64,000 nt of DNA, taken from Anaeromicropila populeti (GTDB lineage: Bacteria > Bacillota > Clostridia > Lachnospirales > Lachnospiraceae). Position numbers and translations under genes: made by a program. The notes below the pieces were generated by a model. The model was given only the letters and a program-made list of their open reading frames with translations. It did not search any database and had not been told where the DNA came from. The stretch covers positions 1-64,000 of the forward strand of contig NZ_FOYZ01000003.1 of NCBI RefSeq assembly GCF_900112775.1, given 5' to 3'. Positions 1 to 64,000 of this stretch are shown piece by piece (within the stretch, counting starts at the first letter, position 1; every line of letters begins with the position of its first letter).

Positions 1-135
1 TTTTTGGGTGCATCTTTTTATAGATGCTGTTCTTTGAAATTCTTTTTGAATTTTCAAGGTTGTTTCACTGTTTAGTTATCAAAGTTCTTTTTTATTCTCT
101 TGCCTCTGTCTTTGTTTCTCTCAGAAGCGACTTGA
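1..135 (-). other. Probable rRNA operon leader (16S lies off the left edge)
   Basis: Read on the minus strand, this stretch follows two strong tandem promoters and contains no plausible gene. It carries the short tracts typical of clostridial rRNA leaders, such as CTTTGATAACTAAACAGTG followed by CCTTGAAAATT. The first 25 bases hold a small inverted repeat (GCATC/GATGC) followed on the minus strand by an A-run. The 16S gene itself is not in the window, so the assignment rests on the promoters and the leader-like sequence. Confidence 0.5.
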
Positions 136-137
136 TT

Positions 138-166
138 ATCTTACCACATCTTTCGACGTGTGTCAA
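138..166 (-). promoter_or_regulatory. Strong sigma-A promoter, rrn P2-like
   Basis: On the minus strand a perfect TTGACA (166-161) is separated by 17 bases from TAAGAT (143-138). It fires leftward and is the downstream member of a tandem pair, an arrangement usual for rRNA operons. Confidence 0.7.
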
Positions 167-237
167 CATGTTTTTTATATTTTTTAAATTGTTTAATTTG
201 TTTGACCTTTTTAGACAATTTGTTGTTGACTTGGATA

Positions 238-266
238 AGTATAGCAGAGTCTATTACATCTGTCAA
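238..266 (-). promoter_or_regulatory. Strong sigma-A promoter, rrn P1-like
   Basis: On the minus strand a perfect TTGACA (266-261) is followed after 17 bases by TATACT (243-238). It lies 100 bases upstream of the second promoter and just downstream of the stop codon of the PH-like gene. No gene starts between it and the left edge, so its product must be a stable RNA leader or a gene beyond the edge. Confidence 0.7.
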
Positions 267-290
267 CAACTTTCTATTCATATTGTCTTT

Positions 291-662
291 TTATTCATCA
301 TCATCTGAATCATCTGCTGTATCCGCGTCAATCCCCAGTGTATGCATAGTTCTGCGCTTAATCCTTGCTTCTTCTGAAGTTTTCATAATGTAATCTTTTA
401 TTTCAGACGCCCTTTTAATATGAATCAGCATTAATTCTGGATGTGTTGAATCTCCTGTATAACATATTAAGGTACCAGTTCCGAAGATTCGTTCCATAAT
501 GCTTTTGCTCATTCTAACATCCTGAACCTTATATATATACGCATCATCCTCAATAATGGTAAAAAGTCCCTTTTTAATCCGAATTTTTTCCTCGTCAATT
601 GTATACGTCGTAAAGCAGATCGGCAGTGCTAAAAACTTTGTCCTCTTTTTTTCTATAAACAT
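291..662 (-). CDS. PH-like (bPH-type) domain small protein
   Basis: The 123-residue product resembles bacterial pleckstrin-homology-like (YdbT/DUF304-type) proteins: short beta strands through IRIKKGLFTIIEDDAYIYK, then DVRMSKSIMERIFGTGTL, which matches the way these domains describe a reference-frame switch and an amphipathic helix. The tail is very acidic (DADTADDSDDDE). The start is set at the ATG of MFIEKKRT because GGAGG lies nine to ten bases upstream; an in-frame ATG further up has no such site. There is no signal peptide or membrane helix, so it is probably cytoplasmic or membrane-peripheral. It sits 29 bases after a lipoprotein gene, likely co-transcribed. The exact role is unknown. 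Confidence 0.6.
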   Translation of the reverse strand: MFIEKKRTKFLALPICFTTYTIDEEKIRIKKGLFTIIEDDAYIYKVQDVRMSKSIMERIFGTGTLICYTGDSTHPELMLIHIKRASEIKDYIMKTSEEARIKRRTMHTLGIDADTADDSDDDE

Positions 663-691
663 AGCAATATTCCCTCCAGAATTCCCCAATA

Positions 692-1414
692 TTATTTAAA
701 AGCAACAACTGCTTCCTCTTTCCCATTCGATATCTTTATACTGCCACCTTCAACACTTAATTTCTTACTAACCTCAAAGACAAGAATGCCATCCGTATCT
801 TTTCCACCTTCTATCTCTGTCTTCAAATATTGCAGATCGTTTACCAATAACGTTAATGATGGCTTTGTTACTTTACCATCAACAATTAATTGATAATTTA
901 TTTTAGACTCCATTAAATCAATTGTTTTTCTGGATTTAGAAACATTTTTGATTTGAAATGAAACAATCAACAACTGGTTTCCTTCTGCCGGCGAAAGTGT
1001 AAAGTATGTGTTAGTCTCCTTATCAGGGTAACTATTACATAATTGGTAGGACGAGTATTTAACTTCAAATTTATTTTGAGCAATTACCTGTGACAATGAC
1101 GCCGTTTGAAGAACTTCAGTTGTGCTGTTTTCTGTAGCTTCTGGTTCCTTGGTTTGTTCAGTCGTTTCAGCTGCTATAGATGTACTCACAGGCTGTGGCG
1201 TTGGTGTAACAGTTACCGTTTCTTCTTCCGCAATGCTTTCTTCATCATCTGTATAAATCAATTCTTCCTTGTAATGCTTATCATATTTAAGTAAACTTCC
1301 TGCGATATATTCTGCAATCTGATCGTTTTCTTTATCCGTAATTTCCGCTTTTCCAGAGCATCCGGTAGTTATTAAGGACACTAACAAAATACCAACAAAA
1401 AATTTTTTCTTCAT
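692..1414 (-). CDS. Secreted lipoprotein with DUF4352-like C-terminal domain
   Basis: The 240-residue product starts MKKKFFVGILLVSLITTGC, a type II signal peptide with lipobox LITTGC, so it should be lipid-anchored on the outer face of the membrane. After the anchor come an acidic stretch and a Thr/Pro/Glu-rich linker (about residues 60-105). The last 120 residues look like an immunoglobulin-like DUF4352-type fold, with LIVSFQIKNVSKSRKTIDL resembling the motif that describes a protein more or less invariant against neutral groups of the family. The start has GGAGG seven bases upstream; the 22 codons in front of it have no ribosome site. Substrate or partner unknown. It precedes the PH-like gene on the same strand. 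Confidence 0.65.
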   Translation of the reverse strand: MKKKFFVGILLVSLITTGCSGKAEITDKENDQIAEYIAGSLLKYDKHYKEELIYTDDEESIAEEETVTVTPTPQPVSTSIAAETTEQTKEPEATENSTTEVLQTASLSQVIAQNKFEVKYSSYQLCNSYPDKETNTYFTLSPAEGNQLLIVSFQIKNVSKSRKTIDLMESKINYQLIVDGKVTKPSLTLLVNDLQYLKTEIEGGKDTDGILVFEVSKKLSVEGGSIKISNGKEEAVVAFK

Positions 1415-1500
1415 GAAATTCCTCCGTAATATTTTATTATTACACCTATTCATAATAGCACTATTTTTTTTATAAGACAATCCTTAAATCGAACTATATT

Positions 1501-1548
1501 TAAAAAAGACGTACTACAATTTAATCCAAATATTAATTATAGTACGTC
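1501..1548 (-). terminator. Intrinsic terminator after the sensor kinase gene
   Basis: The arms GACGTACTA and TAGTACGTC (1508-1516 and 1540-1548) pair around an AT-rich loop. On the minus strand the stem is followed directly by a run of six T residues. It lies just past the kinase stop codon. Confidence 0.7.
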
Positions 1549-1554
1549 CATTGT

Positions 1555-3162
1555 TTAATTTTTATTATTGATATCCACTTCAAACCAGAATTCCACACCA
1601 TTGTTATGATTAATCACACCAAAATCATGGTTTAACGACTTCATAACAGCACTTACAATAGACAATCCTATTCCATTTCCACCATACTCTCTTGTTCTGG
1701 CTTTATCAACCTTGTAGAATTTAATCCAAATCTTTTCTAAATCCTCCTGGGGGATTTGTTTTCCGGTATTGAAAACAGATACTCTTAATGTATCCTGCTT
1801 TTTTACTAACTTAATATGAATAACTTTTTCACCATCTACATGATTCAATGCATTACTGATATAATTTGTAAAAACCTCTTCTACCATATACTCATCGGAC
1901 CATACGTAAATAGGACTTGAGGCTTCAAAAAGCAGTCTTACTCCCTTTTGCTGAACCAAAATTCCAACACTTGCTATCACAGATTTTATCATTTGTACAA
2001 TATCAAAATGCTCAATTTGAGCCATATTATTTCCAAATTCAATCTGGTTCAGCGTCAATAGCTTTTTCACCATTTTATTCATTTTATTGGCTTCATCAGA
2101 AATAACTTCACAATAAAAGTTGCGGCTTTCCGCATCATCATTTACATTCTCAATAAGACCTTCTGCATATCCCTGAATAAGCGCAATTGGTGTTTTAAGC
2201 TCATGTGAAACATTGGATAAAAATTCTTTTCTCATTTCATCAATTTGAATCTTTCTCTCAATATCAGTCTTCAGTTCATTATTTGCCGTTTTCAATTCGG
2301 AAATCGTATGTTCCAGCTTATTCGATAAAGTATTTATACCATTACCAAGAATCCCTATCTCATCATTACGCTCTTCCTCATATTTAGCTGTAAAATCTAA
2401 ATCAACCATTCGCTCCGCGATTTCAGACAGATCTAATATTGGTTTTGTGAAATTTTTACTTAAAAAGAACATTATAATCGTGCTAATCAGTGCAACTATA
2501 ATTCCAATATAAGCAAGAAACTGATTAGATATATGGATACTTTCTTTCATACTTTCATAATTTGCTCTCAAATAAATATAATTTCCGCAATCCAGAACAC
2601 CAATTAATTCAATATAATTCGACTGCATTCTCTCATCATACCGCTTATATATTTCAAAATTTTCAGATTGCTCCAATAAGTCTCTTCCTTGTTCTGGTCT
2701 TACAACAAATCCCTGATGTTTTTTCCAGTAATCTATAAAGTTCTCATAAATCTGTTGCTTTTGTCTGTCACTGGTGTTACTCAGTACATTGAAGGGATAT
2801 ATATAATAAAATCTGTCCTGAATCGAAAAGGACAATAGGTTTTCTCCAATCAAATACAGATTCAGATTATTATTTGCCTCAATCCGTTCCACCTTTATGC
2901 TAATTTCATCATCATCTAGAACGGTTGTATTTTCTGTGTCATCTGCTAACTGCAAAAGATTATTTACCTGGTTAAATCCATCTACCAAAGAGTTAATTTT
3001 GCTGGCTTTATAGTACGAAGGCAGCAACCAGATGTTAACAATCCAGCAGGCAAACACAACAAGCGCAATAAATGCTGTAAGTGTGAGCATCAGACGCATC
3101 CTGAGAGAATCTTTAAAAACCATAAAATTTCTCAATCGTTCTTTCCATTTTGAATTATCCAT
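1555..3162 (-). CDS. Membrane sensor histidine kinase
   Basis: The 535-residue protein has a first membrane helix at about residues 24-48 and a roughly 165-residue outer sensing region. A second helix follows at 215-236, then a HAMP linker (237-290). The dimerisation/phospho-acceptor box is FLSNVSHELKTPIALIQGY, with His320 as the phosphorylation site. The ATPase domain shows the N box (TNYISNALNH, about 432-441) and the G box GGNGIGLSI. It should autophosphorylate in response to an outside signal and pass phosphate to the response regulator 10 bases upstream. GGAGG lies at a good distance from the ATG. The outer region matches no sensor fold I recognise, so the ligand is unknown; similarity to VanS/ResE-type kinases is general only. 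Confidence 0.92.
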   Translation of the reverse strand: MDNSKWKERLRNFMVFKDSLRMRLMLTLTAFIALVVFACWIVNIWLLPSYYKASKINSLVDGFNQVNNLLQLADDTENTTVLDDDEISIKVERIEANNNLNLYLIGENLLSFSIQDRFYYIYPFNVLSNTSDRQKQQIYENFIDYWKKHQGFVVRPEQGRDLLEQSENFEIYKRYDERMQSNYIELIGVLDCGNYIYLRANYESMKESIHISNQFLAYIGIIVALISTIIMFFLSKNFTKPILDLSEIAERMVDLDFTAKYEEERNDEIGILGNGINTLSNKLEHTISELKTANNELKTDIERKIQIDEMRKEFLSNVSHELKTPIALIQGYAEGLIENVNDDAESRNFYCEVISDEANKMNKMVKKLLTLNQIEFGNNMAQIEHFDIVQMIKSVIASVGILVQQKGVRLLFEASSPIYVWSDEYMVEEVFTNYISNALNHVDGEKVIHIKLVKKQDTLRVSVFNTGKQIPQEDLEKIWIKFYKVDKARTREYGGNGIGLSIVSAVMKSLNHDFGVINHNNGVEFWFEVDINNKN

Positions 3163-3172
3163 TCAGTTCCTC

Positions 3173-3844
3173 CTATACTTCAAATTTGTAGCCCATGCCC
3201 CAAATTGTTTTAATGTATTCTCCTTTTTCCCCCATCTTGCTCCGCAATTTTTTCACATGGGTGTCAATGGTTCTTGCATCTCCAAAATAGTCATAATTCC
3301 AAACATTATTCAAAATTCTTTCTCTTGAAAGAGCTACCCCTTTGTTTTCAACAAAATAGGATAGTAATTCAAATTCTTTAAAACTTAACTCAATAGATTT
3401 ACCATCAATTAACACTTCATGTGCTGTCTGATCTAAAACAAGTCCACCAATTTCAAATTTCCCTTCTTCCAGCACATTAGAGCGCCTCAAGATTGCACTT
3501 ACCCGAGCCACCAAAATCTTAGGACTAAATGGCTTTGCAATATACTCATCCACTCCCAGATCAAATCCAAGCAGTTCATCTCTTTCATCACCCTTTGCTG
3601 TCAGCATAATAATAGGAACTTTTGAATATTGCCGAACTTCCCGGCAAACACTCCAGCCATCCATTTTTGGCATCATGACATCTAAAATGATTAAAGAAAT
3701 AGTATTATCTTGAAAAAATATATCCACAGCCCGCTCGCCATCCTCTGCCTCTATTACTTCAAAACCTTCTCTTACCAAAAAATCTCTTACAAGTTTTCTC
3801 ATACGACTTTCATCATCAACTACCAGAATCTTTATCTTATCCAT
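3173..3844 (-). CDS. OmpR-family response regulator
   Basis: The 223-residue protein has a receiver domain with the acidic pair Asp10/Asp11, phospho-acceptor Asp55 (LIILDVMMPKMDG), Thr82 and Lys104. A C-terminal winged helix follows (about 125-222), ending RTIDTHVKKLRSKMGEKGEYIKTIWGMGYKFEV-like in pattern, the OmpR/PhoB signature. It is the partner of the kinase gene that follows 10 bases later in the same transcript. Target genes are unknown; the neighbouring lipoprotein is a possible but unproven target. Confidence 0.94.
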   Translation of the reverse strand: MDKIKILVVDDESRMRKLVRDFLVREGFEVIEAEDGERAVDIFFQDNTISLIILDVMMPKMDGWSVCREVRQYSKVPIIMLTAKGDERDELLGFDLGVDEYIAKPFSPKILVARVSAILRRSNVLEEGKFEIGGLVLDQTAHEVLIDGKSIELSFKEFELLSYFVENKGVALSRERILNNVWNYDYFGDARTIDTHVKKLRSKMGEKGEYIKTIWGMGYKFEV

Positions 3845-3975
3845 GTAAACACTCCTTAACCTATATTATTTTATGTCCATCCATCTCTGTTTCACCTTAC
3901 TATTAGTATATACCATATATATGACTAAATTGTGAAAACAAATAAGCAGCTAGAATACCAGCATTATAACCTAGA

Positions 3976-4011
3976 TAAAGGGAGATGACAACAATCTGTT
4001 ATCATCTCCCT
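3976..4011 (-). terminator. Probable terminator after the small HTH gene
   Basis: AGGGAGATGA (3979-3988) pairs with TCATCTCCCT (4002-4011). On the minus strand the stem is followed by TTTATCT, a weak T-tract. It separates the small regulator gene from the response-regulator gene. Confidence 0.55.
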
Positions 4012-4037
4012 AAGTAATTATTCCTTCTGATGTTCTG

Positions 4038-4250
4038 TTACCTATACTGAAAAAAATATGCAGGTATATCTAATGTATTTAATCCAAGAAGTTCAATCGA
4101 CCTATTTATTTCATTTTGCGTAAACTCAAGTTTGCAGTTAAGCCTTTGGCTCAATGAAACACGTCCCATTCCAAGAGCTTTTGCAAATTTTTCTTGTGTG
4201 CCATAGATTTCTTTAATCCTGCCTAGTAACTTGCTGTAATTATAAATCAT
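4038..4250 (-). CDS. Small HTH protein (DUF739-like, Cro/CI type)
   Basis: The 70-residue product has a helix-turn-helix at GTQEKFAKALGMGRVSLSQRL, of the kind found in small phage or plasmid repressors (DUF739 group). The start is placed at MIYNYSKLLG because the purine run GAGGTGAGGG lies just upstream; the longer open frame in front runs through its own promoter. It is transcribed away from an XRE-family gene, with promoters on both strands and a perfect palindrome between them. This is the layout of a phage-type genetic switch, although no other phage gene is present. It may be a relic or a host-adopted regulator. Confidence 0.6.
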   Translation of the reverse strand: MIYNYSKLLGRIKEIYGTQEKFAKALGMGRVSLSQRLNCKLEFTQNEINRSIELLGLNTLDIPAYFFQYR

Positions 4251-4271
4251 GACCCTCACCTCATATTTTTT

Positions 4272-4287
4272 GTTCAGAATACTGAAC
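4272..4287. promoter_or_regulatory. Palindromic operator candidate
   Basis: The sequence GTTCAG-AATA-CTGAAC is a perfect 6-base inverted repeat with a 4-base spacer. It covers about positions +1 to +16 of the minus-strand promoter for the small HTH gene, where a bound repressor would block transcription. Either of the two flanking HTH proteins could be the ligand. Confidence 0.55.
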
Positions 4288-4294
4288 TGAGTAA

Positions 4295-4323
4295 ATTTTA
4301 CCATAATATAACATAAAAGTCAA
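4295..4323 (-). promoter_or_regulatory. Promoter of the small HTH gene
   Basis: On the minus strand TTGACT is followed after exactly 17 bases by TAAAAT. The start point would be about 4288, immediately beside the palindrome. Confidence 0.6.
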
Positions 4324-4370
4324 CACTTCATTTTGATTTTATATTTTATTACAGAATCTAAATATTTTTG

Positions 4371-4399
4371 TTGTCTAATTAAAACTTTTATGGTAGAAT
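4371..4399 (+). promoter_or_regulatory. Promoter of the XRE regulator gene
   Basis: TTGTCT and TAGAAT are separated by 17 bases. The predicted start is about 25 bases before the chosen ATG, leaving room for the ribosome site. Confidence 0.55.
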
Positions 4400-4431
4400 T
4401 AGGAAAAGTTTATGTTGAAAGAGGTGTCAAG

Positions 4432-4815
4432 ATGAATATAATTGCGACTCGTATCAAAAAAGCAATGGATATACGTAATATGCGGCAAGTTGATGTGATT
4501 GAAAAAAGTGGTATTAATAAAGGTTCACTAAGTTCCTACCTTTCTGGGAAATACATACCAAAACAATCAAACATAATCCGGCTTGCAAGTGCTCTGAATG
4601 TTGCAGAGGCATGGCTCAGCGGCCAGGATGTTCCTATGGAACGTATTGATTATAGTTCCGCACTTGAAGTACATGAATCATTTGATTCTTTATCTGAGAT
4701 GGATATAAAACTTCTGGACTATTTTAGCAGGCTCAACGAAACAGGAAAAGCAGAAGCACTAAAAAGAATATGTGAATTAACATATCTTTACTCCTATACA
4801 GAATCTAATTCGTGA
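4432..4815 (+). CDS. XRE-family transcriptional regulator
   Basis: The 127-residue product has an N-terminal HTH_3 domain (about residues 5-62), with MRQVDVIEKSGINKGSLSSY as the recognition region and the usual YIPKQSNIIRLASALNV hinge. The C-terminal half is helical and acidic (LSEMDIKLLDYFSRLNETGK) and likely dimerises. The ATG chosen has AAAGAGGTG upstream and lies behind a good promoter; an earlier in-frame ATG would put the promoter inside the gene. It faces away from the small HTH gene, so the two probably cross-regulate. Target genes beyond the shared palindrome are unknown. Confidence 0.8.
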   Translation: MNIIATRIKKAMDIRNMRQVDVIEKSGINKGSLSSYLSGKYIPKQSNIIRLASALNVAEAWLSGQDVPMERIDYSSALEVHESFDSLSEMDIKLLDYFSRLNETGKAEALKRICELTYLYSYTESNS

Positions 4816-4938
4816 AATAAATATGTGTCATTACCTACTAACCTCTCATACTCTCACTACATCAAAGTTTGTTTCAAACTCAAGCAGCACATTAAATTCT
4901 TATCAGTACCTATGACATGAAAATTTACGAGATAACCA

Positions 4939-4967
4939 TTTATTTCTTATACTATATCATGTATAAT
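4939..4967 (+). promoter_or_regulatory. Possible promoter of the 5.0-kb lipoprotein gene
   Basis: A perfect TATAAT (4962-4967) lies 46 bases before the start codon. The matching upstream hexamer TTTATT at 17-base spacing is poor, so the -10 carries the call. Confidence 0.4.
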
Positions 4968-5013
4968 AATAGCAATATCTATGATATTATTAAAATGTAT
5001 AGGAGAACGTACT

Positions 5014-5598
5014 ATGAGAAAACGAAATTTATTTATTACTGTGTTACTTTTTATTGCACTAATGACCTCTGGTTGCTTCAACAAGAAACCTGAAGATAAA
5101 GTGAAGGATATGCTGAAGGAAGCCTTCTCTTCTCTTACAGAATATGATTTGGCAGCTGCAAAGCAATATTTTAGCGAATGGGATGAGGAACTGCTGGCTA
5201 CATCTTCTGATATAGAAGACGATCCATTAATTGACTACTTGGTCGAGTGTCACCAGACAACAAAGTACGAAATTAATTCCATTGATATAGCAGATGATAA
5301 AGCAACTGTTGAACTTGATTTCAACTACATAGATAATACTAATTTTACGAATATTTTTGCCGCTAAAGTTTTTCAGAAAGCATTAGATAATGAACTTTCT
5401 GATTCAACAACAGAAGAAGAAGGTGAAGAAGTGTACAGAGAAACTATTTCTGAAATAAAAGAAGAACTGAATCCCAGTACAGTAGAAAGCACATTTACAT
5501 TACAATTATCTAAAATCGACGACGAATGGAAAATTAGCGAATTAACAGATGAGCTTGTAAAAGTAATTACTACAAATATCTCAGAAACAACTGAATAA
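5014..5598 (+). CDS. Putative lipoprotein, DUF4878/DUF5105-like fold
   Basis: The 194-residue product begins MRKRNLFITVLLFIALMTSGC, a lipoprotein signal with lipobox LMTSGC. The mature part starts PEDKVKDMLKEAFSSLTEYDLAAAKQYF, a helix pattern seen in NTF2-like accessory lipoproteins that carry DUF4878 or DUF5105. Later strands (ATVELDFNYID, TFTLQLSKIDDEWKI) fit an NTF2-type sheet ending in a Trp-containing strand. AGGAG lies eight bases before this ATG. A good terminator follows, so it is a single-gene unit. The role is unknown; such proteins are often membrane-stress or transport accessories. Confidence 0.6.
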   Translation: MRKRNLFITVLLFIALMTSGCFNKKPEDKVKDMLKEAFSSLTEYDLAAAKQYFSEWDEELLATSSDIEDDPLIDYLVECHQTTKYEINSIDIADDKATVELDFNYIDNTNFTNIFAAKVFQKALDNELSDSTTEEEGEEVYRETISEIKEELNPSTVESTFTLQLSKIDDEWKISELTDELVKVITTNISETTE

Positions 5599-5618
5599 AC
5601 TTTAGGATCATTAGCAGC

Positions 5619-5667
5619 AAGCCTGTTATACCGACGGTCACTCAGCCACTGGTAGACAGGCTTTTTT
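5619..5667 (+). terminator. Intrinsic terminator after the lipoprotein gene
   Basis: AAGCCTGT pairs with ACAGGCTT, with further pairing inside (TACC/GGTA), and six T residues follow. Confidence 0.75.
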
Positions 5668-5719
5668 GTAGAATGCACACTTTTTTCTGCCCATTAGCAA
5701 AGCTTTACCAAAAAGCAAT

Positions 5720-5747
5720 TGACTTTTTGGTAATATATGGTATATTA
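5720..5747 (+). promoter_or_regulatory. Promoter of the zinc-ribbon membrane gene
   Basis: TTGACT and TATATT are separated by 16 bases, 43 bases before the ATG. Confidence 0.55.
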
Positions 5748-5789
5748 TTTATAGTTATCTAATATATATTACATTCGGGGAGGAACTAT

Positions 5790-6470
5790 ATGGAACAATT
5801 CTGTAAATTCTGCGGCAAACCACTTGTTGATGGTAAATGTGACTGTGACGATTATATTCGTACAGATAAAAGAAATCAATATTTTCTAATAGTAGAGAGT
5901 CTACTTTTACTATTCAAAAACTTTTTTAAAAAACCGCTTGAAAATTCAAAGCAAACAGCAAAAGAACTTATCATACCTGTAACTGTTATATTGTTTGGAA
6001 TACATTTCCTAATTCTTTTCTGCTATAGCAGCGTAAACTTTGGCCTTAAAGCAGGAATTTTTATTGTGCTTTCTTTTATCATCGTTCATGCATTTATTAT
6101 TAGTAGCATTTCAATTATTGCTAAAAAATTTGATCCAAAAATCCATTTTTACTATGTTCTGTATTCTTCTTGTACTGCCACCATCCCCTCGACCATTTTA
6201 ATTATAGTAAGCTTTATTATCTCTTATTTTTATATTCCACTTGCTATACTTCTACTATTTATCGCATTTATCAGCTGGATTTTGCTTAGTTATACTATAA
6301 CTCAAGAATTCATTTTATTTGATAAGAATTATGTTTTTTGGATCTACCTTCTGCTTATTACATTGTTTCTAATCATTGATTCCTATTTCATGAAATATGC
6401 TGTCTCTTCTGCGATAAAATACTATTTAAACCATCTATCAATATCAGATTTATTCAATTATATGGCATAG
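5790..6470 (+). CDS. Zinc-ribbon, multi-pass membrane protein
   Basis: The 226-residue protein opens with a short zinc-ribbon (CKFCGKPLVDGKCDCD, Cys at about 5, 8, 17 and 19). It then has five strongly hydrophobic segments: about 62-82, 87-110, 128-150, 150-168 and 180-200. This layout resembles the zinc-ribbon plus Yip1-like membrane proteins common in Clostridia. No enzyme motif is present. GGGGAGGAACT lies just before the ATG and a promoter sits upstream. It is downstream of the lipoprotein gene but separated by a terminator, so it is an independent unit. The function is unknown. Confidence 0.65.
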   Translation: MEQFCKFCGKPLVDGKCDCDDYIRTDKRNQYFLIVESLLLLFKNFFKKPLENSKQTAKELIIPVTVILFGIHFLILFCYSSVNFGLKAGIFIVLSFIIVHAFIISSISIIAKKFDPKIHFYYVLYSSCTATIPSTILIIVSFIISYFYIPLAILLLFIAFISWILLSYTITQEFILFDKNYVFWIYLLLITLFLIIDSYFMKYAVSSAIKYYLNHLSISDLFNYMA

Positions 6471-6497
6471 GAAATTATTTTGCAATTTCCTATCACA

Positions 6498-6563
6498 CAA
6501 AAAATGCCTTCTGTCTTCTATAAAGTAAACACTGCTTCACTTTATAAAATGACAGAAAGCATT
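6498..6563 (-). terminator. Terminator of the tmRNA gene
   Basis: A long imperfect hairpin is formed by AATGCCTTCTGTC...TATAAAGT and its partner ACTTTATA...GACAGAAAGCATT. On the minus strand the stem is followed by six T residues. A second small perfect hairpin (AGGAAATT/AATTTCCT, 6469-6491) overlaps the stop of the plus-strand gene and may end that transcript. Confidence 0.7.
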
Positions 6564-6642
6564 TCAAATCATTATCATGTATAACCAGCTCTTTAAAGTT
6601 CTTGTCATACTTCACTCACAATGAACAAGAAATCTCATTCAA

Positions 6643-6983
6643 TGGAGTAGGCGAGAGTCGAACTCGCGTCCAAAAGCCGATTCATTATAGCTTCTCCCAT
6701 TACAGTCATTATTTTAACATTCCCTTAGTAAAACTCCTAATGACAGGATTCTTACCTTAGTAGCTTCATATTACTTAACTTATCTCAAAGCTTTGATAAG
6801 CTAGTGTCCTACAAAATTTGATGCCTAATTCTAAAGTGTAGGTGCCTTAGGTTAGACAGCTGCCGCTATTAGGCAGCGTAAGCTAAATTATCTTCAGCGT
6901 TTATATTTATTTTTGTGTCGTAACGTGGCACAGACGAATGGCTTCCATAATTGCACAACCCCTGTCGAAACCTGTACTACCCC
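6643..6983 (-). ncRNA. ssrA: tmRNA (ssrA)
   Basis: This is transfer-messenger RNA, which rescues stalled ribosomes and tags the unfinished protein for proteolysis. The 5' acceptor arm GGGGTAG (6983-6977) pairs with CTACTCC near the 3' end (6650-6644), followed by a discriminator A; CCA is not encoded. The 3' part carries GGACGCGAGTTCGACTC with the T arm, and the 5' part has GTACAGGTTTCGACAGGGGTTG, both hallmark sequences. The reading frame at 6898-6869 encodes AEDNLAYAA followed by two stops (TAA TAG). At about 341 nt the length is typical. It lies in tandem with smpB, whose product loads it on the ribosome. Confidence 0.97.
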
Positions 6984-7003
6984 AGGGATATAAACGTGAA
7001 GTT

Positions 7004-7032
7004 ATTGTAATACATTTTTATCGATTTGTCAA
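7004..7032 (-). promoter_or_regulatory. ssrA promoter
   Basis: A perfect TTGACA and TACAAT are 17 bases apart on the minus strand. The start point falls about 20 bases upstream of the mature tmRNA 5' end. Confidence 0.75.
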
Positions 7033-7041
7033 TAGAACTAA

Positions 7042-7506
7042 TTATAAATTTTTTACTTTAAAATCCTTCTCAGCTTCCCGCCTCTGATCCTTCTTAGCAA
7101 TATCCTGTCTTTTATCATATAATTTTTTACCTCTTGCAAGCCCAATTTCTACTTTTACAAGGCTTCCACTAAGATAAACATTGAGAGGAACTAAAGTATA
7201 TCCTTGCTGCGTAATTTTACCAGAAATTTTATTAATTTCATACTTATGCAACAATAACTTTTTAACCCTCAATGGGTCTTTGTTAAAAATATTACCCTTT
7301 TCATATGGACTGATATGCATATTATATACGAAGACTTCCCCCTGCTCAATACGAATAAAAGACTCCTTAATGCTGCACTTTCCCATACGCAGCGACTTCA
7401 CTTCTGTTCCATGTAAAACAATTCCTGCTTCAAAAGTATCTTCGATAAAATAATCAAAAAATGCTTTCTTATTATTTGCTATTATCTTCTTCGATTTTAA
7501 CGTCAT
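7042..7506 (-). CDS. smpB: SsrA-binding protein SmpB
   Basis: The 154-residue protein is the partner of tmRNA. It binds the tRNA-like domain and mimics the anticodon arm in the decoding centre. Signatures are [27 protein letters not shown], the [20 protein letters not shown] core and the basic tail [21 protein letters not shown]. Start at MTLKSKK is chosen because AGGAG lies seven bases upstream; the seven extra codons in front would place the start inside that site. The gene begins 35 bases before the rnr stop codon, in another frame, so the two are probably translationally coupled. Confidence 0.96.
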
Positions 7507-9733
7507 TTTCTTTCTCCTGAATATCACTTTTCCTTGTACCCTTTTTCAAGGAGCGTTCTGATTTCCTTTTCCTCCTGTCTTTGGAAAAATCCTGGCCCTC
7601 CTCATCGTCCTCCGCCAGTTCAAAATCAATTGTCTTTAATAATTTATCTACGCCCACCACAACAACCTTAATCTTCTCTCCAAGCTTATACGTCTTATTT
7701 GTGTGTTCCCCTACCATCATATACTTTTCTTCATCATAAAAATAATAATCGTCTTTCAGTGCCGTTACTCGTATCATTCCTTCTACGGTATTAGGAAGTT
7801 CCACAAACATTCCCCATGTTGTTATTCCCGAAATAACACCTTCAAAAGATTCACCTAAGAACTGACCCATATATTCAGCCTTTTTCATTTTTTCCACTTC
7901 CCGCTCAGCCTCATCCGCACGGCGTTCCATCATACTAGATCGCAAAGCAACATCCGGAAGTATTTTTTCGTAATGACTCAATCGTTTTTCACTTAATCCA
8001 TTACGAAGATTTTCTTTAATAATACGATGAATCTGTAAATCTGGATACCGGCGGATTGGAGATGTAAAATGACAATAATATTTTGCCGCCAGACCAAAGT
8101 GGCCTTCTCCATTTACCGTATATTTAGCCTGCTTCATCGAACGAAGTGTAAGCCTGCTAATCAATGCTTCCTCTGGTGTTCCTTCAATTTTTTCAATCAA
8201 CTTTTGAAGCTCCTTAGGATGTATATCATCTTGACTAATTTTAATAGAATAGCCAAAATTATTAATAAAAATTCCCAGCTTCATTATTTTTTCTGGATCT
8301 GGATTTTCATGAGTACGATAAACAAATGGAAGTTCTTGCCAAAAATAATCCTCTGCAATTGTTTCATTTGCTGCCAGCATAAATTCTTCAATTATCTTAG
8401 TCGCTGTATTTCTATCATATGGTTTGATATCAATTGGTTTTCCCTTTTCATCCAATATCAGCTTGCTCTCTGGAAAATCAAAGTCAATGGAACCTCTTCG
8501 GCGTCTCTTTTCTCGCAAAAGCTTTGCTAGCTCTTCCATCCGTTCAAACATAGGAACCAATTCCTGATATTCCTTTATCTCATCTTCATCGTGATCCTCC
8601 AAAATCTTTTTCACGCTCGTATAAGTCATCCTCCGCGTAACATTTACAACCGTTTCAGCAATCTTATGACTTAATAAATTTCCTTTTAAATCAAATTCCA
8701 TAAAACAGCTTAAAGCTAATCGATCCACACCTGCATTTAGCGAACATATTCCATTGGACAACGCATGAGGAAGCATAGGAATGACACGGTCTACCAGATA
8801 TATACTGGTTCCTCTGCTCAACGCCTCCTGATCGAGAGGTGTATTCTCTTTGACATATTGAGTCACATCTGCAATGTGAACACCCAGCTTGTAAATATCA
8901 CCTTCTTTTGATATCGTAATGGCATCATCTAAATCCTTTGCATCTTCTCCATCAATAGTAACCATCTGCCACTCTCTTATATCCATTCTTCCAGCCCGGT
9001 CATCTCCACTAATTTCCTCTGGAATCTTTTCAACCTGTTTCATAACTGCCTCAGGATATGATTCTGGCAAATTGAATGCCTTAATCACCGAAATAATATC
9101 TACACCTGGATCATTAATATGTCCCAGTATTTCTACGACTTTTCCTTCAGGATTTTTATCTTTGCCACCATAGCTGGTAATTTCAACTACAACCTTGTGT
9201 CCAGTAACAGCACCTTTTGTCTGTGCCTTTGGAATATAAATATCTTTGGCAAAGCGCTGGTTATCTGCAACCACAAATCCAAAATTTTTACTTTTAGCAA
9301 AAGTACCCACAACCATGTCAGTTCCTCTTTCTAATATACTGACAACCTTGCCTTCCTTTCGCTTTCCACTCTTAGCTTCTAAAATCTGAATTTGTACTTT
9401 ATCGTTATGAAGCGCACCCTTAGTTGCATTTTCTGGTATATAGACATCCTCTTGCTCGCCTTCAATGGAAACAAAACCATATCCCTTCTGAGTTCCAGTA
9501 AATACTCCAACCTTTAGGTCACTATGTGCTGCCTTAAATTTTCCTTTTACATCAATTGATATTTTCCCTTCTGATATTAGTGACTCCATTACTTCACGCA
9601 AATCCTGCTTTTCTGCTTTAGGTACCTGTAAAATACCTGCCATTTCTTTAAACTTCACTGGCTTGTATTCTTTGCTTATCATATATTCGTATACTAACTT
9701 TTTCTTTTCTTCTAAAACCTGTTTATCTAACAT
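7472..9733 (-). CDS. rnr: Ribonuclease R
   Basis: The 753-residue 3'-5' exoribonuclease degrades structured RNA, and in other bacteria it clears non-stop mRNA during tmRNA rescue. The order is an N-terminal winged-helix region (about 1-65), two cold-shock OB folds (about 70-220), an RNB catalytic domain (about 240-570) and an S1 domain (about 625-705). The RNB domain carries [13 protein letters not shown], with the metal-binding Asp residues. The C-terminal tail is lysine- and glutamate-rich. The start at [11 protein letters not shown] has GGAGG seven bases upstream. Placement before smpB and ssrA fits a shared RNA quality-control role. Confidence 0.96.
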
Positions 9734-9775
9734 AAAACTGCCTCCATTCTCTCTTAAGAAAGCGTTATTTTTTAT

Positions 9776-9781
9776 ATTATA
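9776..9781 (-). promoter_or_regulatory. Extended -10 promoter for rnr-smpB
   Basis: The minus strand reads TGGTATAAT, an extended -10 (TGn plus a perfect TATAAT). No good -35 hexamer is visible, which is acceptable for this class. It follows the terminator of the preceding MCP gene. Confidence 0.45.
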
Positions 9782-9804
9782 CCACAAATAGAAAAAAATA
9801 ACTA

Positions 9805-9851
9805 TAAAAAAGCTATTTCTTATTTGGCACTTTACCTTTCAGAAATAGCTT
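9805..9851 (-). terminator. Terminator after the MCP gene
   Basis: AAGCTATTTC pairs with GAAATAGCTT around a loop of about 26 bases. Six T residues follow on the minus strand. Confidence 0.7.
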
Positions 9852-9868
9852 ATCCATTTTATTGCATT

Positions 9869-11371
9869 TTAGCCTTCTACTCTTAATGAGTTTGAAACCC
9901 TGTGGAGTTGTTCACTAATACTCTTAATGTCTTTGGCATATGTCAGATTCTTGCCAGATAGTTCTTCTGTTTGAATTGAATTGGCAATTGTCTGCTGGGA
10001 AATCGCAGAAATATTTTGAATTGCTTCTACAATAGTTTTGTTAGAATGATTCAAACTATCTACTCTTCCTTTTAATAAATTAGCCTTCTCTTCAATCACC
10101 TGAACCTTTGAACTAATTCCTTTAAAATTACTTTCCGTATCTAAAATCATTTTATTTTGTTCCTGGAAACCATCTACAAATACATTAATTGAATCTGATA
10201 CACGATTTGTATTGTTGTTAATATCCTTAACCATATTCTGAATTTCTTTTACGGATGCAGCTGTCATTTCCGCTAAATTCCTGATTTCCGTTGCAACAAC
10301 AGAAAATCCTTTTCCTGCATCTCCAGCTCTTGCCGCTTCAATAGATGCATTTAACGATAATAAATTCGTTTGTGTAGAAATTTGTTCAATCAAACCGATA
10401 ATCTCATCAATCTTCTTCACTCGCTCTTCTAATTTCCTAATATTTTCAATGGTGTCCCTGCTATGGCAATTATTTTTTTCCACTGACTGTATTAAATTAT
10501 TAATGTTACTTACACCATCATGTATGTATTTACCAGCATCCATAGATACCTTATTGAAGGTGTGTGCCAGTTCCTTTGTATCTTCAATTTCTGATTGTAT
10601 GCTTTCTGTCATTTCCAACTGTTTCTGGATATTCTCAGCTGTCTGCGATGTTCCTTCTGAAACTTCACTCATTGCACTAACCGTCATATTACAAGAGTCT
10701 TCCAAACTTTTTACGTCCCCGTTAATTCCTAGTACTATTTCTTCGATTTGTCTTACTGTCTCTAACATTTTATCGATCATTTTCAGATTTTCATCATTCT
10801 TTGTCTTGATTTCTCTTAATTTTTGTTTATTAATTCTCGCGTCAATTCGAGCTACAACAAAAACAAATACACAGAATATTGTAATAATTACCATCTGAAT
10901 TTTTACATTTACTACAAAAACTAAATCCTCCGCATTTTTAGTAAAACCCATATTATATATTGCATATAAAACGTTGACTATAAATGTGCACACATTAATG
11001 GTTATTAAAAATTTATAATCATGGGTTAAAATAAGAACTAATAGTAGTGGCATTATGTACGTAAAAACACTTGGTGTATATGTTGTAAGCAATACGATAC
11101 AGTACATGATGAAGTATCCTATCGTCAAGATATACTTGGTAACATCTCCTTCTGGATATTTTGTCTGAAAAAAATAATTCACCAGTTCTGGTATTAACAT
11201 TACAACACCCAACGTAATTAAATACCCCAAAGTTCGATTATGTTTTAGAACCTCAGATAAATAAGCAATAAAAATTGCAGAGGTCATTGTTACATATAAT
11301 GCAGCAATAACACGGTTAACAGTTCGCTTTTCAGAAATAACTTTCATTTTAATAATAACATAAGCTAACAT
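9869..11371 (-). CDS. Methyl-accepting chemotaxis protein with membrane-embedded sensor
   Basis: The 500-residue receptor starts with six hydrophobic helices (about residues 18-175) and shows no outer ligand domain and no clear HAMP. A helical signalling domain follows (about 200-500) with the conserved hairpin tip [20 protein letters not shown]. It should signal to CheA/CheW through this tip, perhaps sensing a membrane-state cue. The first ATG has no good ribosome site; a second ATG eight codons later is equally weak, so the start is uncertain. The gene has its own promoter and terminator and sits between secG and rnr, which are usually adjacent. No che or flagellar gene is in the window. 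Confidence 0.88.
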
Positions 11372-11481
11372 GAAATCAGATTATATTATTCCGTCACCTA
11401 AACTTATTTTGATCCTGATATTCACTCAGTTATGTCTTCCCCCTTTCTTTCAAGATAAACTCTGTTTATTTTTACTACTTA

Positions 11482-11509
11482 ATTATACAAAAATATATTT
11501 TTTTGTCAA
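11482..11509 (-). promoter_or_regulatory. Consensus sigma-A promoter of the MCP gene
   Basis: Both hexamers are perfect, TTGACA and TATAAT, with a 16-base spacer on the minus strand. The transcript would have a 5' leader of about 100 bases, in which I recognise no riboswitch. Confidence 0.7.
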
Positions 11510-11548
11510 TAAGAGGTCTAATATGTTGAAATTATTATTATAAAAGTG

Positions 11549-11580
11549 TAAAAAAATAGACTGCCATAACCATGGCAGTC
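11549..11580 (-). terminator. Terminator after secG
   Basis: A perfect hairpin, GACTGCCAT-loop-ATGGCAGTC, is followed on the minus strand by TATTTTTTT. Confidence 0.85.
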
Positions 11581-11589
11581 TTAGTTTAT

Positions 11590-11829
11590 TTACCAATTCA
11601 TGCATAATAAAACAGAAATCAAAAGAAATGCTCCTGCTAATACTCTTGTTGTGTTTACCAAAGCACCTTCCATAGAACGTCCTCTGTTTTTTCCCCAATA
11701 AGTATCAGCCACACCACTGATTGCTCCTGACAAACCAGCTGACTTGCCTTCCTGCATAATTACAACTACTGTAAGCCCAATACAAACCAGTATATAAGCC
11801 AAAGTTAAAACGGTTCTTAATATAGCCAC
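11590..11829 (-). CDS. secG: Preprotein translocase subunit SecG
   Basis: The 79-residue protein has two membrane helices (about 5-27 and 58-76). They are joined by a Gly/Ser-rich loop with GLSGAISGVADTYWGKNRGRS, typical of SecG, which assists SecYE in protein export. Three GTG codons lie close together; the third is chosen because GGAGG then sits at a seven-base distance, while the first would be only one base away. The gene follows gpmI, as in many Clostridia where secG precedes rnr. Confidence 0.92.
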   Translation of the reverse strand: MAILRTVLTLAYILVCIGLTVVVIMQEGKSAGLSGAISGVADTYWGKNRGRSMEGALVNTTRVLAGAFLLISVLLCMNW

Positions 11830-11924
11830 ACTCACACCTCCTAAACCTGTACATATTACTAATAGTATTCATCTGAATACATGCCTAATTGAATTGTACC
11901 ACAAGCACAATGGCTTTTCAACTA

Positions 11925-13469
11925 TTATTTCTTAATGAGTAATGACTTTCCTGTCATTTCTGCTGGTTGTGGCAATCCCATCATTTCTAATAAAGTCGGT
12001 GCAATGTCTGCGAGACATCCGCCTGTCCGCAATGTATATGCCGCATCGTAATTTACAAGAATAAATGGTACTGGATTAATTGTATGTGCAGTAAATGGTT
12101 CACCAGTCTTATAATCAACAAGCTGCTCTGCATTTCCATGGTCTGCACAAATAAACATCTGACCGCCCACTTCTTTAATAGCATCTACCGTCATACCAAC
12201 ACATTTATCAACTGCTTCTACTGCTTTAATTGCAGCAGCCTCAATTCCTGTATGTCCAACCATATCTGGATTAGCAAAATTTACAATAATTACGTCGTAC
12301 TTACCGCCCTTAATTGCCTTTACCAATCCATCCGCAACCTGATATGCACTCATCTCTGGCTGCAAATCATAAGTTGCAACTTTGGGAGAGTTAACAAGCA
12401 ATCTGTCTTCCCCTTCATTTGGTTCCTCTTTTCCGCCATTAAAGAAAAAGGTAACATGAGCATATTTTTCTGTCTCAGCCGTTCTTAATTGGGTTTTTCC
12501 GTTTTGTGCCAAATACTCACCCAATGTATTTTCAATTTCGACCTTATGAAAAGCAACTATTTTATTAGGAATTGTTACATCATATTCTGTAAATACGACA
12601 AATGTGGTGTCAATTCTTCCACCTTTACGTTCAAAACCAGTAAATGCATCATCACAAAATGCCCTTGTGATTTCTCTTGCTCGGTCAGGACGGAAGTTAA
12701 AGAAAATTACCGAGTCTTTATTCTTAATAGTTGCAACTGGTTTTCCACCCTCCATTACGACAGTTGGCAGCACAAATTCGTCTGTTGCATCCTTGTCATA
12801 GGATTGCTGCACTGCTGTTACAGCATCTTCTGCTTGTTCTCCTATTCCTTCTGCCAATGCTTCGTAAGCTTTTCCAACTCGGTCCCATCTATTGTCACGA
12901 TCCATAACATAATAACGTCCCATTACGGTGGCAATCTTACCTACACCAATTTCTTTCATTTTAGCCACAGCTTCTTCTACAAATCCTTTTCCTGATGCTG
13001 GAGGTGTATCTCTTCCGTCTAAAAAGGCATGTAAATATACATTTTCTATGCCGCTTTTTTTTGCCAACTCTAATAAACCATACATGTGTGTATTATGACT
13101 ATGAACTCCGCCATCAGATAACAGACCGAATAAATGCAAATCAGAATTATTTTTTTTACAATTCTCAACTGCCTGCAATAGTGCTTGGTTTTTGAAAAAA
13201 TCACCATCTTGAATTTCTTTTGTAATTCTTGTTAGTTCCTGATAAATAATTCGACCAGCACCCATATTTAAATGCCCTACTTCCGAATTACCCATTTGTC
13301 CCTCTGGCAGTCCAACAGCCATTCCGCTTGCAAGTCCTTCGACAAAAGGACATTCCGCCATTAAATGATCCAATACAGGAGTATTTGCTTCTTTTACAGC
13401 ATTTGCAGTTTCATTATCATTCAATCCATAACCATCTAATATCATTAAAACTGTAGGTTTCTTACTCAT
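11925..13469 (-). CDS. gpmI: Phosphoglycerate mutase, cofactor-independent
   Basis: The 514-residue Mn-dependent enzyme interconverts 3- and 2-phosphoglycerate in lower glycolysis. It belongs to the alkaline-phosphatase superfamily. Metal and substrate residues are visible: LMILDGYGL near the start, Ser62 in GQMGNSEVGHLNMGAG as the phospho-serine, and ADHGNAEQL and NFANPDMVGHTG in the phosphatase domain. Length is normal for the family. It is the last glycolytic gene of the run gapA-pgk-tpiA-gpmI, and AAGGAG precedes its ATG. Confidence 0.97.
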   Translation of the reverse strand: MSKKPTVLMILDGYGLNDNETANAVKEANTPVLDHLMAECPFVEGLASGMAVGLPEGQMGNSEVGHLNMGAGRIIYQELTRITKEIQDGDFFKNQALLQAVENCKKNNSDLHLFGLLSDGGVHSHNTHMYGLLELAKKSGIENVYLHAFLDGRDTPPASGKGFVEEAVAKMKEIGVGKIATVMGRYYVMDRDNRWDRVGKAYEALAEGIGEQAEDAVTAVQQSYDKDATDEFVLPTVVMEGGKPVATIKNKDSVIFFNFRPDRAREITRAFCDDAFTGFERKGGRIDTTFVVFTEYDVTIPNKIVAFHKVEIENTLGEYLAQNGKTQLRTAETEKYAHVTFFFNGGKEEPNEGEDRLLVNSPKVATYDLQPEMSAYQVADGLVKAIKGGKYDVIIVNFANPDMVGHTGIEAAAIKAVEAVDKCVGMTVDAIKEVGGQMFICADHGNAEQLVDYKTGEPFTAHTINPVPFILVNYDAAYTLRTGGCLADIAPTLLEMMGLPQPAEMTGKSLLIKK

Positions 13470-13502
13470 CTTAGTACTCCTTTATATTTTTATTGTCAAT
13501 GA

Positions 13503-13534
13503 AACAGACGGTACACTGTGAAGCACCGTCTGCT
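13503..13534 (-). terminator. Hairpin between tpiA and gpmI
   Basis: CAGACGGT (13505-13512) pairs perfectly with ACCGTCTG (13525-13532). The minus strand continues TTTCATTG, a weak T-tract. It may partly terminate the glycolytic transcript or serve as an RNA-processing or stability element. Confidence 0.5.
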
Positions 13535-13555
13535 TTTCCTGTTTTGACTTTATTC

Positions 13556-14302
13556 TTATTTGTAATTTACAATTTTTCCAAAGTCAGGTTTTAAGGATGC
13601 TCCACCTACTAAACCACCATCAATATCAGGCTGTGCAAATAATTCAGAAGCACTGTCTGCTGTAACGCTTCCGCCATACTGAATTCTGATTGCTTCAGCT
13701 GTTGCTTCATCATAAATTTCCTTGATACATTGACGAATTGCAGCACACACCTCTTGCGCCTGTTCAGAAGTAGCAACTTTACCAGTACCAATTGCCCAAA
13801 TTGGCTCATATGCAATAACAGCTGCTTTTGCCTGTTCTGACGTAACATTCAAAAAGGCAATCTTTATCTGTTGACGTATCCAGTCAATTGTAACTCCCTG
13901 TTCTCTTTGTGTAAGTGATTCTCCACAACAAACAATTGGTGTAATTCCATGTTCAAATGCTTTCAACACTTTCTTATTAACCGTTTCATCTGTTTCAGCA
14001 AAATATTCTCTTCTTTCAGAATGACCAATTATGACATACTTCACTCCAATGTCTGTCAGCATATTTGGCGCAATTTCACCTGTATATGCTCCACTTTCTT
14101 CATAGTACATATTCTCTGCACCGATTTCAATATTACTTCCCTGTGCTGCTTCAATTGCCTTCGTTAAAGAAATTGCAGGCACACAAAATACTACATCTAC
14201 TTCTTCACTTGCTACTAATGGTCTCAATTCATTTATTAACTGTACTGTTTCACTTGGAGTTTTATTCATTTTCCAGTTTCCAGCAATTATTTTTTTACGC
14301 AT
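13556..14302 (-). CDS. tpiA: Triosephosphate isomerase
   Basis: The 248-residue TIM barrel interconverts dihydroxyacetone phosphate and glyceraldehyde 3-phosphate. The N-terminal GNWKMNKT carries the active-site Asn and Lys. The catalytic His is in [13 protein letters not shown], the catalytic Glu in [12 protein letters not shown], and the phosphate loop in [15 protein letters not shown] precedes the ATG. It lies 26 bases downstream of pgk, clearly in the same operon. Confidence 0.97.
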
Positions 14303-14328
14303 TTTATATCCTCCGTTTAAATATTCAT

Positions 14329-15525
14329 TTATTTATCGTCAGCTGCTGCAACACCAGGAAGTTCTTTACCTTCTAAAAATTCAAGGCTTGCTCCGCCTCC
14401 AGTAGAAATATGTGTCATTTTATCTCCGAAACCTAAAATATTTACCGCAGCAGCAGAATCGCCACCACCAATAATTGTAATTGCATCAAGCTCTGCCAAT
14501 GCTTTTGCTACTGCCACTGTACCAGCTTCAAAATTAGACATTTCAAAGCAACCCATTGGTCCGTTCCATACAACCGTTTTTGCCCCCTTAAGTGCATCTG
14601 CAAATAACGTCTGTGTCTTTGGTCCAATATCAAGACCCTGCCAGCCATCTGGAATATCTTCTTCTTTGTTTACAACGTTAGTGTTTGCATCATTAGAAAA
14701 TGCATCTGCAATTACAGTATCTACAGGAATCAATAAATTAACTCCTTTTTCCTTTGCTTTATCTAACATTTCTAAAGCATACTCTTTATAATCTTCTTCT
14801 AATAGTGAGTCACCAACCGCTTTTCCCTGCGCAGCCATAAAAGTATATGCCATACCTCCACCAATAATCAACGTATCAACTTTATCTAACAGATTATTAA
14901 TAACTGAAATTTTAGAAGAAACCTTTGCTCCGCCGAGAATGGCAACAAAAGGTCTTTCAGGAGTATTCACTGCATTTCCCAAGAAATCGATTTCTTTCTG
15001 CATTAAATATCCTACAACACAAGTATCTACAAATTCTGTGATACCTACGTTGGAACAATGAGCTCTGTGGGCTGTTCCAAATGCATCGTTAACAAATACA
15101 TCTGCAAGAGATGCTAAATCCTTACTAAATGCTTCGCCATTCTTTGTTTCTTCTGCTCTGTAACGAGTATTTTCTAATAAAACGACATCTCCATCATTCA
15201 TTGCAGCTACAGCAGCTTTAGCATTATCACCAACAACATTTGCATCAGCGGCAAATTTTACTTCTTTTCCAAGCAATTCAGATAACCTTGCTGCAACTGG
15301 TGCCAAAGATAATTCTGGCTTTGGTTCTCCCTTAGGTTTTCCAAGATGAGAACACAAAATAACCTTTCCACCATCTGCAATTAATTTATTAATTGTTGGA
15401 AGAGCAGCAACTAAACGGTTTTCGTCAGTAATTTTACCCTCTTGTAATGGCACATTAAAATCACAACGTACAAGTACTTTCTTTCCACTTACATTTATAT
15501 CATCAACTGATTTTTTATTTAACAT
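14329..15525 (-). CDS. pgk: Phosphoglycerate kinase
   Basis: The 398-residue two-domain enzyme makes ATP from 1,3-bisphosphoglycerate. Motifs include [13 protein letters not shown] at the N-terminus, [22 protein letters not shown] and the nucleotide loop GGGDSAAAV near the C-terminus. The start is placed at MLNKKSVDD, with AAAGGAG eight bases upstream. Six extra codons in front lack such a site. It follows gapA after a hairpin terminator that probably sets gapA expression above pgk. Confidence 0.97.
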
Positions 15526-15555
15526 ATAATAAACTCCTTTCAAAAATTATTTATT

Positions 15556-15588
15556 GAAAAAGGCCCGGTCCTTAAGACCGGACCTTTT
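15556..15588 (-). terminator. Hairpin terminator between gapA and pgk
   Basis: AGGTCCGGTC pairs with GACCGGGCCT-type bases around TTAA, followed by five T residues on the minus strand. Being inside the operon, it likely leaks and lowers pgk-tpiA-gpmI relative to gapA. Confidence 0.8.
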
Positions 15589-15605
15589 TAGGTCATTTAA
15601 TTTAA

Positions 15606-16613
15606 TTATGCTAATTCAGCAAAATATTTGATTGTTCTAACCATCTGGCTAGTGTATGAATTTTCATTATCATACCAGGAAACAACTTTAACTAATGTAG
15701 AACCATCTCCCATATCCATAACAGTTGTCTGAGTTGCATCAAACAAAGAACCATATGTGATACCAACAATATCAGAAGAAACAATTTCATCTTCTGTATA
15801 ACCAAAAGATGCTGACTGAGCGTTTTTCATAGCTTCGTTAACCTGGTCTTTTGTTACAGTACCATCTACAACAGCTACTAACTGAGTTAAAGAACCTGTT
15901 GGAGTAGGAACACGTTGAGCACAACCATCTAATACTCCGTTTAACTCTGGAATAACTAAACCGATTGCTTTTGCAGCACCAGTTGAGTTTGGAGTAATGT
16001 TTACAGCAGCTGCACGAGCTCTTCTTAAATCTCCTGCTCTATGTGGTCCATCAAGTGTCATTTGATCACCAGTATAAGCATGAATTGTAGTCATATAACC
16101 TTTTTTAATCTTCACTAAATTGTTTAATGTATTTGCCATTGGAGCTAAGCAGTTAGTTGTACAAGAAGCTGCGGAAATAACAGTATCTTCTTTTGTAAGA
16201 GTGTCTTCATTAACACTATAAACGATTGTAGGGAGATCATTTCCAGCAGGAGCAGAAATAACAACTTTCTTTGCACCAGCTTTGATATGTGCTTCTGATT
16301 TTGCTTTTGATGTATAGAAACCTGTACATTCAAGAACAACATCTACTCCGATTTCTCCCCAAGGAAGCTCCTCAGCTTTAGCCATTGCATAGATTTTAAT
16401 TTCTTTTCCATCAACAACGATAGAATCTTCTTTTGCTTCTACTGATTTATCATATCTTCCCTGTGATGAATCATATTTTAATAAATGAGCTAACATTTTA
16501 GGACTTGTTAAGTCGTTAATTGCTACTACTTCATATCCCTCAGCTCCAAACATTTGTCTGAAAGCAAGACGTCCAATACGTCCAAAACCATTAATTGCTA
16601 CTTTTACTGCCAT
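15606..16613 (-). CDS. gapA: Glyceraldehyde-3-phosphate dehydrogenase
   Basis: The 335-residue enzyme oxidises glyceraldehyde 3-phosphate to 1,3-bisphosphoglycerate. The Rossmann start is [14 protein letters not shown] and Asp34 (AINDLTSP) fits NAD rather than NADP use. The catalytic Cys151 lies in [12 protein letters not shown], and the catalytic His in the HAYTGDQ loop. AGGAGG precedes the ATG, although the spacing of ten bases is a little long. It is the first gene of the glycolytic operon, behind a good promoter and a roughly 120-base leader. Confidence 0.97.
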
Positions 16614-16738
16614 GATAAATATTCCTCCTATATGATTAAATTTATTTTATAATTACTGCCACTTCTATAGTTTTATAATTAGACAGTGATTAATGCTATG
16701 ATATTAGATTGTTGTATTTTTCACAAATCTCAATCCTT

Positions 16739-16767
16739 ATTTTAACTAATTTGTCCCAAAATAGCAA
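16739..16767 (-). promoter_or_regulatory. Promoter of the gapA glycolytic operon
   Basis: TTGCTA and TAAAAT are 17 bases apart on the minus strand. The leader to the gapA start is about 120 bases. No clear operator palindrome for a CggR-like repressor was seen. Confidence 0.55.
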
Positions 16768-16797
16768 GAGTAAAATTATTTTTTTTCATTTGTATTA

Positions 16798-18462
16798 TTA
16801 GTCCATTTCATCCTTTACATAATTTGCAATATTCATGGAATGATCTGAAATTCTCTCTAAATTTACAAGTGTATCAATAAAGATAACACCAATTTCTGAG
16901 TCACATTGATTTTGTGATAATCTTGTAATATGCTTTTCCCTTAAATCTTCCTCTAGATTATCTACTAAATCCTCCAGTTTCACAACATTTCTTACAAATT
17001 CAACATTTTCAGTGGAACGAGCCTTTATTGCATTTTCAAAAGAATCTAAAGCCGCTTTTGAAATTTCTTTCATTTCTTCATCTGCTGTCTTCGAAAACTT
17101 TAGTTTATGTTCAATTTTCTTTAATGCCAGCTCTGCAATATTTTCTGCATGGTCACCCACTCTTTCAATGTTGCTTACTGTATAAAACATATGATTAACA
17201 ATTAGCTGCTGGCGTTCTGTCAAACTTAGATTACTAATTTTCACCAGATACTCTGTAATCATATTATCCAACTTGTCTACAATATTTTCGCGATCAATTA
17301 CTTTTTTCGCCTCGTCCTCATTTTCAGTCAGCAAAGAATTAATAGCAAGCCGGGTATTATCTAATGCAATTTCACCCATGTGAACCACTTCTTTTACAAC
17401 ATTTTCAACTGCAAAAGTGGGTGACTCTAATATTCTTTCATCTAAATGCCTTAAAACGACTGTCACCTCATCTGACTCATTGCTCTCAGGTTCTTCCTTT
17501 ATAATCACACCTGCAATCTTAACTAATAAATTAGCAAATGGAAACAGGATAACAGTATTAGAAATATTAAAAATAGTGTGGAAAATAGATATCTGTACAC
17601 TGTTAATATTACTTGCTGCCCATTCTGTATTGATTTTGAAAATAACAAACATTATAATTCCAAAAAGTCCTGCACCAATTGTATTAAACATTAAATGGAT
17701 TGTGGCAGCCCTCTTAGCATTTTTACCTGCACCTGCACTTGACAAAATTGCTGTAATACAAGTACCAATATTTTGTCCAAGTGTAATAAATATGGCTGAA
17801 CTCCAACTAACTGCACCTGTCATTGCCAATGTCTGTAATATACCAACTGATGCGGATGAACTTTGAATAATCGCAGTAACGGTCATACCTGCTAAAATAC
17901 CCAAAATAGGATTTTGTCCTAAAACCTTGAACGCATTGGCGAAAACTGGTGATGAACTATATGGTTTAATTGCATCTGACATAAATTCCAGTCCAATAAA
18001 CAATACACCAAAACCAATTAAAATTTCTGATACATCCTTTTTCTTTTCTGATTTTGCAAACATGAACAAAAATGCACCTATACCAATTAGAAATGGTGCA
18101 AAAAAGGAAGGTTTCATTGCTGCAGCCCATTCCCATTCATTCATGGAAACCAACCATGCTGTTACGGTAGTACCAATATTAGCACCCATAATTACACCAA
18201 CTGCCTGGGTCAGATTCATTAGTCCTGCATTTACAAAACCAACAACCATAACGGTAGTTGCTGAGCTGCTCTGAATGATACCAGTTACAACTAAACCTAC
18301 AACCACTCCCAACAAGCGGTTATTGGTTAAAATAGCCAGAAATTGCCGCATTTTATTCCCAGCTGCTTTCTGTAGTCCATCGCCCATGGTGCTCATGCCG
18401 TATAGAAACATTCCAAGGCCTCCCATAAACGTGAACAAGGTTCCTACATGTTCAATTGTCAT
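16798..18462 (-). CDS. Na+/phosphate symporter, NptA/PNaS family
   Basis: The 554-residue protein has two inverted Na/Pi-cotransport repeats (about residues 10-320). Each carries the QSSSA signature (GIIQSSSATT and AIIQSSSAS). A PhoU-like helical domain follows at about 350-550. It should import phosphate with sodium, with the PhoU part modulating activity. Start at MTIEHVGTL is preferred because AGGAGG lies five bases upstream; the eight codons in front run into that site. The gene is alone, downstream of the spore-protein pair. Confidence 0.9.
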   Translation of the reverse strand: MTIEHVGTLFTFMGGLGMFLYGMSTMGDGLQKAAGNKMRQFLAILTNNRLLGVVVGLVVTGIIQSSSATTVMVVGFVNAGLMNLTQAVGVIMGANIGTTVTAWLVSMNEWEWAAAMKPSFFAPFLIGIGAFLFMFAKSEKKKDVSEILIGFGVLFIGLEFMSDAIKPYSSSPVFANAFKVLGQNPILGILAGMTVTAIIQSSSASVGILQTLAMTGAVSWSSAIFITLGQNIGTCITAILSSAGAGKNAKRAATIHLMFNTIGAGLFGIIMFVIFKINTEWAASNINSVQISIFHTIFNISNTVILFPFANLLVKIAGVIIKEEPESNESDEVTVVLRHLDERILESPTFAVENVVKEVVHMGEIALDNTRLAINSLLTENEDEAKKVIDRENIVDKLDNMITEYLVKISNLSLTERQQLIVNHMFYTVSNIERVGDHAENIAELALKKIEHKLKFSKTADEEMKEISKAALDSFENAIKARSTENVEFVRNVVKLEDLVDNLEEDLREKHITRLSQNQCDSEIGVIFIDTLVNLERISDHSMNIANYVKDEMD

Positions 18463-18590
18463 AATATCCTCCTGAAAAATTTTCATGATACATTAGTTAT
18501 AATAACATTTATTTTTAATTTATCAAGCATATTATGTATTTTTTTTAATTTTAGTCGAATAATAATTAAATTATTCGACTAAAAAATTAA

Positions 18591-18890
18591 TTACATAAAC
18601 TGTCCAGTTGTACCAGATTTATTAGTATTTACTGAGCTTCCACCCATAGAAGTAACGACTGATTTTACAGTCTGTATTTCTGATTCTGTTGATTTTTCTG
18701 CTGGTGTATAATAACCTTTACTTTTTGCTAAATTAAATAATTCATACTGACTAGTTTCTGTTTCATTTCTGATTTGCTGAAGTTTCATTCTTAATTGCTG
18801 GTTTTCTGTCTGTGAAATCATTTCACTCACTTTTGTAATACTGCCGTTAATTGCATTTAACGCATCTGCAACCATTGTTTTTTCCTGCAT
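18591..18890 (-). CDS. CotF-like spore coat protein
   Basis: The 99-residue helical protein matches the Coat F / ferritin-like spore coat group. Two long helices are visible: MVADALNAINGSITKVSEMI and NQQLRMKLQQIRNETETSQYEL. The motif LAKSKGYYTPAE is the most recognisable piece, typical of CotF relatives where a Lys-Gly-Tyr-Tyr turn precedes the tail. The Ser/Thr/Gly-rich tail is disordered. It follows a 61-residue helical protein after 11 bases and shares its sigma-G-like promoter. It should be part of the spore surface or coat. Confidence 0.8.
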   Translation of the reverse strand: MQEKTMVADALNAINGSITKVSEMISQTENQQLRMKLQQIRNETETSQYELFNLAKSKGYYTPAEKSTESEIQTVKSVVTSMGGSSVNTNKSGTTGQFM

Positions 18891-18901
18891 GTCAGACCCT
18901 C

Positions 18902-19087
18902 CTATTGCAAAAATTGCATTAAATCTGTTTTATTTTTTGTTGCACTTTGTACTGTTTTTTGAAAAAATTGTTTTACATTAGCATCTGAAGCCTGTTCTGC
19001 ATATGCCGAATACTTATCGACATCCATAACGCTTTCTAAGAGTAAATGCCTAAGATTCTGTAATTCCATTTCATTAATGTCATTCAT
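18902..19087 (-). CDS. Small helical spore-coat partner protein
   Basis: The 61-residue protein forms one or two helices (ELQNLRHLLLESVMDVDKYSAY, KQFFQKTVQSATKNKTDLMQFL) and resembles the ferritin-like half of CotF-group proteins. GGAGTGAG precedes the ATG. The gene is in tight tandem with the CotF-like gene and lies behind a promoter with good sigma-G features, so it is likely a forespore-made component. I cannot name it more closely. Confidence 0.6.
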   Translation of the reverse strand: MNDINEMELQNLRHLLLESVMDVDKYSAYAEQASDANVKQFFQKTVQSATKNKTDLMQFLQ

Positions 19088-19118
19088 ATTCTCACTCCAT
19101 TCATTTTTTTTACTCTCC

Positions 19119-19149
19119 TAGTATGAATAGTTTCGTTATAGACTATGCA
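19119..19149 (-). promoter_or_regulatory. Candidate sigma-G (forespore) promoter
   Basis: The minus strand reads TGCATA, an 18-base spacer and CATACTA, matching the sigma-G pattern (GMATR near -35, CATNMTA near -10). The start would be about 25 bases before the small coat-partner ATG. Confidence 0.55.
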
Positions 19150-19194
19150 AAAATATTTCAATTACATTATTTAGCAGACTTTCCAGTTATTTTA

Positions 19195-19236
19195 TAAAAA
19201 GAGCAAAAAGGACTAGAATATCCCTTTTGCTCTTTT
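19195..19236 (-). terminator. Terminator after glgA
   Basis: AAAAGAGCAAAAGG pairs with CCTTTTTGCTCTTTT around a ten-base loop, with further T residues after the stem on the minus strand. Confidence 0.8.
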
Positions 19237-19290
19237 CGGCTATATATTTCATTTATGTTTTATATAATACAAATATACTATCACATCTTT

Positions 19291-20727
19291 TTATATATTC
19301 CTATATATTTCTTCGTATCTCTTAGCTGATTTATCCCAGGAAAAATCAACCTCCATCGCGCGATCTATCAGTTTATTCCATTCTCGCTTTTTATCATAAT
19401 AAATAGTCTTTGCGTAGCGTATCGCGTTTAACATTTCATGAGCATTGTAATTATGAAATGAGAAGCCTGTCCCCGTACTTTCGTACTCATTATATGGTAC
19501 TACTGTATCTCTAAGGCCGCCTGTCTCTCTCACAATAGGAATTGTTCCATATCGAAGACTCATTAACTGGCTTAATCCACATGGCTCAAACATGGAAGGC
19601 ATTAAAAATGCATCGCACGCACCATATATTTTATGAGATCTCTCATTAGAATAAAAAATGTTAGCCGATACTCTATCGCTATATTTCCAAGCATAATGCC
19701 GAAACAAATGCTCATATTTTTCTTCACCCGTACCTAGCACAACTAATTGTGTATCTTCTGTACAAATCTCTTCAATTACATAATCAATCAAATCGAATCC
19801 CTTTTGATCTGTCAATCGAGACACTATTCCAATCATAAAACACTTATCATTTTGCGCAAGTCCCAACTCTTCCTGTAGTCCCCGCTTATTCTTGATTTTT
19901 TCTTTTCTAAAATTTTTGGCATTATAGTTCTGGTATAAAAATGGATCGGTCTCTGGATTATATTCATTATAATCAATACCATTTACAATACCTACTAATG
20001 ATTGTTGCCTAGCTCGTATTAAACCGTCTAACCCTTCTCCATAGAACGGATACTTAATTTCATCTGCATATGATTCACTTACAGTCGTGATTAAGTCAGC
20101 GTAAACTAATCCCCCTTTTAAATAGTTTGCGTCACCATATGCTTCAAGCTTATCAGGAGTAAAGAACTTAGCATTTAATCCTGTTATATCCTTAACTGTT
20201 TTCATATCCCAAATACCTTGAAATTTCAAGTTATGTATGGTCATGATAGTTTTAATTCCGTGGTAAAAAGGATTATCCATAAAAATATCTTTGATGTATA
20301 CTGGAAGTAAGCCTGTCTGCCAATCATGGCAGTGTATAATGTCTGGTCTGAAATCTAACAGTGGTAAAGAAGATAATGCTGCCTTGCAGAAAAAAGCAAA
20401 TTTTTCAATATCCTCATAAATATTACCATATGGAACTGTTCCTGCAAAATAGAATTCATTATCGACGAAATAGAAAGTAATTCCTTCATATTCCATTTCT
20501 AAAATACCTACATACTGTCTCCTCCACGCAAGATCCATATAAAAATGAGCTTTATATTTTAATTGTGACTTATACTCATCAGACATTGCCATATATTTAG
20601 GCAACATAACTCTTACATCAAATTCATCCTTGTTAAAATACTTTGGCAGGGAGCCGGTTACATCGGCTAAACCACCTGTTTTAATAAAAGGAACTACTTC
20701 TGATGCAACAAATAGCACTTTTTTCAT
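19291..20727 (-). CDS. glgA: Glycogen synthase (ADP-glucose)
   Basis: The 478-residue GT5 enzyme extends alpha-1,4-glucan using ADP-glucose. The N-terminal KTGGLADVTGSLPKY binds the nucleotide-sugar phosphate, HCHDWQTGLLP and TIHNLKFQG are family marks, and PSMFEPCGLSQLMSLRYG carries the second catalytic loop. The start at MKKVLFVASE has AGGAGG six bases upstream. No other glycogen gene is nearby, so it stands alone beside spo0A; clostridia commonly store glycogen-like granulose before sporulation. Confidence 0.96.
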   Translation of the reverse strand: MKKVLFVASEVVPFIKTGGLADVTGSLPKYFNKDEFDVRVMLPKYMAMSDEYKSQLKYKAHFYMDLAWRRQYVGILEMEYEGITFYFVDNEFYFAGTVPYGNIYEDIEKFAFFCKAALSSLPLLDFRPDIIHCHDWQTGLLPVYIKDIFMDNPFYHGIKTIMTIHNLKFQGIWDMKTVKDITGLNAKFFTPDKLEAYGDANYLKGGLVYADLITTVSESYADEIKYPFYGEGLDGLIRARQQSLVGIVNGIDYNEYNPETDPFLYQNYNAKNFRKEKIKNKRGLQEELGLAQNDKCFMIGIVSRLTDQKGFDLIDYVIEEICTEDTQLVVLGTGEEKYEHLFRHYAWKYSDRVSANIFYSNERSHKIYGACDAFLMPSMFEPCGLSQLMSLRYGTIPIVRETGGLRDTVVPYNEYESTGTGFSFHNYNAHEMLNAIRYAKTIYYDKKREWNKLIDRAMEVDFSWDKSAKRYEEIYRNI

Positions 20728-20755
20728 AGGAAACCTCCTGTACTTTATTAGTGTT

Positions 20756-20784
20756 ATTATACAATAAATATTCACATAGTTAAA
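20756..20784 (-). promoter_or_regulatory. Probable glgA promoter
   Basis: A perfect TATAAT lies 17 bases from a weak TTTAAC on the minus strand, about 30 bases before the glgA start. Confidence 0.45.
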
Positions 20785-20845
20785 GTGCTAATTTGTTATT
20801 AATTACATTAAAATCCAAATTATTTTGTGAATAATGCATATGTAG

Positions 20846-21646
20846 TTACGCTCTCATCTTATATTCTAATCTGATTTTGTCTGCAATTAATGCAACAAAT
20901 TCTGAATTCGTAGGTTTTCCTTTTCCATTGCTGACGGTATAACCAAATAATTCATCAATAGTGTCCATTTTTCCCCTGCTCCAAGCAACCTCAATTGCGT
21001 GACGAATAGCTCTTTCTACTCGGCTTGGTGTTGTCTTATGCTGCTTTGCAATAGAAGGATACAGTAATTTGGTAATTGAATTCAACATCTCACCATCATT
21101 TACTGACATCATTATCGCATCACGGAGATATTGGTAGCCTTTAATATGTGCTGGAACACCAATTTCATGGATAATATTAGTTACGTCTGATTCCAAATTG
21201 TGCTCATATGAAACTGGTTTGCTTTCATAAATAGAAGTTCTCTTAGGCTTCACAAATTTATTAACATTTTCATGTTTTATTTGTTTCACCCGTGCCAATA
21301 TTGTACTCGGCTCAAAAGGTTTGATTATATAATAACCTGCTCCTAATTCAAAAGCATTTTCCGTAATGTGTTCTGTACTGACTGCTGTAACAACGATAAA
21401 ATTAGGTCTCTTTTTATATTCATCGCTAGAGCTTACTTTTTCCAAAACACCTAATCCATCTAGTTTAGGCATTATTAAATCTAATAGCATTACATCTGGT
21501 TCTTTCTCTTTTATGATTGCTAATGCACCTAAACCATCATAAGCAGTTCCTACAACTTCAATATCATCATCGTGTTTCAAAATTTCTACTAGGGTCTCTA
21601 CTGTTGTTTCGTTGTCATCAACAACAGCAACTTTAATTTTTGACAT
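20846..21646 (-). CDS. spo0A: Stage 0 sporulation protein A, master regulator
   Basis: The 266-residue response regulator commits the cell to sporulation. The receiver has Asp10/Asp11, phospho-acceptor Asp56 ([13 protein letters not shown]) and the invariant Lys in YIIKPFE. The C-terminal effector holds the Spo0A-specific helix [20 protein letters not shown], which contacts 0A boxes. Ribosome site AAGGAGG is unusually far (about 12 bases) from the ATG. The gene follows spoIVB, its conserved neighbour, and has its own strong promoter. Confidence 0.98.
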
Positions 21647-21710
21647 ATTCTTCTTAATCCTCCTTAATTACTTATCTCATCAGCCTCATTAACTAAATGA
21701 TCGTAGAAAA

Positions 21711-21739
21711 ATTATACATTTTTTTGGATGTTTAGTCAA
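21711..21739 (-). promoter_or_regulatory. spo0A sigma-A promoter
   Basis: TTGACT and a perfect TATAAT are 17 bases apart on the minus strand. The transcript leader is about 58 bases. I see no perfect 0A box (TTTGTCGAA) in the upstream 180 bases. Confidence 0.7.
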
Positions 21740-21889
21740 TCGGTTGTTGTTCTTAACTGAAATTGTTTCTTGCCGATGAAATACAAAAATAATAGCCAGG
21801 CATTTGTAAATATTTACCATATTTGAATTATATACGTAAATGACATAAATATCAATTATTTTTAATCGCAATTATTACTATTTATCGAC

Positions 21890-23173
21890 TTATTTTGAGA
21901 ACTTAACCATATTTTCAACAAAAATCCCGTATCCTCTCGTAGAATCTTGAACAAAAACATGTGTGACTGCCCCAATTATTTTGCCATTCTGTAATATGGG
22001 ACTTCCACTCATGCCTTGTACAATCCCATTTGTAAGATTCAAAAGTTTTTTGTCTGTAACATGAATAACCATGCCCTTACTAAAATTTGCAGTATTCATT
22101 TCAATTTTTTCGATTTCAATTTCATATTCTTCTATTTTTCCAGTAACTTGACACAATATAGTGGCTTTACCTTTTTTTACTTCTTGCTTTAATCCCATTG
22201 GATATGCTTTCATTTTTTCCGAATTGAAACATTTTTCACTGATTACTCCAAATATTCCTTGCTTTGTATTTTTGATCACATTTCCATACAGATCATTTTC
22301 TCCTTTGCGAATTACACCTATTATTTCACCTGGTTCTCCCTTATGCCCTTTATTTATTTGTAAAACATCGGCCTTATACAACTCTCCTTCCTTAACATTC
22401 ATAAGTAAACCTGTGTCAATATCTGTAATTCCATGTCCCAATGCACCAAAAATACCCTCTTCATCAACAAACGTCAATGTACCAATTCCCTGTGTATCAT
22501 CACGAATCCATGCACCAATTTTATATACACCATCTGCTCCCATAACTGGTTTGATAATTACCTTGGACTCATTTTCATTACGTCTGATAACAAGTTCAAT
22601 GTCTTTTCCACCACAGTTTTCTATGGTTTCGATTAACTGTTTTTTATTACTAATTTCAATATGGTCAGCTTCAACAATATAGTCTCCTGATTTTAAGATA
22701 TTCAACGCCGGCTCATAGTTTAGTCCATCACTACAGGCAATTACTCCTGTTCCAAGTACTAGTACGCCGTCTGTTTTAATATTAATACCTACTGACATCC
22801 CACAAGGTGTCAGTAATTTATCCTCTATCACATCGACCTTTATTTTTTTAAAATTTATAATACCAAACAGTTTAACCTGTACATCATATGTCCCAAGTTC
22901 GTCTGCACAAATACTAAAGGGTTTTGAAAAATTTACGTGAAGCTTATTTCCCAAGACCGTTTTATTGTTAATTGAAATCGCCCCAACATAGTCTGAATGA
23001 ATATGACCTTCCATTGGTAAAGAAAAATTAAGATTTTCGGTTTCATTTACTATTAGTTTTATATTATCTGGTATCCTTTTGTCAAGGTTTCTATAAGATA
23101 AAATTCCAATAGCACCCAATACAAGTATTAATATGCTTATCAGAACTCTTCTATAAATCTTTTGTCCTTCCAT
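21890..23173 (-). CDS. spoIVB: SpoIVB serine peptidase
   Basis: The 427-residue forespore-secreted peptidase cleaves SpoIVFA and so releases pro-sigma-K activation in the mother cell. One membrane helix lies near the N-terminus (about 8-28). A PDZ domain follows around residues 110-195. The SpoIVB/S55 catalytic His is in IFGALGHGITD and the Ser in IVQGMSGSPIL. Start at MEGQKIYRR is set by GAGGTG seven bases upstream, not the longer frame with twelve extra codons. It sits between recN and spo0A, the order kept across Clostridia and Bacilli. Confidence 0.96.
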   Translation of the reverse strand: MEGQKIYRRVLISILILVLGAIGILSYRNLDKRIPDNIKLIVNETENLNFSLPMEGHIHSDYVGAISINNKTVLGNKLHVNFSKPFSICADELGTYDVQVKLFGIINFKKIKVDVIEDKLLTPCGMSVGINIKTDGVLVLGTGVIACSDGLNYEPALNILKSGDYIVEADHIEISNKKQLIETIENCGGKDIELVIRRNENESKVIIKPVMGADGVYKIGAWIRDDTQGIGTLTFVDEEGIFGALGHGITDIDTGLLMNVKEGELYKADVLQINKGHKGEPGEIIGVIRKGENDLYGNVIKNTKQGIFGVISEKCFNSEKMKAYPMGLKQEVKKGKATILCQVTGKIEEYEIEIEKIEMNTANFSKGMVIHVTDKKLLNLTNGIVQGMSGSPILQNGKIIGAVTHVFVQDSTRGYGIFVENMVKFSK

Positions 23174-23223
23174 GTCAACACCTCTTTTTATTGTATGTCT
23201 AAAAAACAAAAGCCTAATTACAT

Positions 23224-23258
23224 TAAAAAAGAATATACACTACTGTATATCCTTTTTG
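23224..23258 (-). terminator. Terminator after recN
   Basis: ATATACA and TGTATAT pair with flanking AAAAAG/CTTTTT bases around a short loop, followed by T residues on the minus strand. spoIVB therefore needs its own promoter. Confidence 0.7.
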
Positions 23259-23287
23259 TTAGTATATGATAATATAAAATTTTAAAA

Positions 23288-24967
23288 CTAGCAGTTTTTA
23301 GTGACGCTTGCCAATTCTTTCATTTCTTTTGCGTTATCGATTACGGTGTCTGTAATCTTAACTCCACCTAAAAGTCTTGCCAATTCCATGATTTCTTCCA
23401 TCTGTTCCAATCGCCGAATGGTAGTAGTAGTATGAAGATTTTCACTACTTTTCTCAATAATATAATGTGTATCCGCCATCGCTGCAATTTGTGATAAGTG
23501 AGTGATACAAATGACCTGACGCTTTCTGGAAATTTCAGCCAGTTTTTCAGAAACTTTCTGTGCAGTTCTTCCGCTTACCCCCACATCAATTTCATCAAAA
23601 ATAAGTGCACCAACCTGATCATTATCTGCTAAAACAGATTTGATTGCCAGCATTATTCTTGAGAGTTCACCGCCAGAAGCAATCTTTCCAAGCGGCTTCA
23701 TATCTTCCCCTGGATTTGTTGAGATACAAAATTCTATTTCATCATATCCATTTCCTGTAAAATATTCCAACTGTTTAAATTCAATGCTAAAATTAACATC
23801 TAAAAAATTTAGTTCCAATAGTGCCTGATATATTTTATCAAATAATTCTTTAGCATTTTTCTTTCTAATTTTAGAAATGGCTTTACAACAATTTTCCATC
23901 TTCTCTTCGGATTTTTTTAACTTGCAAAGCAACTCCTCCTGATACTGTTCAAATTCTTGATATGTTTTTAATTTATCCTTTGCCTTTTTGTAATATTCAT
24001 TAATCTTCTCGAGACTATTTCCATATTTTGATTTTAAACGATGAATCAAATTTAAGCGTTCTTCAACTTGTCCGAACTCTTGTCCGTCATAATTTAAATC
24101 CACTATATAATTATGTAATTCCCGATTAAAGTCACTTAACAGACTATCTATATCACTTATCTGAGTTTGAAAACCCACCATATCCGAATCCAACTCTGAC
24201 AGCTTATTCACTATTTTAACAACTCTGTTCAATTCCTGAGATATGGATCGGTTAGATTCAGCCGTTATCTGATAAATGTTAGAAACCCCTTCTACGATTG
24301 CTTCCATATTGGAGAGTTTCTTGTGCCTCAAATCCAGTTCTTCTTCCTCACCTAGCCTTAATTGTGCTGCTTCAATTTCATTTATTTCATATTCAAGAAA
24401 GGAGATTTCTCTCTTCCTCTCTTCCTCAGATGTATTTGATTTTTCAAATTCAGAACGCAGATCACGATACTGCTTATACAAAATATCACATTTTTCTTTC
24501 CAGTCTTTTAATTCTGATTTTGCATAATAATCCAGTATTTCAAGATGCTTATTCTTGTAAAGAAGTGACTGATGCTCATGTTGTCCATGAATATCAATTA
24601 AAAATCCGCCTACTTCCTTCAGTACTGCTGTGGGAACGGTCTCACCATTAATCTTTGAAACACTTCTTCCTCTCATTATCTTTCTAGATAGAATAATCTG
24701 TCCATCTTCTAAAGGTAAATCTAATTCAATTAATTTGCTGGTGAGGCTTTCTTGTTCTACCTGAAATACCAGTTCGATTAACGCATAATCAGCTCCCTTA
24801 CGTATGATATCAGAAGGTACTTTACCACCTAAGGCAATGTTGATAGAACCTATAATAATAGATTTACCTGCGCCTGTTTCTCCTGTCAGTATATTTAATC
24901 GTTGTGTAAAATCCACCTCAATTTCCTCAATTATAGCTAGATTTTTAACATGTAAATTCGTGAGCAA
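23288..24967 (-). CDS. recN: DNA repair protein RecN
   Basis: The 559-residue SMC-like ATPase acts early at double-strand breaks. Walker A is TGETGAGKS near residue 30, IDIHGQHEHQSLL is the Q-region, a coiled coil spans about 150-350, and KIASGGELSRIMLAIK with LIFDEIDVGVSGR form the ABC signature and Walker B. The start is set at a TTG (LLTNLHVKNL) because GGAGG lies eight bases upstream. A longer frame beginning at another TTG would overlap that site. It has its own promoter, divergent from putP. argR, often next to recN, lies 10 kb away. Confidence 0.96.
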   Translation of the reverse strand: MLTNLHVKNLAIIEEIEVDFTQRLNILTGETGAGKSIIIGSINIALGGKVPSDIIRKGADYALIELVFQVEQESLTSKLIELDLPLEDGQIILSRKIMRGRSVSKINGETVPTAVLKEVGGFLIDIHGQHEHQSLLYKNKHLEILDYYAKSELKDWKEKCDILYKQYRDLRSEFEKSNTSEEERKREISFLEYEINEIEAAQLRLGEEEELDLRHKKLSNMEAIVEGVSNIYQITAESNRSISQELNRVVKIVNKLSELDSDMVGFQTQISDIDSLLSDFNRELHNYIVDLNYDGQEFGQVEERLNLIHRLKSKYGNSLEKINEYYKKAKDKLKTYQEFEQYQEELLCKLKKSEEKMENCCKAISKIRKKNAKELFDKIYQALLELNFLDVNFSIEFKQLEYFTGNGYDEIEFCISTNPGEDMKPLGKIASGGELSRIMLAIKSVLADNDQVGALIFDEIDVGVSGRTAQKVSEKLAEISRKRQVICITHLSQIAAMADTHYIIEKSSENLHTTTTIRRLEQMEEIMELARLLGGVKITDTVIDNAKEMKELASVTKNC

Positions 24968-25003
24968 TTTATGCGCCTCCAATCAAACATATGTTCTGTG
25001 TCT

Positions 25004-25032
25004 ATCATAGCATACTATTTTTTAATTTTCAA
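25004..25032 (-). promoter_or_regulatory. recN promoter
   Basis: TTGAAA and TATGAT lie 17 bases apart on the minus strand, divergent from the putP promoter. Confidence 0.6.
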
Positions 25033-25071
25033 GGACTTTTTTTAACTAAACTATTGTTTATTTATGAATCA

Positions 25072-25100
25072 TTGTCAAGTTGGTACAGATATGTTAAAAT
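25072..25100 (+). promoter_or_regulatory. putP promoter
   Basis: TTGTCA and TAAAAT lie 17 bases apart; the start codon follows about 38 bases downstream. Confidence 0.6.
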
Positions 25101-25137
25101 AGTAGCTACTATACTATGAAACAAGGAGGATAAAGGA

Positions 25138-26655
25138 TTGATTATTTTACTAGCCATTGGTGCTTATATGCTGGTAGTACTTGGCATAGGCATATACTTT
25201 GGTAAAAAGAATGAAACGTCAGATGACTATTTTATTGGAGGCAGAAAGCTTGGTCCGTGGGTCACTGCAATGAGTGCAGAAGCCTCTGACATGAGCAGCT
25301 GGTTATTGATGGGTTTACCAGGTTTAGCTTATTTAACAGGTTTTGGTGATGCTGGATGGACTGCAATCGGATTAACGATTGGTACTTATTTGAACTGGAA
25401 ACTTGTTGCAAAAAGGCTGCGTCAATATTCGGAGGTTTGTAATAATTCAATTACAATTCCAGATTTTTTTAGTAACCGCTTTCGTGATAAGAAAAACATT
25501 TTAATGACGATTTCATCTATCATGATTATTGTTTTTTTCACTGTCTACACTGCAACAGGCTTTTCTGCCTGCGGAAAACTATTTAAAAGTGTTTTCGGTT
25601 ATGATTATATTCCCACTATGATAATATGTGGAATCATAATTGTATTATACACCTCAATGGGAGGTTTTCTGGCTGCCAGCACCTCTGATTTAATTCAAGG
25701 TTTACTTATGTCTTTCTCCATTGTTGTTGTACTAATTGTTGGTATTTATCATGCAGGTGGTATAGGACCAGTAATTGATCATGCAAAGAGTCTGGAAGGA
25801 TATTTAAAATTATTTCAAACACACGATCCAGTTTCAGGAACAGCAAAGCCGTATAGTATTATACGAATGATTTCTGGATTGGCATGGGGTATGGGATACT
25901 TTGGAATACCCCACATTTTAATTCGTTTTATGGCCATCAGCAACTCAAGAGAAATAAAAAAATCTCGTTCAATCGCTATGATTTGGGTAATCATTTCATT
26001 AGCAGTTTCTGTTTGTATTGGATTTGTTGGCGCAACGCTCTCTTCACAGGGTATTAATGGAATTTCTACTCTTTCTACTTCCTCTGAAGCAGAAACAATA
26101 TTTATCTTGATGACTCAGACTTTTCTTCCTGCATTTATAGCTGGAATTGTTCTTTCTGGTATTTTAGCAGCAACTATGAGTACTGCTGATTCTCAGTTAA
26201 TTATGGTTTCTTCCTCTGTTGCTAACAATTTATTTAAGCAGTTATTTAAAAAGGATGCAACAGATAAACAGATTTTACTTGTTTCCAGAACAACTACTAT
26301 TCTTGTAGCGATTTTTGCTATGATAATTGCTTTAGACGAAAATAGTTCAATTTTTGAACTGGTTTCTTATGCATGGTCTGGTTTTGGCGCTGCATTTGGA
26401 CCATTGATATTATTCTCGTTATTTTGGAAACGTACTACCTTAAAAGGTGCTATCAGCGGAATGGTAGGCGGTGGACTACTTTCCATTACTTGGTCCTTAT
26501 GGATTAGCAAATTAGGGGGAATATTTGAGGTGTATGAATTACTGCCAGCTTTTATTTTTTCTTCATTACTAATTTTCATTGTTAGTTTAATAGATGAAAA
26601 GCCTTCTGATGAAATTGTAAAAGAATTTGATTCAGTAAAAAATTCAACCGTATAA
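25138..26655 (+). CDS. putP: Sodium/proline symporter PutP
   Basis: The 505-residue SSS-family transporter has about 13 membrane helices. Family signatures are SDDYFIGGRKLGPW, AMSAEASDMSSWLLMGLPG and, near the middle, MAISNSREIKKSR and ATMSTADSQLIMVSS. It likely imports proline with sodium for osmoprotection or Stickland fermentation. The start is a TTG with AGGAGG nine bases upstream and a good promoter. It is the only gene of its unit, flanked by a terminator. Confidence 0.93.
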   Translation: MIILLAIGAYMLVVLGIGIYFGKKNETSDDYFIGGRKLGPWVTAMSAEASDMSSWLLMGLPGLAYLTGFGDAGWTAIGLTIGTYLNWKLVAKRLRQYSEVCNNSITIPDFFSNRFRDKKNILMTISSIMIIVFFTVYTATGFSACGKLFKSVFGYDYIPTMIICGIIIVLYTSMGGFLAASTSDLIQGLLMSFSIVVVLIVGIYHAGGIGPVIDHAKSLEGYLKLFQTHDPVSGTAKPYSIIRMISGLAWGMGYFGIPHILIRFMAISNSREIKKSRSIAMIWVIISLAVSVCIGFVGATLSSQGINGISTLSTSSEAETIFILMTQTFLPAFIAGIVLSGILAATMSTADSQLIMVSSSVANNLFKQLFKKDATDKQILLVSRTTTILVAIFAMIIALDENSSIFELVSYAWSGFGAAFGPLILFSLFWKRTTLKGAISGMVGGGLLSITWSLWISKLGGIFEVYELLPAFIFSSLLIFIVSLIDEKPSDEIVKEFDSVKNSTV

Positions 26656-26675
26656 TATTAATTTTGCTATATTAT

Positions 26676-26730
26676 AAAAAGGCTGTGCATTGCTGATTTT
26701 CATCAGTTGGTGCAACAGCCTTTTCTATTA
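26676..26730. terminator. Bidirectional terminator, putP / Big_2 gene
   Basis: AAAGGCTGTGCA and TGCAACAGCCTTTT pair around a loop that itself holds a small hairpin. T-runs follow the stem on both strands, ending the convergent putP and Big_2 transcripts. Confidence 0.75.
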
Positions 26731-26761
26731 CATAAAATTAAGAGAACTCCCGATTCATAAA

Positions 26762-29700
26762 TTATCTTACACTTCTAGTTACATTTACAGTACAGTATAA
26801 TTTCACTCCAGATACTACTGCTACAATTCTTGTTCTTCCTACTTTCCTAGCAATAATATGACCTGCAGATACACTTGCTATACTAGGATTTTCAGAAAAC
26901 CATCTAACTCCTGTTCCAATCTCCTCCACCCACAAATCGGCGGTATCATATTGGGTTAAAGATAAAGAAGAAATATTTAAACCAACTACCGTAACATTAA
27001 CTAACGCATACCTGCCGCTGCTTGTGCGCACTGTAATCGTTGCCACACCTGGCTTTCTGGCTGTAACTCTTCCGCTTGAAGTCACACTTGCAACAGATTT
27101 ATTATCACTGGAAAAATACACTTTATCCGTTGAATTACTTGGTGATATGCTGACAGAAACCATCGCTGCTGTACCTTTAACCATGACCATATCCTTTTGC
27201 GAAACGGAAACACTGGTAGAAGCAACTGCTTTAGAAACATATACCCAGCAAACAGCCTGTTTTCCACTATTATCCTTTGCTTTCGCAGTAATTTTACAAG
27301 ATCCTTCTTTGACAGCAGAAACATTTCCATTTACATCCACCGTTGCAACCTCTTCATCTGAAGTACTCCATTTTACAGTTCGATATGTGGCAGTAGAAGG
27401 TGAAACACTAGCACGTATCTTAGTAGTAGTTCCTACCAACATCCTTAACGTCGTCTTATTTAAAGTAATACTGGTTGCCTGCCTCACTACTCGTATTTTA
27501 CAAGTAGCGTATTCACCACTTCCATCTGTAGCTGCTACCTTAATGGTAATAGTTCCTAGTTTTTTACCTGTTACAACGCCTTTTGAACTTACCGTTGCCA
27601 CTTTAATATTGGAAGAGGTCCATTTTAATTTTTGATTCGTAGCATAGTTTGATTTTATTGTTGCTTTCAGACTCACTGTTTTTCCAATTCCCAATGTATA
27701 ACTGGATTTATTCAAAGTAATGGATGTAACTACCTGTGTTACTGTAACAACACAGTTTGCAACGTATCCACCGTCCTCTGAAATACAGGCTATAACAGTA
27801 ACCCCTCCTCTAATACCCTTTACAACACCACCAGAAGTTACAGTAGCAACTTTCGTATTAGCTGACTGCCATTTCACATTTTTGTTAGATGGATTGGTTG
27901 GTGTGAATACAGGTTTTAACGTAAATGTCTTGCCTTTTACAATTGTTTTTGTTGTATAATTCAAGGTCATCCCTGTGACATCTGCAAAAACTGTAATATA
28001 TAAGTATTCCACTTTACCACTTGCAGTTTTAACAAGAATAATCGTAGAACCAGCAGATACACCGGTAACTTTTCCTGCTTTGGTAACTGTAGCAATAGAC
28101 GGATCCTTTGACGTCCAGGTAAAGGTTGTTTCAGAACTAGTAGCTGGAGATGGGTTAGCAATTACTTGATAAGTATCTCCAATCCCTAATGTTAAATCAT
28201 AAACACTTAACGTAATTCCAGAAGCAGCCTGGGTAACGATTATAGTACAGGTATCAACAGCTCCATCCTCTGTCGTTGCAATAATATGAGTTTTACCACT
28301 TCCTACTGCTGTAACAGTCCCTGTAGAACTTATTGTCGCAATTGACGTGTCAAGTGATTTCCATGTAATACTTGTTGTAGCATTAGATGGATTCAATGTA
28401 TATTCCAGTTTTTGCGATTTTCCGACCTCCAGCGTTACAGATGACTGGGATAAATAGAACCCAGTTGCTGACTGTACAACTGTCATTACACATTGATCCA
28501 TGACAAAATATGGATTATATTCTGGCTGTACTGTAATAATAACAGTACCTGCACTGACTAAAGTAACTAAACCTTGTTCATCTACTGTTGCAACAGCTGT
28601 ATTGGACGAGGTCCATCTCAAATCAGTGCTAGTTGCATCTGTAGGTGTATATGTTGCCTTCAGTCTTACCACTTCACGATTCATTTTAACAGTTGCCTGC
28701 GTCTGGTTAAGATTAATTGTCTTAATCGGTGAAAGCACTGTAATGGTCACACACGCTGTAACAAAGTTATCCTTATTCACCGCAGTCAAGATAACCTTAC
28801 CCGCTTTTTTACCTGTTACAACAACGCTCTTATTATCACTTGCCACAGATAAACTGACTAATTCCTCATCTGAAGATAGCCATTTAATTGGTGCTGTACT
28901 TACATTTGGTGTAAAGGTAGCCAGAATCGTAACTGTTTTGTCTACCTCCAATACTACCTCGTCATAATTCAGTGAAATATTTGTAACTGTATTCACAACT
29001 TTTACAAGACATGTTGCTTTCTTAATATTACCATTTGAAAAAGTCTGGGTAACCGTAATTGTAACATCCTTATTATCTTCTGTTACCTTAATTGCTTTAA
29101 TCAAACCATTCTGTGTTACAGTAACATAATTCTTATCACTTGAAGACCAGGTAAAGGTTCCTCCATAGGACGTATGGCTTTCTACCAACTGTAGTTCAGC
29201 TCCTAAAGCAAGTGTTACACTAGTCCGATCCAGTGATAAACTGTCAATCACATTTATCTTCACTGTATATCCACCCGCTGAAATCGCTGCTTCAGATAAA
29301 TACTGTGCCAGTGAACTATTATTTATTGTAATAATAATATTGGCATCACCTTTTGTTAATGCAGTACCCATAGCTGAGGAAGGCAAATAAGAAAATACAT
29401 TGCTTTCATCTGATGATACATAACTTCCGAAAATTGAAACAAAATCAGAAACAGTTAAGTTAAAGGCATCTGCAACATTGTATCCATCTCCAATATTCAA
29501 AGTAGCTGTTTTATCAGAAAACTCACCATATACAATCAGGTTCATGGATGAATAAAACGTATCACTGATTTCACTTAGTGTTACATTTTGATTTGCTTCA
29601 TAAATTCCTTTTGGAAAAAACTTAATTGTATATTCTCCTGCTTTGGCATTTACCCGAAGTCCGGAACGAGTATCGGATACTACATCTAAGCTAATCAGAT

Positions 29701-30625
29701 CAGAAGTTTTTCCAATAGAGTCTGCAATAATCTGAGAGGAACCATTCACATTCTTTTCTATAATCCATGTAAGCTTATCTTTTATACCCCCACCATTTCG
29801 TTCGTATACAGTATCGGTAAAAATCATTGAGCCTGTATGAAGTTTCAGAGTATTGGATGTATAAAATGTTACGTTATCCTCACTAAACTTGGGAACAACG
29901 TACACATCAATGGAATCTGTCATGGCAGTTGTTTCATTATCTGGTGTATAAGAAGCTCTCAGCGTAGTCTTTCCTGCTCCTATTGCCGTTACAGTACCAC
30001 CATTCAGATTACTTGACGTACTGGTAGTAACTTTAATAATATCTTCATTATCAGAGGTCCATTTACAATTTGTATCCGTGGCATTACCAAAGTTTAACTG
30101 CATATCCTTAACATCATCTACAGACATGATAAGTGCCTCTCGTTCTGCACTGGAAGAAATCTTCTTAAAACTGGTATCCACTGAAGTATCAATGGAAAAG
30201 AGTACTTTAACCTGACAAGTCATACTCTCTACTTCCATCTGGGTTCCAGAAGCATCTGTATAGCTTACTTTAACCGTAATCGTTGCTGTTCCTGGCTTTT
30301 TGGCTGTAACAATAGCAACTGTCTTTTCTGATGAAGTCACATCAATAATCTGCTGTTCAGCGGCAGATGCAACAAACCAGTCAATGGTATATGCACTGTC
30401 ATTGGCATACACTGGATGACCTGGTGAATTAAATAGCAATGTTAATGTTTTCGTTCTCATCACATAAGGATCATTTCCAATTGGTGAATTATTAATAAGA
30501 ATTTCGATATCACTCGATGCAGCATTGGAAAAACCAGAAAATCTTATGGAAAAGACTGCAAAACCAATTAGAAAGATGAGAAACAATCCAATTATATTTT
30601 TTGAAACTATAAATGATTTCTTCAT
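26762..30625 (-). CDS. Giant secreted protein with about 12 Big_2 Ig-like domains
   Basis: The 1287-residue protein starts with a signal peptide (hydrophobic residues about 11-30, cleavage near FSNAASSD). Two divergent N-terminal Ig-like units are followed by about ten tandem Big_2 repeats of 80-90 residues. Each shows a strand such as SITLNKSSYTLGIGKTVSL, then WTSSN.VATV.S.G.VTG and a closing ATC.V.V-type strand. The last repeat, ending CTVNVTRSVR, is degenerate. No LPXTG, SLH or choline-binding anchor is visible, so cell attachment is unclear. AGGAGG precedes the ATG. Similar proteins act in adhesion or as S-layer spacers. A sigma-factor-like gene reads away from it 314 bases upstream. Confidence 0.85.
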   Translation of the reverse strand: MKKSFIVSKNIIGLFLIFLIGFAVFSIRFSGFSNAASSDIEILINNSPIGNDPYVMRTKTLTLLFNSPGHPVYANDSAYTIDWFVASAAEQQIIDVTSSEKTVAIVTAKKPGTATITVKVSYTDASGTQMEVESMTCQVKVLFSIDTSVDTSFKKISSSAEREALIMSVDDVKDMQLNFGNATDTNCKWTSDNEDIIKVTTSTSSNLNGGTVTAIGAGKTTLRASYTPDNETTAMTDSIDVYVVPKFSEDNVTFYTSNTLKLHTGSMIFTDTVYERNGGGIKDKLTWIIEKNVNGSSQIIADSIGKTSDLISLDVVSDTRSGLRVNAKAGEYTIKFFPKGIYEANQNVTLSEISDTFYSSMNLIVYGEFSDKTATLNIGDGYNVADAFNLTVSDFVSIFGSYVSSDESNVFSYLPSSAMGTALTKGDANIIITINNSSLAQYLSEAAISAGGYTVKINVIDSLSLDRTSVTLALGAELQLVESHTSYGGTFTWSSSDKNYVTVTQNGLIKAIKVTEDNKDVTITVTQTFSNGNIKKATCLVKVVNTVTNISLNYDEVVLEVDKTVTILATFTPNVSTAPIKWLSSDEELVSLSVASDNKSVVVTGKKAGKVILTAVNKDNFVTACVTITVLSPIKTINLNQTQATVKMNREVVRLKATYTPTDATSTDLRWTSSNTAVATVDEQGLVTLVSAGTVIITVQPEYNPYFVMDQCVMTVVQSATGFYLSQSSVTLEVGKSQKLEYTLNPSNATTSITWKSLDTSIATISSTGTVTAVGSGKTHIIATTEDGAVDTCTIIVTQAASGITLSVYDLTLGIGDTYQVIANPSPATSSETTFTWTSKDPSIATVTKAGKVTGVSAGSTIILVKTASGKVEYLYITVFADVTGMTLNYTTKTIVKGKTFTLKPVFTPTNPSNKNVKWQSANTKVATVTSGGVVKGIRGGVTVIACISEDGGYVANCVVTVTQVVTSITLNKSSYTLGIGKTVSLKATIKSNYATNQKLKWTSSNIKVATVSSKGVVTGKKLGTITIKVAATDGSGEYATCKIRVVRQATSITLNKTTLRMLVGTTTKIRASVSPSTATYRTVKWSTSDEEVATVDVNGNVSAVKEGSCKITAKAKDNSGKQAVCWVYVSKAVASTSVSVSQKDMVMVKGTAAMVSVSISPSNSTDKVYFSSDNKSVASVTSSGRVTARKPGVATITVRTSSGRYALVNVTVVGLNISSLSLTQYDTADLWVEEIGTGVRWFSENPSIASVSAGHIIARKVGRTRIVAVVSGVKLYCTVNVTRSVR

Positions 30626-30939
30626 TATCTACCTCCTTGTATTTACAACTCTTCTACCTATAGTTGTACTTTAATGTTTACAGCTTCATATATACACAAA
30701 TAAATGTTAGCAACATTTTATGGCATTTACATGTCAGCTTTCGGTCATATTATGAGGAATATAACAATAAGCTGTTTCCTTCGCAGCGTAAACTATCCTA
30801 AATAAATTATCGGCTCATTCTTTAAAAAAATTAGCGATTTATTAAAAATTATTTAATTTTTTTGTTTACCACAAAAAAAAGTTATGTTATGATATGAATA
30901 ACGATATTTTGGGGAATTAATATAAAGGGGTTGTAAAAA
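30626..30939. other. Divergent intergenic region, Big_2 protein / tethered sigma gene
   Basis: This 314-base AT-rich gap holds a plausible plus-strand promoter near 30865-30893 for the sigma-like gene. On the minus strand a GGAAAC element at about 30775-30780, similar to ECF -35 sequences, lies 155 bases before the Big_2 start, but I see no convincing partner -10. No RNA element was recognised. Confidence 0.5.
30865..30893 (+). promoter_or_regulatory. Promoter of the membrane-tethered sigma-like gene
   Basis: TTTACC and TATGAT are 17 bases apart, 47 bases before the ATG. Confidence 0.5.
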
Positions 30940-32232
30940 ATGTCGAATCAGTTTGATTTAGACGGAAGTATACAATATGCCGTTAACAATTATTCTAAAT
31001 ATTTATTAAAAGTTGCCTTTATCTACACTAAAAATGCGATGGATTCTGAACGAATTGTTCGGGAAGTCTTTTTATCTTATTTGAACAAACGACCACTATT
31101 TGAGAACTCCAGACATGAAAAAATTTGGCTCACACAAATTACAATACAGAAAAGCAAGTTTTTTTTACTAACACATTTTTTTATTCGACCTAATATTTTT
31201 TCTTCTTTTGGAAATTCACTATCGAAAGAAGAAGGCTTTTTACTTGATACCTTTTTTCAGTTAAAAGCATTTTATAGAATTCTTTTACACCTTTATTATA
31301 GTGAAAAAAGCAGTACTGAAGATTTGGCTGGTATTTTTGGCCTGCGTACTGATACAATTGAAAAATTACTGACTCATTCCATGCAGACATTAAAAACACA
31401 GTTTGGTGAAATTGAGATTGAAGTAAGCACATTTGTTCATATACAAGATTGTATTCGTTTTACAAAGAAATACAGTCAAACTACTTTATCCTATTTAGCT
31501 GATGCAATTGCCTATAATGCCGCTGCAAAAAAGCAGTTTTCATTTAAAAAAAGACTTATTATTTTTAGTTCACTATTCATTATTTTTTTTGGCTGCTCTA
31601 TTTTTTTATATAAAAAACATAACAAGGAACGCCCATCGGATATTATCCTTATAAATTCTTCTGCAAATGTTAAAGTCTTTTATCTTTCCGATGATGAAAA
31701 AATATATGATGAAGATTATATGTCAGATTCTTCTTTGCATTGGCTTAGTGAAACTGATATTTTTACAAGATATAATACCTCCATTTTGAAAGGATATATC
31801 CAGGATATTCAAAATATAGAAATTGTAATGGGCAGAGGCAATTCATTTTACAAGGCCATTGCGACGATTCGTGTGGACAAGGTATATCGCGGCAAAGAAA
31901 CGGTAGGCAGTCCCATTAGAATTTTACTGAATTTCCCAATACAATCTTCTTCTGATGAAAAAAATATTTTTTCACAATTAAGAGAAGGCTATGAAGGTAT
32001 TTTTATGCCAGTAAAATTTGATGATAATGATTACCGTAAGGAAAACCAGGCCACTTTATATATGCGAGATTTGGCTGAATATTATTTTATCGATAGTCAC
32101 TTTCTGTTTTTTCAGACCGATACTGAACTGGTTTACATAGATTCTGTTTTTTCCATTGATGGTGAACCAAGTTCTTTGGATGAAATTGAAGCTTATATTT
32201 TGAAAATGCTTAAAAATATTAAATATAATTGA
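30940..32232 (+). CDS. Membrane-tethered ECF-sigma-like protein with outer domain
   Basis: The 430-residue protein starts like an ECF sigma factor. DSERIVREVFLSYLNK (35-50) and EKIWLTQITIQKSK (60-73) match region 2, in degenerate form. SSTEDLAGIFGLRTDTIEKL (124-143) matches the region 4 helix-turn-helix. A helical linker (161-200) leads to one membrane helix (about 205-224) with flanking basic residues, then a roughly 205-residue domain predicted outside the cell, rich in beta strands. AAGGGG precedes the ATG. Known fused ECF groups exist, but this layout in a clostridium is unfamiliar to me. Region 2 may be too divergent to bind core polymerase, so it could instead be a DNA-binding signalling protein. 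Confidence 0.6.
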   Translation: MSNQFDLDGSIQYAVNNYSKYLLKVAFIYTKNAMDSERIVREVFLSYLNKRPLFENSRHEKIWLTQITIQKSKFFLLTHFFIRPNIFSSFGNSLSKEEGFLLDTFFQLKAFYRILLHLYYSEKSSTEDLAGIFGLRTDTIEKLLTHSMQTLKTQFGEIEIEVSTFVHIQDCIRFTKKYSQTTLSYLADAIAYNAAAKKQFSFKKRLIIFSSLFIIFFGCSIFLYKKHNKERPSDIILINSSANVKVFYLSDDEKIYDEDYMSDSSLHWLSETDIFTRYNTSILKGYIQDIQNIEIVMGRGNSFYKAIATIRVDKVYRGKETVGSPIRILLNFPIQSSSDEKNIFSQLREGYEGIFMPVKFDDNDYRKENQATLYMRDLAEYYFIDSHFLFFQTDTELVYIDSVFSIDGEPSSLDEIEAYILKMLKNIKYN

Positions 32233-32262
32233 TTTTTATTATCGCTCATCATCATTTTATAT

Positions 32263-32297
32263 AAAGGGGAATTCCATATTATGGTATTCCCCACTTT
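32263..32297. terminator. Bidirectional terminator, sigma-like gene / peptidase gene
   Basis: GGGGAAT-CCA pairs with TGG-ATTCCCC around a five-base loop with AT-rich flanks on both sides, between two convergent genes. Confidence 0.65.
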
Positions 32298-32312
32298 ATA
32301 TTTATGTTGGAT

Positions 32313-32876
32313 TCAATTGAGCGTTTTTAATTCATTTGGATTGTATAGACAGCTAAAATCAGTTGGAACTATAATAATTCCTGCCTTTTCATATTTAATC
32401 CCATCTGACTGATCATGCCAACAACTTAGAAGCTTTTCGTTAGAAATGTAAGTATAATTCCCCAGTATAGAAGGATCCATACATATAATATTATACTTAT
32501 CGTATCCACAGGCAACTACATAATGTCCGTCTTCCCACGTCTGTTCATAACTTTCTTTCTCTCCCCACGCTTGAATCATCAGAATGACTGGCAAATTAAG
32601 AGAAAGATATTCCTTGATACAATCAATTTTTAAATTAAGTAATAATTCTCCTGTTGCATTTATTGATTCTGCAAACTTAATAATTTCCTCAACCTTTGTT
32701 CCTCTTTGAGGGTTTGATTTCAGGTTTTCTTCCAATATATCCTGTCTGTAGTCTATACAGTAGTAACCTAACACCGACTGCACAGCTGCCACCCCACAAG
32801 TATATGCTGTTCCCTGACGGCATAAAGGAACGTGTATCATACAGATATCCTTACTAATCAAATTACATTTTTTCAT
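32313..32876 (-). CDS. Stand-alone C39-type cysteine peptidase-like protein
   Basis: The 187-residue protein has the papain-like C39 pattern: Cys27 in AYTCGVAAVQSVLGYY, His118 in EDGHYVVACGYD and Asp134 in CMDPS. The family cleaves double-glycine leaders when fused to bacteriocin exporters; here no ABC transporter part is present and none lies nearby. It lacks a signal peptide and so is probably cytoplasmic, and may process or bind another peptide. The start is placed at MKKCNLISK because GAGG then lies six bases upstream; an ATG four codons earlier would overlap that site. It converges on the sigma-like gene. Confidence 0.7.
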   Translation of the reverse strand: MKKCNLISKDICMIHVPLCRQGTAYTCGVAAVQSVLGYYCIDYRQDILEENLKSNPQRGTKVEEIIKFAESINATGELLLNLKIDCIKEYLSLNLPVILMIQAWGEKESYEQTWEDGHYVVACGYDKYNIICMDPSILGNYTYISNEKLLSCWHDQSDGIKYEKAGIIIVPTDFSCLYNPNELKTLN

Positions 32877-33019
32877 TCTGCGCCTCATATTAAAATGGAT
32901 TCAAGAATTTTCCTTGTATCCTATCTTATGAGGATGTAGGAGAACATGTTACATATCGGACTCATAATAAATAGCATACCAACTTAATTTCTAACTTTTT
33001 CCTTCTTTAATCAAGTGCT

Positions 33020-34306
33020 TTAATAAAGAATTTTTTCTATCTCATATTGTGAAGAAATTATTAACCAAAGCTGTGGATTAAATACCCTGATATTCCATAC
33101 ACTAATACCACTTAAATTATATTTGGACACTAATTCCATTGTTGCATTGATACTTCTAGAATTAATATACCATACTACATGTTCGAGGTTATTTCCAAAT
33201 GTATATCTAAAATAAGGTGTTTGTGATACCTCATCATAATTTATAACTGCTCCAGCACTTCTAGCTAAATCAATAACTCCTTCAAAAGATAAGCTATTTA
33301 CATTAGAAATTTTAGGTGCATACGGCAGCTCCCAATCATATCCAATCGTTGCTATTCCTATAATTATTTTATCTGGTGGTATATAGTTTAATATATAATT
33401 TATAAAATTTTCCATGCTATAAAAAGAACTAATAGGTGATGGCGCCATTATTCGTTCAGCCCATTCATATGTCGTAAATATAATATTTTGAGCTGATTGA
33501 TTTAATCTTGTATAATCGACTTTTTCAAAAAACACTTCATTATTAACTAATGATACATTGGGATTTACGTTTAAAAAAACTTGGTATCCTTCTTCACTTA
33601 AGCGATTTGTAATTTTAGTTAAGTAGTTTTCATAGAAATGCAGATTTGATATATTGATATATTGAAAAGATATATTTATACCATAATAACCTTTCGTTTC
33701 AATTATTCTTAATATATTATCAATAATTCTATTTTGAAAATCTTCATTCAGAAGTATATCAAATGTAGTAAGAATGTTTGCTTCTCCTTGTAAAGTTGCA
33801 GTTGTTAGCATCATAAGTGGAGCCACCCCATAATCTTTAGCAATTTGAATTACTTCATTATCATCATAATAGGTGATAATCTCTCCCTCCTTTGTAGCAG
33901 TAAAATTTAGTACCGATAAATACGTTAAATACGGTAAAGTTTTTCTAAGTATATCCTTATTTATATTGGGATCTGTATTACCATGCGTAATGATTTTACC
34001 CTTATCAGTATTATATGATATGATAATAGTATCACCTGGGTAAATGTATTCTCTATCAGAGAGTTCTGGGTTATTTGCTAATATCTGGATTATAGAAACA
34101 TTAAATTTATTAGCTATATCCAATAAAGTATCACCTTGTTTTATAGTATAGACTTGTTGAGGATGTGCGATTACCAACGTCTGACCGATTATTAGGTAAT
34201 CTGTCTCCTCAAGCCCATTATCTTGAATTAATTTTTGTACGGAAAATCCGAATTTATCTGCAATTGATTGAAGAGTATCTCCCTGTTTAACAACATATAT
34301 TTCCAT
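33020..34306 (-). CDS. LysM-GH18 protein, SleL/YaaH-like, catalytic residues lost
   Basis: The 428-residue protein has two LysM domains (about 2-46 and 51-97) that bind peptidoglycan. A GH18 barrel follows (about 105-428) as in spore cortex-lytic SleL/YaaH. The family catalytic motif, normally D-x-D-x-E, reads GYYGINISFQ (206-215): Ser213 stands for the Asp and Gln215 for the acid Glu. Both codons were checked on the DNA (TCT and CAA). It probably binds cortex without cutting it. AGGGG precedes the ATG and a sigma-E-like promoter lies just upstream. No signal peptide, as usual for spore-deposited members. Confidence 0.8.
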   Translation of the reverse strand: MEIYVVKQGDTLQSIADKFGFSVQKLIQDNGLEETDYLIIGQTLVIAHPQQVYTIKQGDTLLDIANKFNVSIIQILANNPELSDREYIYPGDTIIISYNTDKGKIITHGNTDPNINKDILRKTLPYLTYLSVLNFTATKEGEIITYYDDNEVIQIAKDYGVAPLMMLTTATLQGEANILTTFDILLNEDFQNRIIDNILRIIETKGYYGINISFQYINISNLHFYENYLTKITNRLSEEGYQVFLNVNPNVSLVNNEVFFEKVDYTRLNQSAQNIIFTTYEWAERIMAPSPISSFYSMENFINYILNYIPPDKIIIGIATIGYDWELPYAPKISNVNSLSFEGVIDLARSAGAVINYDEVSQTPYFRYTFGNNLEHVVWYINSRSINATMELVSKYNLSGISVWNIRVFNPQLWLIISSQYEIEKILY

Positions 34307-34331
34307 AACTTACCCCTATACGGATTTATAA

Positions 34332-34359
34332 TAATATATGTTTTGTTTTAAGGATATAT
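34332..34359 (-). promoter_or_regulatory. Candidate sigma-E promoter of the LysM-GH18 gene
   Basis: The minus strand carries CATATATTA (34340-34332), close to the sigma-E/K -10 CATANNNTA, with ATA 16 bases upstream (34359-34357). The start point would lie about 20 bases before the ATG. Confidence 0.4.
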
Positions 34360-34390
34360 CCACTTAATACCTAAGCTATCGTTGTATTCT

Positions 34391-34434
34391 TAAAAAAAAT
34401 AGAAAGCACCTACCAAAGTAAGTGCTTTAGAAAT
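34391..34434 (-). terminator. Terminator after yebC
   Basis: AAAGCAC and GTGCTTT pair, with an inner TAC/GTA, around CAAA. Eight T residues follow on the minus strand. Confidence 0.75.
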
Positions 34435-34459
34435 AAAAAAAATATTTCAACCCTTGCTA

Positions 34460-35188
34460 TTACTCTTCCCAGTTATGCCATACTTCTTGTACGTCATCAT
34501 CCTCATCCAGTAAATCAAGGGTTTTCTGGAAAAACTTAATATCCTTTTCATCTGTCAACGTAACCCAAGTTTGTGGAATCATTGTTACTTCTGCCTGAAC
34601 CATGGCTACTTTGGCATTTTCCAGTGCCTCACGAACTACACTGAACTGATCCGGATCAGTCAGAACTTCAAAGCTGTCCTCTTCTTCGTTAAAATCTTCT
34701 GCTCCCGCATCTAGTGCAATCATCATAAGCTCATCTGCTTCCATGCTGCATTCTTCTTTATCAATCAGAATCTGACCTTTCATATCAAACATAAAAGATA
34801 CACAGCCTGGAGTTCCCACGTTTCCATTACCCTTTGTAAAAGCGTTACGGACATTAGAAGCTGTCCTGTTTTTATTATCAGTTAATGCTTTTACAATAAT
34901 TGCAATTCCATTAGGACCATATCCCTCGTAAGTAATCGTCTCATAATTAACACCTGCCAAGTTGCCTGCGGCTTTCTTAATACCCCTGTCTATTGTATCA
35001 TTAGGCATGTTATTTGCTTTTGCCTTTGCAACGATATCACGCAGTCTGCTGTTATTAGCTGGATCGGCTCCGCCTTCCTTTACTGCTACCGCAATTTCAC
35101 GTCCAATAATAGTAAAAATCTTTCCTTTTGCAGCATCATTTTTTTCTTTCTTATGCTTTATGTTGGCAAATTTAGAATGTCCTGACAT
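34460..35188 (-). CDS. YebC/PmpR-family protein
   Basis: The 242-residue protein starts [23 protein letters not shown], the hallmark of the YebC/PmpR family. Older work treats members as transcriptional regulators; newer work links members to translation of difficult proline stretches. [10 protein letters not shown]-type and [23 protein letters not shown] motifs follow. Start at MSGHSKF has GAGGAG seven bases upstream. It is placed between argR and the LysM gene and has its own promoter and terminator, so it is independent. Confidence 0.93.
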
Positions 35189-35251
35189 ATTCATTCTCCT
35201 CTTTCACAAAATACTATTTTTTTCAAATTATAAAAATAATCAATCTTTCTT

Positions 35252-35280
35252 ATTTTATCACTGTTACTTTCATCTTACAA
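35252..35280 (-). promoter_or_regulatory. yebC promoter
   Basis: TTGTAA and TAAAAT are 17 bases apart on the minus strand, about 65 bases before the start codon. Confidence 0.55.
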
Positions 35281-35323
35281 GTACTTTTCTTGTTATGTAT
35301 GAGACTTTCTCATTTAGAAAGAC

Positions 35324-35779
35324 TCATCTGCCATTCACTAACTTGTTGATCTTTTCCATCACATTAACAACTGCATCATTATCCCGGATTGCACACATAA
35401 TCGTGTCATCCCCTGCTATACAGCCAACAATTCCATTAATATTTAAATTATCCAATGCAGCAGCAACTGCCATTGCCATACCTGAAACCGTCTTGACTAC
35501 CAAAATATTCTGTGCCCGATCCATGGAAAGAAATCCATCCCTCAGCACACGTACATATTTTTCATATAGACCAGATTCTTGATTTTGCAAAATAATATAT
35601 TTTTGATGATTTCCATCTACGGATACCTTAGTAAGCTTTAATTCCCGGATGTCTCTCGAAATAGTTGCCTGTGTCACATTATAACCATCTGCATTCAGAA
35701 GATCTGCCAGCTCCTCTTGAGTTTCAATATCATATTTATTGATTAACTCTATTATTTTGGTTTGTCTGCCAACTTTCAT
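35324..35779 (-). CDS. argR: Arginine repressor ArgR/AhrC
   Basis: The 151-residue regulator has an N-terminal winged helix with GYNVTQATISRDIRELKLTK, the DNA-reading motif. The C-terminal hexamer domain contains GCIAGDDTIMC, where arginine binds. It controls arginine biosynthesis or breakdown. It starts five bases after nadK, in the same transcript. In other Clostridia recN follows next; here recN is about 10 kb further on. Confidence 0.95.
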   Translation of the reverse strand: MKVGRQTKIIELINKYDIETQEELADLLNADGYNVTQATISRDIRELKLTKVSVDGNHQKYIILQNQESGLYEKYVRVLRDGFLSMDRAQNILVVKTVSGMAMAVAAALDNLNINGIVGCIAGDDTIMCAIRDNDAVVNVMEKINKLVNGR

Positions 35780-35784
35780 AGCTT

Positions 35785-36666
35785 CTATACCTTTTCCCTT
35801 CCCAATTTGTTTTTTAAAATATCAAAAAAACTATTTTCCGTAAGCTTAATAATTTGAGTATTTTCCTTTGCCCGCGTTATCGAAATGAAATCTCCTGTTA
35901 CAAGAGGTGAGATTTCATTGCCATCAAAATATACTACCGCTTCGTCTGGATGTCTTTCTTTGCAACGGCCTATTTCCATACGTATCTTATCAACATCTGA
36001 AACCACAAGACTTCTCTTGTTTAACGAATGTGGACAAATCGGTGTAATCACTAAAGCATTGATACCAGGTTCCAGAACAGGTCCTCCCGCAGAAAGATTA
36101 TATCCTGTTGAACCTGTTGGAGTAGAAATAATTACTCCGTCCCCAACATATGTATCAATTAATTTTTCATTTATATAAAGCTTTATTTCGACTAATCGAC
36201 ACACACTGCTTTTTGTCACAAAAATATCATTTAATGCACATCCCTTGTGAAGATTTAATATGCCTTCACCTTCTGCATTTTTATTACCTGAGAAAACTTC
36301 TCCATTTAGCATCAGCCTTTTTTCTATCTGACAGTCATCTGCGAATAACTTCTCTAATGCTGTCACAATATTCTGTTTCTCAATTTCAGCTAAATAACCC
36401 ACTGTTCCAAGATTAACCCCCAAAATAGGAATGTCCCTGTGAACCAAATCATTCGCGGCTTGAATAATTGTTCCGTCACCGCCCAGTACAATTGCACATT
36501 CCGTCTCCTCAGGAATTTCATTTATCCGGTCAGCTGAACCACTGTTTGTAATGGATGCTGCCAGAAAGCAGCTTTTATCCTTTTTTTTCAAATAATCCAT
36601 AATATATAAAGCTGTCTTATGGTTATGATCTTTTTCGCTATTTACAATAATACAAAATCGTTCCAT
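35785..36666 (-). CDS. nadK: NAD kinase
   Basis: The 293-residue enzyme phosphorylates NAD to NADP. The catalytic GGDGT motif is in CAIVLGGDGTIIQA and PTGSTGYNLSAGGP is the NAD-binding loop. The start is set at MERFCIIVN with AAAGGTAGG upstream; eleven codons in front have no ribosome site. It lies between tlyA and argR, as in many Firmicutes. Confidence 0.95.
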   Translation of the reverse strand: MERFCIIVNSEKDHNHKTALYIMDYLKKKDKSCFLAASITNSGSADRINEIPEETECAIVLGGDGTIIQAANDLVHRDIPILGVNLGTVGYLAEIEKQNIVTALEKLFADDCQIEKRLMLNGEVFSGNKNAEGEGILNLHKGCALNDIFVTKSSVCRLVEIKLYINEKLIDTYVGDGVIISTPTGSTGYNLSAGGPVLEPGINALVITPICPHSLNKRSLVVSDVDKIRMEIGRCKERHPDEAVVYFDGNEISPLVTGDFISITRAKENTQIIKLTENSFFDILKNKLGREKV

Positions 36667-36699
36667 TCTAATACCTACCTTTAAAAGTACGTCAAACAA

Positions 36700-37515
36700 T
36701 CATTTTTCTTGCTCTAAATGATTATGTGCGGTTTCAACTGTTCCATGTACAACAGAGTTCCATTCTAAAATATCATCCGCATCAGAAATCTGACTTAATA
36801 ATAACAAATACTCTATATTCCCCTCCGGACCCTTAATGGGGGAAAATTCTAGCTTTTTAGGAATCAGTCCAATTTCTTTGGCATACATAATCACCATTTC
36901 AATTACTTCAGCATGTACCTTTTTATCCCGGACAACACCTTTTTTCCCAACTTTTTCTCTTCCCGCCTCAAACTGAGGTTTTATAAGACAGACAATCTGT
37001 CCTGTCTCCTTTAACAATTGACTTACTGGCAATAATACTTTGGTCAATGAAATAAAAGCTACATCAATGGAAATAAAATCTACTTGTTCTCCGATATCTT
37101 CCTTCGTGACATAGCGAATATTGGTTTTTTCCATGCTGATTACTCTTTCATCCTGCCTAAGCTTCCAGGCAAGCTGGTTCGTTCCCACATCAATCGCAAA
37201 AACCTTGCTGGCTCCATTTTGCAGCATACAGTCGGTAAATCCTCCTGTAGACGAACCTACATCCATACATATCTTATCCTTCAGACAAATAGAAAACTGC
37301 CCCATTGCCTTCTCCAGCTTATATCCACCACGGCTGACATATTTCATATTATTGCCTTTAACAACAATCTCTGCCTTTTCATCAAACATGCTGCCTGCTT
37401 TATCTTCTCTTTGCCCATTTACAAATACATTCCCGGACATGATAATAGCTTTTGCCTTTTCCCTTGACTCTGCATGCCCAGCTTTTACTAATAATAAATC
37501 TAATCGTTCTTTCAT
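36700..37515 (-). CDS. tlyA: TlyA-family rRNA 2'-O-methyltransferase
   Basis: The 271-residue protein has an N-terminal S4 RNA-binding domain (about 1-60, RLDLLLVKAGHAESREKAKA) and an FtsJ-like Rossmann methyltransferase domain. The SAM loop is DVGSSTGGFTDCML and IDVAFISL and KPQFEAG mark later active-site parts. TlyA homologues methylate rRNA cytidines, and the same family was once called haemolysin. The ATG overlaps the dxs stop by four bases (ATGA), a sign of translational coupling. Confidence 0.92.
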   Translation of the reverse strand: MKERLDLLLVKAGHAESREKAKAIIMSGNVFVNGQREDKAGSMFDEKAEIVVKGNNMKYVSRGGYKLEKAMGQFSICLKDKICMDVGSSTGGFTDCMLQNGASKVFAIDVGTNQLAWKLRQDERVISMEKTNIRYVTKEDIGEQVDFISIDVAFISLTKVLLPVSQLLKETGQIVCLIKPQFEAGREKVGKKGVVRDKKVHAEVIEMVIMYAKEIGLIPKKLEFSPIKGPEGNIEYLLLLSQISDADDILEWNSVVHGTVETAHNHLEQEK

Positions 37516-39377
37516 ATTCTTTTCAAAATCCTTTCAACTACTGACTCAGCATCCAGTCCCAATTTCAAATGCAGCTGTTCGACACTGCCATGTTCGACAA
37601 ATATATCAGGAATGCTTATTGTAAGGATTGAAATTTTCTCACTTAGTTCCTCCAGAACAAACTGTGAAACATGTTCTCCAAATCCTCCACTTTTTATATT
37701 TTCTTCCAAACATACTAATACCGAATGACTTTCTGCAATTTCAGTAATGATTTCTTTATCCAATGGACAAATAAATCTTGCATTAATAAGCGACACCTTA
37801 TGCCCTTGCTCTTTTAATATTTTTCTTACCGTATCAGCTGTCTTCACCATACTTCCCAATGAAAGCAGTGCTATTTCAGATTCTTTATATATCCACTCTG
37901 CCTTGCCGAGAATTATTTCTTCACGAAATTCAGATAATCCATCAAAGGCTTCTCCTCTTGGATACCGTATAGCAACTGGAGCATTATAATTCTGGCAAAA
38001 ATCAAGCATATCTTCAAACTCTAATTTATTTTTAGGTGCCATCATGGTCATGTTTGGAATGGATGTTAAAAAGGATATATCAAAAATACCTTGATGTGTT
38101 TCTCCATCCTTTCCAACAATTCCGGCACGATCCACTGCAAAAACGACTGGAAGATTATTAATGCATACATCATGTAAAATCTGATCATAAGCCCTTTGCA
38201 AAAAGGTAGAATAAATAGTTACAAATGGTTTGTATCCATTGAGAGCCAGCCCAGCAGCAAAAGTAACTGCATGCTGTTCTGCAATTCCTACGTCAAAAAA
38301 ACGGTTGGGATAAACATCTTGGAAACTCAATAACCCTGTTCCCGAAGGCATTGCTGCTGTGATAGCAACTATTTTATCATTTGCTTCTGCCATCTCAATC
38401 AATTTATGGCTGTACACACTTGTATAGCTCTCATCTTTACTTTGGTTTCGTGATTCTCCTGTTTTTACAAAAAAAGGTTCAATACCGTGAAATTTTGAAG
38501 GATTCTTTTCTGCCTTAGGATATCCTTTCCCTTTTTTGGTAACTACATGAATAATTACTGCCTCATTTAGCTTGGAGGCACTTTCAAAAGCCGTCAAAAG
38601 CTGTTCCATATTATGTCCGTCAATTGGACCGATATACGTAAGTCCCATATCTTCAAATAGCATACCAGGAATCACTAATCTTTTTAAAGATTCTTTTGAA
38701 ATCCTGATTTGTTCCGCTATTGCATCGCCAATTTTGGGAACTCGACGTAAAGCCTGTTCTACATCATATTTAAAACCCCGATACTTTCGGTTCGTTCGTA
38801 TTTTCCCCAGATATGTGGACATGCCTCCTACATTTTCAGAGATACTCATATTATTATCATTTAGCACTACAATAAGGTTAGATTTCAACCGTGCAGCATT
38901 ATTTAATGCCTCATATGCCATTCCTCCAGAGAGTGCGCCGTCTCCAAGTACCGCTACTATTTTATTTGTTTTTCCTTCCAGGTCTCTTGCAACAGCCATT
39001 CCAAGGGCAATGGAAATAGAAGTAGAACTGTGTCCTGTATCACAGACATCACAATCACTTTCTTTTCTCTTAGGAAAACCTGAAAGTCCTTCGTAGCATC
39101 GCAGGGTAGAAAACTGTTCCTTCCGGCCTGTTAATATTTTGTGAGTATAAGACTGATGCCCTACATCCCAGACAAGCTTATCTTCTGGAAAATCTAAAAA
39201 AACATGGAGTGCCATCGTTAATTCTACTGCCCCCAGGTTAGATGATAAATGCCCTCCACTTTTGCTGATTTTTTCTACAAGAAAATGTCTGATTTCACCT
39301 GCCAGTTTTTTGTAATCTTTTGGTTCCACTTTCTTTATATCATTTTCTTTTTGAATTCTATCTAATATCATTGCCAA
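37512..39377 (-). CDS. dxs: 1-deoxy-D-xylulose-5-phosphate synthase
   Basis: The 621-residue thiamine-diphosphate enzyme starts the MEP isoprenoid pathway from pyruvate and glyceraldehyde 3-phosphate. The ThDP motif GDGALSGGMAYEALNN is complete, and GEQHAVTFAAGLA-type and RYPRGEAFDG marks lie in the second half. The first codon is a TTG with GGGGTG five bases upstream; an ATG two codons later is a possible alternative. It follows ispA by 18 bases, so both isoprenoid steps share one transcript. Confidence 0.96.
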   Translation of the reverse strand: MAMILDRIQKENDIKKVEPKDYKKLAGEIRHFLVEKISKSGGHLSSNLGAVELTMALHVFLDFPEDKLVWDVGHQSYTHKILTGRKEQFSTLRCYEGLSGFPKRKESDCDVCDTGHSSTSISIALGMAVARDLEGKTNKIVAVLGDGALSGGMAYEALNNAARLKSNLIVVLNDNNMSISENVGGMSTYLGKIRTNRKYRGFKYDVEQALRRVPKIGDAIAEQIRISKESLKRLVIPGMLFEDMGLTYIGPIDGHNMEQLLTAFESASKLNEAVIIHVVTKKGKGYPKAEKNPSKFHGIEPFFVKTGESRNQSKDESYTSVYSHKLIEMAEANDKIVAITAAMPSGTGLLSFQDVYPNRFFDVGIAEQHAVTFAAGLALNGYKPFVTIYSTFLQRAYDQILHDVCINNLPVVFAVDRAGIVGKDGETHQGIFDISFLTSIPNMTMMAPKNKLEFEDMLDFCQNYNAPVAIRYPRGEAFDGLSEFREEIILGKAEWIYKESEIALLSLGSMVKTADTVRKILKEQGHKVSLINARFICPLDKEIITEIAESHSVLVCLEENIKSGGFGEHVSQFVLEELSEKISILTISIPDIFVEHGSVEQLHLKLGLDAESVVERILKRI

Positions 39378-39395
39378 GTTTTCACCCCATTTAGC

Positions 39396-40301
39396 TTACT
39401 TTTCTCTTGTTATTAATTCTTCGATTAAATCGATAAGAAATTGGTTGGAATACGGTAATGACTTCAAGTCAGAAATTGCTTCCTTTGATAGTTGACCCAC
39501 TTTCTCCCTGGCATGCTTTACTCCAGTTAATGTTACATATGTCGTCTTATGATTTCTTTCGTCGCTGCCAATAGGTTTACCAATAACCTCCTGTACACTG
39601 GTTATATCCAAAATATCATCCTGAATCTGAAACGCAAGTCCGATTTTACCTGCTGCTTCCTCGATTAATCCAATTGTCTCAGCAGTTCCACCTGCTAATA
39701 CAGCTCCTACTTTCATCGCTGCTTCAATCAACGCTCCTGTTTTAAGCTGATATATAAAATCAATCTGTTCTCTGCTAAGTGGCTTATTGGTATTTTCCAC
39801 GTCTACTGCCTGTCCTCCAAGCATTCCATATACACCTGATTTCCCAGCTATTATTCCTATAGCCTTAGCCATTCTCTGTACGTAATCCATATTCTTAAAA
39901 TCCACCTGGTCAAATGCATGAAGTAAGACTTCGAATGCATAATTTAGCAATGCATCTCCTGCCAAGATGCCCATAGCCTCGCCAAAAACAGTATGAGTTG
40001 TTTTTTTCCCACGACGGAAATCATCATCATCCATGGCTGGCAGGTCATCGTGCACCAGTGAGTAAGTGTGAATCATCTCGATCGCTGCAAGAAATGGTTC
40101 AATTCGTTTTAACTCTGTTCCTCCTAACAGTCGATAGGTCTCTAAAACCAGTATTGGCCTAAGTCTTTTTCCACCAGCCTGTAAACTGTAATTCATCGCC
40201 TGAAAAATGGTTTTCTGCTGTCCCTTTTCTTCTGGCAGGTATTTTTTTATTACTTTTTCTATATACTCTGTTCTATTGCTTAATTCCTCTCTAAAGTTCA
40301 T
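39396..40301 (-). CDS. ispA: Polyprenyl synthase, farnesyl-diphosphate type
   Basis: The 301-residue enzyme condenses isopentenyl and dimethylallyl units, probably to farnesyl diphosphate. Both aspartate-rich motifs are present: DDLPAMDDDDFRRG and QIQDDILD. KRLRPIL near the N-terminus binds diphosphate. The position between xseB and dxs is conserved in Firmicutes. Product length cannot be read with certainty from the sequence. Confidence 0.95.
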   Translation of the reverse strand: MNFREELSNRTEYIEKVIKKYLPEEKGQQKTIFQAMNYSLQAGGKRLRPILVLETYRLLGGTELKRIEPFLAAIEMIHTYSLVHDDLPAMDDDDFRRGKKTTHTVFGEAMGILAGDALLNYAFEVLLHAFDQVDFKNMDYVQRMAKAIGIIAGKSGVYGMLGGQAVDVENTNKPLSREQIDFIYQLKTGALIEAAMKVGAVLAGGTAETIGLIEEAAGKIGLAFQIQDDILDITSVQEVIGKPIGSDERNHKTTYVTLTGVKHAREKVGQLSKEAISDLKSLPYSNQFLIDLIEELITREK

Positions 40302-40307
40302 AAATTT

Positions 40308-40502
40308 CTATTCCCTTTCTGAAAGTACTATTAATTTCTTCTCCACTTTATCGATAGAGTCATTACACTTTTTCAGCAGCTTCATACCATCATTATATAG
40401 CTGAAATGATTCTTCTAATGTCAAATCACCCTGTTCAAGCTTAGTAATAATCTCGTCCAGTTCTGCAAAAGAATCCTCTAAACTTTTCTCTGCTTTTGCC
40501 AT
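40308..40502 (-). CDS. xseB: Exonuclease VII small subunit
   Basis: The 64-residue protein has the XseB core FAELDEIITKLEQGDLTLEESFQLYNDGMKLL, two helices that pair with the large subunit. Together they degrade single-stranded DNA. Its ATG overlaps the stop of xseA by one base. Confidence 0.95.
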   Translation of the reverse strand: MAKAEKSLEDSFAELDEIITKLEQGDLTLEESFQLYNDGMKLLKKCNDSIDKVEKKLIVLSERE

Positions 40503-41722
40503 TAATTTCTCCTCCTGTTTACAGTCTTTCCCACTGTAGCAAAAATATCACCATCCGCAAAAGAAATACACAGAATTTCTCCTTCTCTAACTGCTGATGC
40601 CTCTTTGACTGGTTTATTATCCTCTCCAGATACAAATGCATAACCTGAAGAAAGTTTATCAAGTGGCGATACTCCCTTCATTCTCTCAACATACAATTGA
40701 AGCATGTGCCTTTTCCTTTGTATCAGAAAATTCATATATTGTCTCATCTTATCCTCAACATCCTGCAAATACTGCCTGTTCTGCTGTATCTGATAAACTG
40801 GGCTCTGATAGGAAAGTCTTAGTCTTTGACGTTCAACCGTACTTCGATATTCCTTTATTTTTCTTTCTAATCCACGATTTAAGGAACGCCCCATCTCTTC
40901 TATTGTATCTAACAAGTCCTGAATGTTACATACCGTCAGTTCTGCTGCTGCTGATGGTGTAGGTGCTCTTAAATCAGACACATAATCTGCAATTGTGGTA
41001 TCGGTTTCATGCCCAACTGCTGATACAACAGGCGTCTTGCACTGATAAATGGCTCTTGCCACCATTTCCTCGTTAAACGCCCACAAATCTTCAATGGAAC
41101 CACCGCCACGACCAACAATGATAACATCTACCCCATAGGAATCTAATCTTTTAATCCCTTCTACAATGGTTTCTGCTGCACCCTCTCCCTGTACTTTTGC
41201 CGGAAATAGGATCAGCTGTACATAGGGGTTTCTTCTGGCAGTAATATTAATAATGTCCTGTATTGCTGCCCCAGTGCTGGCAGTTACGACACCGATTTTT
41301 TTAGAAAAGGTGGGAATCTGTTTTTTATGTTCCTCCAGAAATAGACCTTCCTTCAATAATTTCTGCTTGAGCTGTTCAAACTTCTCATAAAGCATTCCCA
41401 TACCATCTAGCACAATATGACTGGCATAAAGCTGATATTTTCCATCCCTCTCATAAACACTCACATTCCCCATTGCAATTACATCTTGTCCCTCTTCCAA
41501 TCGGAAAGAAAGACCGCTTCTCTGTCCTGCAAACATAACACATGCCATCTGGCTCTTAGCATCTTTCAAAGTAAAATAAATATGCCCTGAGCTGTGATAT
41601 TTACAATTAGATACTTCTCCTTTGATATATATATGATTTAATGCAAAATCAGAAAGAAACATATTTTTTATATACTGGTTCACTTGTGAAACGGTATATG
41701 CTTTTTGCTTTCCTGCTTCCAT
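40502..41722 (-). CDS. xseA: Exonuclease VII large subunit
   Basis: The 406-residue subunit has an N-terminal OB fold (about 8-95), a catalytic core (about 125-260) with GRGGGSIEDLWAFNEE and SAVGHETDTTIADYVSD, and a coiled-coil region (about 280-350) that binds XseB. It is in the conserved nusB-xseA-xseB-ispA-dxs series. Confidence 0.96.
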   Translation of the reverse strand: MEAGKQKAYTVSQVNQYIKNMFLSDFALNHIYIKGEVSNCKYHSSGHIYFTLKDAKSQMACVMFAGQRSGLSFRLEEGQDVIAMGNVSVYERDGKYQLYASHIVLDGMGMLYEKFEQLKQKLLKEGLFLEEHKKQIPTFSKKIGVVTASTGAAIQDIINITARRNPYVQLILFPAKVQGEGAAETIVEGIKRLDSYGVDVIIVGRGGGSIEDLWAFNEEMVARAIYQCKTPVVSAVGHETDTTIADYVSDLRAPTPSAAAELTVCNIQDLLDTIEEMGRSLNRGLERKIKEYRSTVERQRLRLSYQSPVYQIQQNRQYLQDVEDKMRQYMNFLIQRKRHMLQLYVERMKGVSPLDKLSSGYAFVSGEDNKPVKEASAVREGEILCISFADGDIFATVGKTVNRRRN

Positions 41723-41731
41723 GAAATATTA

Positions 41732-42181
41732 TCACTCACTATCTTCACTATTCTCTTTTTCGTCCACCAGTTTCGCAAGAATTCCATTAATAAAGCTTGG
41801 AGAATGATCCTCACCATATTTTTTCGCAATTTCAACCGCCTCATTAATTGCCACACCAACTGGAATCTCATTATCATACTTCATCTCAAAAACAGCAATT
41901 CTTAGGATTGTAAGATCTACTTTTCCCAGCCTGTTTAAACGCCAGCCCTTTGAAACATTTTCGATCATTTCATCTACTTCAGGCACCTTCTCCAAAATTT
42001 TATCAAATCTTTGATTCAAATAGGTAGTTTGCTCTTCGTTAAGATTTAATTGTTCCTCGTCATTTAATGTATCACCATATAAATAATATAGTTTTATTTG
42101 TTCCTCAAGTTCCTCAGAAGCATGAAATTCCTTACGAAATAACATACGAAATAAATGTTCTCTGATTTCTCTTCTACTCAT
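41732..42181 (-). CDS. nusB: Transcription antitermination factor NusB
   Basis: The 149-residue helical protein binds boxA RNA with S10 and promotes rRNA antitermination. MSRREIREHLFRMLFRKEF and LNRLGKVDLTILRIAVFEMK are NusB marks, and the VAINEAVEIAKKYGEDHSPSFINGILAK C-terminal helix is clear. AGGAGG lies seven bases before the chosen ATG. It lies ten bases before xseA. Confidence 0.96.
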   Translation of the reverse strand: MSRREIREHLFRMLFRKEFHASEELEEQIKLYYLYGDTLNDEEQLNLNEEQTTYLNQRFDKILEKVPEVDEMIENVSKGWRLNRLGKVDLTILRIAVFEMKYDNEIPVGVAINEAVEIAKKYGEDHSPSFINGILAKLVDEKENSEDSE

Positions 42182-42251
42182 GAAATTTCCTCCTGATTGC
42201 AATAACATTTTGCATTTATCTCTTTATTAGTTTATCCTTAATACAGATAAA

Positions 42252-42280
42252 CAACCCTTAAATATGACATTCAAGGGTTG
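42252..42280 (-). terminator. Weak terminator between asp23 and nusB
   Basis: CAACCCTT pairs with AAGGGTTG around a 13-base loop. On the minus strand GTTTATCTG follows, a weak T-tract. Confidence 0.5.
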
Positions 42281-42336
42281 CATATATTATACACAATTTA
42301 TTTCTTTTAAGAAAGCATAAAAATCCACACATGAAA

Positions 42337-42726
42337 TTACATATCCTGATTAATATTAACGCCTGCAATTCTTACATTTACCTCAGATACATTCAGTCCT
42401 GTCATATTTTCTATTGCTGACTTAACTCTTTCTTGTACAGTCTTAGAAGTCTCTGGTATACTATAACCATATTTCATAGATAATGCAACATCAACCATAA
42501 CAGAGTCCTGTGTCACTTCAACCTTAACACCCTTTGACAGATTCTTCATACCCAGTTTACTTACCAGTTCATTTGTAATATTACCTGCCATTGCTGCTAC
42601 ACCCTCAACCTCTGTTGCCGCAAGACCTGCAATAATTGCAACCACTTCATCTGCAATCTGCACCTGACCAATATTACAGTCATCTAATTTTCTATAGTTT
42701 CCTCTATTTTCTGGTTCTTTTGCCAA
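42337..42726 (-). CDS. Asp23/Gls24-family envelope stress protein
   Basis: The 129-residue protein matches the alkaline-shock Asp23 family, with IGQVQIADEVVAIIAGLAAT, EVEGVAAMAG and VRIAGVNI. Members sit at the membrane and affect envelope stress. The start is a TTG with AGGAGG eight bases upstream. It lies between spoIIIAH and nusB, a conserved clostridial position, behind its own promoter. Confidence 0.93.
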   Translation of the reverse strand: MAKEPENRGNYRKLDDCNIGQVQIADEVVAIIAGLAATEVEGVAAMAGNITNELVSKLGMKNLSKGVKVEVTQDSVMVDVALSMKYGYSIPETSKTVQERVKSAIENMTGLNVSEVNVRIAGVNINQDM

Positions 42727-42781
42727 TGTTTTTACCTCCTAAAGCACTCATACTTTCGTTCCTTATAAGCCTTATAGAATA

Positions 42782-42809
42782 ATTATAACAAAATTACAAA
42801 GAAATGCAA
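42782..42809 (-). promoter_or_regulatory. Promoter of asp23
   Basis: A perfect TATAAT lies 16 bases from a weak TTGCAT on the minus strand, giving vegetative expression separate from the spoIIIA operon. Confidence 0.45.
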
Positions 42810-42818
42810 TGTTTTTTA

Positions 42819-43592
42819 TTATCTTGTTTCTTCTGTTACTCCAACAGGAGTGATAACAATATTATTTGCTGGAAGCCCTGTTTTTCTTTTTACAATATCT
42901 TCAATCTGTGCCATCTGCTGTTCTGTAAGATTTGTTGCATTCACCAGTACATCAGCTCCATCTTCACCTATACTGATGACCACATCAGCAAAGCCTTTAG
43001 CCTGGAGTAATAATTCTGCTGCACTTTCTTTTTCTGCAATTGTTGTCATGTTTACCATACTGTCAATTGCATCCTGCTTCTGTTCATCAGAAATATTTTT
43101 GTTATTGATAATTTCATTTAACGTTTCTTTATTTTGAGAACGTACCTGCTCTCTCTGAATCTTTGCGTTGTTAAAATAGTCTGCGCTGATTGTATTACTT
43201 ACCAGGACTGCTTCTCCAGGATTTTCTGCATCCTCATCTGCAACCTTTACTCCCTCTGTATCTTCTTCTGCAAGAGCATCCTCACCAATATCTTCTGCTG
43301 ATAAATCCAAAATTTCATTTTCACCTTCTGTATCTACAACGTCTGTAACTTCTTCTCCTGTTTCTGCTACTGCCTCACTATCTGTATCCACTGCTTCTTC
43401 CTCTGATAAATCGTTATACAAATCATTTTCTAATAACTCACTTGCTTCTTTACTCAGGCTTTCCCCAGAACCTCCATTGGGATTTCCATCCTTCCCTATG
43501 TTTTGTTGCGTAAAGGTTAAGTACCCTGCTACAGCCACCATTAAGACTAAAGCAGTTATAATGACTTGGTTTTTCTTTAATATCTTTCTCAA
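42819..43592 (-). CDS. spoIIIAH: Stage III sporulation protein AH
   Basis: The 257-residue protein has an N-terminal membrane helix (about 9-26) and a long acidic linker. A C-terminal YscJ/ring-building domain follows (about 130-257) that forms the mother-cell half of the channel with SpoIIQ. NAKIQREQVRSQNKETLNEII is the family start mark. It is the last gene of the eight-gene spoIIIA operon. The acidic linker (about 40-125) is longer than in Bacillus. Confidence 0.95.
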   Translation of the reverse strand: MRKILKKNQVIITALVLMVAVAGYLTFTQQNIGKDGNPNGGSGESLSKEASELLENDLYNDLSEEEAVDTDSEAVAETGEEVTDVVDTEGENEILDLSAEDIGEDALAEEDTEGVKVADEDAENPGEAVLVSNTISADYFNNAKIQREQVRSQNKETLNEIINNKNISDEQKQDAIDSMVNMTTIAEKESAAELLLQAKGFADVVISIGEDGADVLVNATNLTEQQMAQIEDIVKRKTGLPANNIVITPVGVTEETR

Positions 43593-43635
43593 AACAGCCT
43601 CCTAACTTGTGCGGCCTATGTACGGCTCATGCACC

Positions 43636-44241
43636 TTAATTCATCTTCATTACTTTAATTTTATGTGCTGGTACATCAAATAATACCTGTACAGCACTGT
43701 TAATTTCACTAATAATTGAAGAATTATCACCTCCCTGGGCAATTACTAATACGCCTTCTATTTCTGGTTCCAGTTCTTTCACAATATAAGGACTAGTTTC
43801 CCCCTGTCCAGATTGAATTAAAATAGTCTCTTCCTCTCTGTCAATGCTAGACGACACTCTACTGCCGCCACTTCCATCTGTTTCTGTTGTATTATCTTGG
43901 GAAACAGGACTGTCCTTTAAAGTCACCTGTTCTTTGGATGCTTTGGCTGTTATCATCACTTCAACCTTTCCAATTCCATCCACTTTATTTAATATACCTT
44001 CTAACTTATTCTCCATTTCCTCAAGATATTCACCAGTACTCCCTGCATTTGTTTTAATTTCTGCTGATACCTCCTGTCCATTCTGTTGACTGACACTTTT
44101 ATCCGCCCCTCCTATATCAGGAATAAAACAGATAAGCAGAACAATTCCAGCTAATGCCATTATACAGATTTTTGAAAGCCCTATCTCCTTAATTGATAGC
44201 TTTAATGGCAGTTTTCCTCCTTTTTCTTTCTTTTCCTCCAT
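43636..44241 (-). CDS. spoIIIAG: Stage III sporulation protein AG
   Basis: The 201-residue protein has one membrane helix (about 22-42) and a ring-forming domain with LEGILNKVDGIGKVEVMI and EIEGVLVIAQGG. SpoIIIAG multimerises in the mother-cell membrane as part of the feeding channel. It follows spoIIIAF by three bases. Confidence 0.94.
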   Translation of the reverse strand: MEEKKEKGGKLPLKLSIKEIGLSKICIMALAGIVLLICFIPDIGGADKSVSQQNGQEVSAEIKTNAGSTGEYLEEMENKLEGILNKVDGIGKVEVMITAKASKEQVTLKDSPVSQDNTTETDGSGGSRVSSSIDREEETILIQSGQGETSPYIVKELEPEIEGVLVIAQGGDNSSIISEINSAVQVLFDVPAHKIKVMKMN

Positions 44242-44244
44242 TTT

Positions 44245-44892
44245 TTATTCCTCCTTAAAAATTTCAATGACAATTTGTTCTTTTGACACTCCATATACAT
44301 TTGCAATTTCTCTTTTCATTTCTTTCGTATCAAAAGAACACTGTACCTCTTCTGCTAGAGACTTATCATCGGTCCCATTAATAGCTGGAATTTCAACTGG
44401 TTCTATAAAAATGCGATCTGTCACAGAACTTTCCTCTTGCTTTAAAGCTTCTTCTGCGGATACCTGATTTGTAATGACTGCCTGTATTTTTTTAATACTT
44501 CCGTATTTCTCGTTTCCCTGGTCTTCTTCTATTTCAACGGTTACATCAACCGGGGCATACTCATAGTTTTCCAATATAATTTTTATCTGTTCTTGAATAT
44601 TTTTTTTATATTCCTCTAGTATCATTTCCCTCTGATTAAGTTCAGCAATCTCAATTCCATTTCCCATATAGGAGCTTGTTTCAAAAAGCTGGTATTTTTT
44701 TAGATTAAAATCCAGTAAATCCTCCATTTTTAACAACTGTATAAGAGGGTTTAATATAATCAGAATTAAAACAAAGCCTGTAAAAGTTTTAATATACTTT
44801 TTATACGAATTATTTCCAATTAAATTTGTGGCAATTGTAACTAATACAAAATAAATTAATATATTTCTAACTAATTCCTTTATTATTTCCAT
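44245..44892 (-). CDS. spoIIIAF: Stage III sporulation protein AF
   Basis: The 215-residue protein has two N-terminal membrane helices (about 7-26 and 34-52) and a C-terminal domain with VTVEIEEDQGNEKYGSIKKI. It is a channel-complex member that follows spoIIIAE by eight bases. Divergent beyond the helices, as in the rest of the family. Confidence 0.92.
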   Translation of the reverse strand: MEIIKELVRNILIYFVLVTIATNLIGNNSYKKYIKTFTGFVLILIILNPLIQLLKMEDLLDFNLKKYQLFETSSYMGNGIEIAELNQREMILEEYKKNIQEQIKIILENYEYAPVDVTVEIEEDQGNEKYGSIKKIQAVITNQVSAEEALKQEESSVTDRIFIEPVEIPAINGTDDKSLAEEVQCSFDTKEMKREIANVYGVSKEQIVIEIFKEE

Positions 44893-44900
44893 ACTTCCTC

Positions 44901-46082
44901 CTATGAACTAAGATGCAGGTTTGTTGATGTCGTAATAATTACAATGGTAAAAATGAATAAAACGGCTGCAATAATAACCATAGAAACAAGAAGCCTTGCG
45001 CTTTTAGCTGTTCCATTTATACAATTTAAAACTCTTTTGTCCGAAATCGGCTGCACAATAGCTGCACCTAATTTATATATCAGACTGTATATACCCAATT
45101 TTATAACTGGATTGGCGCAAATAACAACGATTGCAATTAACCCTGCTGCTCCCACCGAATTTTTAATCAGTACTCCTGCTGCAAATACAGTTTCTGTTAC
45201 AGAACTAAATGCATTTCCTACTCCTGGTATTGCATTTGCCGTTTTCATCATCATGGATTGTTTTACATAGTCTGTCACTGGTACCACTAACCCCTGAATC
45301 ACATTGAAACCAACAACAGCTCCTAAAATGGTTTTCAACGACCAGCTGATAACCATTTCCAGTAATTCAGCAAACTTTGATAACATGTCCTCCTTCATTA
45401 TGTTATTAGCCATTAACAAAATGAAATAAACATTAATTAATGGTAAAAGTATTTTAATTAAAACAACATTTATAATGGTAATCAGTACTAAGGTTGATTC
45501 ATAAAAAACCATTGACGTTTTTGCTCCAGCAGAAAAAGTAATACAAATGAAATATGTAGGCAGCAGTGCTTTCATAAAATCTAACAGTGTCGTTAATGCT
45601 CCTTCTGCAATTCTGGTAACCTGATAAAAGGAAGTTGTCAATAAAGTAAATAACAGCAGATATGTTACGTAAAAACCGGTCTCTGCTATATGACTATTTT
45701 GAAATACATTTGTAAAATTAGTAAATACAGAGGCTATCACTGCAATTGCCAAAAGCTGAATAATTGTTTTTCTTTCAATAACAATCTGGTTAAGCACTCC
45801 ATTTGCCAGTTTTGAACAAATATTGGATAAATCAAACGGTTCTTCTCCTGACACAAACTCATTGACATATTCTTCAAAATTAAACTCTTCACTTCCGTTT
45901 TGTATTTCATTAATCACTTTCTGAATTTCATCGTATTCAAGTTCTTCCCCATAATCAGCCACCAGTGGAACATCCTCGTCTTCTGTTTTCTCTTGAGAAG
46001 CCAAAACACACTTTGCATCTGCGGTAAGAAACATCCCAAAGATACAAATAAAAAGGAAAAGCATGTACTTTTTTTGCTTCAT
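44901..46082 (-). CDS. spoIIIAE: Stage III sporulation protein AE
   Basis: The 393-residue protein starts with a signal-type segment and has about eight membrane helices in a polytopic region typical of SpoIIIAE. Marks include LLDFMKALLPTYFICI, KILLPLINVYFILLM and NGTAKSARLLVSM. It likely forms a transport core. The start at MKQKKYMLF has GAGAGGT upstream; five codons in front lack such a site. Confidence 0.94.
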   Translation of the reverse strand: MKQKKYMLFLFICIFGMFLTADAKCVLASQEKTEDEDVPLVADYGEELEYDEIQKVINEIQNGSEEFNFEEYVNEFVSGEEPFDLSNICSKLANGVLNQIVIERKTIIQLLAIAVIASVFTNFTNVFQNSHIAETGFYVTYLLLFTLLTTSFYQVTRIAEGALTTLLDFMKALLPTYFICITFSAGAKTSMVFYESTLVLITIINVVLIKILLPLINVYFILLMANNIMKEDMLSKFAELLEMVISWSLKTILGAVVGFNVIQGLVVPVTDYVKQSMMMKTANAIPGVGNAFSSVTETVFAAGVLIKNSVGAAGLIAIVVICANPVIKLGIYSLIYKLGAAIVQPISDKRVLNCINGTAKSARLLVSMVIIAAVLFIFTIVIITTSTNLHLSS

Positions 46083-46100
46083 TCTACTACCTCTCATTCA

Positions 46101-46481
46101 TTACGCCAGAAACTCTTTTATTGTGTCCAGCAGCGATATTACAATTGGCATGCTCATAGATAAAATGGTTAACTTTCCAACCAATTCAATCTGTCCTGCA
46201 ATTGCATTGTGTCCTGCATCCTTACAAAGATTTGAAGAAAATTCTGCCACATATGTAATTCCTATCATTTTTATAAGAATTTCCAGATATGTTGGACTTA
46301 TTGAAATATAACTTTGTATTTTCTCAATGGTTCCAAGAATACCTGTTAACTTTGTTACTCCAATTGCAAAAATGAGTAAGCATGCACTAATGCTGATATA
46401 AGTGGCATATTCCGGCTTTGTATTCTTAAACTGAATGGCTATTAAAACGGCTGTTATACCAATTAAGGCTATCTTTATCAT
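46101..46481 (-). CDS. spoIIIAD: Stage III sporulation protein AD
   Basis: The 126-residue protein has about four membrane helices. MIKIALIGITAVLIAIQFK and ISPTYLEILIKMIGITYVAEF are family marks. GGGGG precedes the chosen ATG. Confidence 0.94.
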   Translation of the reverse strand: MIKIALIGITAVLIAIQFKNTKPEYATYISISACLLIFAIGVTKLTGILGTIEKIQSYISISPTYLEILIKMIGITYVAEFSSNLCKDAGHNAIAGQIELVGKLTILSMSMPIVISLLDTIKEFLA

Positions 46482-46504
46482 ATTACCCCCATCTTCTGCC
46501 AATT

Positions 46505-46699
46505 TTATAATGAGAATAAATCTCTTATTGTATTAAACAGTTCTGAAATATATGGGATAATCCAGAACAACACTAGCAAAAGCCCGGCAAGGCTTGTTAA
46601 AAACGCGTGTTCTTCTCTTCCTGAATGTTTTAGTACCTGGCACAGTACAGATACCAAAATACCTACTGCTGCAATTTTAAATATAATTGTAATCGACAT
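46505..46699 (-). CDS. spoIIIAC: Stage III sporulation protein AC
   Basis: The 64-residue protein has two membrane helices and the IIFKIAAVGILVSVLCQVLK start typical of SpoIIIAC. GGAGG lies five bases before this ATG. Confidence 0.94.
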   Translation of the reverse strand: MSITIIFKIAAVGILVSVLCQVLKHSGREEHAFLTSLAGLLLVLFWIIPYISELFNTIRDLFSL

Positions 46700-46715
46700 A
46701 TGATCCTCCAAACAA

Positions 46716-47237
46716 TCAAAGCATTATAATCGTAATAAATATCCCAGACATAATTCCCAGTGTGTTATACAACTTTGTCCGTTCTTTTACCACAATTGAC
46801 AACTCGTTAATTTCACCTTCTAATTGACTTAAAAATAAATCAATTGTATTTATTTGCATCTCTCTGTCCAAATGGCCAAGGTTTTCTCCTAGACTGATTA
46901 TGTTGTCCTTGTCCTGCTTATTAAGGCAGGTATCATTTAAATGTTTCTTCACACCAATCTCCCAGATTTCTTGAAAAGTCTGTCCATTTAGTAAAAGCAG
47001 TTCTTGGGATACATATCGAAAAAATCCCTGGAAACTTCCAGGACTTCGCTCAGCAAGGCCTTTGAAGGCTTCCGGCAGGGGTGTGCCCCCATACCTTATG
47101 TCCCCCCTTAAAATTGTTATGTACTTTCTAAGTTCACACAGTTCTTTTAATCTAGTTCTTATTTCCATACTAAAATACAAACCTAATGCAGTACAGGATG
47201 AAATTGTCAGTATAGCACCAATTACTTTTAAAATCAT
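46716..47237 (-). CDS. spoIIIAB: Stage III sporulation protein AB
   Basis: The 173-residue protein has an N-terminal and a C-terminal membrane helix around a helical core. The LKELCELRKYITILRGDIRYGGTPLPEAF region is a good match; the motif is given here in part only as GDIRYGGTPLPEAF. It resembles type II secretion F proteins. Confidence 0.93.
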   Translation of the reverse strand: MILKVIGAILTISSCTALGLYFSMEIRTRLKELCELRKYITILRGDIRYGGTPLPEAFKGLAERSPGSFQGFFRYVSQELLLLNGQTFQEIWEIGVKKHLNDTCLNKQDKDNIISLGENLGHLDREMQINTIDLFLSQLEGEINELSIVVKERTKLYNTLGIMSGIFITIIML

Positions 47238-47287
47238 ATGCTCCTCCTTCTATCTGATTAGTAGTTTACAGTTACCTCTATTTAAAT

Positions 47288-48238
47288 TTAACCATGAAAC
47301 AAGACTGTGCCACGGGAATCGCATATCGTTTCAATGTAACCAATATTTCTCTTAGCATTTAAAATAATATATCGTTCAAAAATCTTTTCTTTAACCAGCC
47401 TTCCAATCAAAGGCTTATTGATAATATCATCTACAGAGCTTCCATGAACGGTTGCTATTAACTTACATCCACAATTAATGGCATATTCTAGTGCCTCCAT
47501 GTCCTCTCTTGAACCAATTTCATCTACTGCAATTACTTCAGGAGACATAGAGCGAATCAGCATCATCATACCAACTGCCTTAGGGCAGCAATCTAGAATG
47601 TCTGTCCGTATTCCCAAATCATTTTGTGGAATTCCCATGTAGCAGGCACCAATTTCAGAACGTTCATCCACAACTCCAACCGTTGTTCCCTTTCCCTCAG
47701 CCGCTCCATTGGAAATTTGACGTATAATGTCTCGCAGCAGGGTTGTTTTTCCACCTCCTGGCGGTGAAATGATTAAAGTATGGTATACCAACTCTTCTTC
47801 CATAATATATGGAAGAATCGGAGTTGCACATCCTTGAATCTGATGTGACAAACGAATGTTAATAAAGGAAATATGCTTTAAGTTTTTTACCTTATCTCCA
47901 TCTGTTACTGCCTTCCCAGCAACTCCTACTCGATGACCGCCTTGGATGGTAATAAAACCTTGTCGTATCTCATCTTCAAATGCATATAGCGAATAGTTAC
48001 TGATATACTCCATGGTTTCCCGCATTTCATTTTGTGTTACAATATATGCATTTTTTTTACTACTATCAAATTTATATTCTTTGTTAATAAAGTATTCTTT
48101 ATTTTTATAAATTACTATAAGAGGTTTATTTACTCTAAGCCTGATTTCCTGTAATTGTTCAAAGTTAAGATTACTGCCTGCCATAACTTTTCTTAGGTTT
48201 AATGATAACACCTTTAATATCTCTTCTTTCTTATCCAT
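47288..48238 (-). CDS. spoIIIAA: Stage III sporulation protein AA (ATPase)
   Basis: The 316-residue ATPase resembles secretion ATPases and energises the SpoIIIA complex. Walker A is ISPPGGGKTTLLRD and Walker B VIAVDEIGS. AGGGFITIQGGHRVGVAG-type sequence lies before the core. It is the first gene of the operon, with a sigma-E-like promoter upstream and AAGGAG before its ATG. Confidence 0.96.
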   Translation of the reverse strand: MDKKEEILKVLSLNLRKVMAGSNLNFEQLQEIRLRVNKPLIVIYKNKEYFINKEYKFDSSKKNAYIVTQNEMRETMEYISNYSLYAFEDEIRQGFITIQGGHRVGVAGKAVTDGDKVKNLKHISFINIRLSHQIQGCATPILPYIMEEELVYHTLIISPPGGGKTTLLRDIIRQISNGAAEGKGTTVGVVDERSEIGACYMGIPQNDLGIRTDILDCCPKAVGMMMLIRSMSPEVIAVDEIGSREDMEALEYAINCGCKLIATVHGSSVDDIINKPLIGRLVKEKIFERYIILNAKRNIGYIETICDSRGTVLFHG

Positions 48239-48265
48239 GCTCGTCTCCTTTCCTGACCTTTCTAA

Positions 48266-48291
48266 AATATATGTGAGATAAATTATAATAT
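48266..48291 (-). promoter_or_regulatory. Candidate sigma-E promoter of spoIIIA operon
   Basis: On the minus strand CATATATT (48273-48266) fits a sigma-E -10, with ATA 15 bases upstream (48291-48289), one base shorter than usual. spoIIIA is a sigma-E operon in other spore formers. Confidence 0.4.
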
Positions 48292-48364
48292 AACTTGAAT
48301 TTCAATTGGTTCTATACTAAGATATTCTTAATATTCTATTTTGATATTAAAAAGGAGCGATTTT

Positions 48365-49237
48365 ATGTTACAAGAAATTACAGGTCATACAAGATTAACA
48401 GGATTGTTAGGTTCTCCTGTTGCTCACAGCATTTCCCCTATGATGCACAATGAAGCTTTTCGACAATTAGGACTTGATTATGTCTATTTGGCTTTTGATG
48501 TTAATACAAAATCATTAAAGACAGCTGTTGAAGGATTAAAAGCTTTGAACGTCCGCGGTTTTAACTTAACTATGCCTAATAAGAACCTGATGTGCGAATA
48601 TGTTGATAAGCTTTCTATTGCTGCGGAAATTAGCGGCGCCATTAATACTGTTGTCAACGAAAATGGCGTTTTAACAGGACACACTACTGATGGTACAGGC
48701 TATATGCAGGCTGTACAAGATGCAGGACATTCTATTATAGGGGAAAAAATGACTCTTTTGGGAGCTGGAGGTGCTGCTTCTTCTGTTTTAGTGCAGGCTG
48801 CCCTAGATGGAGTATCAGAGATTGATGTATTCAGCATACGAGATCAGTTTTTTCCACGGGCAGAAGAACTGGTTGATACGATTAATAAAAAAACTTCATG
48901 TAAATGCTCTCTCTATGATTTTGAAGATGGTTCCATTCTGAAAAAGAGCATTTCCGAAAGCGCAATCTTAACCAATGGCACCAGTGTTGGGATGAGTCCT
49001 AATACAGAGGCTTGTATTATTAAGGATATGGATGTTTTCCGTTCTGATTTAATTGTATCTGATGTGATTTATAATCCAAGAGAAACGAAACTTCTAAGAC
49101 TTGCTAAGGAAAGGGGCTGTTCTGTCTTTAATGGTCTCTATATGCTATTATACCAAGGGGCAGAAGCATTTAAAATCTGGACTGGACAAGATATGCCTAT
49201 AGACCTGATTAAGGAAAAGTATTTTAGTGTATCATAA
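48365..49237 (+). CDS. Shikimate/quinate dehydrogenase, YdiB-like
   Basis: The 290-residue enzyme has the shikimate-dehydrogenase fold. SPVAHSISPMMHNEAFRQLG binds substrate. NLTMPNKNLM carries the catalytic Lys in the TMPNK form typical of YdiB rather than the TIPHK of AroE. GAGGAASSVL is the nucleotide loop. YdiB prefers NAD and can use quinate. AAGGAG lies seven bases before the chosen ATG, and a terminator follows. No other shikimate gene is near. Confidence 0.88.
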   Translation: MLQEITGHTRLTGLLGSPVAHSISPMMHNEAFRQLGLDYVYLAFDVNTKSLKTAVEGLKALNVRGFNLTMPNKNLMCEYVDKLSIAAEISGAINTVVNENGVLTGHTTDGTGYMQAVQDAGHSIIGEKMTLLGAGGAASSVLVQAALDGVSEIDVFSIRDQFFPRAEELVDTINKKTSCKCSLYDFEDGSILKKSISESAILTNGTSVGMSPNTEACIIKDMDVFRSDLIVSDVIYNPRETKLLRLAKERGCSVFNGLYMLLYQGAEAFKIWTGQDMPIDLIKEKYFSVS

Positions 49238-49242
49238 ATTCC

Positions 49243-49270
49243 TGCGCCCTGTTTTTAGGGCGCTTTCTAT
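49243..49270 (+). terminator. Terminator after the shikimate dehydrogenase gene
   Basis: GCGCCCT pairs with AGGGCGC around TTTTT-type bases, followed by TTTCTATC. Confidence 0.7.
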
Positions 49271-49302
49271 CTTAATTTATGCTAACACCTTTTTTAATTA
49301 AT

Positions 49303-49737
49303 TTATTGTAATATAATAGTATTGCTCTCTTCATCATAGCTGCAATCTATTCCAGCCTTACCGTATTCAAATCCTGACTGGCTCTGTTCTTCATTTAAAT
49401 AGAAATTTAATCCGCTTGCTTCAGGTTCTAGAAAGTATCCATAAAGTACAGCAGTATCTCCAGTAGGCTCTCCTTCAGTAGCTTCAATTTTACGAATAAT
49501 AAGTTTAATGGGATTCTCATCCTCTTTGGTTGGTTCTGTATTGGAACAAAAAATCGTAATATCTTCTGATAAAATAAAACCGGCTCCCAGATAATTCATA
49601 TATTCGTCCTTCCCAGGCTCATCACCAGGCTTGACTCCCATAAAAGTCACCGGCACTTCTAAATTACATGATGATAGTACAAACTGATATGTATTCTGTT
49701 CTGCAACTATTTTTAAAGATGTATATGGTAATGACAT
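49303..49737 (-). CDS. Conserved hypothetical protein, beta-rich
   Basis: The 144-residue protein has alternating strands and no signal peptide or membrane segment. It opens MSLPYTSLKIVAEQNTYQF and ends CSYDEESNTIILQ. I do not recognise a family. AGGAGG lies seven bases before the chosen ATG. It stands between the shikimate dehydrogenase and an MCP gene. The function is unknown. Confidence 0.55.
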   Translation of the reverse strand: MSLPYTSLKIVAEQNTYQFVLSSCNLEVPVTFMGVKPGDEPGKDEYMNYLGAGFILSEDITIFCSNTEPTKEDENPIKLIIRKIEATEGEPTGDTAVLYGYFLEPEASGLNFYLNEEQSQSGFEYGKAGIDCSYDEESNTIILQ

Positions 49738-49843
49738 AACAACTCCTCCTTGTTTTTCCAATTTGTACTTATATCATACAGCATTACATCATATTTCGTC
49801 AAGTTATTTTTCCTAAAGTTGGATTATTTTGTATTAATATTGA

Positions 49844-49882
49844 AAAACAGGATGCTCTTTTCTATTCTGCATCCTGTTTTTA
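49844..49882 (-). terminator. Terminator after the second MCP gene
   Basis: AAACAGGATGC pairs with GCATCCTGTTT, and T residues follow the stem on both strands. Confidence 0.8.
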
Positions 49883-49896
49883 TATGTGCTAGATAA

Positions 49897-51675
49897 TTAT
49901 ATTTGAAATAGCTCTACTCTTTCGTGTAGACTATTGGTTACATCCACACACTTACTAACCGCATCTGTCATTTTTGTTGACATCAGCATAATATCAGCCG
50001 CACGTTCTGCGATATCTGTAGTTCCAATAGCTCCTTCATTGGTGGCTTTACTAATACCATTAATAGAACTCAGAACACCCTCCACGGATGCAAGCAATTC
50101 TTCTGAAGCTGCACTAAAATCAGTAATTAATGCTTCAATATCAACAGCATCTTCATTATACTGTTCTGCCACGTTTCCAAATGTATTGTAATTATTCATT
50201 ACTTCTGTTGCTACAAACTCCAGTAGTTTTGACGAATCTGCTGATAAATTATTTACTGATTCAGTTACTTTTTCTGTTATTCTTTGTATTTCAACAACTG
50301 TTTCCTTTGATTTTTCTGCCAGACCACGGATTTCATCTGCAACTACAGAAAATCCCCTTCCTGCTTCACCTGCTCTAGCTGCCTCTATGGCTGCATTTAG
50401 AGATAATAAATTGGTCTGATTTGTTATATCCATAATGGAAGCAGATAATACTTCTATTTCACTTACAACAGCAACCTCCATTAATGCCTTTTCTAAGTTT
50501 TCTTTTATCGACTTATGCATATGATTTGTCTCGTTGCGCTGTTCTTCTGTCTGCTTTTTTACATGAACTGCCCGTTTATAAATATCCGCAGCTTGGTCAG
50601 ATCCTTCTTGTGATCGGCTGGCAATACTTTTGGATGCCATTTCTATTTCATTTGAAATACTTACAATATTTTCAGAAGTAGCAGCTGTCTCCTCCATACT
50701 TGCTGCTAACTCTTCTGTAGTAGCAGATACACTTTCAATCGCTTCATTTTGCTTAACCACATTTGTTTCTATTTCTGTAACAGCCTCATTAATTGCCATT
50801 TCACTTTCTTTTATCTGCCTTATCAGCACGCATAAGTTGTCACGCATCTCATTCAATTTCGCACCTAATACTCCAAAATCATCTTTTCTCTTACTCAATC
50901 TAGCCGGAAGGACTTGAGTAAAATCTCCATTTGCCATTGGCTCAAAATATTTAATTGCAGATTCCAATGATTTAGTAATATCCAAGCTTATTGATATTGC
51001 AATGATTATCATAAACACAAGTGCAGCAGAAAGAGTTATAATAACAAATGTAATTTTTTGATTGATTCTTTCACTTGAAATTTCCGCCTGCTGTACCACC
51101 ATATCATCAATATAATCTGTATAGTTGCCTGTTCCCACTACCCAGCCAAAAGGTTCAAAAACCTTACTATAAGAACGCTTAGGTGATGATTCCGTTTCCC
51201 CTTCCTTGGGAAAAACATAATCTGTATACCCCCCATCTGGTTCCTGGGCAACACGGATAATCTCTTTAACCATCTCGTATCCATTAACATCTGTGGCATT
51301 TAGCCGGTTAGTTCCTTCTATTTCCTTTCCTAAAAGGACAACATTGTCTCCCACCAGAGTATCAATCCAGAAGTAACCACCATCCTTATATCTGATTTCA
51401 CGAACTAAATTAGCCGCCAGCAATTTTGCTTCATCTAATGTATAAATTCCTTTTTCATAGTTCCCATAAATAGTTTGCAAAAGTGAGATAACATTATTAA
51501 CCTGCTCCTTAATATTCTGGTCGTAATCCAAACGAATCGTTGATTCTAATAATTTAGTTGAATCTTCTTCAACTTTTCTCATATTTCGTTCTGTTAATAT
51601 CCCAGCAACCATAATTGAAATAAATATTGCAATTAACAAAAGCAGCATTTTTATTTTGACTTTCAAATTTTTCAT
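49897..51675 (-). CDS. Methyl-accepting chemotaxis protein with single-Cache sensor
   Basis: The 592-residue receptor has a membrane helix (about 8-26), an outer sCache_2 domain (about 40-195, with [19 protein letters not shown] and [15 protein letters not shown]) and a second helix (about 207-228). A HAMP linker and a methylated signalling domain with [20 protein letters not shown] follow. sCache_2 usually binds small acids. Its terminator makes it a single unit. Confidence 0.93.
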
Positions 51676-51779
51676 AGACCACCTCAGAAGTTATTTTGTC
51701 AGTACGATATGATTGTACCATACTATTCGGCGGATTTCTATTACATTGTGTTCATTTCCAGTATTTTCGACCATTCTGC

Positions 51780-52577
51780 TTATAATACCATGCGATCACT
51801 TATTGCATTTTCCTCTGTTTGCATACTGAACTTTTGAATCAAATCATTTACACTGGTTTTCTTTTTCTCTTCATCCGAAATTCCCATTATGATTTTACCT
51901 CTATTCATCATAATCGTTCTATTTCCATATTGAAGTGCATGTTCCATATTATGTGTAATCATTATGGTTGGTATTCTATTTTGCGTAACAATATCATTTG
52001 TTATTTTCAATACCTTTTCAGATGTAAATGGGTCTAGTGCAGATGTATGCTCGTCTAAAAGGAGCAGCTTCGGTATATGAATTGTTGACATTAACAAGGA
52101 TAATGCCTGCCTCTGACCGCCTGATAACAAGCCAACCTTATAATTTAGTTTATCTTCTAATCCTAATCCAAGTAATTGCAGCTTTTCCCGAAACATATCA
52201 TCCTTTTTTTTATTCAGCGCTAGTTGCAGTCCATGGAACTGGTTTTTAATATATGCAATAATCAGATTTTCCCTTATAGTCATGCTGGGAACAGTCCCCT
52301 TTAATGGATCCTGAAAAACCATTCCGATGTACTTAGCTCTTTTATGCACAGGAAGTGGTGTTACATCTTCCTTCTCAATTTGAATGGTTCCTGTATCTAT
52401 TTTATACATTCCGCTAATACAATTTATCAGCGTTGATTTTCCAGCCCCATTTCCTCCAATGACAGTAATGAATTCGTTTTCTCTTATTGTCAGTGAAACG
52501 TCATCTAAAGCTTTATTTTCATTTGTTGTTCCTGCATTAAAGGTTTTACTCATCGATGTTATTTCAATCAAAATCAC
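51780..52577 (-). CDS. ABC transporter ATPase, TrpXYZ type
   Basis: The 265-residue ATPase has Walker A GGNGAGKST, signature LLSGGQRQALSLL and Walker B LLLLDEHTSALDP. It energises the permease encoded by the preceding gene, which it overlaps by four bases. The first codon is GTG. The family is that of the tryptophan-type importers with periplasmic-binding PF04392 partners. Confidence 0.9.
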   Translation of the reverse strand: MILIEITSMSKTFNAGTTNENKALDDVSLTIRENEFITVIGGNGAGKSTLINCISGMYKIDTGTIQIEKEDVTPLPVHKRAKYIGMVFQDPLKGTVPSMTIRENLIIAYIKNQFHGLQLALNKKKDDMFREKLQLLGLGLEDKLNYKVGLLSGGQRQALSLLMSTIHIPKLLLLDEHTSALDPFTSEKVLKITNDIVTQNRIPTIMITHNMEHALQYGNRTIMMNRGKIIMGISDEEKKKTSVNDLIQKFSMQTEENAISDRMVL

Positions 52578-53428
52578 CGTACCTCCACATTTTTCTTTCC
52601 TACCACGTTAGAAACAGAAATTGCTATTATTACAATCAAGGCAGAAACTAATTTCAGATCTGTCGGCCTCATTCCGATTTGTAATGCAAGACTGATAAAT
52701 AAACGGTAAACAATGGAACCAATTAGAGCAGAAATAATTTTCATTGTTGTGCTTTCCGCTTTTACCAGAACTTCTCCTATTACAATAGATGCAAGACCGA
52801 TTACAACCATTCCTGTTCCCATATTAACATCTACAAATTCCTGCTGCTGCGCCAAAATTCCGCCTGACAACGCAACCAGTCCATTCCCTAATGCAAAACC
52901 TGTCATTTTCATAAAGTTAGCATTAATTGATTGGGAATTAGCCATTGCTGCGTTCATTCCAGTTGCACGCAAGCTGACACCCATTCTGGTTTTAAAGAAA
53001 AATGCGATTAAAGTATAAACCAGAATCACAATAAATAAAATAAGCAGTCTGTCATTTACTATTTCACTAAAGATTGTTTTTTCATCAGTTAGTGAAAGAT
53101 TAGGCTTATACGACATAATTCGTAAATTAATCGAATAAAGTGATAGCATAACTAGTATTCCTGCTAATATTGGTGTTATTTTAAATCTGAGATACAATAT
53201 AGCTGTAATACTTCCAATAATACCTCCACCAACAAATGCAATAAGCAATGCAAGTACTGGATGTCCCCAAATACAGAAAATAACAGATATTGCTGCACCT
53301 AGTACAAACGTTCCATCTACCGTCATATCTGGTATATTTAAAATTCTAAATGTTACAAAGAGCCCTAATGATAATAACGAATACACAAGTCCTAATTCAG
53401 CTGCTCCTAAAATAATATCAATATTCAT
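52574..53428 (-). CDS. ABC transporter permease, TrpXYZ type
   Basis: The 284-residue permease has about eight membrane helices and the branched-chain-type core AALGNGLVALSG-like (FALGNGLVALSGGILAQQQE in part). It matches the permease of TrpXYZ-like importers. The start is set at MNIDIILGA with GGGGTAG upstream; an alternate longer frame overlaps the binding-protein gene. Confidence 0.88.
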   Translation of the reverse strand: MNIDIILGAAELGLVYSLLSLGLFVTFRILNIPDMTVDGTFVLGAAISVIFCIWGHPVLALLIAFVGGGIIGSITAILYLRFKITPILAGILVMLSLYSINLRIMSYKPNLSLTDEKTIFSEIVNDRLLILFIVILVYTLIAFFFKTRMGVSLRATGMNAAMANSQSINANFMKMTGFALGNGLVALSGGILAQQQEFVDVNMGTGMVVIGLASIVIGEVLVKAESTTMKIISALIGSIVYRLFISLALQIGMRPTDLKLVSALIVIIAISVSNVVGKKNVEVR

Positions 53429-53441
53429 CGTTCTACCCCGA

Positions 53442-54425
53442 CTACTCAAAAATATTGGTCGCATCTGAAATCACATCATCAGGAAATGTAACATCAATTT
53501 GTTTTGCCGTACTGGTATTCAAAAATATGAAACTTTCTTCTAATCGCTGCACAGGCATCTCTGCTGGTTCTTTTCCTTGTATAATTTCAACTGCCATCTG
53601 TGCCGTCTGAATTGCAAGTTGTTCATAATCAACTCCGCATCCTGCTAATGCTCCATCCTGTACCATAGAATCTGCGCCCGCATATACAGGAATTTTTTTC
53701 TTACCTGCAATATTAGCGATTAAATTCATGGAAGAAGCAACTGTGTTATCTGTTGTAAGAAAAATAGCATCTACTTTATCAATAATGGATTCTACTGCCT
53801 GCTGGGTGTCTGCTGTTGATGTAATTGTAGCTTCATATAATTCCATATTGTTTTTACTTGTATATTCTTTTAGTTCTTCAATCATAACAGTAGAAACAGT
53901 TTCACCAGGATTGTATATCGTTCCAATGCGGGTAATTCCAGGGGTAATTCGATCTGCTAATTCAACGCTTTTTGTCAATGGCACATAATCCGATGTTCCA
54001 GTTGCGTTTTTTCCTGGCTTCTCTAGGCTATCAACTAAACCTGAGCTTATCGGATCAGTGCATGCAGTAAATAATACTGGTATGTCATCAGTTTCGCTTA
54101 TCGCTGCCTGCGCCGAAGGAGTTGCAATTGCCACAATTAAATCATATTTATTACTTACGAATTTCTGGCAGATTGTTTTCAATAGCGACTGGTCGTTTTG
54201 CGCATTTTGATAATCAATTGATATTTCTTTCCCATCTTCATATCCCAGTTCCTTCAGCTGGTCAATAAAAGTAGTTCGGATCGTGTTAAGAGATGTGTGA
54301 TCTACAATTTGTACAATCCCAATCTTATAAGTATCCTTGGATGCTGGTCTGCCATTCATAGCTAAAAATCCTGCTATAACAACAATACAAACTAAGCTAA
54401 TCCCAATTGCAATATTTCTTTTCAT
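53442..54425 (-). CDS. ABC transporter substrate-binding protein (PF04392 type)
   Basis: The 327-residue protein has an N-terminal anchor (about 5-24) without a lipobox Cys and then a periplasmic-binding fold of the TrpX / PF04392 group. YKIGIVQIVDHTSLNTIR starts the mature part. The family binds tryptophan or tyrosine in some cases, but the ligand cannot be read here. It leads the ABC operon. Confidence 0.88.
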   Translation of the reverse strand: MKRNIAIGISLVCIVVIAGFLAMNGRPASKDTYKIGIVQIVDHTSLNTIRTTFIDQLKELGYEDGKEISIDYQNAQNDQSLLKTICQKFVSNKYDLIVAIATPSAQAAISETDDIPVLFTACTDPISSGLVDSLEKPGKNATGTSDYVPLTKSVELADRITPGITRIGTIYNPGETVSTVMIEELKEYTSKNNMELYEATITSTADTQQAVESIIDKVDAIFLTTDNTVASSMNLIANIAGKKKIPVYAGADSMVQDGALAGCGVDYEQLAIQTAQMAVEIIQGKEPAEMPVQRLEESFIFLNTSTAKQIDVTFPDDVISDATNIFE

Positions 54426-54451
54426 AAATAATTACCTCCGTGATTCTATTT

Positions 54452-54889
54452 TTAAATAATATGTACATTTTTATGTATTCTTAGAAAGTCCTTTACGTTA
54501 ATTTTAATGGATTCGTGTTCTTCTCCAATGCCTCCATATAAATAGTCCCACCGTGTCATTTCCTTATCCATCACATATAAAATGTCTAGTCCCACTAGTG
54601 GAACATAGCCTATATCATATCCTGTTACCTTTTTAACCTCACTTGAACTGGCCAATTTTAACTTTTCACAATGCAGTCTTTCTGCCAGTTCCTTTAAATC
54701 TGTTTTTCCTACACCACACTTTATGTATCCATAGTATAAGTCTTTGCTTTTCAAAATTAGTATTGCTGCTGTCTTTTCCATCTCAAAATACTTCTTTGCA
54801 TCTTCTAATGTCAAAATTGGCTGTTTATGTTTAATAATTTCATAATCACATGTTTCATTATCAAGCAATACAATCAGTTCCTCCTTCAA
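54452..54889 (-). CDS. YbaK-like aminoacyl-tRNA deacylase
   Basis: The 145-residue protein has the YbaK/ProX-type fold: CDYEIIKHKQPILTLEDAKKYF, the Lys in ILILKSKDLYYGYIKCG and the pocket strand GYDIGYVPLVGLDILYV. Such proteins clear wrongly charged tRNA. The start is a TTG with AAAGGAG eight bases upstream. It leads the transcript of the ABC transporter 26 bases later, an unusual pairing. Confidence 0.8.
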   Translation of the reverse strand: MKEELIVLLDNETCDYEIIKHKQPILTLEDAKKYFEMEKTAAILILKSKDLYYGYIKCGVGKTDLKELAERLHCEKLKLASSSEVKKVTGYDIGYVPLVGLDILYVMDKEMTRWDYLYGGIGEEHESIKINVKDFLRIHKNVHII

Positions 54890-55169
54890 TTCATCAACTC
54901 CTTTCTAAAACCCTCAAAATATGACATAATTTTACCACTTTATTGTTTATAATTACATTTTATATCTTGTTCTATATATTAACACCATTATTTTTCATTG
55001 TAAACATATTTTTATCTCTTAATAATACTATTTGACAGATTGGAAATCCTGTGTGCTACCACTTCTTTATTTCATCAGCAAATCACAAAAAACCATACTG
55101 ATATAAAGTAACAAGAGTTTCACTTTAAATCAGTATGGTTTTATTACAAAGGTTTTACTTATTCATTTA
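54890..55169. other. Intergenic region upstream of the YbaK-like gene
   Basis: The 280 bases contain the terminator of the lipoprotein gene (55087-55141) and an AT-rich upstream region with a TAAAAT near 54929. No T-box, trp leader or other riboswitch signature was found. I see no coding sequence. Confidence 0.4.
55087..55141 (-). terminator. Terminator after the lipoprotein gene
   Basis: AACCATACTGAT and ATCAGTATGGTT pair with an inner TAAAGT/ACTTTA, and six T residues follow on the minus strand. Confidence 0.8.
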
Positions 55170-55805
55170 CTATGCAAGCGTAGCTATACTATTAACAAAC
55201 TCATCTCTTATATCTTCCTTATCCGGAGTATAGCTGATAATAACAGCAACCATATATTTATCCATCTTATATGTATAATACTCCTGATACATTCCACCAT
55301 CATAACCTGAAAGTTTTAAACAATGAAATGTTTTGCCAGCAAGTTCCTCTGTGGTTCTGTCTACCACTTCATATCCAATAGATTCCACTTGAAGCAAACT
55401 ATCTTCTAACGTATCCAGATACTCTTCTTCTGTATACTTTGTACCTCCTATTGACAATGCCAGATTCTCATAAACTAACTGAGCATTTATCATGTTTTCA
55501 GCGTCTGCTGCCATAAATCCATATACCGTTTTAAGCTCAGCTGCTGCTTTCATTGCTTCACTGCTGTTTCCTTTTAATTCACTCATTGTCTCGGCACCAG
55601 CACCTATTACTTCTGCAATCTCTTCGTCTGTAGCTATATTCCAGTCATCCTGAATCTCAAACTTCATGTCAAGCCATGTATTTTCAAATACATTTTCGTT
55701 CCACGTTCCAATGGAAAAACCAGAGTCTGATTTGCCCTTACAACCAGTTAAAGCTGTTACAACTACTAGCATTAAAACTAATATTATTTTTCTTTGTTTT
55801 TTCAT
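55170..55805 (-). CDS. Lipoprotein of unknown function
   Basis: The 211-residue product starts MKKQRKIILVLMLVVVTALTGC, a lipobox TALTGC signal. The mature part has a helical insert (about 60-100) and a beta-rich domain with GYEVVDRTTEELAGKTFHC and YTYKMDKYMVAVIISY. It ends FVNSIATLA. It could be an outer-surface binding protein of the PsbP/DUF-like class, but no family is recognised. GGGGAAAG precedes the chosen ATG. Confidence 0.7.
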   Translation of the reverse strand: MKKQRKIILVLMLVVVTALTGCKGKSDSGFSIGTWNENVFENTWLDMKFEIQDDWNIATDEEIAEVIGAGAETMSELKGNSSEAMKAAAELKTVYGFMAADAENMINAQLVYENLALSIGGTKYTEEEYLDTLEDSLLQVESIGYEVVDRTTEELAGKTFHCLKLSGYDGGMYQEYYTYKMDKYMVAVIISYTPDKEDIRDEFVNSIATLA

Positions 55806-55845
55806 GTTTCTTTCCCCTATTCTAAAAAAGTTAGTACAATTAACA

Positions 55846-55874
55846 ATTCTATCATACTTTTCCAAATATATCAA
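55846..55874 (-). promoter_or_regulatory. Promoter of the 55-kb lipoprotein gene
   Basis: TTGATA and TAGAAT are 17 bases apart on the minus strand, 41 bases before the ATG. Confidence 0.55.
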
Positions 55875-55936
55875 CAAAATAATAAACCTGTATTTGTACA
55901 TACTAGTTGTAACAAATTATGAAAGGATGAATTTTT

Positions 55937-56134
55937 ATGTCACATACGTTTTATTGTCCAAAATGTAATAAACTTGTTGCCGATTGTGGAATGGCTGACG
56001 AGCATGAACAGCCTTTTTCCTTCTCAAAAACCTGTTCCTGTGGTGAGCCGGTATCTGGTTCTTGTGGAAGTAAGCACACCTTTGACCCCTCCAATGTCAT
56101 TCTAAATGCTTTCTCCATTAACAGTGTTATATAA
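55937..56134 (+). CDS. Small Cys-rich protein, possible zinc ribbon
   Basis: The 65-residue protein has CPKCNKLVADCG and CSCGEPVSGSCG, six cysteines in two close groups, likely binding one or two zinc ions. AAAGGATGA precedes the ATG and a terminator follows. Size and spacing support a real gene, although no family is recognised. Confidence 0.65.
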   Translation: MSHTFYCPKCNKLVADCGMADEHEQPFSFSKTCSCGEPVSGSCGSKHTFDPSNVILNAFSINSVI

Positions 56135-56152
56135 GATTTAACATTGAAAGAA

Positions 56153-56188
56153 AAAACAGTGCACTTTATCCTGCACTGTTTTCATTAT
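56153..56188. terminator. Bidirectional terminator at 56.2 kb
   Basis: AACAGTGCA pairs with TGCACTGTT and T-runs follow on both strands, ending the convergent small Cys-rich gene and the reductase gene. Confidence 0.8.
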
Positions 56189-56211
56189 TTAAAGTTTCAG
56201 ATTTCTGGATT

Positions 56212-58701
56212 CTAAATAAAAAGATTTACGTTAGATTCTTCTGCGTCTCCCAAATAAGAGGCAACTCCAGCAAACTCTACTCCGTCAATTAATTCTTCTT
56301 TGGTAATTCCCATAACATCCATAGACATCGTACATGCAACAAGTTTGATACCATTTGCCATTGCCTGTTTCATCAAAGCCTCCAATGAATCCACATTTTT
56401 ATCCTTCATAACTTTTTTCATCATAACAGTACCCATACCTGCCATATTCATTTTAGACAATTTTAGTTTTTTTGTTCCCCTTGGCATCATCATTCCAAAC
56501 ATACTATCTAAAAATGGCTTTTTCACAGGTACCTTGTTTTCTTTTCTTAATGCATTTAATCCCCAGAAGGTAAAAAACATGGTTACCGGCCGTCCCATTG
56601 ATGCCGCTCCATTTGCAATTATGAAAGAAGCTAAAACCTTATCCAGGTCACCACTAAAAACAATCAGTGTTTTCCCCTGAGGAAGTTCTGTTATATTGTT
56701 GTTTATCGCTGTGTTACATGTTTCAGAACCCTTTTTTATATAAACAACATTTTCTTTATTCTTTCTTTCCACTTTCATCAATGTATTTCCAGTTCTTTTG
56801 CACCAGGAATCTATATCATTAGCAAATCCCATGTCTGTTGCTGATACCTGCAACACTTCTGATTCCTTCATTTCACAAATTGCTTCATGTACCTTCATGA
56901 TTGGCCCTGGACATTGAAGTCCACAGCAGTCTAATACTTTAATTGCTTTACTTGACATAATAGCACCCGCTTCCTCTCTGTCAGCTGGCTTCTTCACTTC
57001 CAGCTCTATACTGCCCTTCTTATCCATATGATGCATTGACTTATAAAAAGCAGTTCCACCAGATAACACTGCCACCTTTTGAAATCCATTTTGCATCAAC
57101 ACTCTGGCCGCGTTATAAGAACGTACACCAATTGCACAATACGGTACAATTAGCTTATTTTTATCTAATTCATTGATTCGCTTATGAACCTGACCTAGCG
57201 GAATGTGATAGGAGCCGGGTATTGAAAATACCATTCGTTCCATTTCCTCTGTTACATCTAAAACTACATAATCATCCCTTTTTGTCTCATCCTTCAAAAG
57301 ATTATCTAATTCATCCCATTCGATAAAAGAAACTAATTTATTTAAAACATTTTCTGCAACAAATCCTAACATATTTACAGGATCTTTTGCTGATGAAAAT
57401 GGTGGCGCGTATGCCAACTCCAGTTCTGCCAAATCATAAATTGTTCCATTCAGCCTCATGGTTGTAGCCATCGTGTCAATTCTTTTATCTACCCCATCCT
57501 GACCGACTATCTGTCCTCCCAGGATTTTTCCTTCTTTGTCAAATAGCATTTTTAATGTAAGTGGAGTTGCTCCAGGATAATATCCTGCGTGGGACTTTTG
57601 ATTAATTATAATAGTAAAATAGTCCTTATTCTTCTGTTGCCCGATTGCCTTTAATTGCTTTTCATTCATCCCAACACTGGCTGCATTCAGATCAAACACC
57701 TTCGCAACTGCACTTCCCATGGTTCCCTTATATTTCTTTTTGTCTCCTGCCAGATTATCCGCAAGAATGCGTGCCTGCTTATTTGCTGGTCCAGCTAGTG
57801 GGATCATGGTTTTATTTTTCAGAACATAATTGTCAACCTCAATAACATCTCCAACTGCATAAATGTCTTTTGCAGAGGTCTGAAGAAATTCATTTACAAC
57901 AATTCCTCCTTTTTCATTTAACTGAATCCCTGCTTCCTTAGCCAGTTGGCTGTTTGGCCTCACACCAATGGATAAAAGAACCATATCTGCTTTTAATGTT
58001 TTTCCACTGGACAAAGTAATCTGAGTGGTACCATTCTCAGATCGAAATTCCTTTACTCCATCTCCCAACACCAGATTAATATGATTCATTCTCATATTTT
58101 CATGCAAAAGATTAGCCATTTCATAGTCCAGTGGAGCCAGGACCTGATTTTGCATTTCAATTAATGAAACCTGAATTCCTGCTTCATGAAGATTCTCTGC
58201 CATTTCAAGACCAATGAATCCACCGCCAATTACAACGGCAGACTGTGGACTTTTCTGCTCTATATAGGTTTTAATTCTATCCGTATCTGGGACAGTCCAT
58301 AAAGTAAAAATATTATCTGCATCAATCCCTGGAATTTGTGGACGGATAGGAGAAGAACCTGTTGCTAAAACCAAATTATCATACTTTTCTTCATACAGTT
58401 CACCAGTTTTCAAATTTTTTACTTTTACCATTTTTTTATCTGGCAAAATCTCTACTACTTCATTGGATACTCTTACATCTATATTAAACTTATTTTTCAT
58501 TGCAGCAGGTGTTTGTAAAAGTAAGGCATCTCTGCTCTTGATAACATCGCCAATGTAATAAGGTAATCCACAGTTTGCATAAGAGATATATTCTCCTTTT
58601 TCAAACATAATGATTTCCATGGATTCATCTCTTCTTCGCAGCCTGGCTGCTGTCGTTGCACCACCTGCGACACCACCTATAATCAACGTTCTCTTTGCCA
58701 T
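56212..58701 (-). CDS. CoA-disulfide reductase-like protein with rhodanese, TusA and DsrE domains
   Basis: The 829-residue protein has four parts. About 1-445 is an FAD/NAD(P) pyridine nucleotide-disulfide oxidoreductase with GGVAGGATTAARLRR and Cys44 in ISYANCGLPYY. About 455-555 is a rhodanese domain with Cys in VPYCAIGVRSYNAA. About 575-650 is a TusA/SirA domain with CCGLQCPGPIM. About 665-829 is a DsrE-like domain with LVACTMSMDVMG. It should handle CoA disulfide or persulfide and pass sulfur between its own cysteines. Start at MAKRTLIIG has AAGGAG seven bases upstream. It is a single gene behind a palindromic site. Confidence 0.9.
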   Translation of the reverse strand: MAKRTLIIGGVAGGATTAARLRRRDESMEIIMFEKGEYISYANCGLPYYIGDVIKSRDALLLQTPAAMKNKFNIDVRVSNEVVEILPDKKMVKVKNLKTGELYEEKYDNLVLATGSSPIRPQIPGIDADNIFTLWTVPDTDRIKTYIEQKSPQSAVVIGGGFIGLEMAENLHEAGIQVSLIEMQNQVLAPLDYEMANLLHENMRMNHINLVLGDGVKEFRSENGTTQITLSSGKTLKADMVLLSIGVRPNSQLAKEAGIQLNEKGGIVVNEFLQTSAKDIYAVGDVIEVDNYVLKNKTMIPLAGPANKQARILADNLAGDKKKYKGTMGSAVAKVFDLNAASVGMNEKQLKAIGQQKNKDYFTIIINQKSHAGYYPGATPLTLKMLFDKEGKILGGQIVGQDGVDKRIDTMATTMRLNGTIYDLAELELAYAPPFSSAKDPVNMLGFVAENVLNKLVSFIEWDELDNLLKDETKRDDYVVLDVTEEMERMVFSIPGSYHIPLGQVHKRINELDKNKLIVPYCAIGVRSYNAARVLMQNGFQKVAVLSGGTAFYKSMHHMDKKGSIELEVKKPADREEAGAIMSSKAIKVLDCCGLQCPGPIMKVHEAICEMKESEVLQVSATDMGFANDIDSWCKRTGNTLMKVERKNKENVVYIKKGSETCNTAINNNITELPQGKTLIVFSGDLDKVLASFIIANGAASMGRPVTMFFTFWGLNALRKENKVPVKKPFLDSMFGMMMPRGTKKLKLSKMNMAGMGTVMMKKVMKDKNVDSLEALMKQAMANGIKLVACTMSMDVMGITKEELIDGVEFAGVASYLGDAEESNVNLFI

Positions 58702-58785
58702 AACCATTCTCCTTTATTGTTAATTTCTTAACTAGTTTGCAGCTACACTTCTAACTCTTATTATATCCGCTTTAAAAAATATTTC

Positions 58786-58800
58786 TGTAACTTTGTCACA
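58786..58800. promoter_or_regulatory. CRP/FNR-like palindrome upstream of the reductase
   Basis: On the minus strand TGTGAC-AAA-GTTACA is an inverted repeat with one mismatch. It lies close to the -35 region of the reductase promoter (TATAAT at 58765-58760), where a redox regulator could act. Confidence 0.35.
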
Positions 58801-58845
58801 AACAAATTATAGCAATAACGAGAATGGCTTTATCCTAATAATTAC

Positions 58846-60930
58846 TTAAATCTTAAATTTCTCAATTAATGCTCTTAGCGAGATTGCCAAATCTGATAAA
58901 GATTCGCTGGCATTTGAAATCTCCTCAATGGAAGCGGTCTGTTCTTCCATGGAAGCAGACACCTCCTGAGTTGACGCAGCGTTTTCTTCTGCTACTGCTG
59001 CTAACGACTCGATTAACTGCAATACCTCTGATTTATGTAATTCCATCAACTGACTAGCTTTATCTATTAATAGAATTGCATTTTCTACATCCCCTATTAA
59101 TCTTGATATTTCATTAAACTTATCTTTTGTGTCTTCAACACTTAGTTCCTGTTGATGAACAAGTCCTTTGGCATCGGCCATTATCTTAACTGCCATATCT
59201 GAATCCCGCTCCAGTTTCTGAACCATATAGTCAATTTTCTTTGTTGACTGAGCAGACTGTTCAGCCAGCTTTTTAATTTCTTCTGCAACGATGGCAAACC
59301 CTTTCCCATGTTCTCCTGCTCTTGCTGCTTCTATAGCTGCATTTAATGACAATAAATTAGTTTGTTCCGCTATATCTGCAATGATATTACTGGCTGCCGC
59401 TATTTCTTTGGAACTCTCACTTGTCATTAAAATACTTTGATAAACCTTTTGAGATGCTTCACTGTTTTGCTTTGCATTTATACTCAAATCATTGACAATT
59501 CTTAATCCTTCTCTGATACTTCTCTCGGTTTTTGTTGAAGCTTCAGATACTTCATTAATATGGTTTCTGTTATCGTCAATTATTCTGCCCAACTGCATCA
59601 CTTTTTCAGCACCAGTCGTTGTACTTTCCGCCTGTTCACCTGCACCCATTGCAATTTCATTCATTGTCCGTGCAACCTCTTCTGAGCCAGCAGTCAGTTC
59701 CTGGGAATTAGCTGTCAATTCTTCTGAGGAGGAAGATACCTGCTCAGATGAAGTCACAATTTCTTTTATAATCATTCGTAGGTTTTCAATTACTAACTGC
59801 ACTGATTTTCCAATTTCACCAACTTCATCTTTTCTGTTACTATACTTAGATAATACATTATTCGTAAGTCGATATTCTGCCAGCTCACTGGCATTGTGAA
59901 CAACTGCCATTAATGGTTTCGTAATAGAAGTTGATACAACATAGAGAAGCACAATAGAAAGCAAAATGATAATAATAATGGCTGACAATGCAAAACTTCT
60001 CAGTGCATTTATTCCTTTAAATGCTTCTGCCACATCTTGCTCAATAATTAATCCATCATATTCGCTTCCCACTTTTACAATACTTAACGAACCATAAACT
60101 GGGTTTTTTAAATAATCTTTATATTTGCCTACGTAACAATAATCATTATTTTCATTTGCAATTTCTTTAGACAGAAACTGTGAAGCACTTGTTGAAATAG
60201 TTTTATTTAGAGCAGCTGCTTCCTTATAATCCCCTAGCTTTGTATTGGACAATAAAAGTCCGTCTTTATTTATCAAATAAGCATCTCCTGTTTCACCAAG
60301 CTTTTCTATTCCCTGATGAACAATGGAATCAATCCTGTTTTGATCAAGTAGTAAGTTTATAGTTCCAACAATTTGACTACTATTGTTTTCTGCATAAACT
60401 GGTGCGCTTAATGTCATCATATTATTCTGAATAATATCGGAATAAAATAGCTTTGACCAAGTTATTTGTCCTTTTAGTGCACTTTGAATATACTCTCTAT
60501 CCTTTAAATCTGCCTCTTTAAACTTTTCCTTCATATTTACCGCATAAACGACTTTACCAGCAGCATCTGTTAAATAAATATCTGTATACCCATATTCTTT
60601 CTGGGCAATCGATAAATACTTATCTATACTATTCAGTGCTTCTTCTTTTTCGCTTTGACTCGAAGCATTTTCTATTATAACCTCCATATTATTTACTACA
60701 CTATTGGAAGTTGAAAGAGTTGCTGCATCTCCATTTCTCTCAGAAAAATAGGACTCTATCTGCTCCTTAGTAAGTGTTGAGAATACTGTATTTGATTCTA
60801 AAACAGCCGTTCTCATTTCCTGACTGGCATAAAGAAAAATAAATATTGCAAGTACTATCGTAGGTATTAATCCTGTTGCAATATACAAAACCGCTAACTT
60901 ATTCTTCATTTTTAAATTTTTCAATATCAT
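58846..60930 (-). CDS. Methyl-accepting chemotaxis protein with dCache sensor
   Basis: The 694-residue receptor has a membrane helix (about 12-35), an outer double-Cache domain (about 45-290, with [15 protein letters not shown] and [13 protein letters not shown]) and a second helix (about 310-335). A HAMP and a methylated signalling domain with [20 protein letters not shown] follow. dCache_1 often binds amino acids. The start at MILKNLKMK has GGGTGGGGG upstream. A single gene between the reductase and the AraC regulator. Confidence 0.93.
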
Positions 60931-61031
60931 GACCCCCACCCTGTTCATATTTTTCTTTTAATGAATAACTATGCATTATCAGTGTATTCCTTTTATACAT
61001 CTGAAGTAAAATTAAATAATTTCTTTCTTTA

Positions 61032-61059
61032 ATAATACCACAATTTGTATATATATCAA
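61032..61059 (-). promoter_or_regulatory. Promoter of the dCache MCP gene
   Basis: TTGATA and TATTAT are 16 bases apart on the minus strand. Confidence 0.5.
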
Positions 61060-61124
61060 GTATTTTCCTACTAATTTACTAGTCAACTTGACCAATAAAT
61101 TACTTTTTCACCCTCCTCAAATTA

Positions 61125-61153
61125 TTGAAAATTGTGACTTTCTGTGGTATACT
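61125..61153 (+). promoter_or_regulatory. Promoter of the AraC gene
   Basis: TTGAAA and TATACT are 17 bases apart, giving a 5' leader of about 40 bases. Confidence 0.65.
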
Positions 61154-61200
61154 TTTTTAATCAGGTACTGTTAACCAGCAAGTTGAAAGGAGGGAGCTTA

Positions 61201-62079
61201 ATGGTAGCAATGACCTTGAATGCTTTTACAAAAGATACTAGTTTTCCTTTTTATATCCAATATGGTTTTCATGATACGAATTTGTACATACATACCCACG
61301 CTGATTTCTCTGAACTGGTAATTGTACTTCAAGGAACAGCTCTACATATAGTTGATAATAATTCCTATCCCATCAGAAAGGGAGATGTTTTTGTTATTTG
61401 CAACAATACATCTCATGGATATGAGAACACTTATGATTTCAAAATATGCAATATTATGTACCGCCCTGAGCTATTATCATCAGAACTGGATCTTCGCAGT
61501 CTGGCAGGTTATCACGCACTTTTTGTTTTAGAACCTTATTTATCTATGGAACATAGTTTTCAAGGCAGGCTCAAATTGAAAATGAATGATTTTGATAATG
61601 TCAGTAATATGATTTCTTGTATGATTACAGAATATGCCGAGAAGAAAGAGGGCTGGAAGGCCATACTTATTTCTTATTTTATTAAATTAGTTGTTATTTT
61701 ATCCAGAGCATACAGTTTTACCTCTTCTGTTGAAAAATGTGACATCATTCAGATTGCCAAATCTGTTTCTTATATAGAAAATCACTACACGGAAGCCTTG
61801 ACCATTAAGGATCTGGCTGAAATTTCCAATTTTTCTACTCGCCATTTTACACGGATTTTTAGGATTACTTACGAAACAACTCCAGGAAATTACATTCTCA
61901 GCTTAAGAATGCAGCATGCTTGTTCCCTTTTAAAAAATACGAACTTAACTATAACGGAGATCGCGCTGCAAAGTGGTTTTAGCGACAGTAATTATTTTTC
62001 AAGGCAGTTCCGAAAATTTTTCCATATTACACCATGTCAATTTAGAAAAATGAACCATCCAAATTATAACCATCAGTAA
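61201..62079 (+). CDS. AraC-family transcriptional regulator
   Basis: The 292-residue protein has an N-terminal cupin that probably binds a sugar (HTHADFSELVIVLQG, and HIVDNNSYPIRKGDVFVI). A C-terminal double helix-turn-helix carries LTIKDLAEISNFSTRHFTRI and LTITEIALQSGFSDSNYFSR. AGGAGGGAG precedes the chosen ATG, which is favoured over a start 19 codons earlier. It sits directly before the xylanase gene, so control of hemicellulose use is likely but unproven. Confidence 0.92.
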   Translation: MVAMTLNAFTKDTSFPFYIQYGFHDTNLYIHTHADFSELVIVLQGTALHIVDNNSYPIRKGDVFVICNNTSHGYENTYDFKICNIMYRPELLSSELDLRSLAGYHALFVLEPYLSMEHSFQGRLKLKMNDFDNVSNMISCMITEYAEKKEGWKAILISYFIKLVVILSRAYSFTSSVEKCDIIQIAKSVSYIENHYTEALTIKDLAEISNFSTRHFTRIFRITYETTPGNYILSLRMQHACSLLKNTNLTITEIALQSGFSDSNYFSRQFRKFFHITPCQFRKMNHPNYNHQ

Positions 62080-62100
62080 AAACTGGTGGTTGGTTTTTGT
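62068..62100 (+). terminator. Terminator after the AraC gene
   Basis: AACCATCAGT pairs with ACTGGTGGTT around AAAA, and GGTTTTTGTTTT follows. The stem overlaps the stop codon. Confidence 0.75.
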
Positions 62101-62190
62101 TTTACCGCTTCGGATGTTCCAATTTGTCATATGTTGTCTAAAACATTTTACAACTGGACATTATGTCCTATGGATAAACATGATATGTAA

Positions 62191-62219
62191 TTTTCATTTT
62201 GTCATACATGTTATATAAT
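62191..62219 (+). promoter_or_regulatory. Promoter of the xylanase gene
   Basis: A perfect TATAAT lies 17 bases from TTTTCA. Two similar elements, TTTGTCATATGTTGT (62123-62137) and TTTGTCATACATGTTA (62198-62213), may be AraC-type sites. The leader is about 135 bases. Confidence 0.5.
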
Positions 62220-62361
62220 ATTAGTATCATAAAACATGTATTTTCTATTTATGGCGACACTACTTTTAAGAAAGGGGGCATCAAAGTTCAATACTTGTAA
62301 CATGTTAACAGTGTAAATAGACTTTACACTAACTATTTATTTTAGACCAGGGGGTTCATTT

Positions 62362-64000
62362 ATGAAAAAATTTTTTAGTGCCTTTTTATCCTTAGCCTTA
62401 GTGTTAAGTCTGACAGCGATAGCACCTGCTAACAAGGCAGACGCTGCTGTTCCAAGTAATGCAACATTATTAAACACTTATGGTTCCATATTGGGACATG
62501 TTGGAACATGTGTCACACCATATCAATGGAACGATACAACTACACGAAACTTTATCAAAAGCCAGTACAACAGCATTACAATGGAAAATGAAATGAAACC
62601 AGATGCTGTTTTAAACTCTAGCACAATGTCAGTGGCTCAGGCTAAAAACATGGGCTATTACATTCCAAGCAATTACACAGAATCTACTGTTCCAACTTTA
62701 AACTTCAATACAATAGACAGTATGATGAAAAATGCATACGACAACGGTTTACAAATCCGTTACCATACCTTAGTATGGCACAGTCAGACACCAGACTGGT
62801 ACTTTAGAACTGGTTATACATCAAACGGCGGCTATGTAAGCAAATCTCAGATGAATGCAAGAATGGAGTTCTACATTAAATCTGTTATGTACCATGTATA
62901 TAGCAGCCAGTATGCAAGCACTGTTTACTGTTGGGATGTTGTTAATGAATACATTCATGCACAGAATTCTGGATGGCAGTCAATCTACGGTGCAATCAAT
63001 ACTAATCCTGATTACGTTAAATCAGCCTTCCAATATGCTTACCAGGCTTTAGAACACTTTAACAAACAAGACTCTGTATCCTTATTTTACAACGATTATA
63101 ATACATACATGGATTGTGACAAAATCATTACTATGATTAACTTCATCAATGCAGAAAAGAAAATCTGTTCTGGTGTTGGTATGCAGTCTCACTTAAGTTC
63201 TTCTTTCCCAAGTGCTTCTTATTATAAGTCTGCATTGGATAAATTTGTAAAACAGGATTGTGAAATCCAGATTACAGAATTAGATGCCAAGGGAAATAAT
63301 GATGTCGACCAGGCAAACTATTTGTATGACATTATGTCTGCTATCATTAGTGCTAAAAAAGCAGGTGGCAAAATCACTGCCATCACATGGTGGGGACTTC
63401 ACGATGGTGCTTCCTGGAGAACAGGAGAAAACCCATTATTATTTTCTAGCTTAGGTGTACAAAAACAATCTTATACATCTACCCTGCAAGCCTATTTTGA
63501 TAATTCATACAGTATTGCTGCTCCTTCTGTACAGCCTAGTCAAAGCACTTCACAGACAAGCAGTATGACAGAAATCGCAAAATCATACATGACAAAAATG
63601 AATTTAGTGAATACATGCCCAACTGGGGCAGACCAAAAACTGGCAGGCATTCAATATGGTTCTGCAACAAAAAAAACATACTACTCCAAAACAACAGGTT
63701 CCAACCGTTCCTGCAACGTGTTCTTACCGGCAAACTATAATTCTTCTAAAAAATATCCTGTAGTATACTTTTTACATGGTATCATGGGAAATGAAGATTC
63801 TATGTTAGGAAATGCAGTTGAGATTCCTACAAACTTAGCAGCTCAAGGAAAAGCAAAAGAAATGATTATCGTTCTTCCGAATGAATATGCACCAGCTCCT
63901 GGTACTGCTGTATCACCTGCTTTTAATCAGGCATATTTTGATGGATATGATAACTTCATCAATGATTTAACTGATGATTTAATGCCATATATTGAGCAGA
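62362..64000 (+). CDS. Secreted GH10 xylanase fused to CE1 feruloyl-esterase-like domain (partial)
   Basis: The frame is open from the ATG to the last base, so the gene runs off the window; 546 codons are seen. A signal peptide (about 1-28, ending NKADA) leads to a GH10 barrel (about 30-380). The acid/base is Glu196 in CWDVVNEYI and the nucleophile Glu306 in QITELDAK. A short Ser/Thr/Gln linker (about 385-402) leads to an esterase-type alpha/beta fold, YPVVYFLHGIMGNED, of CE1 type; its GxSxG Ser is past the edge. It should cut xylan and release ferulate. AGGGGG precedes the ATG. Confidence 0.93.
   Translation, partial: MKKFFSAFLSLALVLSLTAIAPANKADAAVPSNATLLNTYGSILGHVGTCVTPYQWNDTTTRNFIKSQYNSITMENEMKPDAVLNSSTMSVAQAKNMGYYIPSNYTESTVPTLNFNTIDSMMKNAYDNGLQIRYHTLVWHSQTPDWYFRTGYTSNGGYVSKSQMNARMEFYIKSVMYHVYSSQYASTVYCWDVVNEYIHAQNSGWQSIYGAINTNPDYVKSAFQYAYQALEHFNKQDSVSLFYNDYNTYMDCDKIITMINFINAEKKICSGVGMQSHLSSSFPSASYYKSALDKFVKQDCEIQITELDAKGNNDVDQANYLYDIMSAIISAKKAGGKITAITWWGLHDGASWRTGENPLLFSSLGVQKQSYTSTLQAYFDNSYSIAAPSVQPSQSTSQTSSMTEIAKSYMTKMNLVNTCPTGADQKLAGIQYGSATKKTYYSKTTGSNRSCNVFLPANYNSSKKYPVVYFLHGIMGNEDSMLGNAVEIPTNLAAQGKAKEMIIVLPNEYAPAPGTAVSPAFNQAYFDGYDNFINDLTDDLMPYIEQ

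Follow-up and report, generated by a model that had tools for sequence, protein, structure and literature searches.

In IutY of Pseudomonas putida (group ECF243), a sigma factor and its anti-sigma factor form one polypeptide, according to the available portions of two reports (PMC5411451, PMC8999054). The latter, a review, describes or expects one-chain proteins also in groups ECF48, ECF52, ECF53 and some of ECF36, in the sections at hand (PMC8999054). PhyR, as described in the accessible part of a third report, has an ECF fold whose polymerase and promoter surfaces are degenerate (PMC8103513).

The stretch analysed here, referred to as the window, comprises 64,000 nucleotides of DNA from Anaeromicropila populeti, a member of the Lachnospiraceae. 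An earlier note on this DNA had described one of its genes as combining a sigma-like part, one membrane helix and an outer domain in a single chain, and profile, fold and hydropathy agree on this layout. The reading frame opens with an ATG at 30940 on the + strand, closes with a stop ending at 32232 and encodes 430 amino acids without an internal stop. The ECF-sigma-like part spans residues ~10-157, the hydrophobic helix residues 206-224 and the outer domain residues ~228-430. The features are listed below in window coordinates; places in other genomes are cited by locus number (L).

30940..32232, + strand: whole fused gene, 430 codons plus stop (open reading frame; codon usage of both halves best in their own frame)
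30967..31179, + strand: degenerate sigma region 2, residues ~10-80 (NCBIfam; PF04542 below cut-off; D38R, Q41R, R66Q and N70Q relative to 50 relatives; fold match)
31225..31410, + strand: degenerate sigma region 4, residues ~96-157 (best TIGR02937 stretch 107-154; R146H, R148M; few basic residues in the recognition helix)
31411..31422, + strand: fusion point (sigma stop, Shine-Dalgarno sequence and anti-sigma start of the unfused operon absent, compared with L066, L058 and L057)
31423..31539, + strand: putative cytoplasmic anti-sigma-like segment, residues ~162-200 (aligns with the N-termini of the separate L066 and L058 proteins)
31555..31611, + strand: single hydrophobic helix, residues 206-224, taken as membrane-spanning (hydropathy; model helix 202-227)
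31621..32229, + strand: outer domain, residues ~228-430, with a suggested NTR/TIMP-like beta fold (homologues; model and fold comparison; constraint; family scans)

Gene, layout and predicted folds

Synonymous codon usage in both halves of the gene lies about 0.08 bits per codon above base composition, with lower values in the other two frames. Ten other genes of the window score 0.07-0.15 bits per codon, nine of them having defined the reference. Hydropathy detects a single segment in the protein, residues 206-224 (mean 2.44). The earlier note had let its proposal hang on whether this segment is membrane-like, and the proposal came through. A count of the charges flanking the helix leaves the orientation undecided; from the unfused family described below we infer that the sigma-like part and the anti-sigma segment would be cytosolic and that the outer domain would lie outside.

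Three neighbouring genes lie on the - strand. The one at 26762-30625 (-), divergent from the fused gene, encodes a large protein (1287 aa) that looks secreted and contains 11 Big_2 stretches. A protein of 191 aa with a C39-like peptidase domain is encoded at 32313-32888 (-), the transporter part being absent from the frame, and a LysM-LysM-GH18 protein at 33020-34306 (-), whose best NCBIfam match, a spore coat assembly LysM model, is below cut-off. Two ECF-type promoter patterns were sought upstream of the fused gene and of the Big_2 gene. Neither was found; since both are equally absent before 20 of 20 relatives, the result is uninformative as to autoregulation.

The best NCBIfam match of the N-terminal part is PRK09415 (sigma C), with E 1.9e-13 but below the curated cut-off. 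TIGR02937 also stays below its cut-off (E 2.8e-5, 23.8 bits; cut-off 42.9), and Pfam detects region 2 alone (PF04542, E 0.026, 14.8 bits; cut-off 24), with no Pfam match for region 4 up to E 10. The sigma factor of Paenibacillus agilis (L066) is over both cut-offs, scoring 48.8 bits with PF04542 and 61.1 bits with TIGR02937. A search of the window's own genome returned 19 sigma region 2 matches, the fused protein being the sole one under the Pfam cut-off (PF04542, 17.9 bits; cut-off 24). A PDB sequence search with the sigma part gave no useful match (best E 0.068, to a repeat protein; SigL chain 6dv9 at E 1.2). The whole chain was modelled with AlphaFold2 (mean pLDDT 79, pTM 0.51) from an alignment that included intact relatives, which may flatter the ECF fold, and that omitted the anti-sigma N-termini; the cytoplasmic anti-sigma-like segment is modelled with low confidence. 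Residues 3-159 of the model match RpoE (5uxx_C, Z 15.1) and SigW (5wuq_A, Z 14.4, rmsd 3.0, 142 aligned), and the structure comparison relates the sigma part to the anti-sigma-bound form of both. The sigma fold that the earlier note expected over residues 1-160 is thus present by HMM search (PRK09415) and in the predicted structure, with sigma2 and sigma4 domains found within about 160 residues by NCBIfam, model and fold match.

No Pfam or NCBIfam family matches the outer domain over cut-off. Weak Pfam matches to Bflower_3 (E 0.019) and Pre-PUA (E 0.036) were dropped, being common to 0 of 10 other members scanned. A PDB sequence search with the outer family returned a single entry, 7ue2 (E 6e-6), which matches the N-terminal helical stretch only and which, going by its name, we take to be a designed repeat protein. 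Modelled alone, the domain reaches a mean pLDDT of 85, and fold comparison places it closest to agrin NtA (1pxu; Z 9.2, rmsd 3.4, 120 aligned, 14% identity), with further matches to PCOLCE NTR (1uap, Z 9.1) and TIMP-1 (3ma2_C, Z 7.6). The 50 fold entries listed span Z 6.7-9.2, and the best Foldseek E-value is 3.2e-3. These middling matches to the predicted structure suggest that the outer domain may be NTR/TIMP-like, a fold characterized by an OB-like barrel and a terminal helix, and serve as a binding domain.

Unfused operons and the fusion junction

By homology, the C-terminal 270 residues are an anti-sigma-like membrane protein of a kind encoded right after an ECF sigma gene in many Bacillota. 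They comprise a short cytosolic segment, one helix and a homologous outer domain, in a family usually encoded beside an ECF sigma gene; gene order and layout suggest that the members of this family would bind their sigma factors. With residues 155-430 as query, matches at E ≤0.001 were obtained in 12 other genomes among 397 of the same family. An ECF sigma gene lies directly upstream at 8 of the 11 of these places that have flanks; a remnant is found at one (L047), none at another (L051), and the last (L055) has no homologous ORF. The match in one of the 12 genomes (G344, E 8.7e-4) was dropped as a homologue locus, no ORF bearing it out. A scan of named genomes with a tighter family alignment yielded 23 loci, at least 6 of which are the same places as in the family search. 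The upstream gene has a Pfam sigma match at E ≤0.01 at 15 of the 23 (region 4 only at L071). An ECF frame was recognized by eye at L061 and L067, a wrecked remnant lies at L060 and L062, none is found directly upstream at L077, and the upstream gene could not be judged at L075, L076 and L079. Scanning the genome contigs with the window protein alone as query returned no relative.

The outer domain is found without an ECF gene directly upstream (L051, L142, L143) and survives beside ruined sigma genes (L060, L062), and separate use of the outer domain is therefore supported. At L051 (5091-5693, + strand), where the domain lacks an ECF neighbour, the flanks look by eye like a fatty-acid synthesis cluster. 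At L062 (2984-3820, + strand), about 26 N-terminal residues of an ECF sigma factor continue in frame with the anti-sigma-like protein, an arrangement that by eye results from a deletion.

Sigma and anti-sigma homologues adjoin as separate genes in P. agilis (L066), Caldicoprobacter oshimai (L058) and L. phytofermentans (L057, identical to L046). The sigma factor nearest to that of the window is from P. agilis (40% over 156), with C. oshimai at 38% over 142. The three best matches of the C-terminal half are L058 (36% over 261), its near copy L059, and L066 (32% over 254). The L. phytofermentans pair is more distant (27% in the sigma, 32% in the anti-sigma part), and its sigma lies elsewhere in the tree. 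The end branch of the window is the longest in the sigma tree (1.57; median 0.55; neighbouring P. agilis 0.22). The grouping of the window with P. agilis has support of 93/87, below the starred level, and with so long a branch the placement is unsure. The tree of the anti-sigma half, in which long branches meet without resolution, was set aside, and only the sigma tree was used.

In L066 the end of the sigma gene and the second start lie within a few bases of each other, with GGAGG ahead of the second start. In the fused gene, both partners of such an operon lie in one reading frame. The cytosolic segment of the separate proteins aligns to residues 159-200 of the fusion, so the anti-sigma protein is nearly whole. 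Going upstream from codon 260, the first in-frame ATG, GTG or TTG to be met is codon 148, which belongs to the sigma part and has no Shine-Dalgarno-like stretch ahead of it. As far as aligned sequences go, comparison with these operons shows the gene to be an in-frame fusion of a two-gene operon, made of an ECF sigma gene and the membrane anti-sigma gene following it. This origin from neighbouring genes had been missed in the earlier note, whose layout and doubt about sigma activity both stand.

A homologous fusion was not seen elsewhere among the matches listed in full-protein searches of 61 genomes around the window's own (28 with a match), 397 of the family (151), 391 of the class (65) and 398 of the phylum (15); these sets overlap, each counts the own genome, E limits differ, and at most four candidates per genome were scored in the three large ones. 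Window aside, the sigma-side rows among the matches listed in the family search have open frames of at most 272 residues. A frame of 440 residues in the search of 61 genomes (G039) was rejected: it consists of two genes with a stop between them, and by eye its outer part belongs to another family. The class search produced one sigma-side row with a long unbroken frame (475; L139), which is a different fusion. L139 (1135-2538, - strand) is an independent ECF fusion from the same class, with a frame of 467 residues, a C-terminal part of ~300 residues, sigma regions 2 and 4 both intact (Pfam 4e-13 and 8e-15) and no membrane helix by hydropathy. At L026 (856-2133, - strand), an ECF sigma factor and a membrane partner share a frame with one stop between them, a near-fused layout with another outer part. 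The earlier remark that this layout is unfamiliar from Clostridia goes uncontradicted, and among the open-licence papers listed in literature searches none was evident that deals with such a fusion in Clostridia; the remark is narrowed by the one-chain proteins known elsewhere, as the accessible part of the review reports (PMC8999054).

Wear of the sigma half and constraint on the outer domain

The sigma half was compared with 50 standalone relatives (51 before a 90% filter, from 59 BLAST rows) picked by likeness to the window. It is off consensus at 17 of 34 conserved columns, where the relatives have a median of 4 and a maximum of 9. Near-invariant ECF residues have been replaced: D38R and Q41R (D and Q each kept in 48 of 50 relatives), N70Q (N in 50 of 50), R146H (R kept in 49 of 50) and R148M (R in 45, K in the other 5). 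We take these five positions to be near-invariant ones of regions 2.2, 2.4 and 4.2, with presumed roles in contacting core polymerase and both promoter elements (-10 and -35). In the recognition helix the net charge is 0 and K+R number 2; all 50 relatives have +2 to +6 with at least 3 K+R. Region 2 had been thought weaker than region 4, which does not hold: both are degenerate, and damage to the recognition helix of region 4 equals that to region 2. The doubt that the earlier note cast on true sigma activity was well placed. Its alternative of a tethered DNA-binding regulator is disfavoured because of the charge and the two basic residues of the recognition helix. On the other side, the whole sigma half has a charge of +5, more basic than 47 of the 50 relatives, while the charge of region 2.3-2.4 equals their median; judging by charge, a loose contact with DNA may still occur.

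Changes were then counted at columns where a stand-in for the ancestor has the consensus residue, L066, a distant proxy, being the main stand-in and L058 the second. Against L066, replacements in the window sigma number 14 among 31 conserved columns and 23 among 51 variable ones (p = 1.0); against L058 they number 17 among 33 and 32 among 59 (p = 0.83). For six control relatives set against L066, the corresponding numbers are 0-2 among 31-32 conserved columns and 14-23 among 50-52 variable ones. In the outer domain, 14 of 48 conserved columns and 29 of 44 variable ones carry a change against L066 (p = 0.0007), as do 15 of 49 and 39 of 60 against L058 (p = 0.0005). For the one fusion sequence on which these statistics rest, they show constraint to be gone from the sigma half and still present on the outer domain, as far as residue changes can indicate.

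Relative-rate counts against L058 are 42 to 10 for the sigma half and 58 to 34 for the anti-sigma half, and the C-terminal half is off consensus at 26 of 67 conserved columns. By these counts both halves are fast-changing, the sigma half more so. Sigma columns conserved at ≥90% have changed somewhat less (5 of 15). Hydrophobic positions of the sigma half are kept at 54 of 68, a figure matched by 13 to 40 of 300 neutral runs at similar identity. Some constraint on the sigma fold may be left. When 50% of residues were changed in a simulation, 1 of 1000 sigma halves stayed free of stops, and frame-blind, unconstrained decay of the sigma half was rejected; the simulation ignores indels.

Possible roles and comparison with known systems

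We think it probable that operon fusion has produced a one-chain anchored membrane protein in which the outer domain has been kept and the sigma half is a passenger, probably without sigma activity. As sequence comparison shows, an ECF sigma gene has fused in frame with the membrane anti-sigma gene behind it. Since then, residues presumed to contact core polymerase and both promoter elements (-10 and -35) have been replaced in the sigma half, where, by the statistics on this one sequence, conserved and variable columns now change with equal freedom; the outer domain has stayed under constraint. The downstream part lacks an independent start, so that a stop within the sigma half would presumably also destroy the outer domain, which would explain an open frame despite sigma decay. 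In the working protein, the outer domain would then carry the function, and the cytosolic end would be a pseudo-sigma that folds but is inactive in transcription.

A working one-chain system of the IutY/ECF52 type, in which an outer signal and two-step proteolysis free an active sigma factor with altered promoter taste, would have the same order of parts, and such fusions are known, in the available portions of the reports (PMC8999054, PMC5411451). The genome carries a site-2 protease gene (PF02163 over cut-off, 388-aa frame), and the fold of both sigma domains is predicted; yet N70 (50 of 50 relatives), Q41 and D38 (48 of 50 each) are replaced, the recognition helix is poor in basic residues and the conserved columns are unconstrained. 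An active, proteolytically released sigma factor is thus possible but less likely, and we regard such a system as unlikely.

Alternatively, by analogy with PhyR and NepR, the dead sigma half could act as a membrane-anchored mimic that binds another anti-sigma factor and frees that factor's sigma. Such a mimic, with no contact to polymerase or DNA, would show or hide a decoy sigma surface at the membrane under the control of the NTR-like outer domain. PhyR too has an ECF fold with degenerate surfaces, in the accessible part of its description (PMC8103513), the fold matches include PhyR chains (4qic_A, Z 12.1), and the genome has 18 further sigma region 2 matches, among them housekeeping sigmas. 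A binding surface should stay, however, yet the conserved columns change as freely as the variable ones, and the protein's own anti-sigma segment sits in cis; we consider both the mimicry and this mode of control rather improbable.

That the whole gene is functionless and decaying would fit the acceleration of both halves and the wrecked relatives of such operons (L060, L062), but 430 codons are open, both halves have codon usage like that of other genes in the window, and the outer domain is still constrained, which makes this reading quite improbable. An assembly or sequencing error joining two separate genes is very improbable: the genome is a draft in 44 contigs, AT-rich with homopolymer runs, but stop, ribosome site and start are all absent, which is beyond one wrong base or indel, and the sole start close to the junction from which the anti-sigma frame could be read, codon 148, lies in the sigma part with no Shine-Dalgarno-like stretch.

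The locus is a natural case of a sigma/anti-sigma operon collapsed to one gene, with the unfused state visible in relatives, and shows a possible fate of a fused sigma half, whose constraint is lost although the outer domain persists. This pattern suggests that the outer domain of an anti-sigma protein of this kind can serve a function by itself. The locus further draws attention to an outer-domain family, as yet without a name, that is spread across several Bacillota families.

Among known systems, IutY resembles the fused protein in joining a cytosolic ECF sigma factor to a membrane anti-sigma factor with an outer domain (PMC5411451, PMC8999054). It differs, in the portions of these reports at hand, in that its sigma is active, is set free through Prc and RseP and acts together with an outer-membrane receptor; the fused protein has lost sigma residues, belongs to a Lachnospiraceae host and has an outer domain of no named family. 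ECF52 (SCO4117), ECF53 and ECF48 of Actinobacteria likewise have one or more C-terminal membrane helices on an ECF sigma factor, and ECF52 has an outer domain too, according to what is available of two sources (PMC8999054, PMC5826349). ECF52 differs in its zinc finger and carbohydrate-binding module, neither of which has a Pfam match in the fused protein up to E 10, and is described there as exclusive to Actinobacteria (PMC8999054, PMC5826349). PhyR shares with the fused protein an ECF fold with degenerate surfaces, as the accessible part of its description has it (PMC8103513), but is a response regulator, and its receiver domain has no Pfam match in the fused protein. The two-gene operons L066, L058 and L057 of Bacillota are homologous in both halves and have the same order, but consist of two genes with overlapping ends and retain intact sigma residues. 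The kind of protein is thus already known; what is new here is its host, its outer domain, the worn state of its sigma half and an unfused parent operon that can still be seen.
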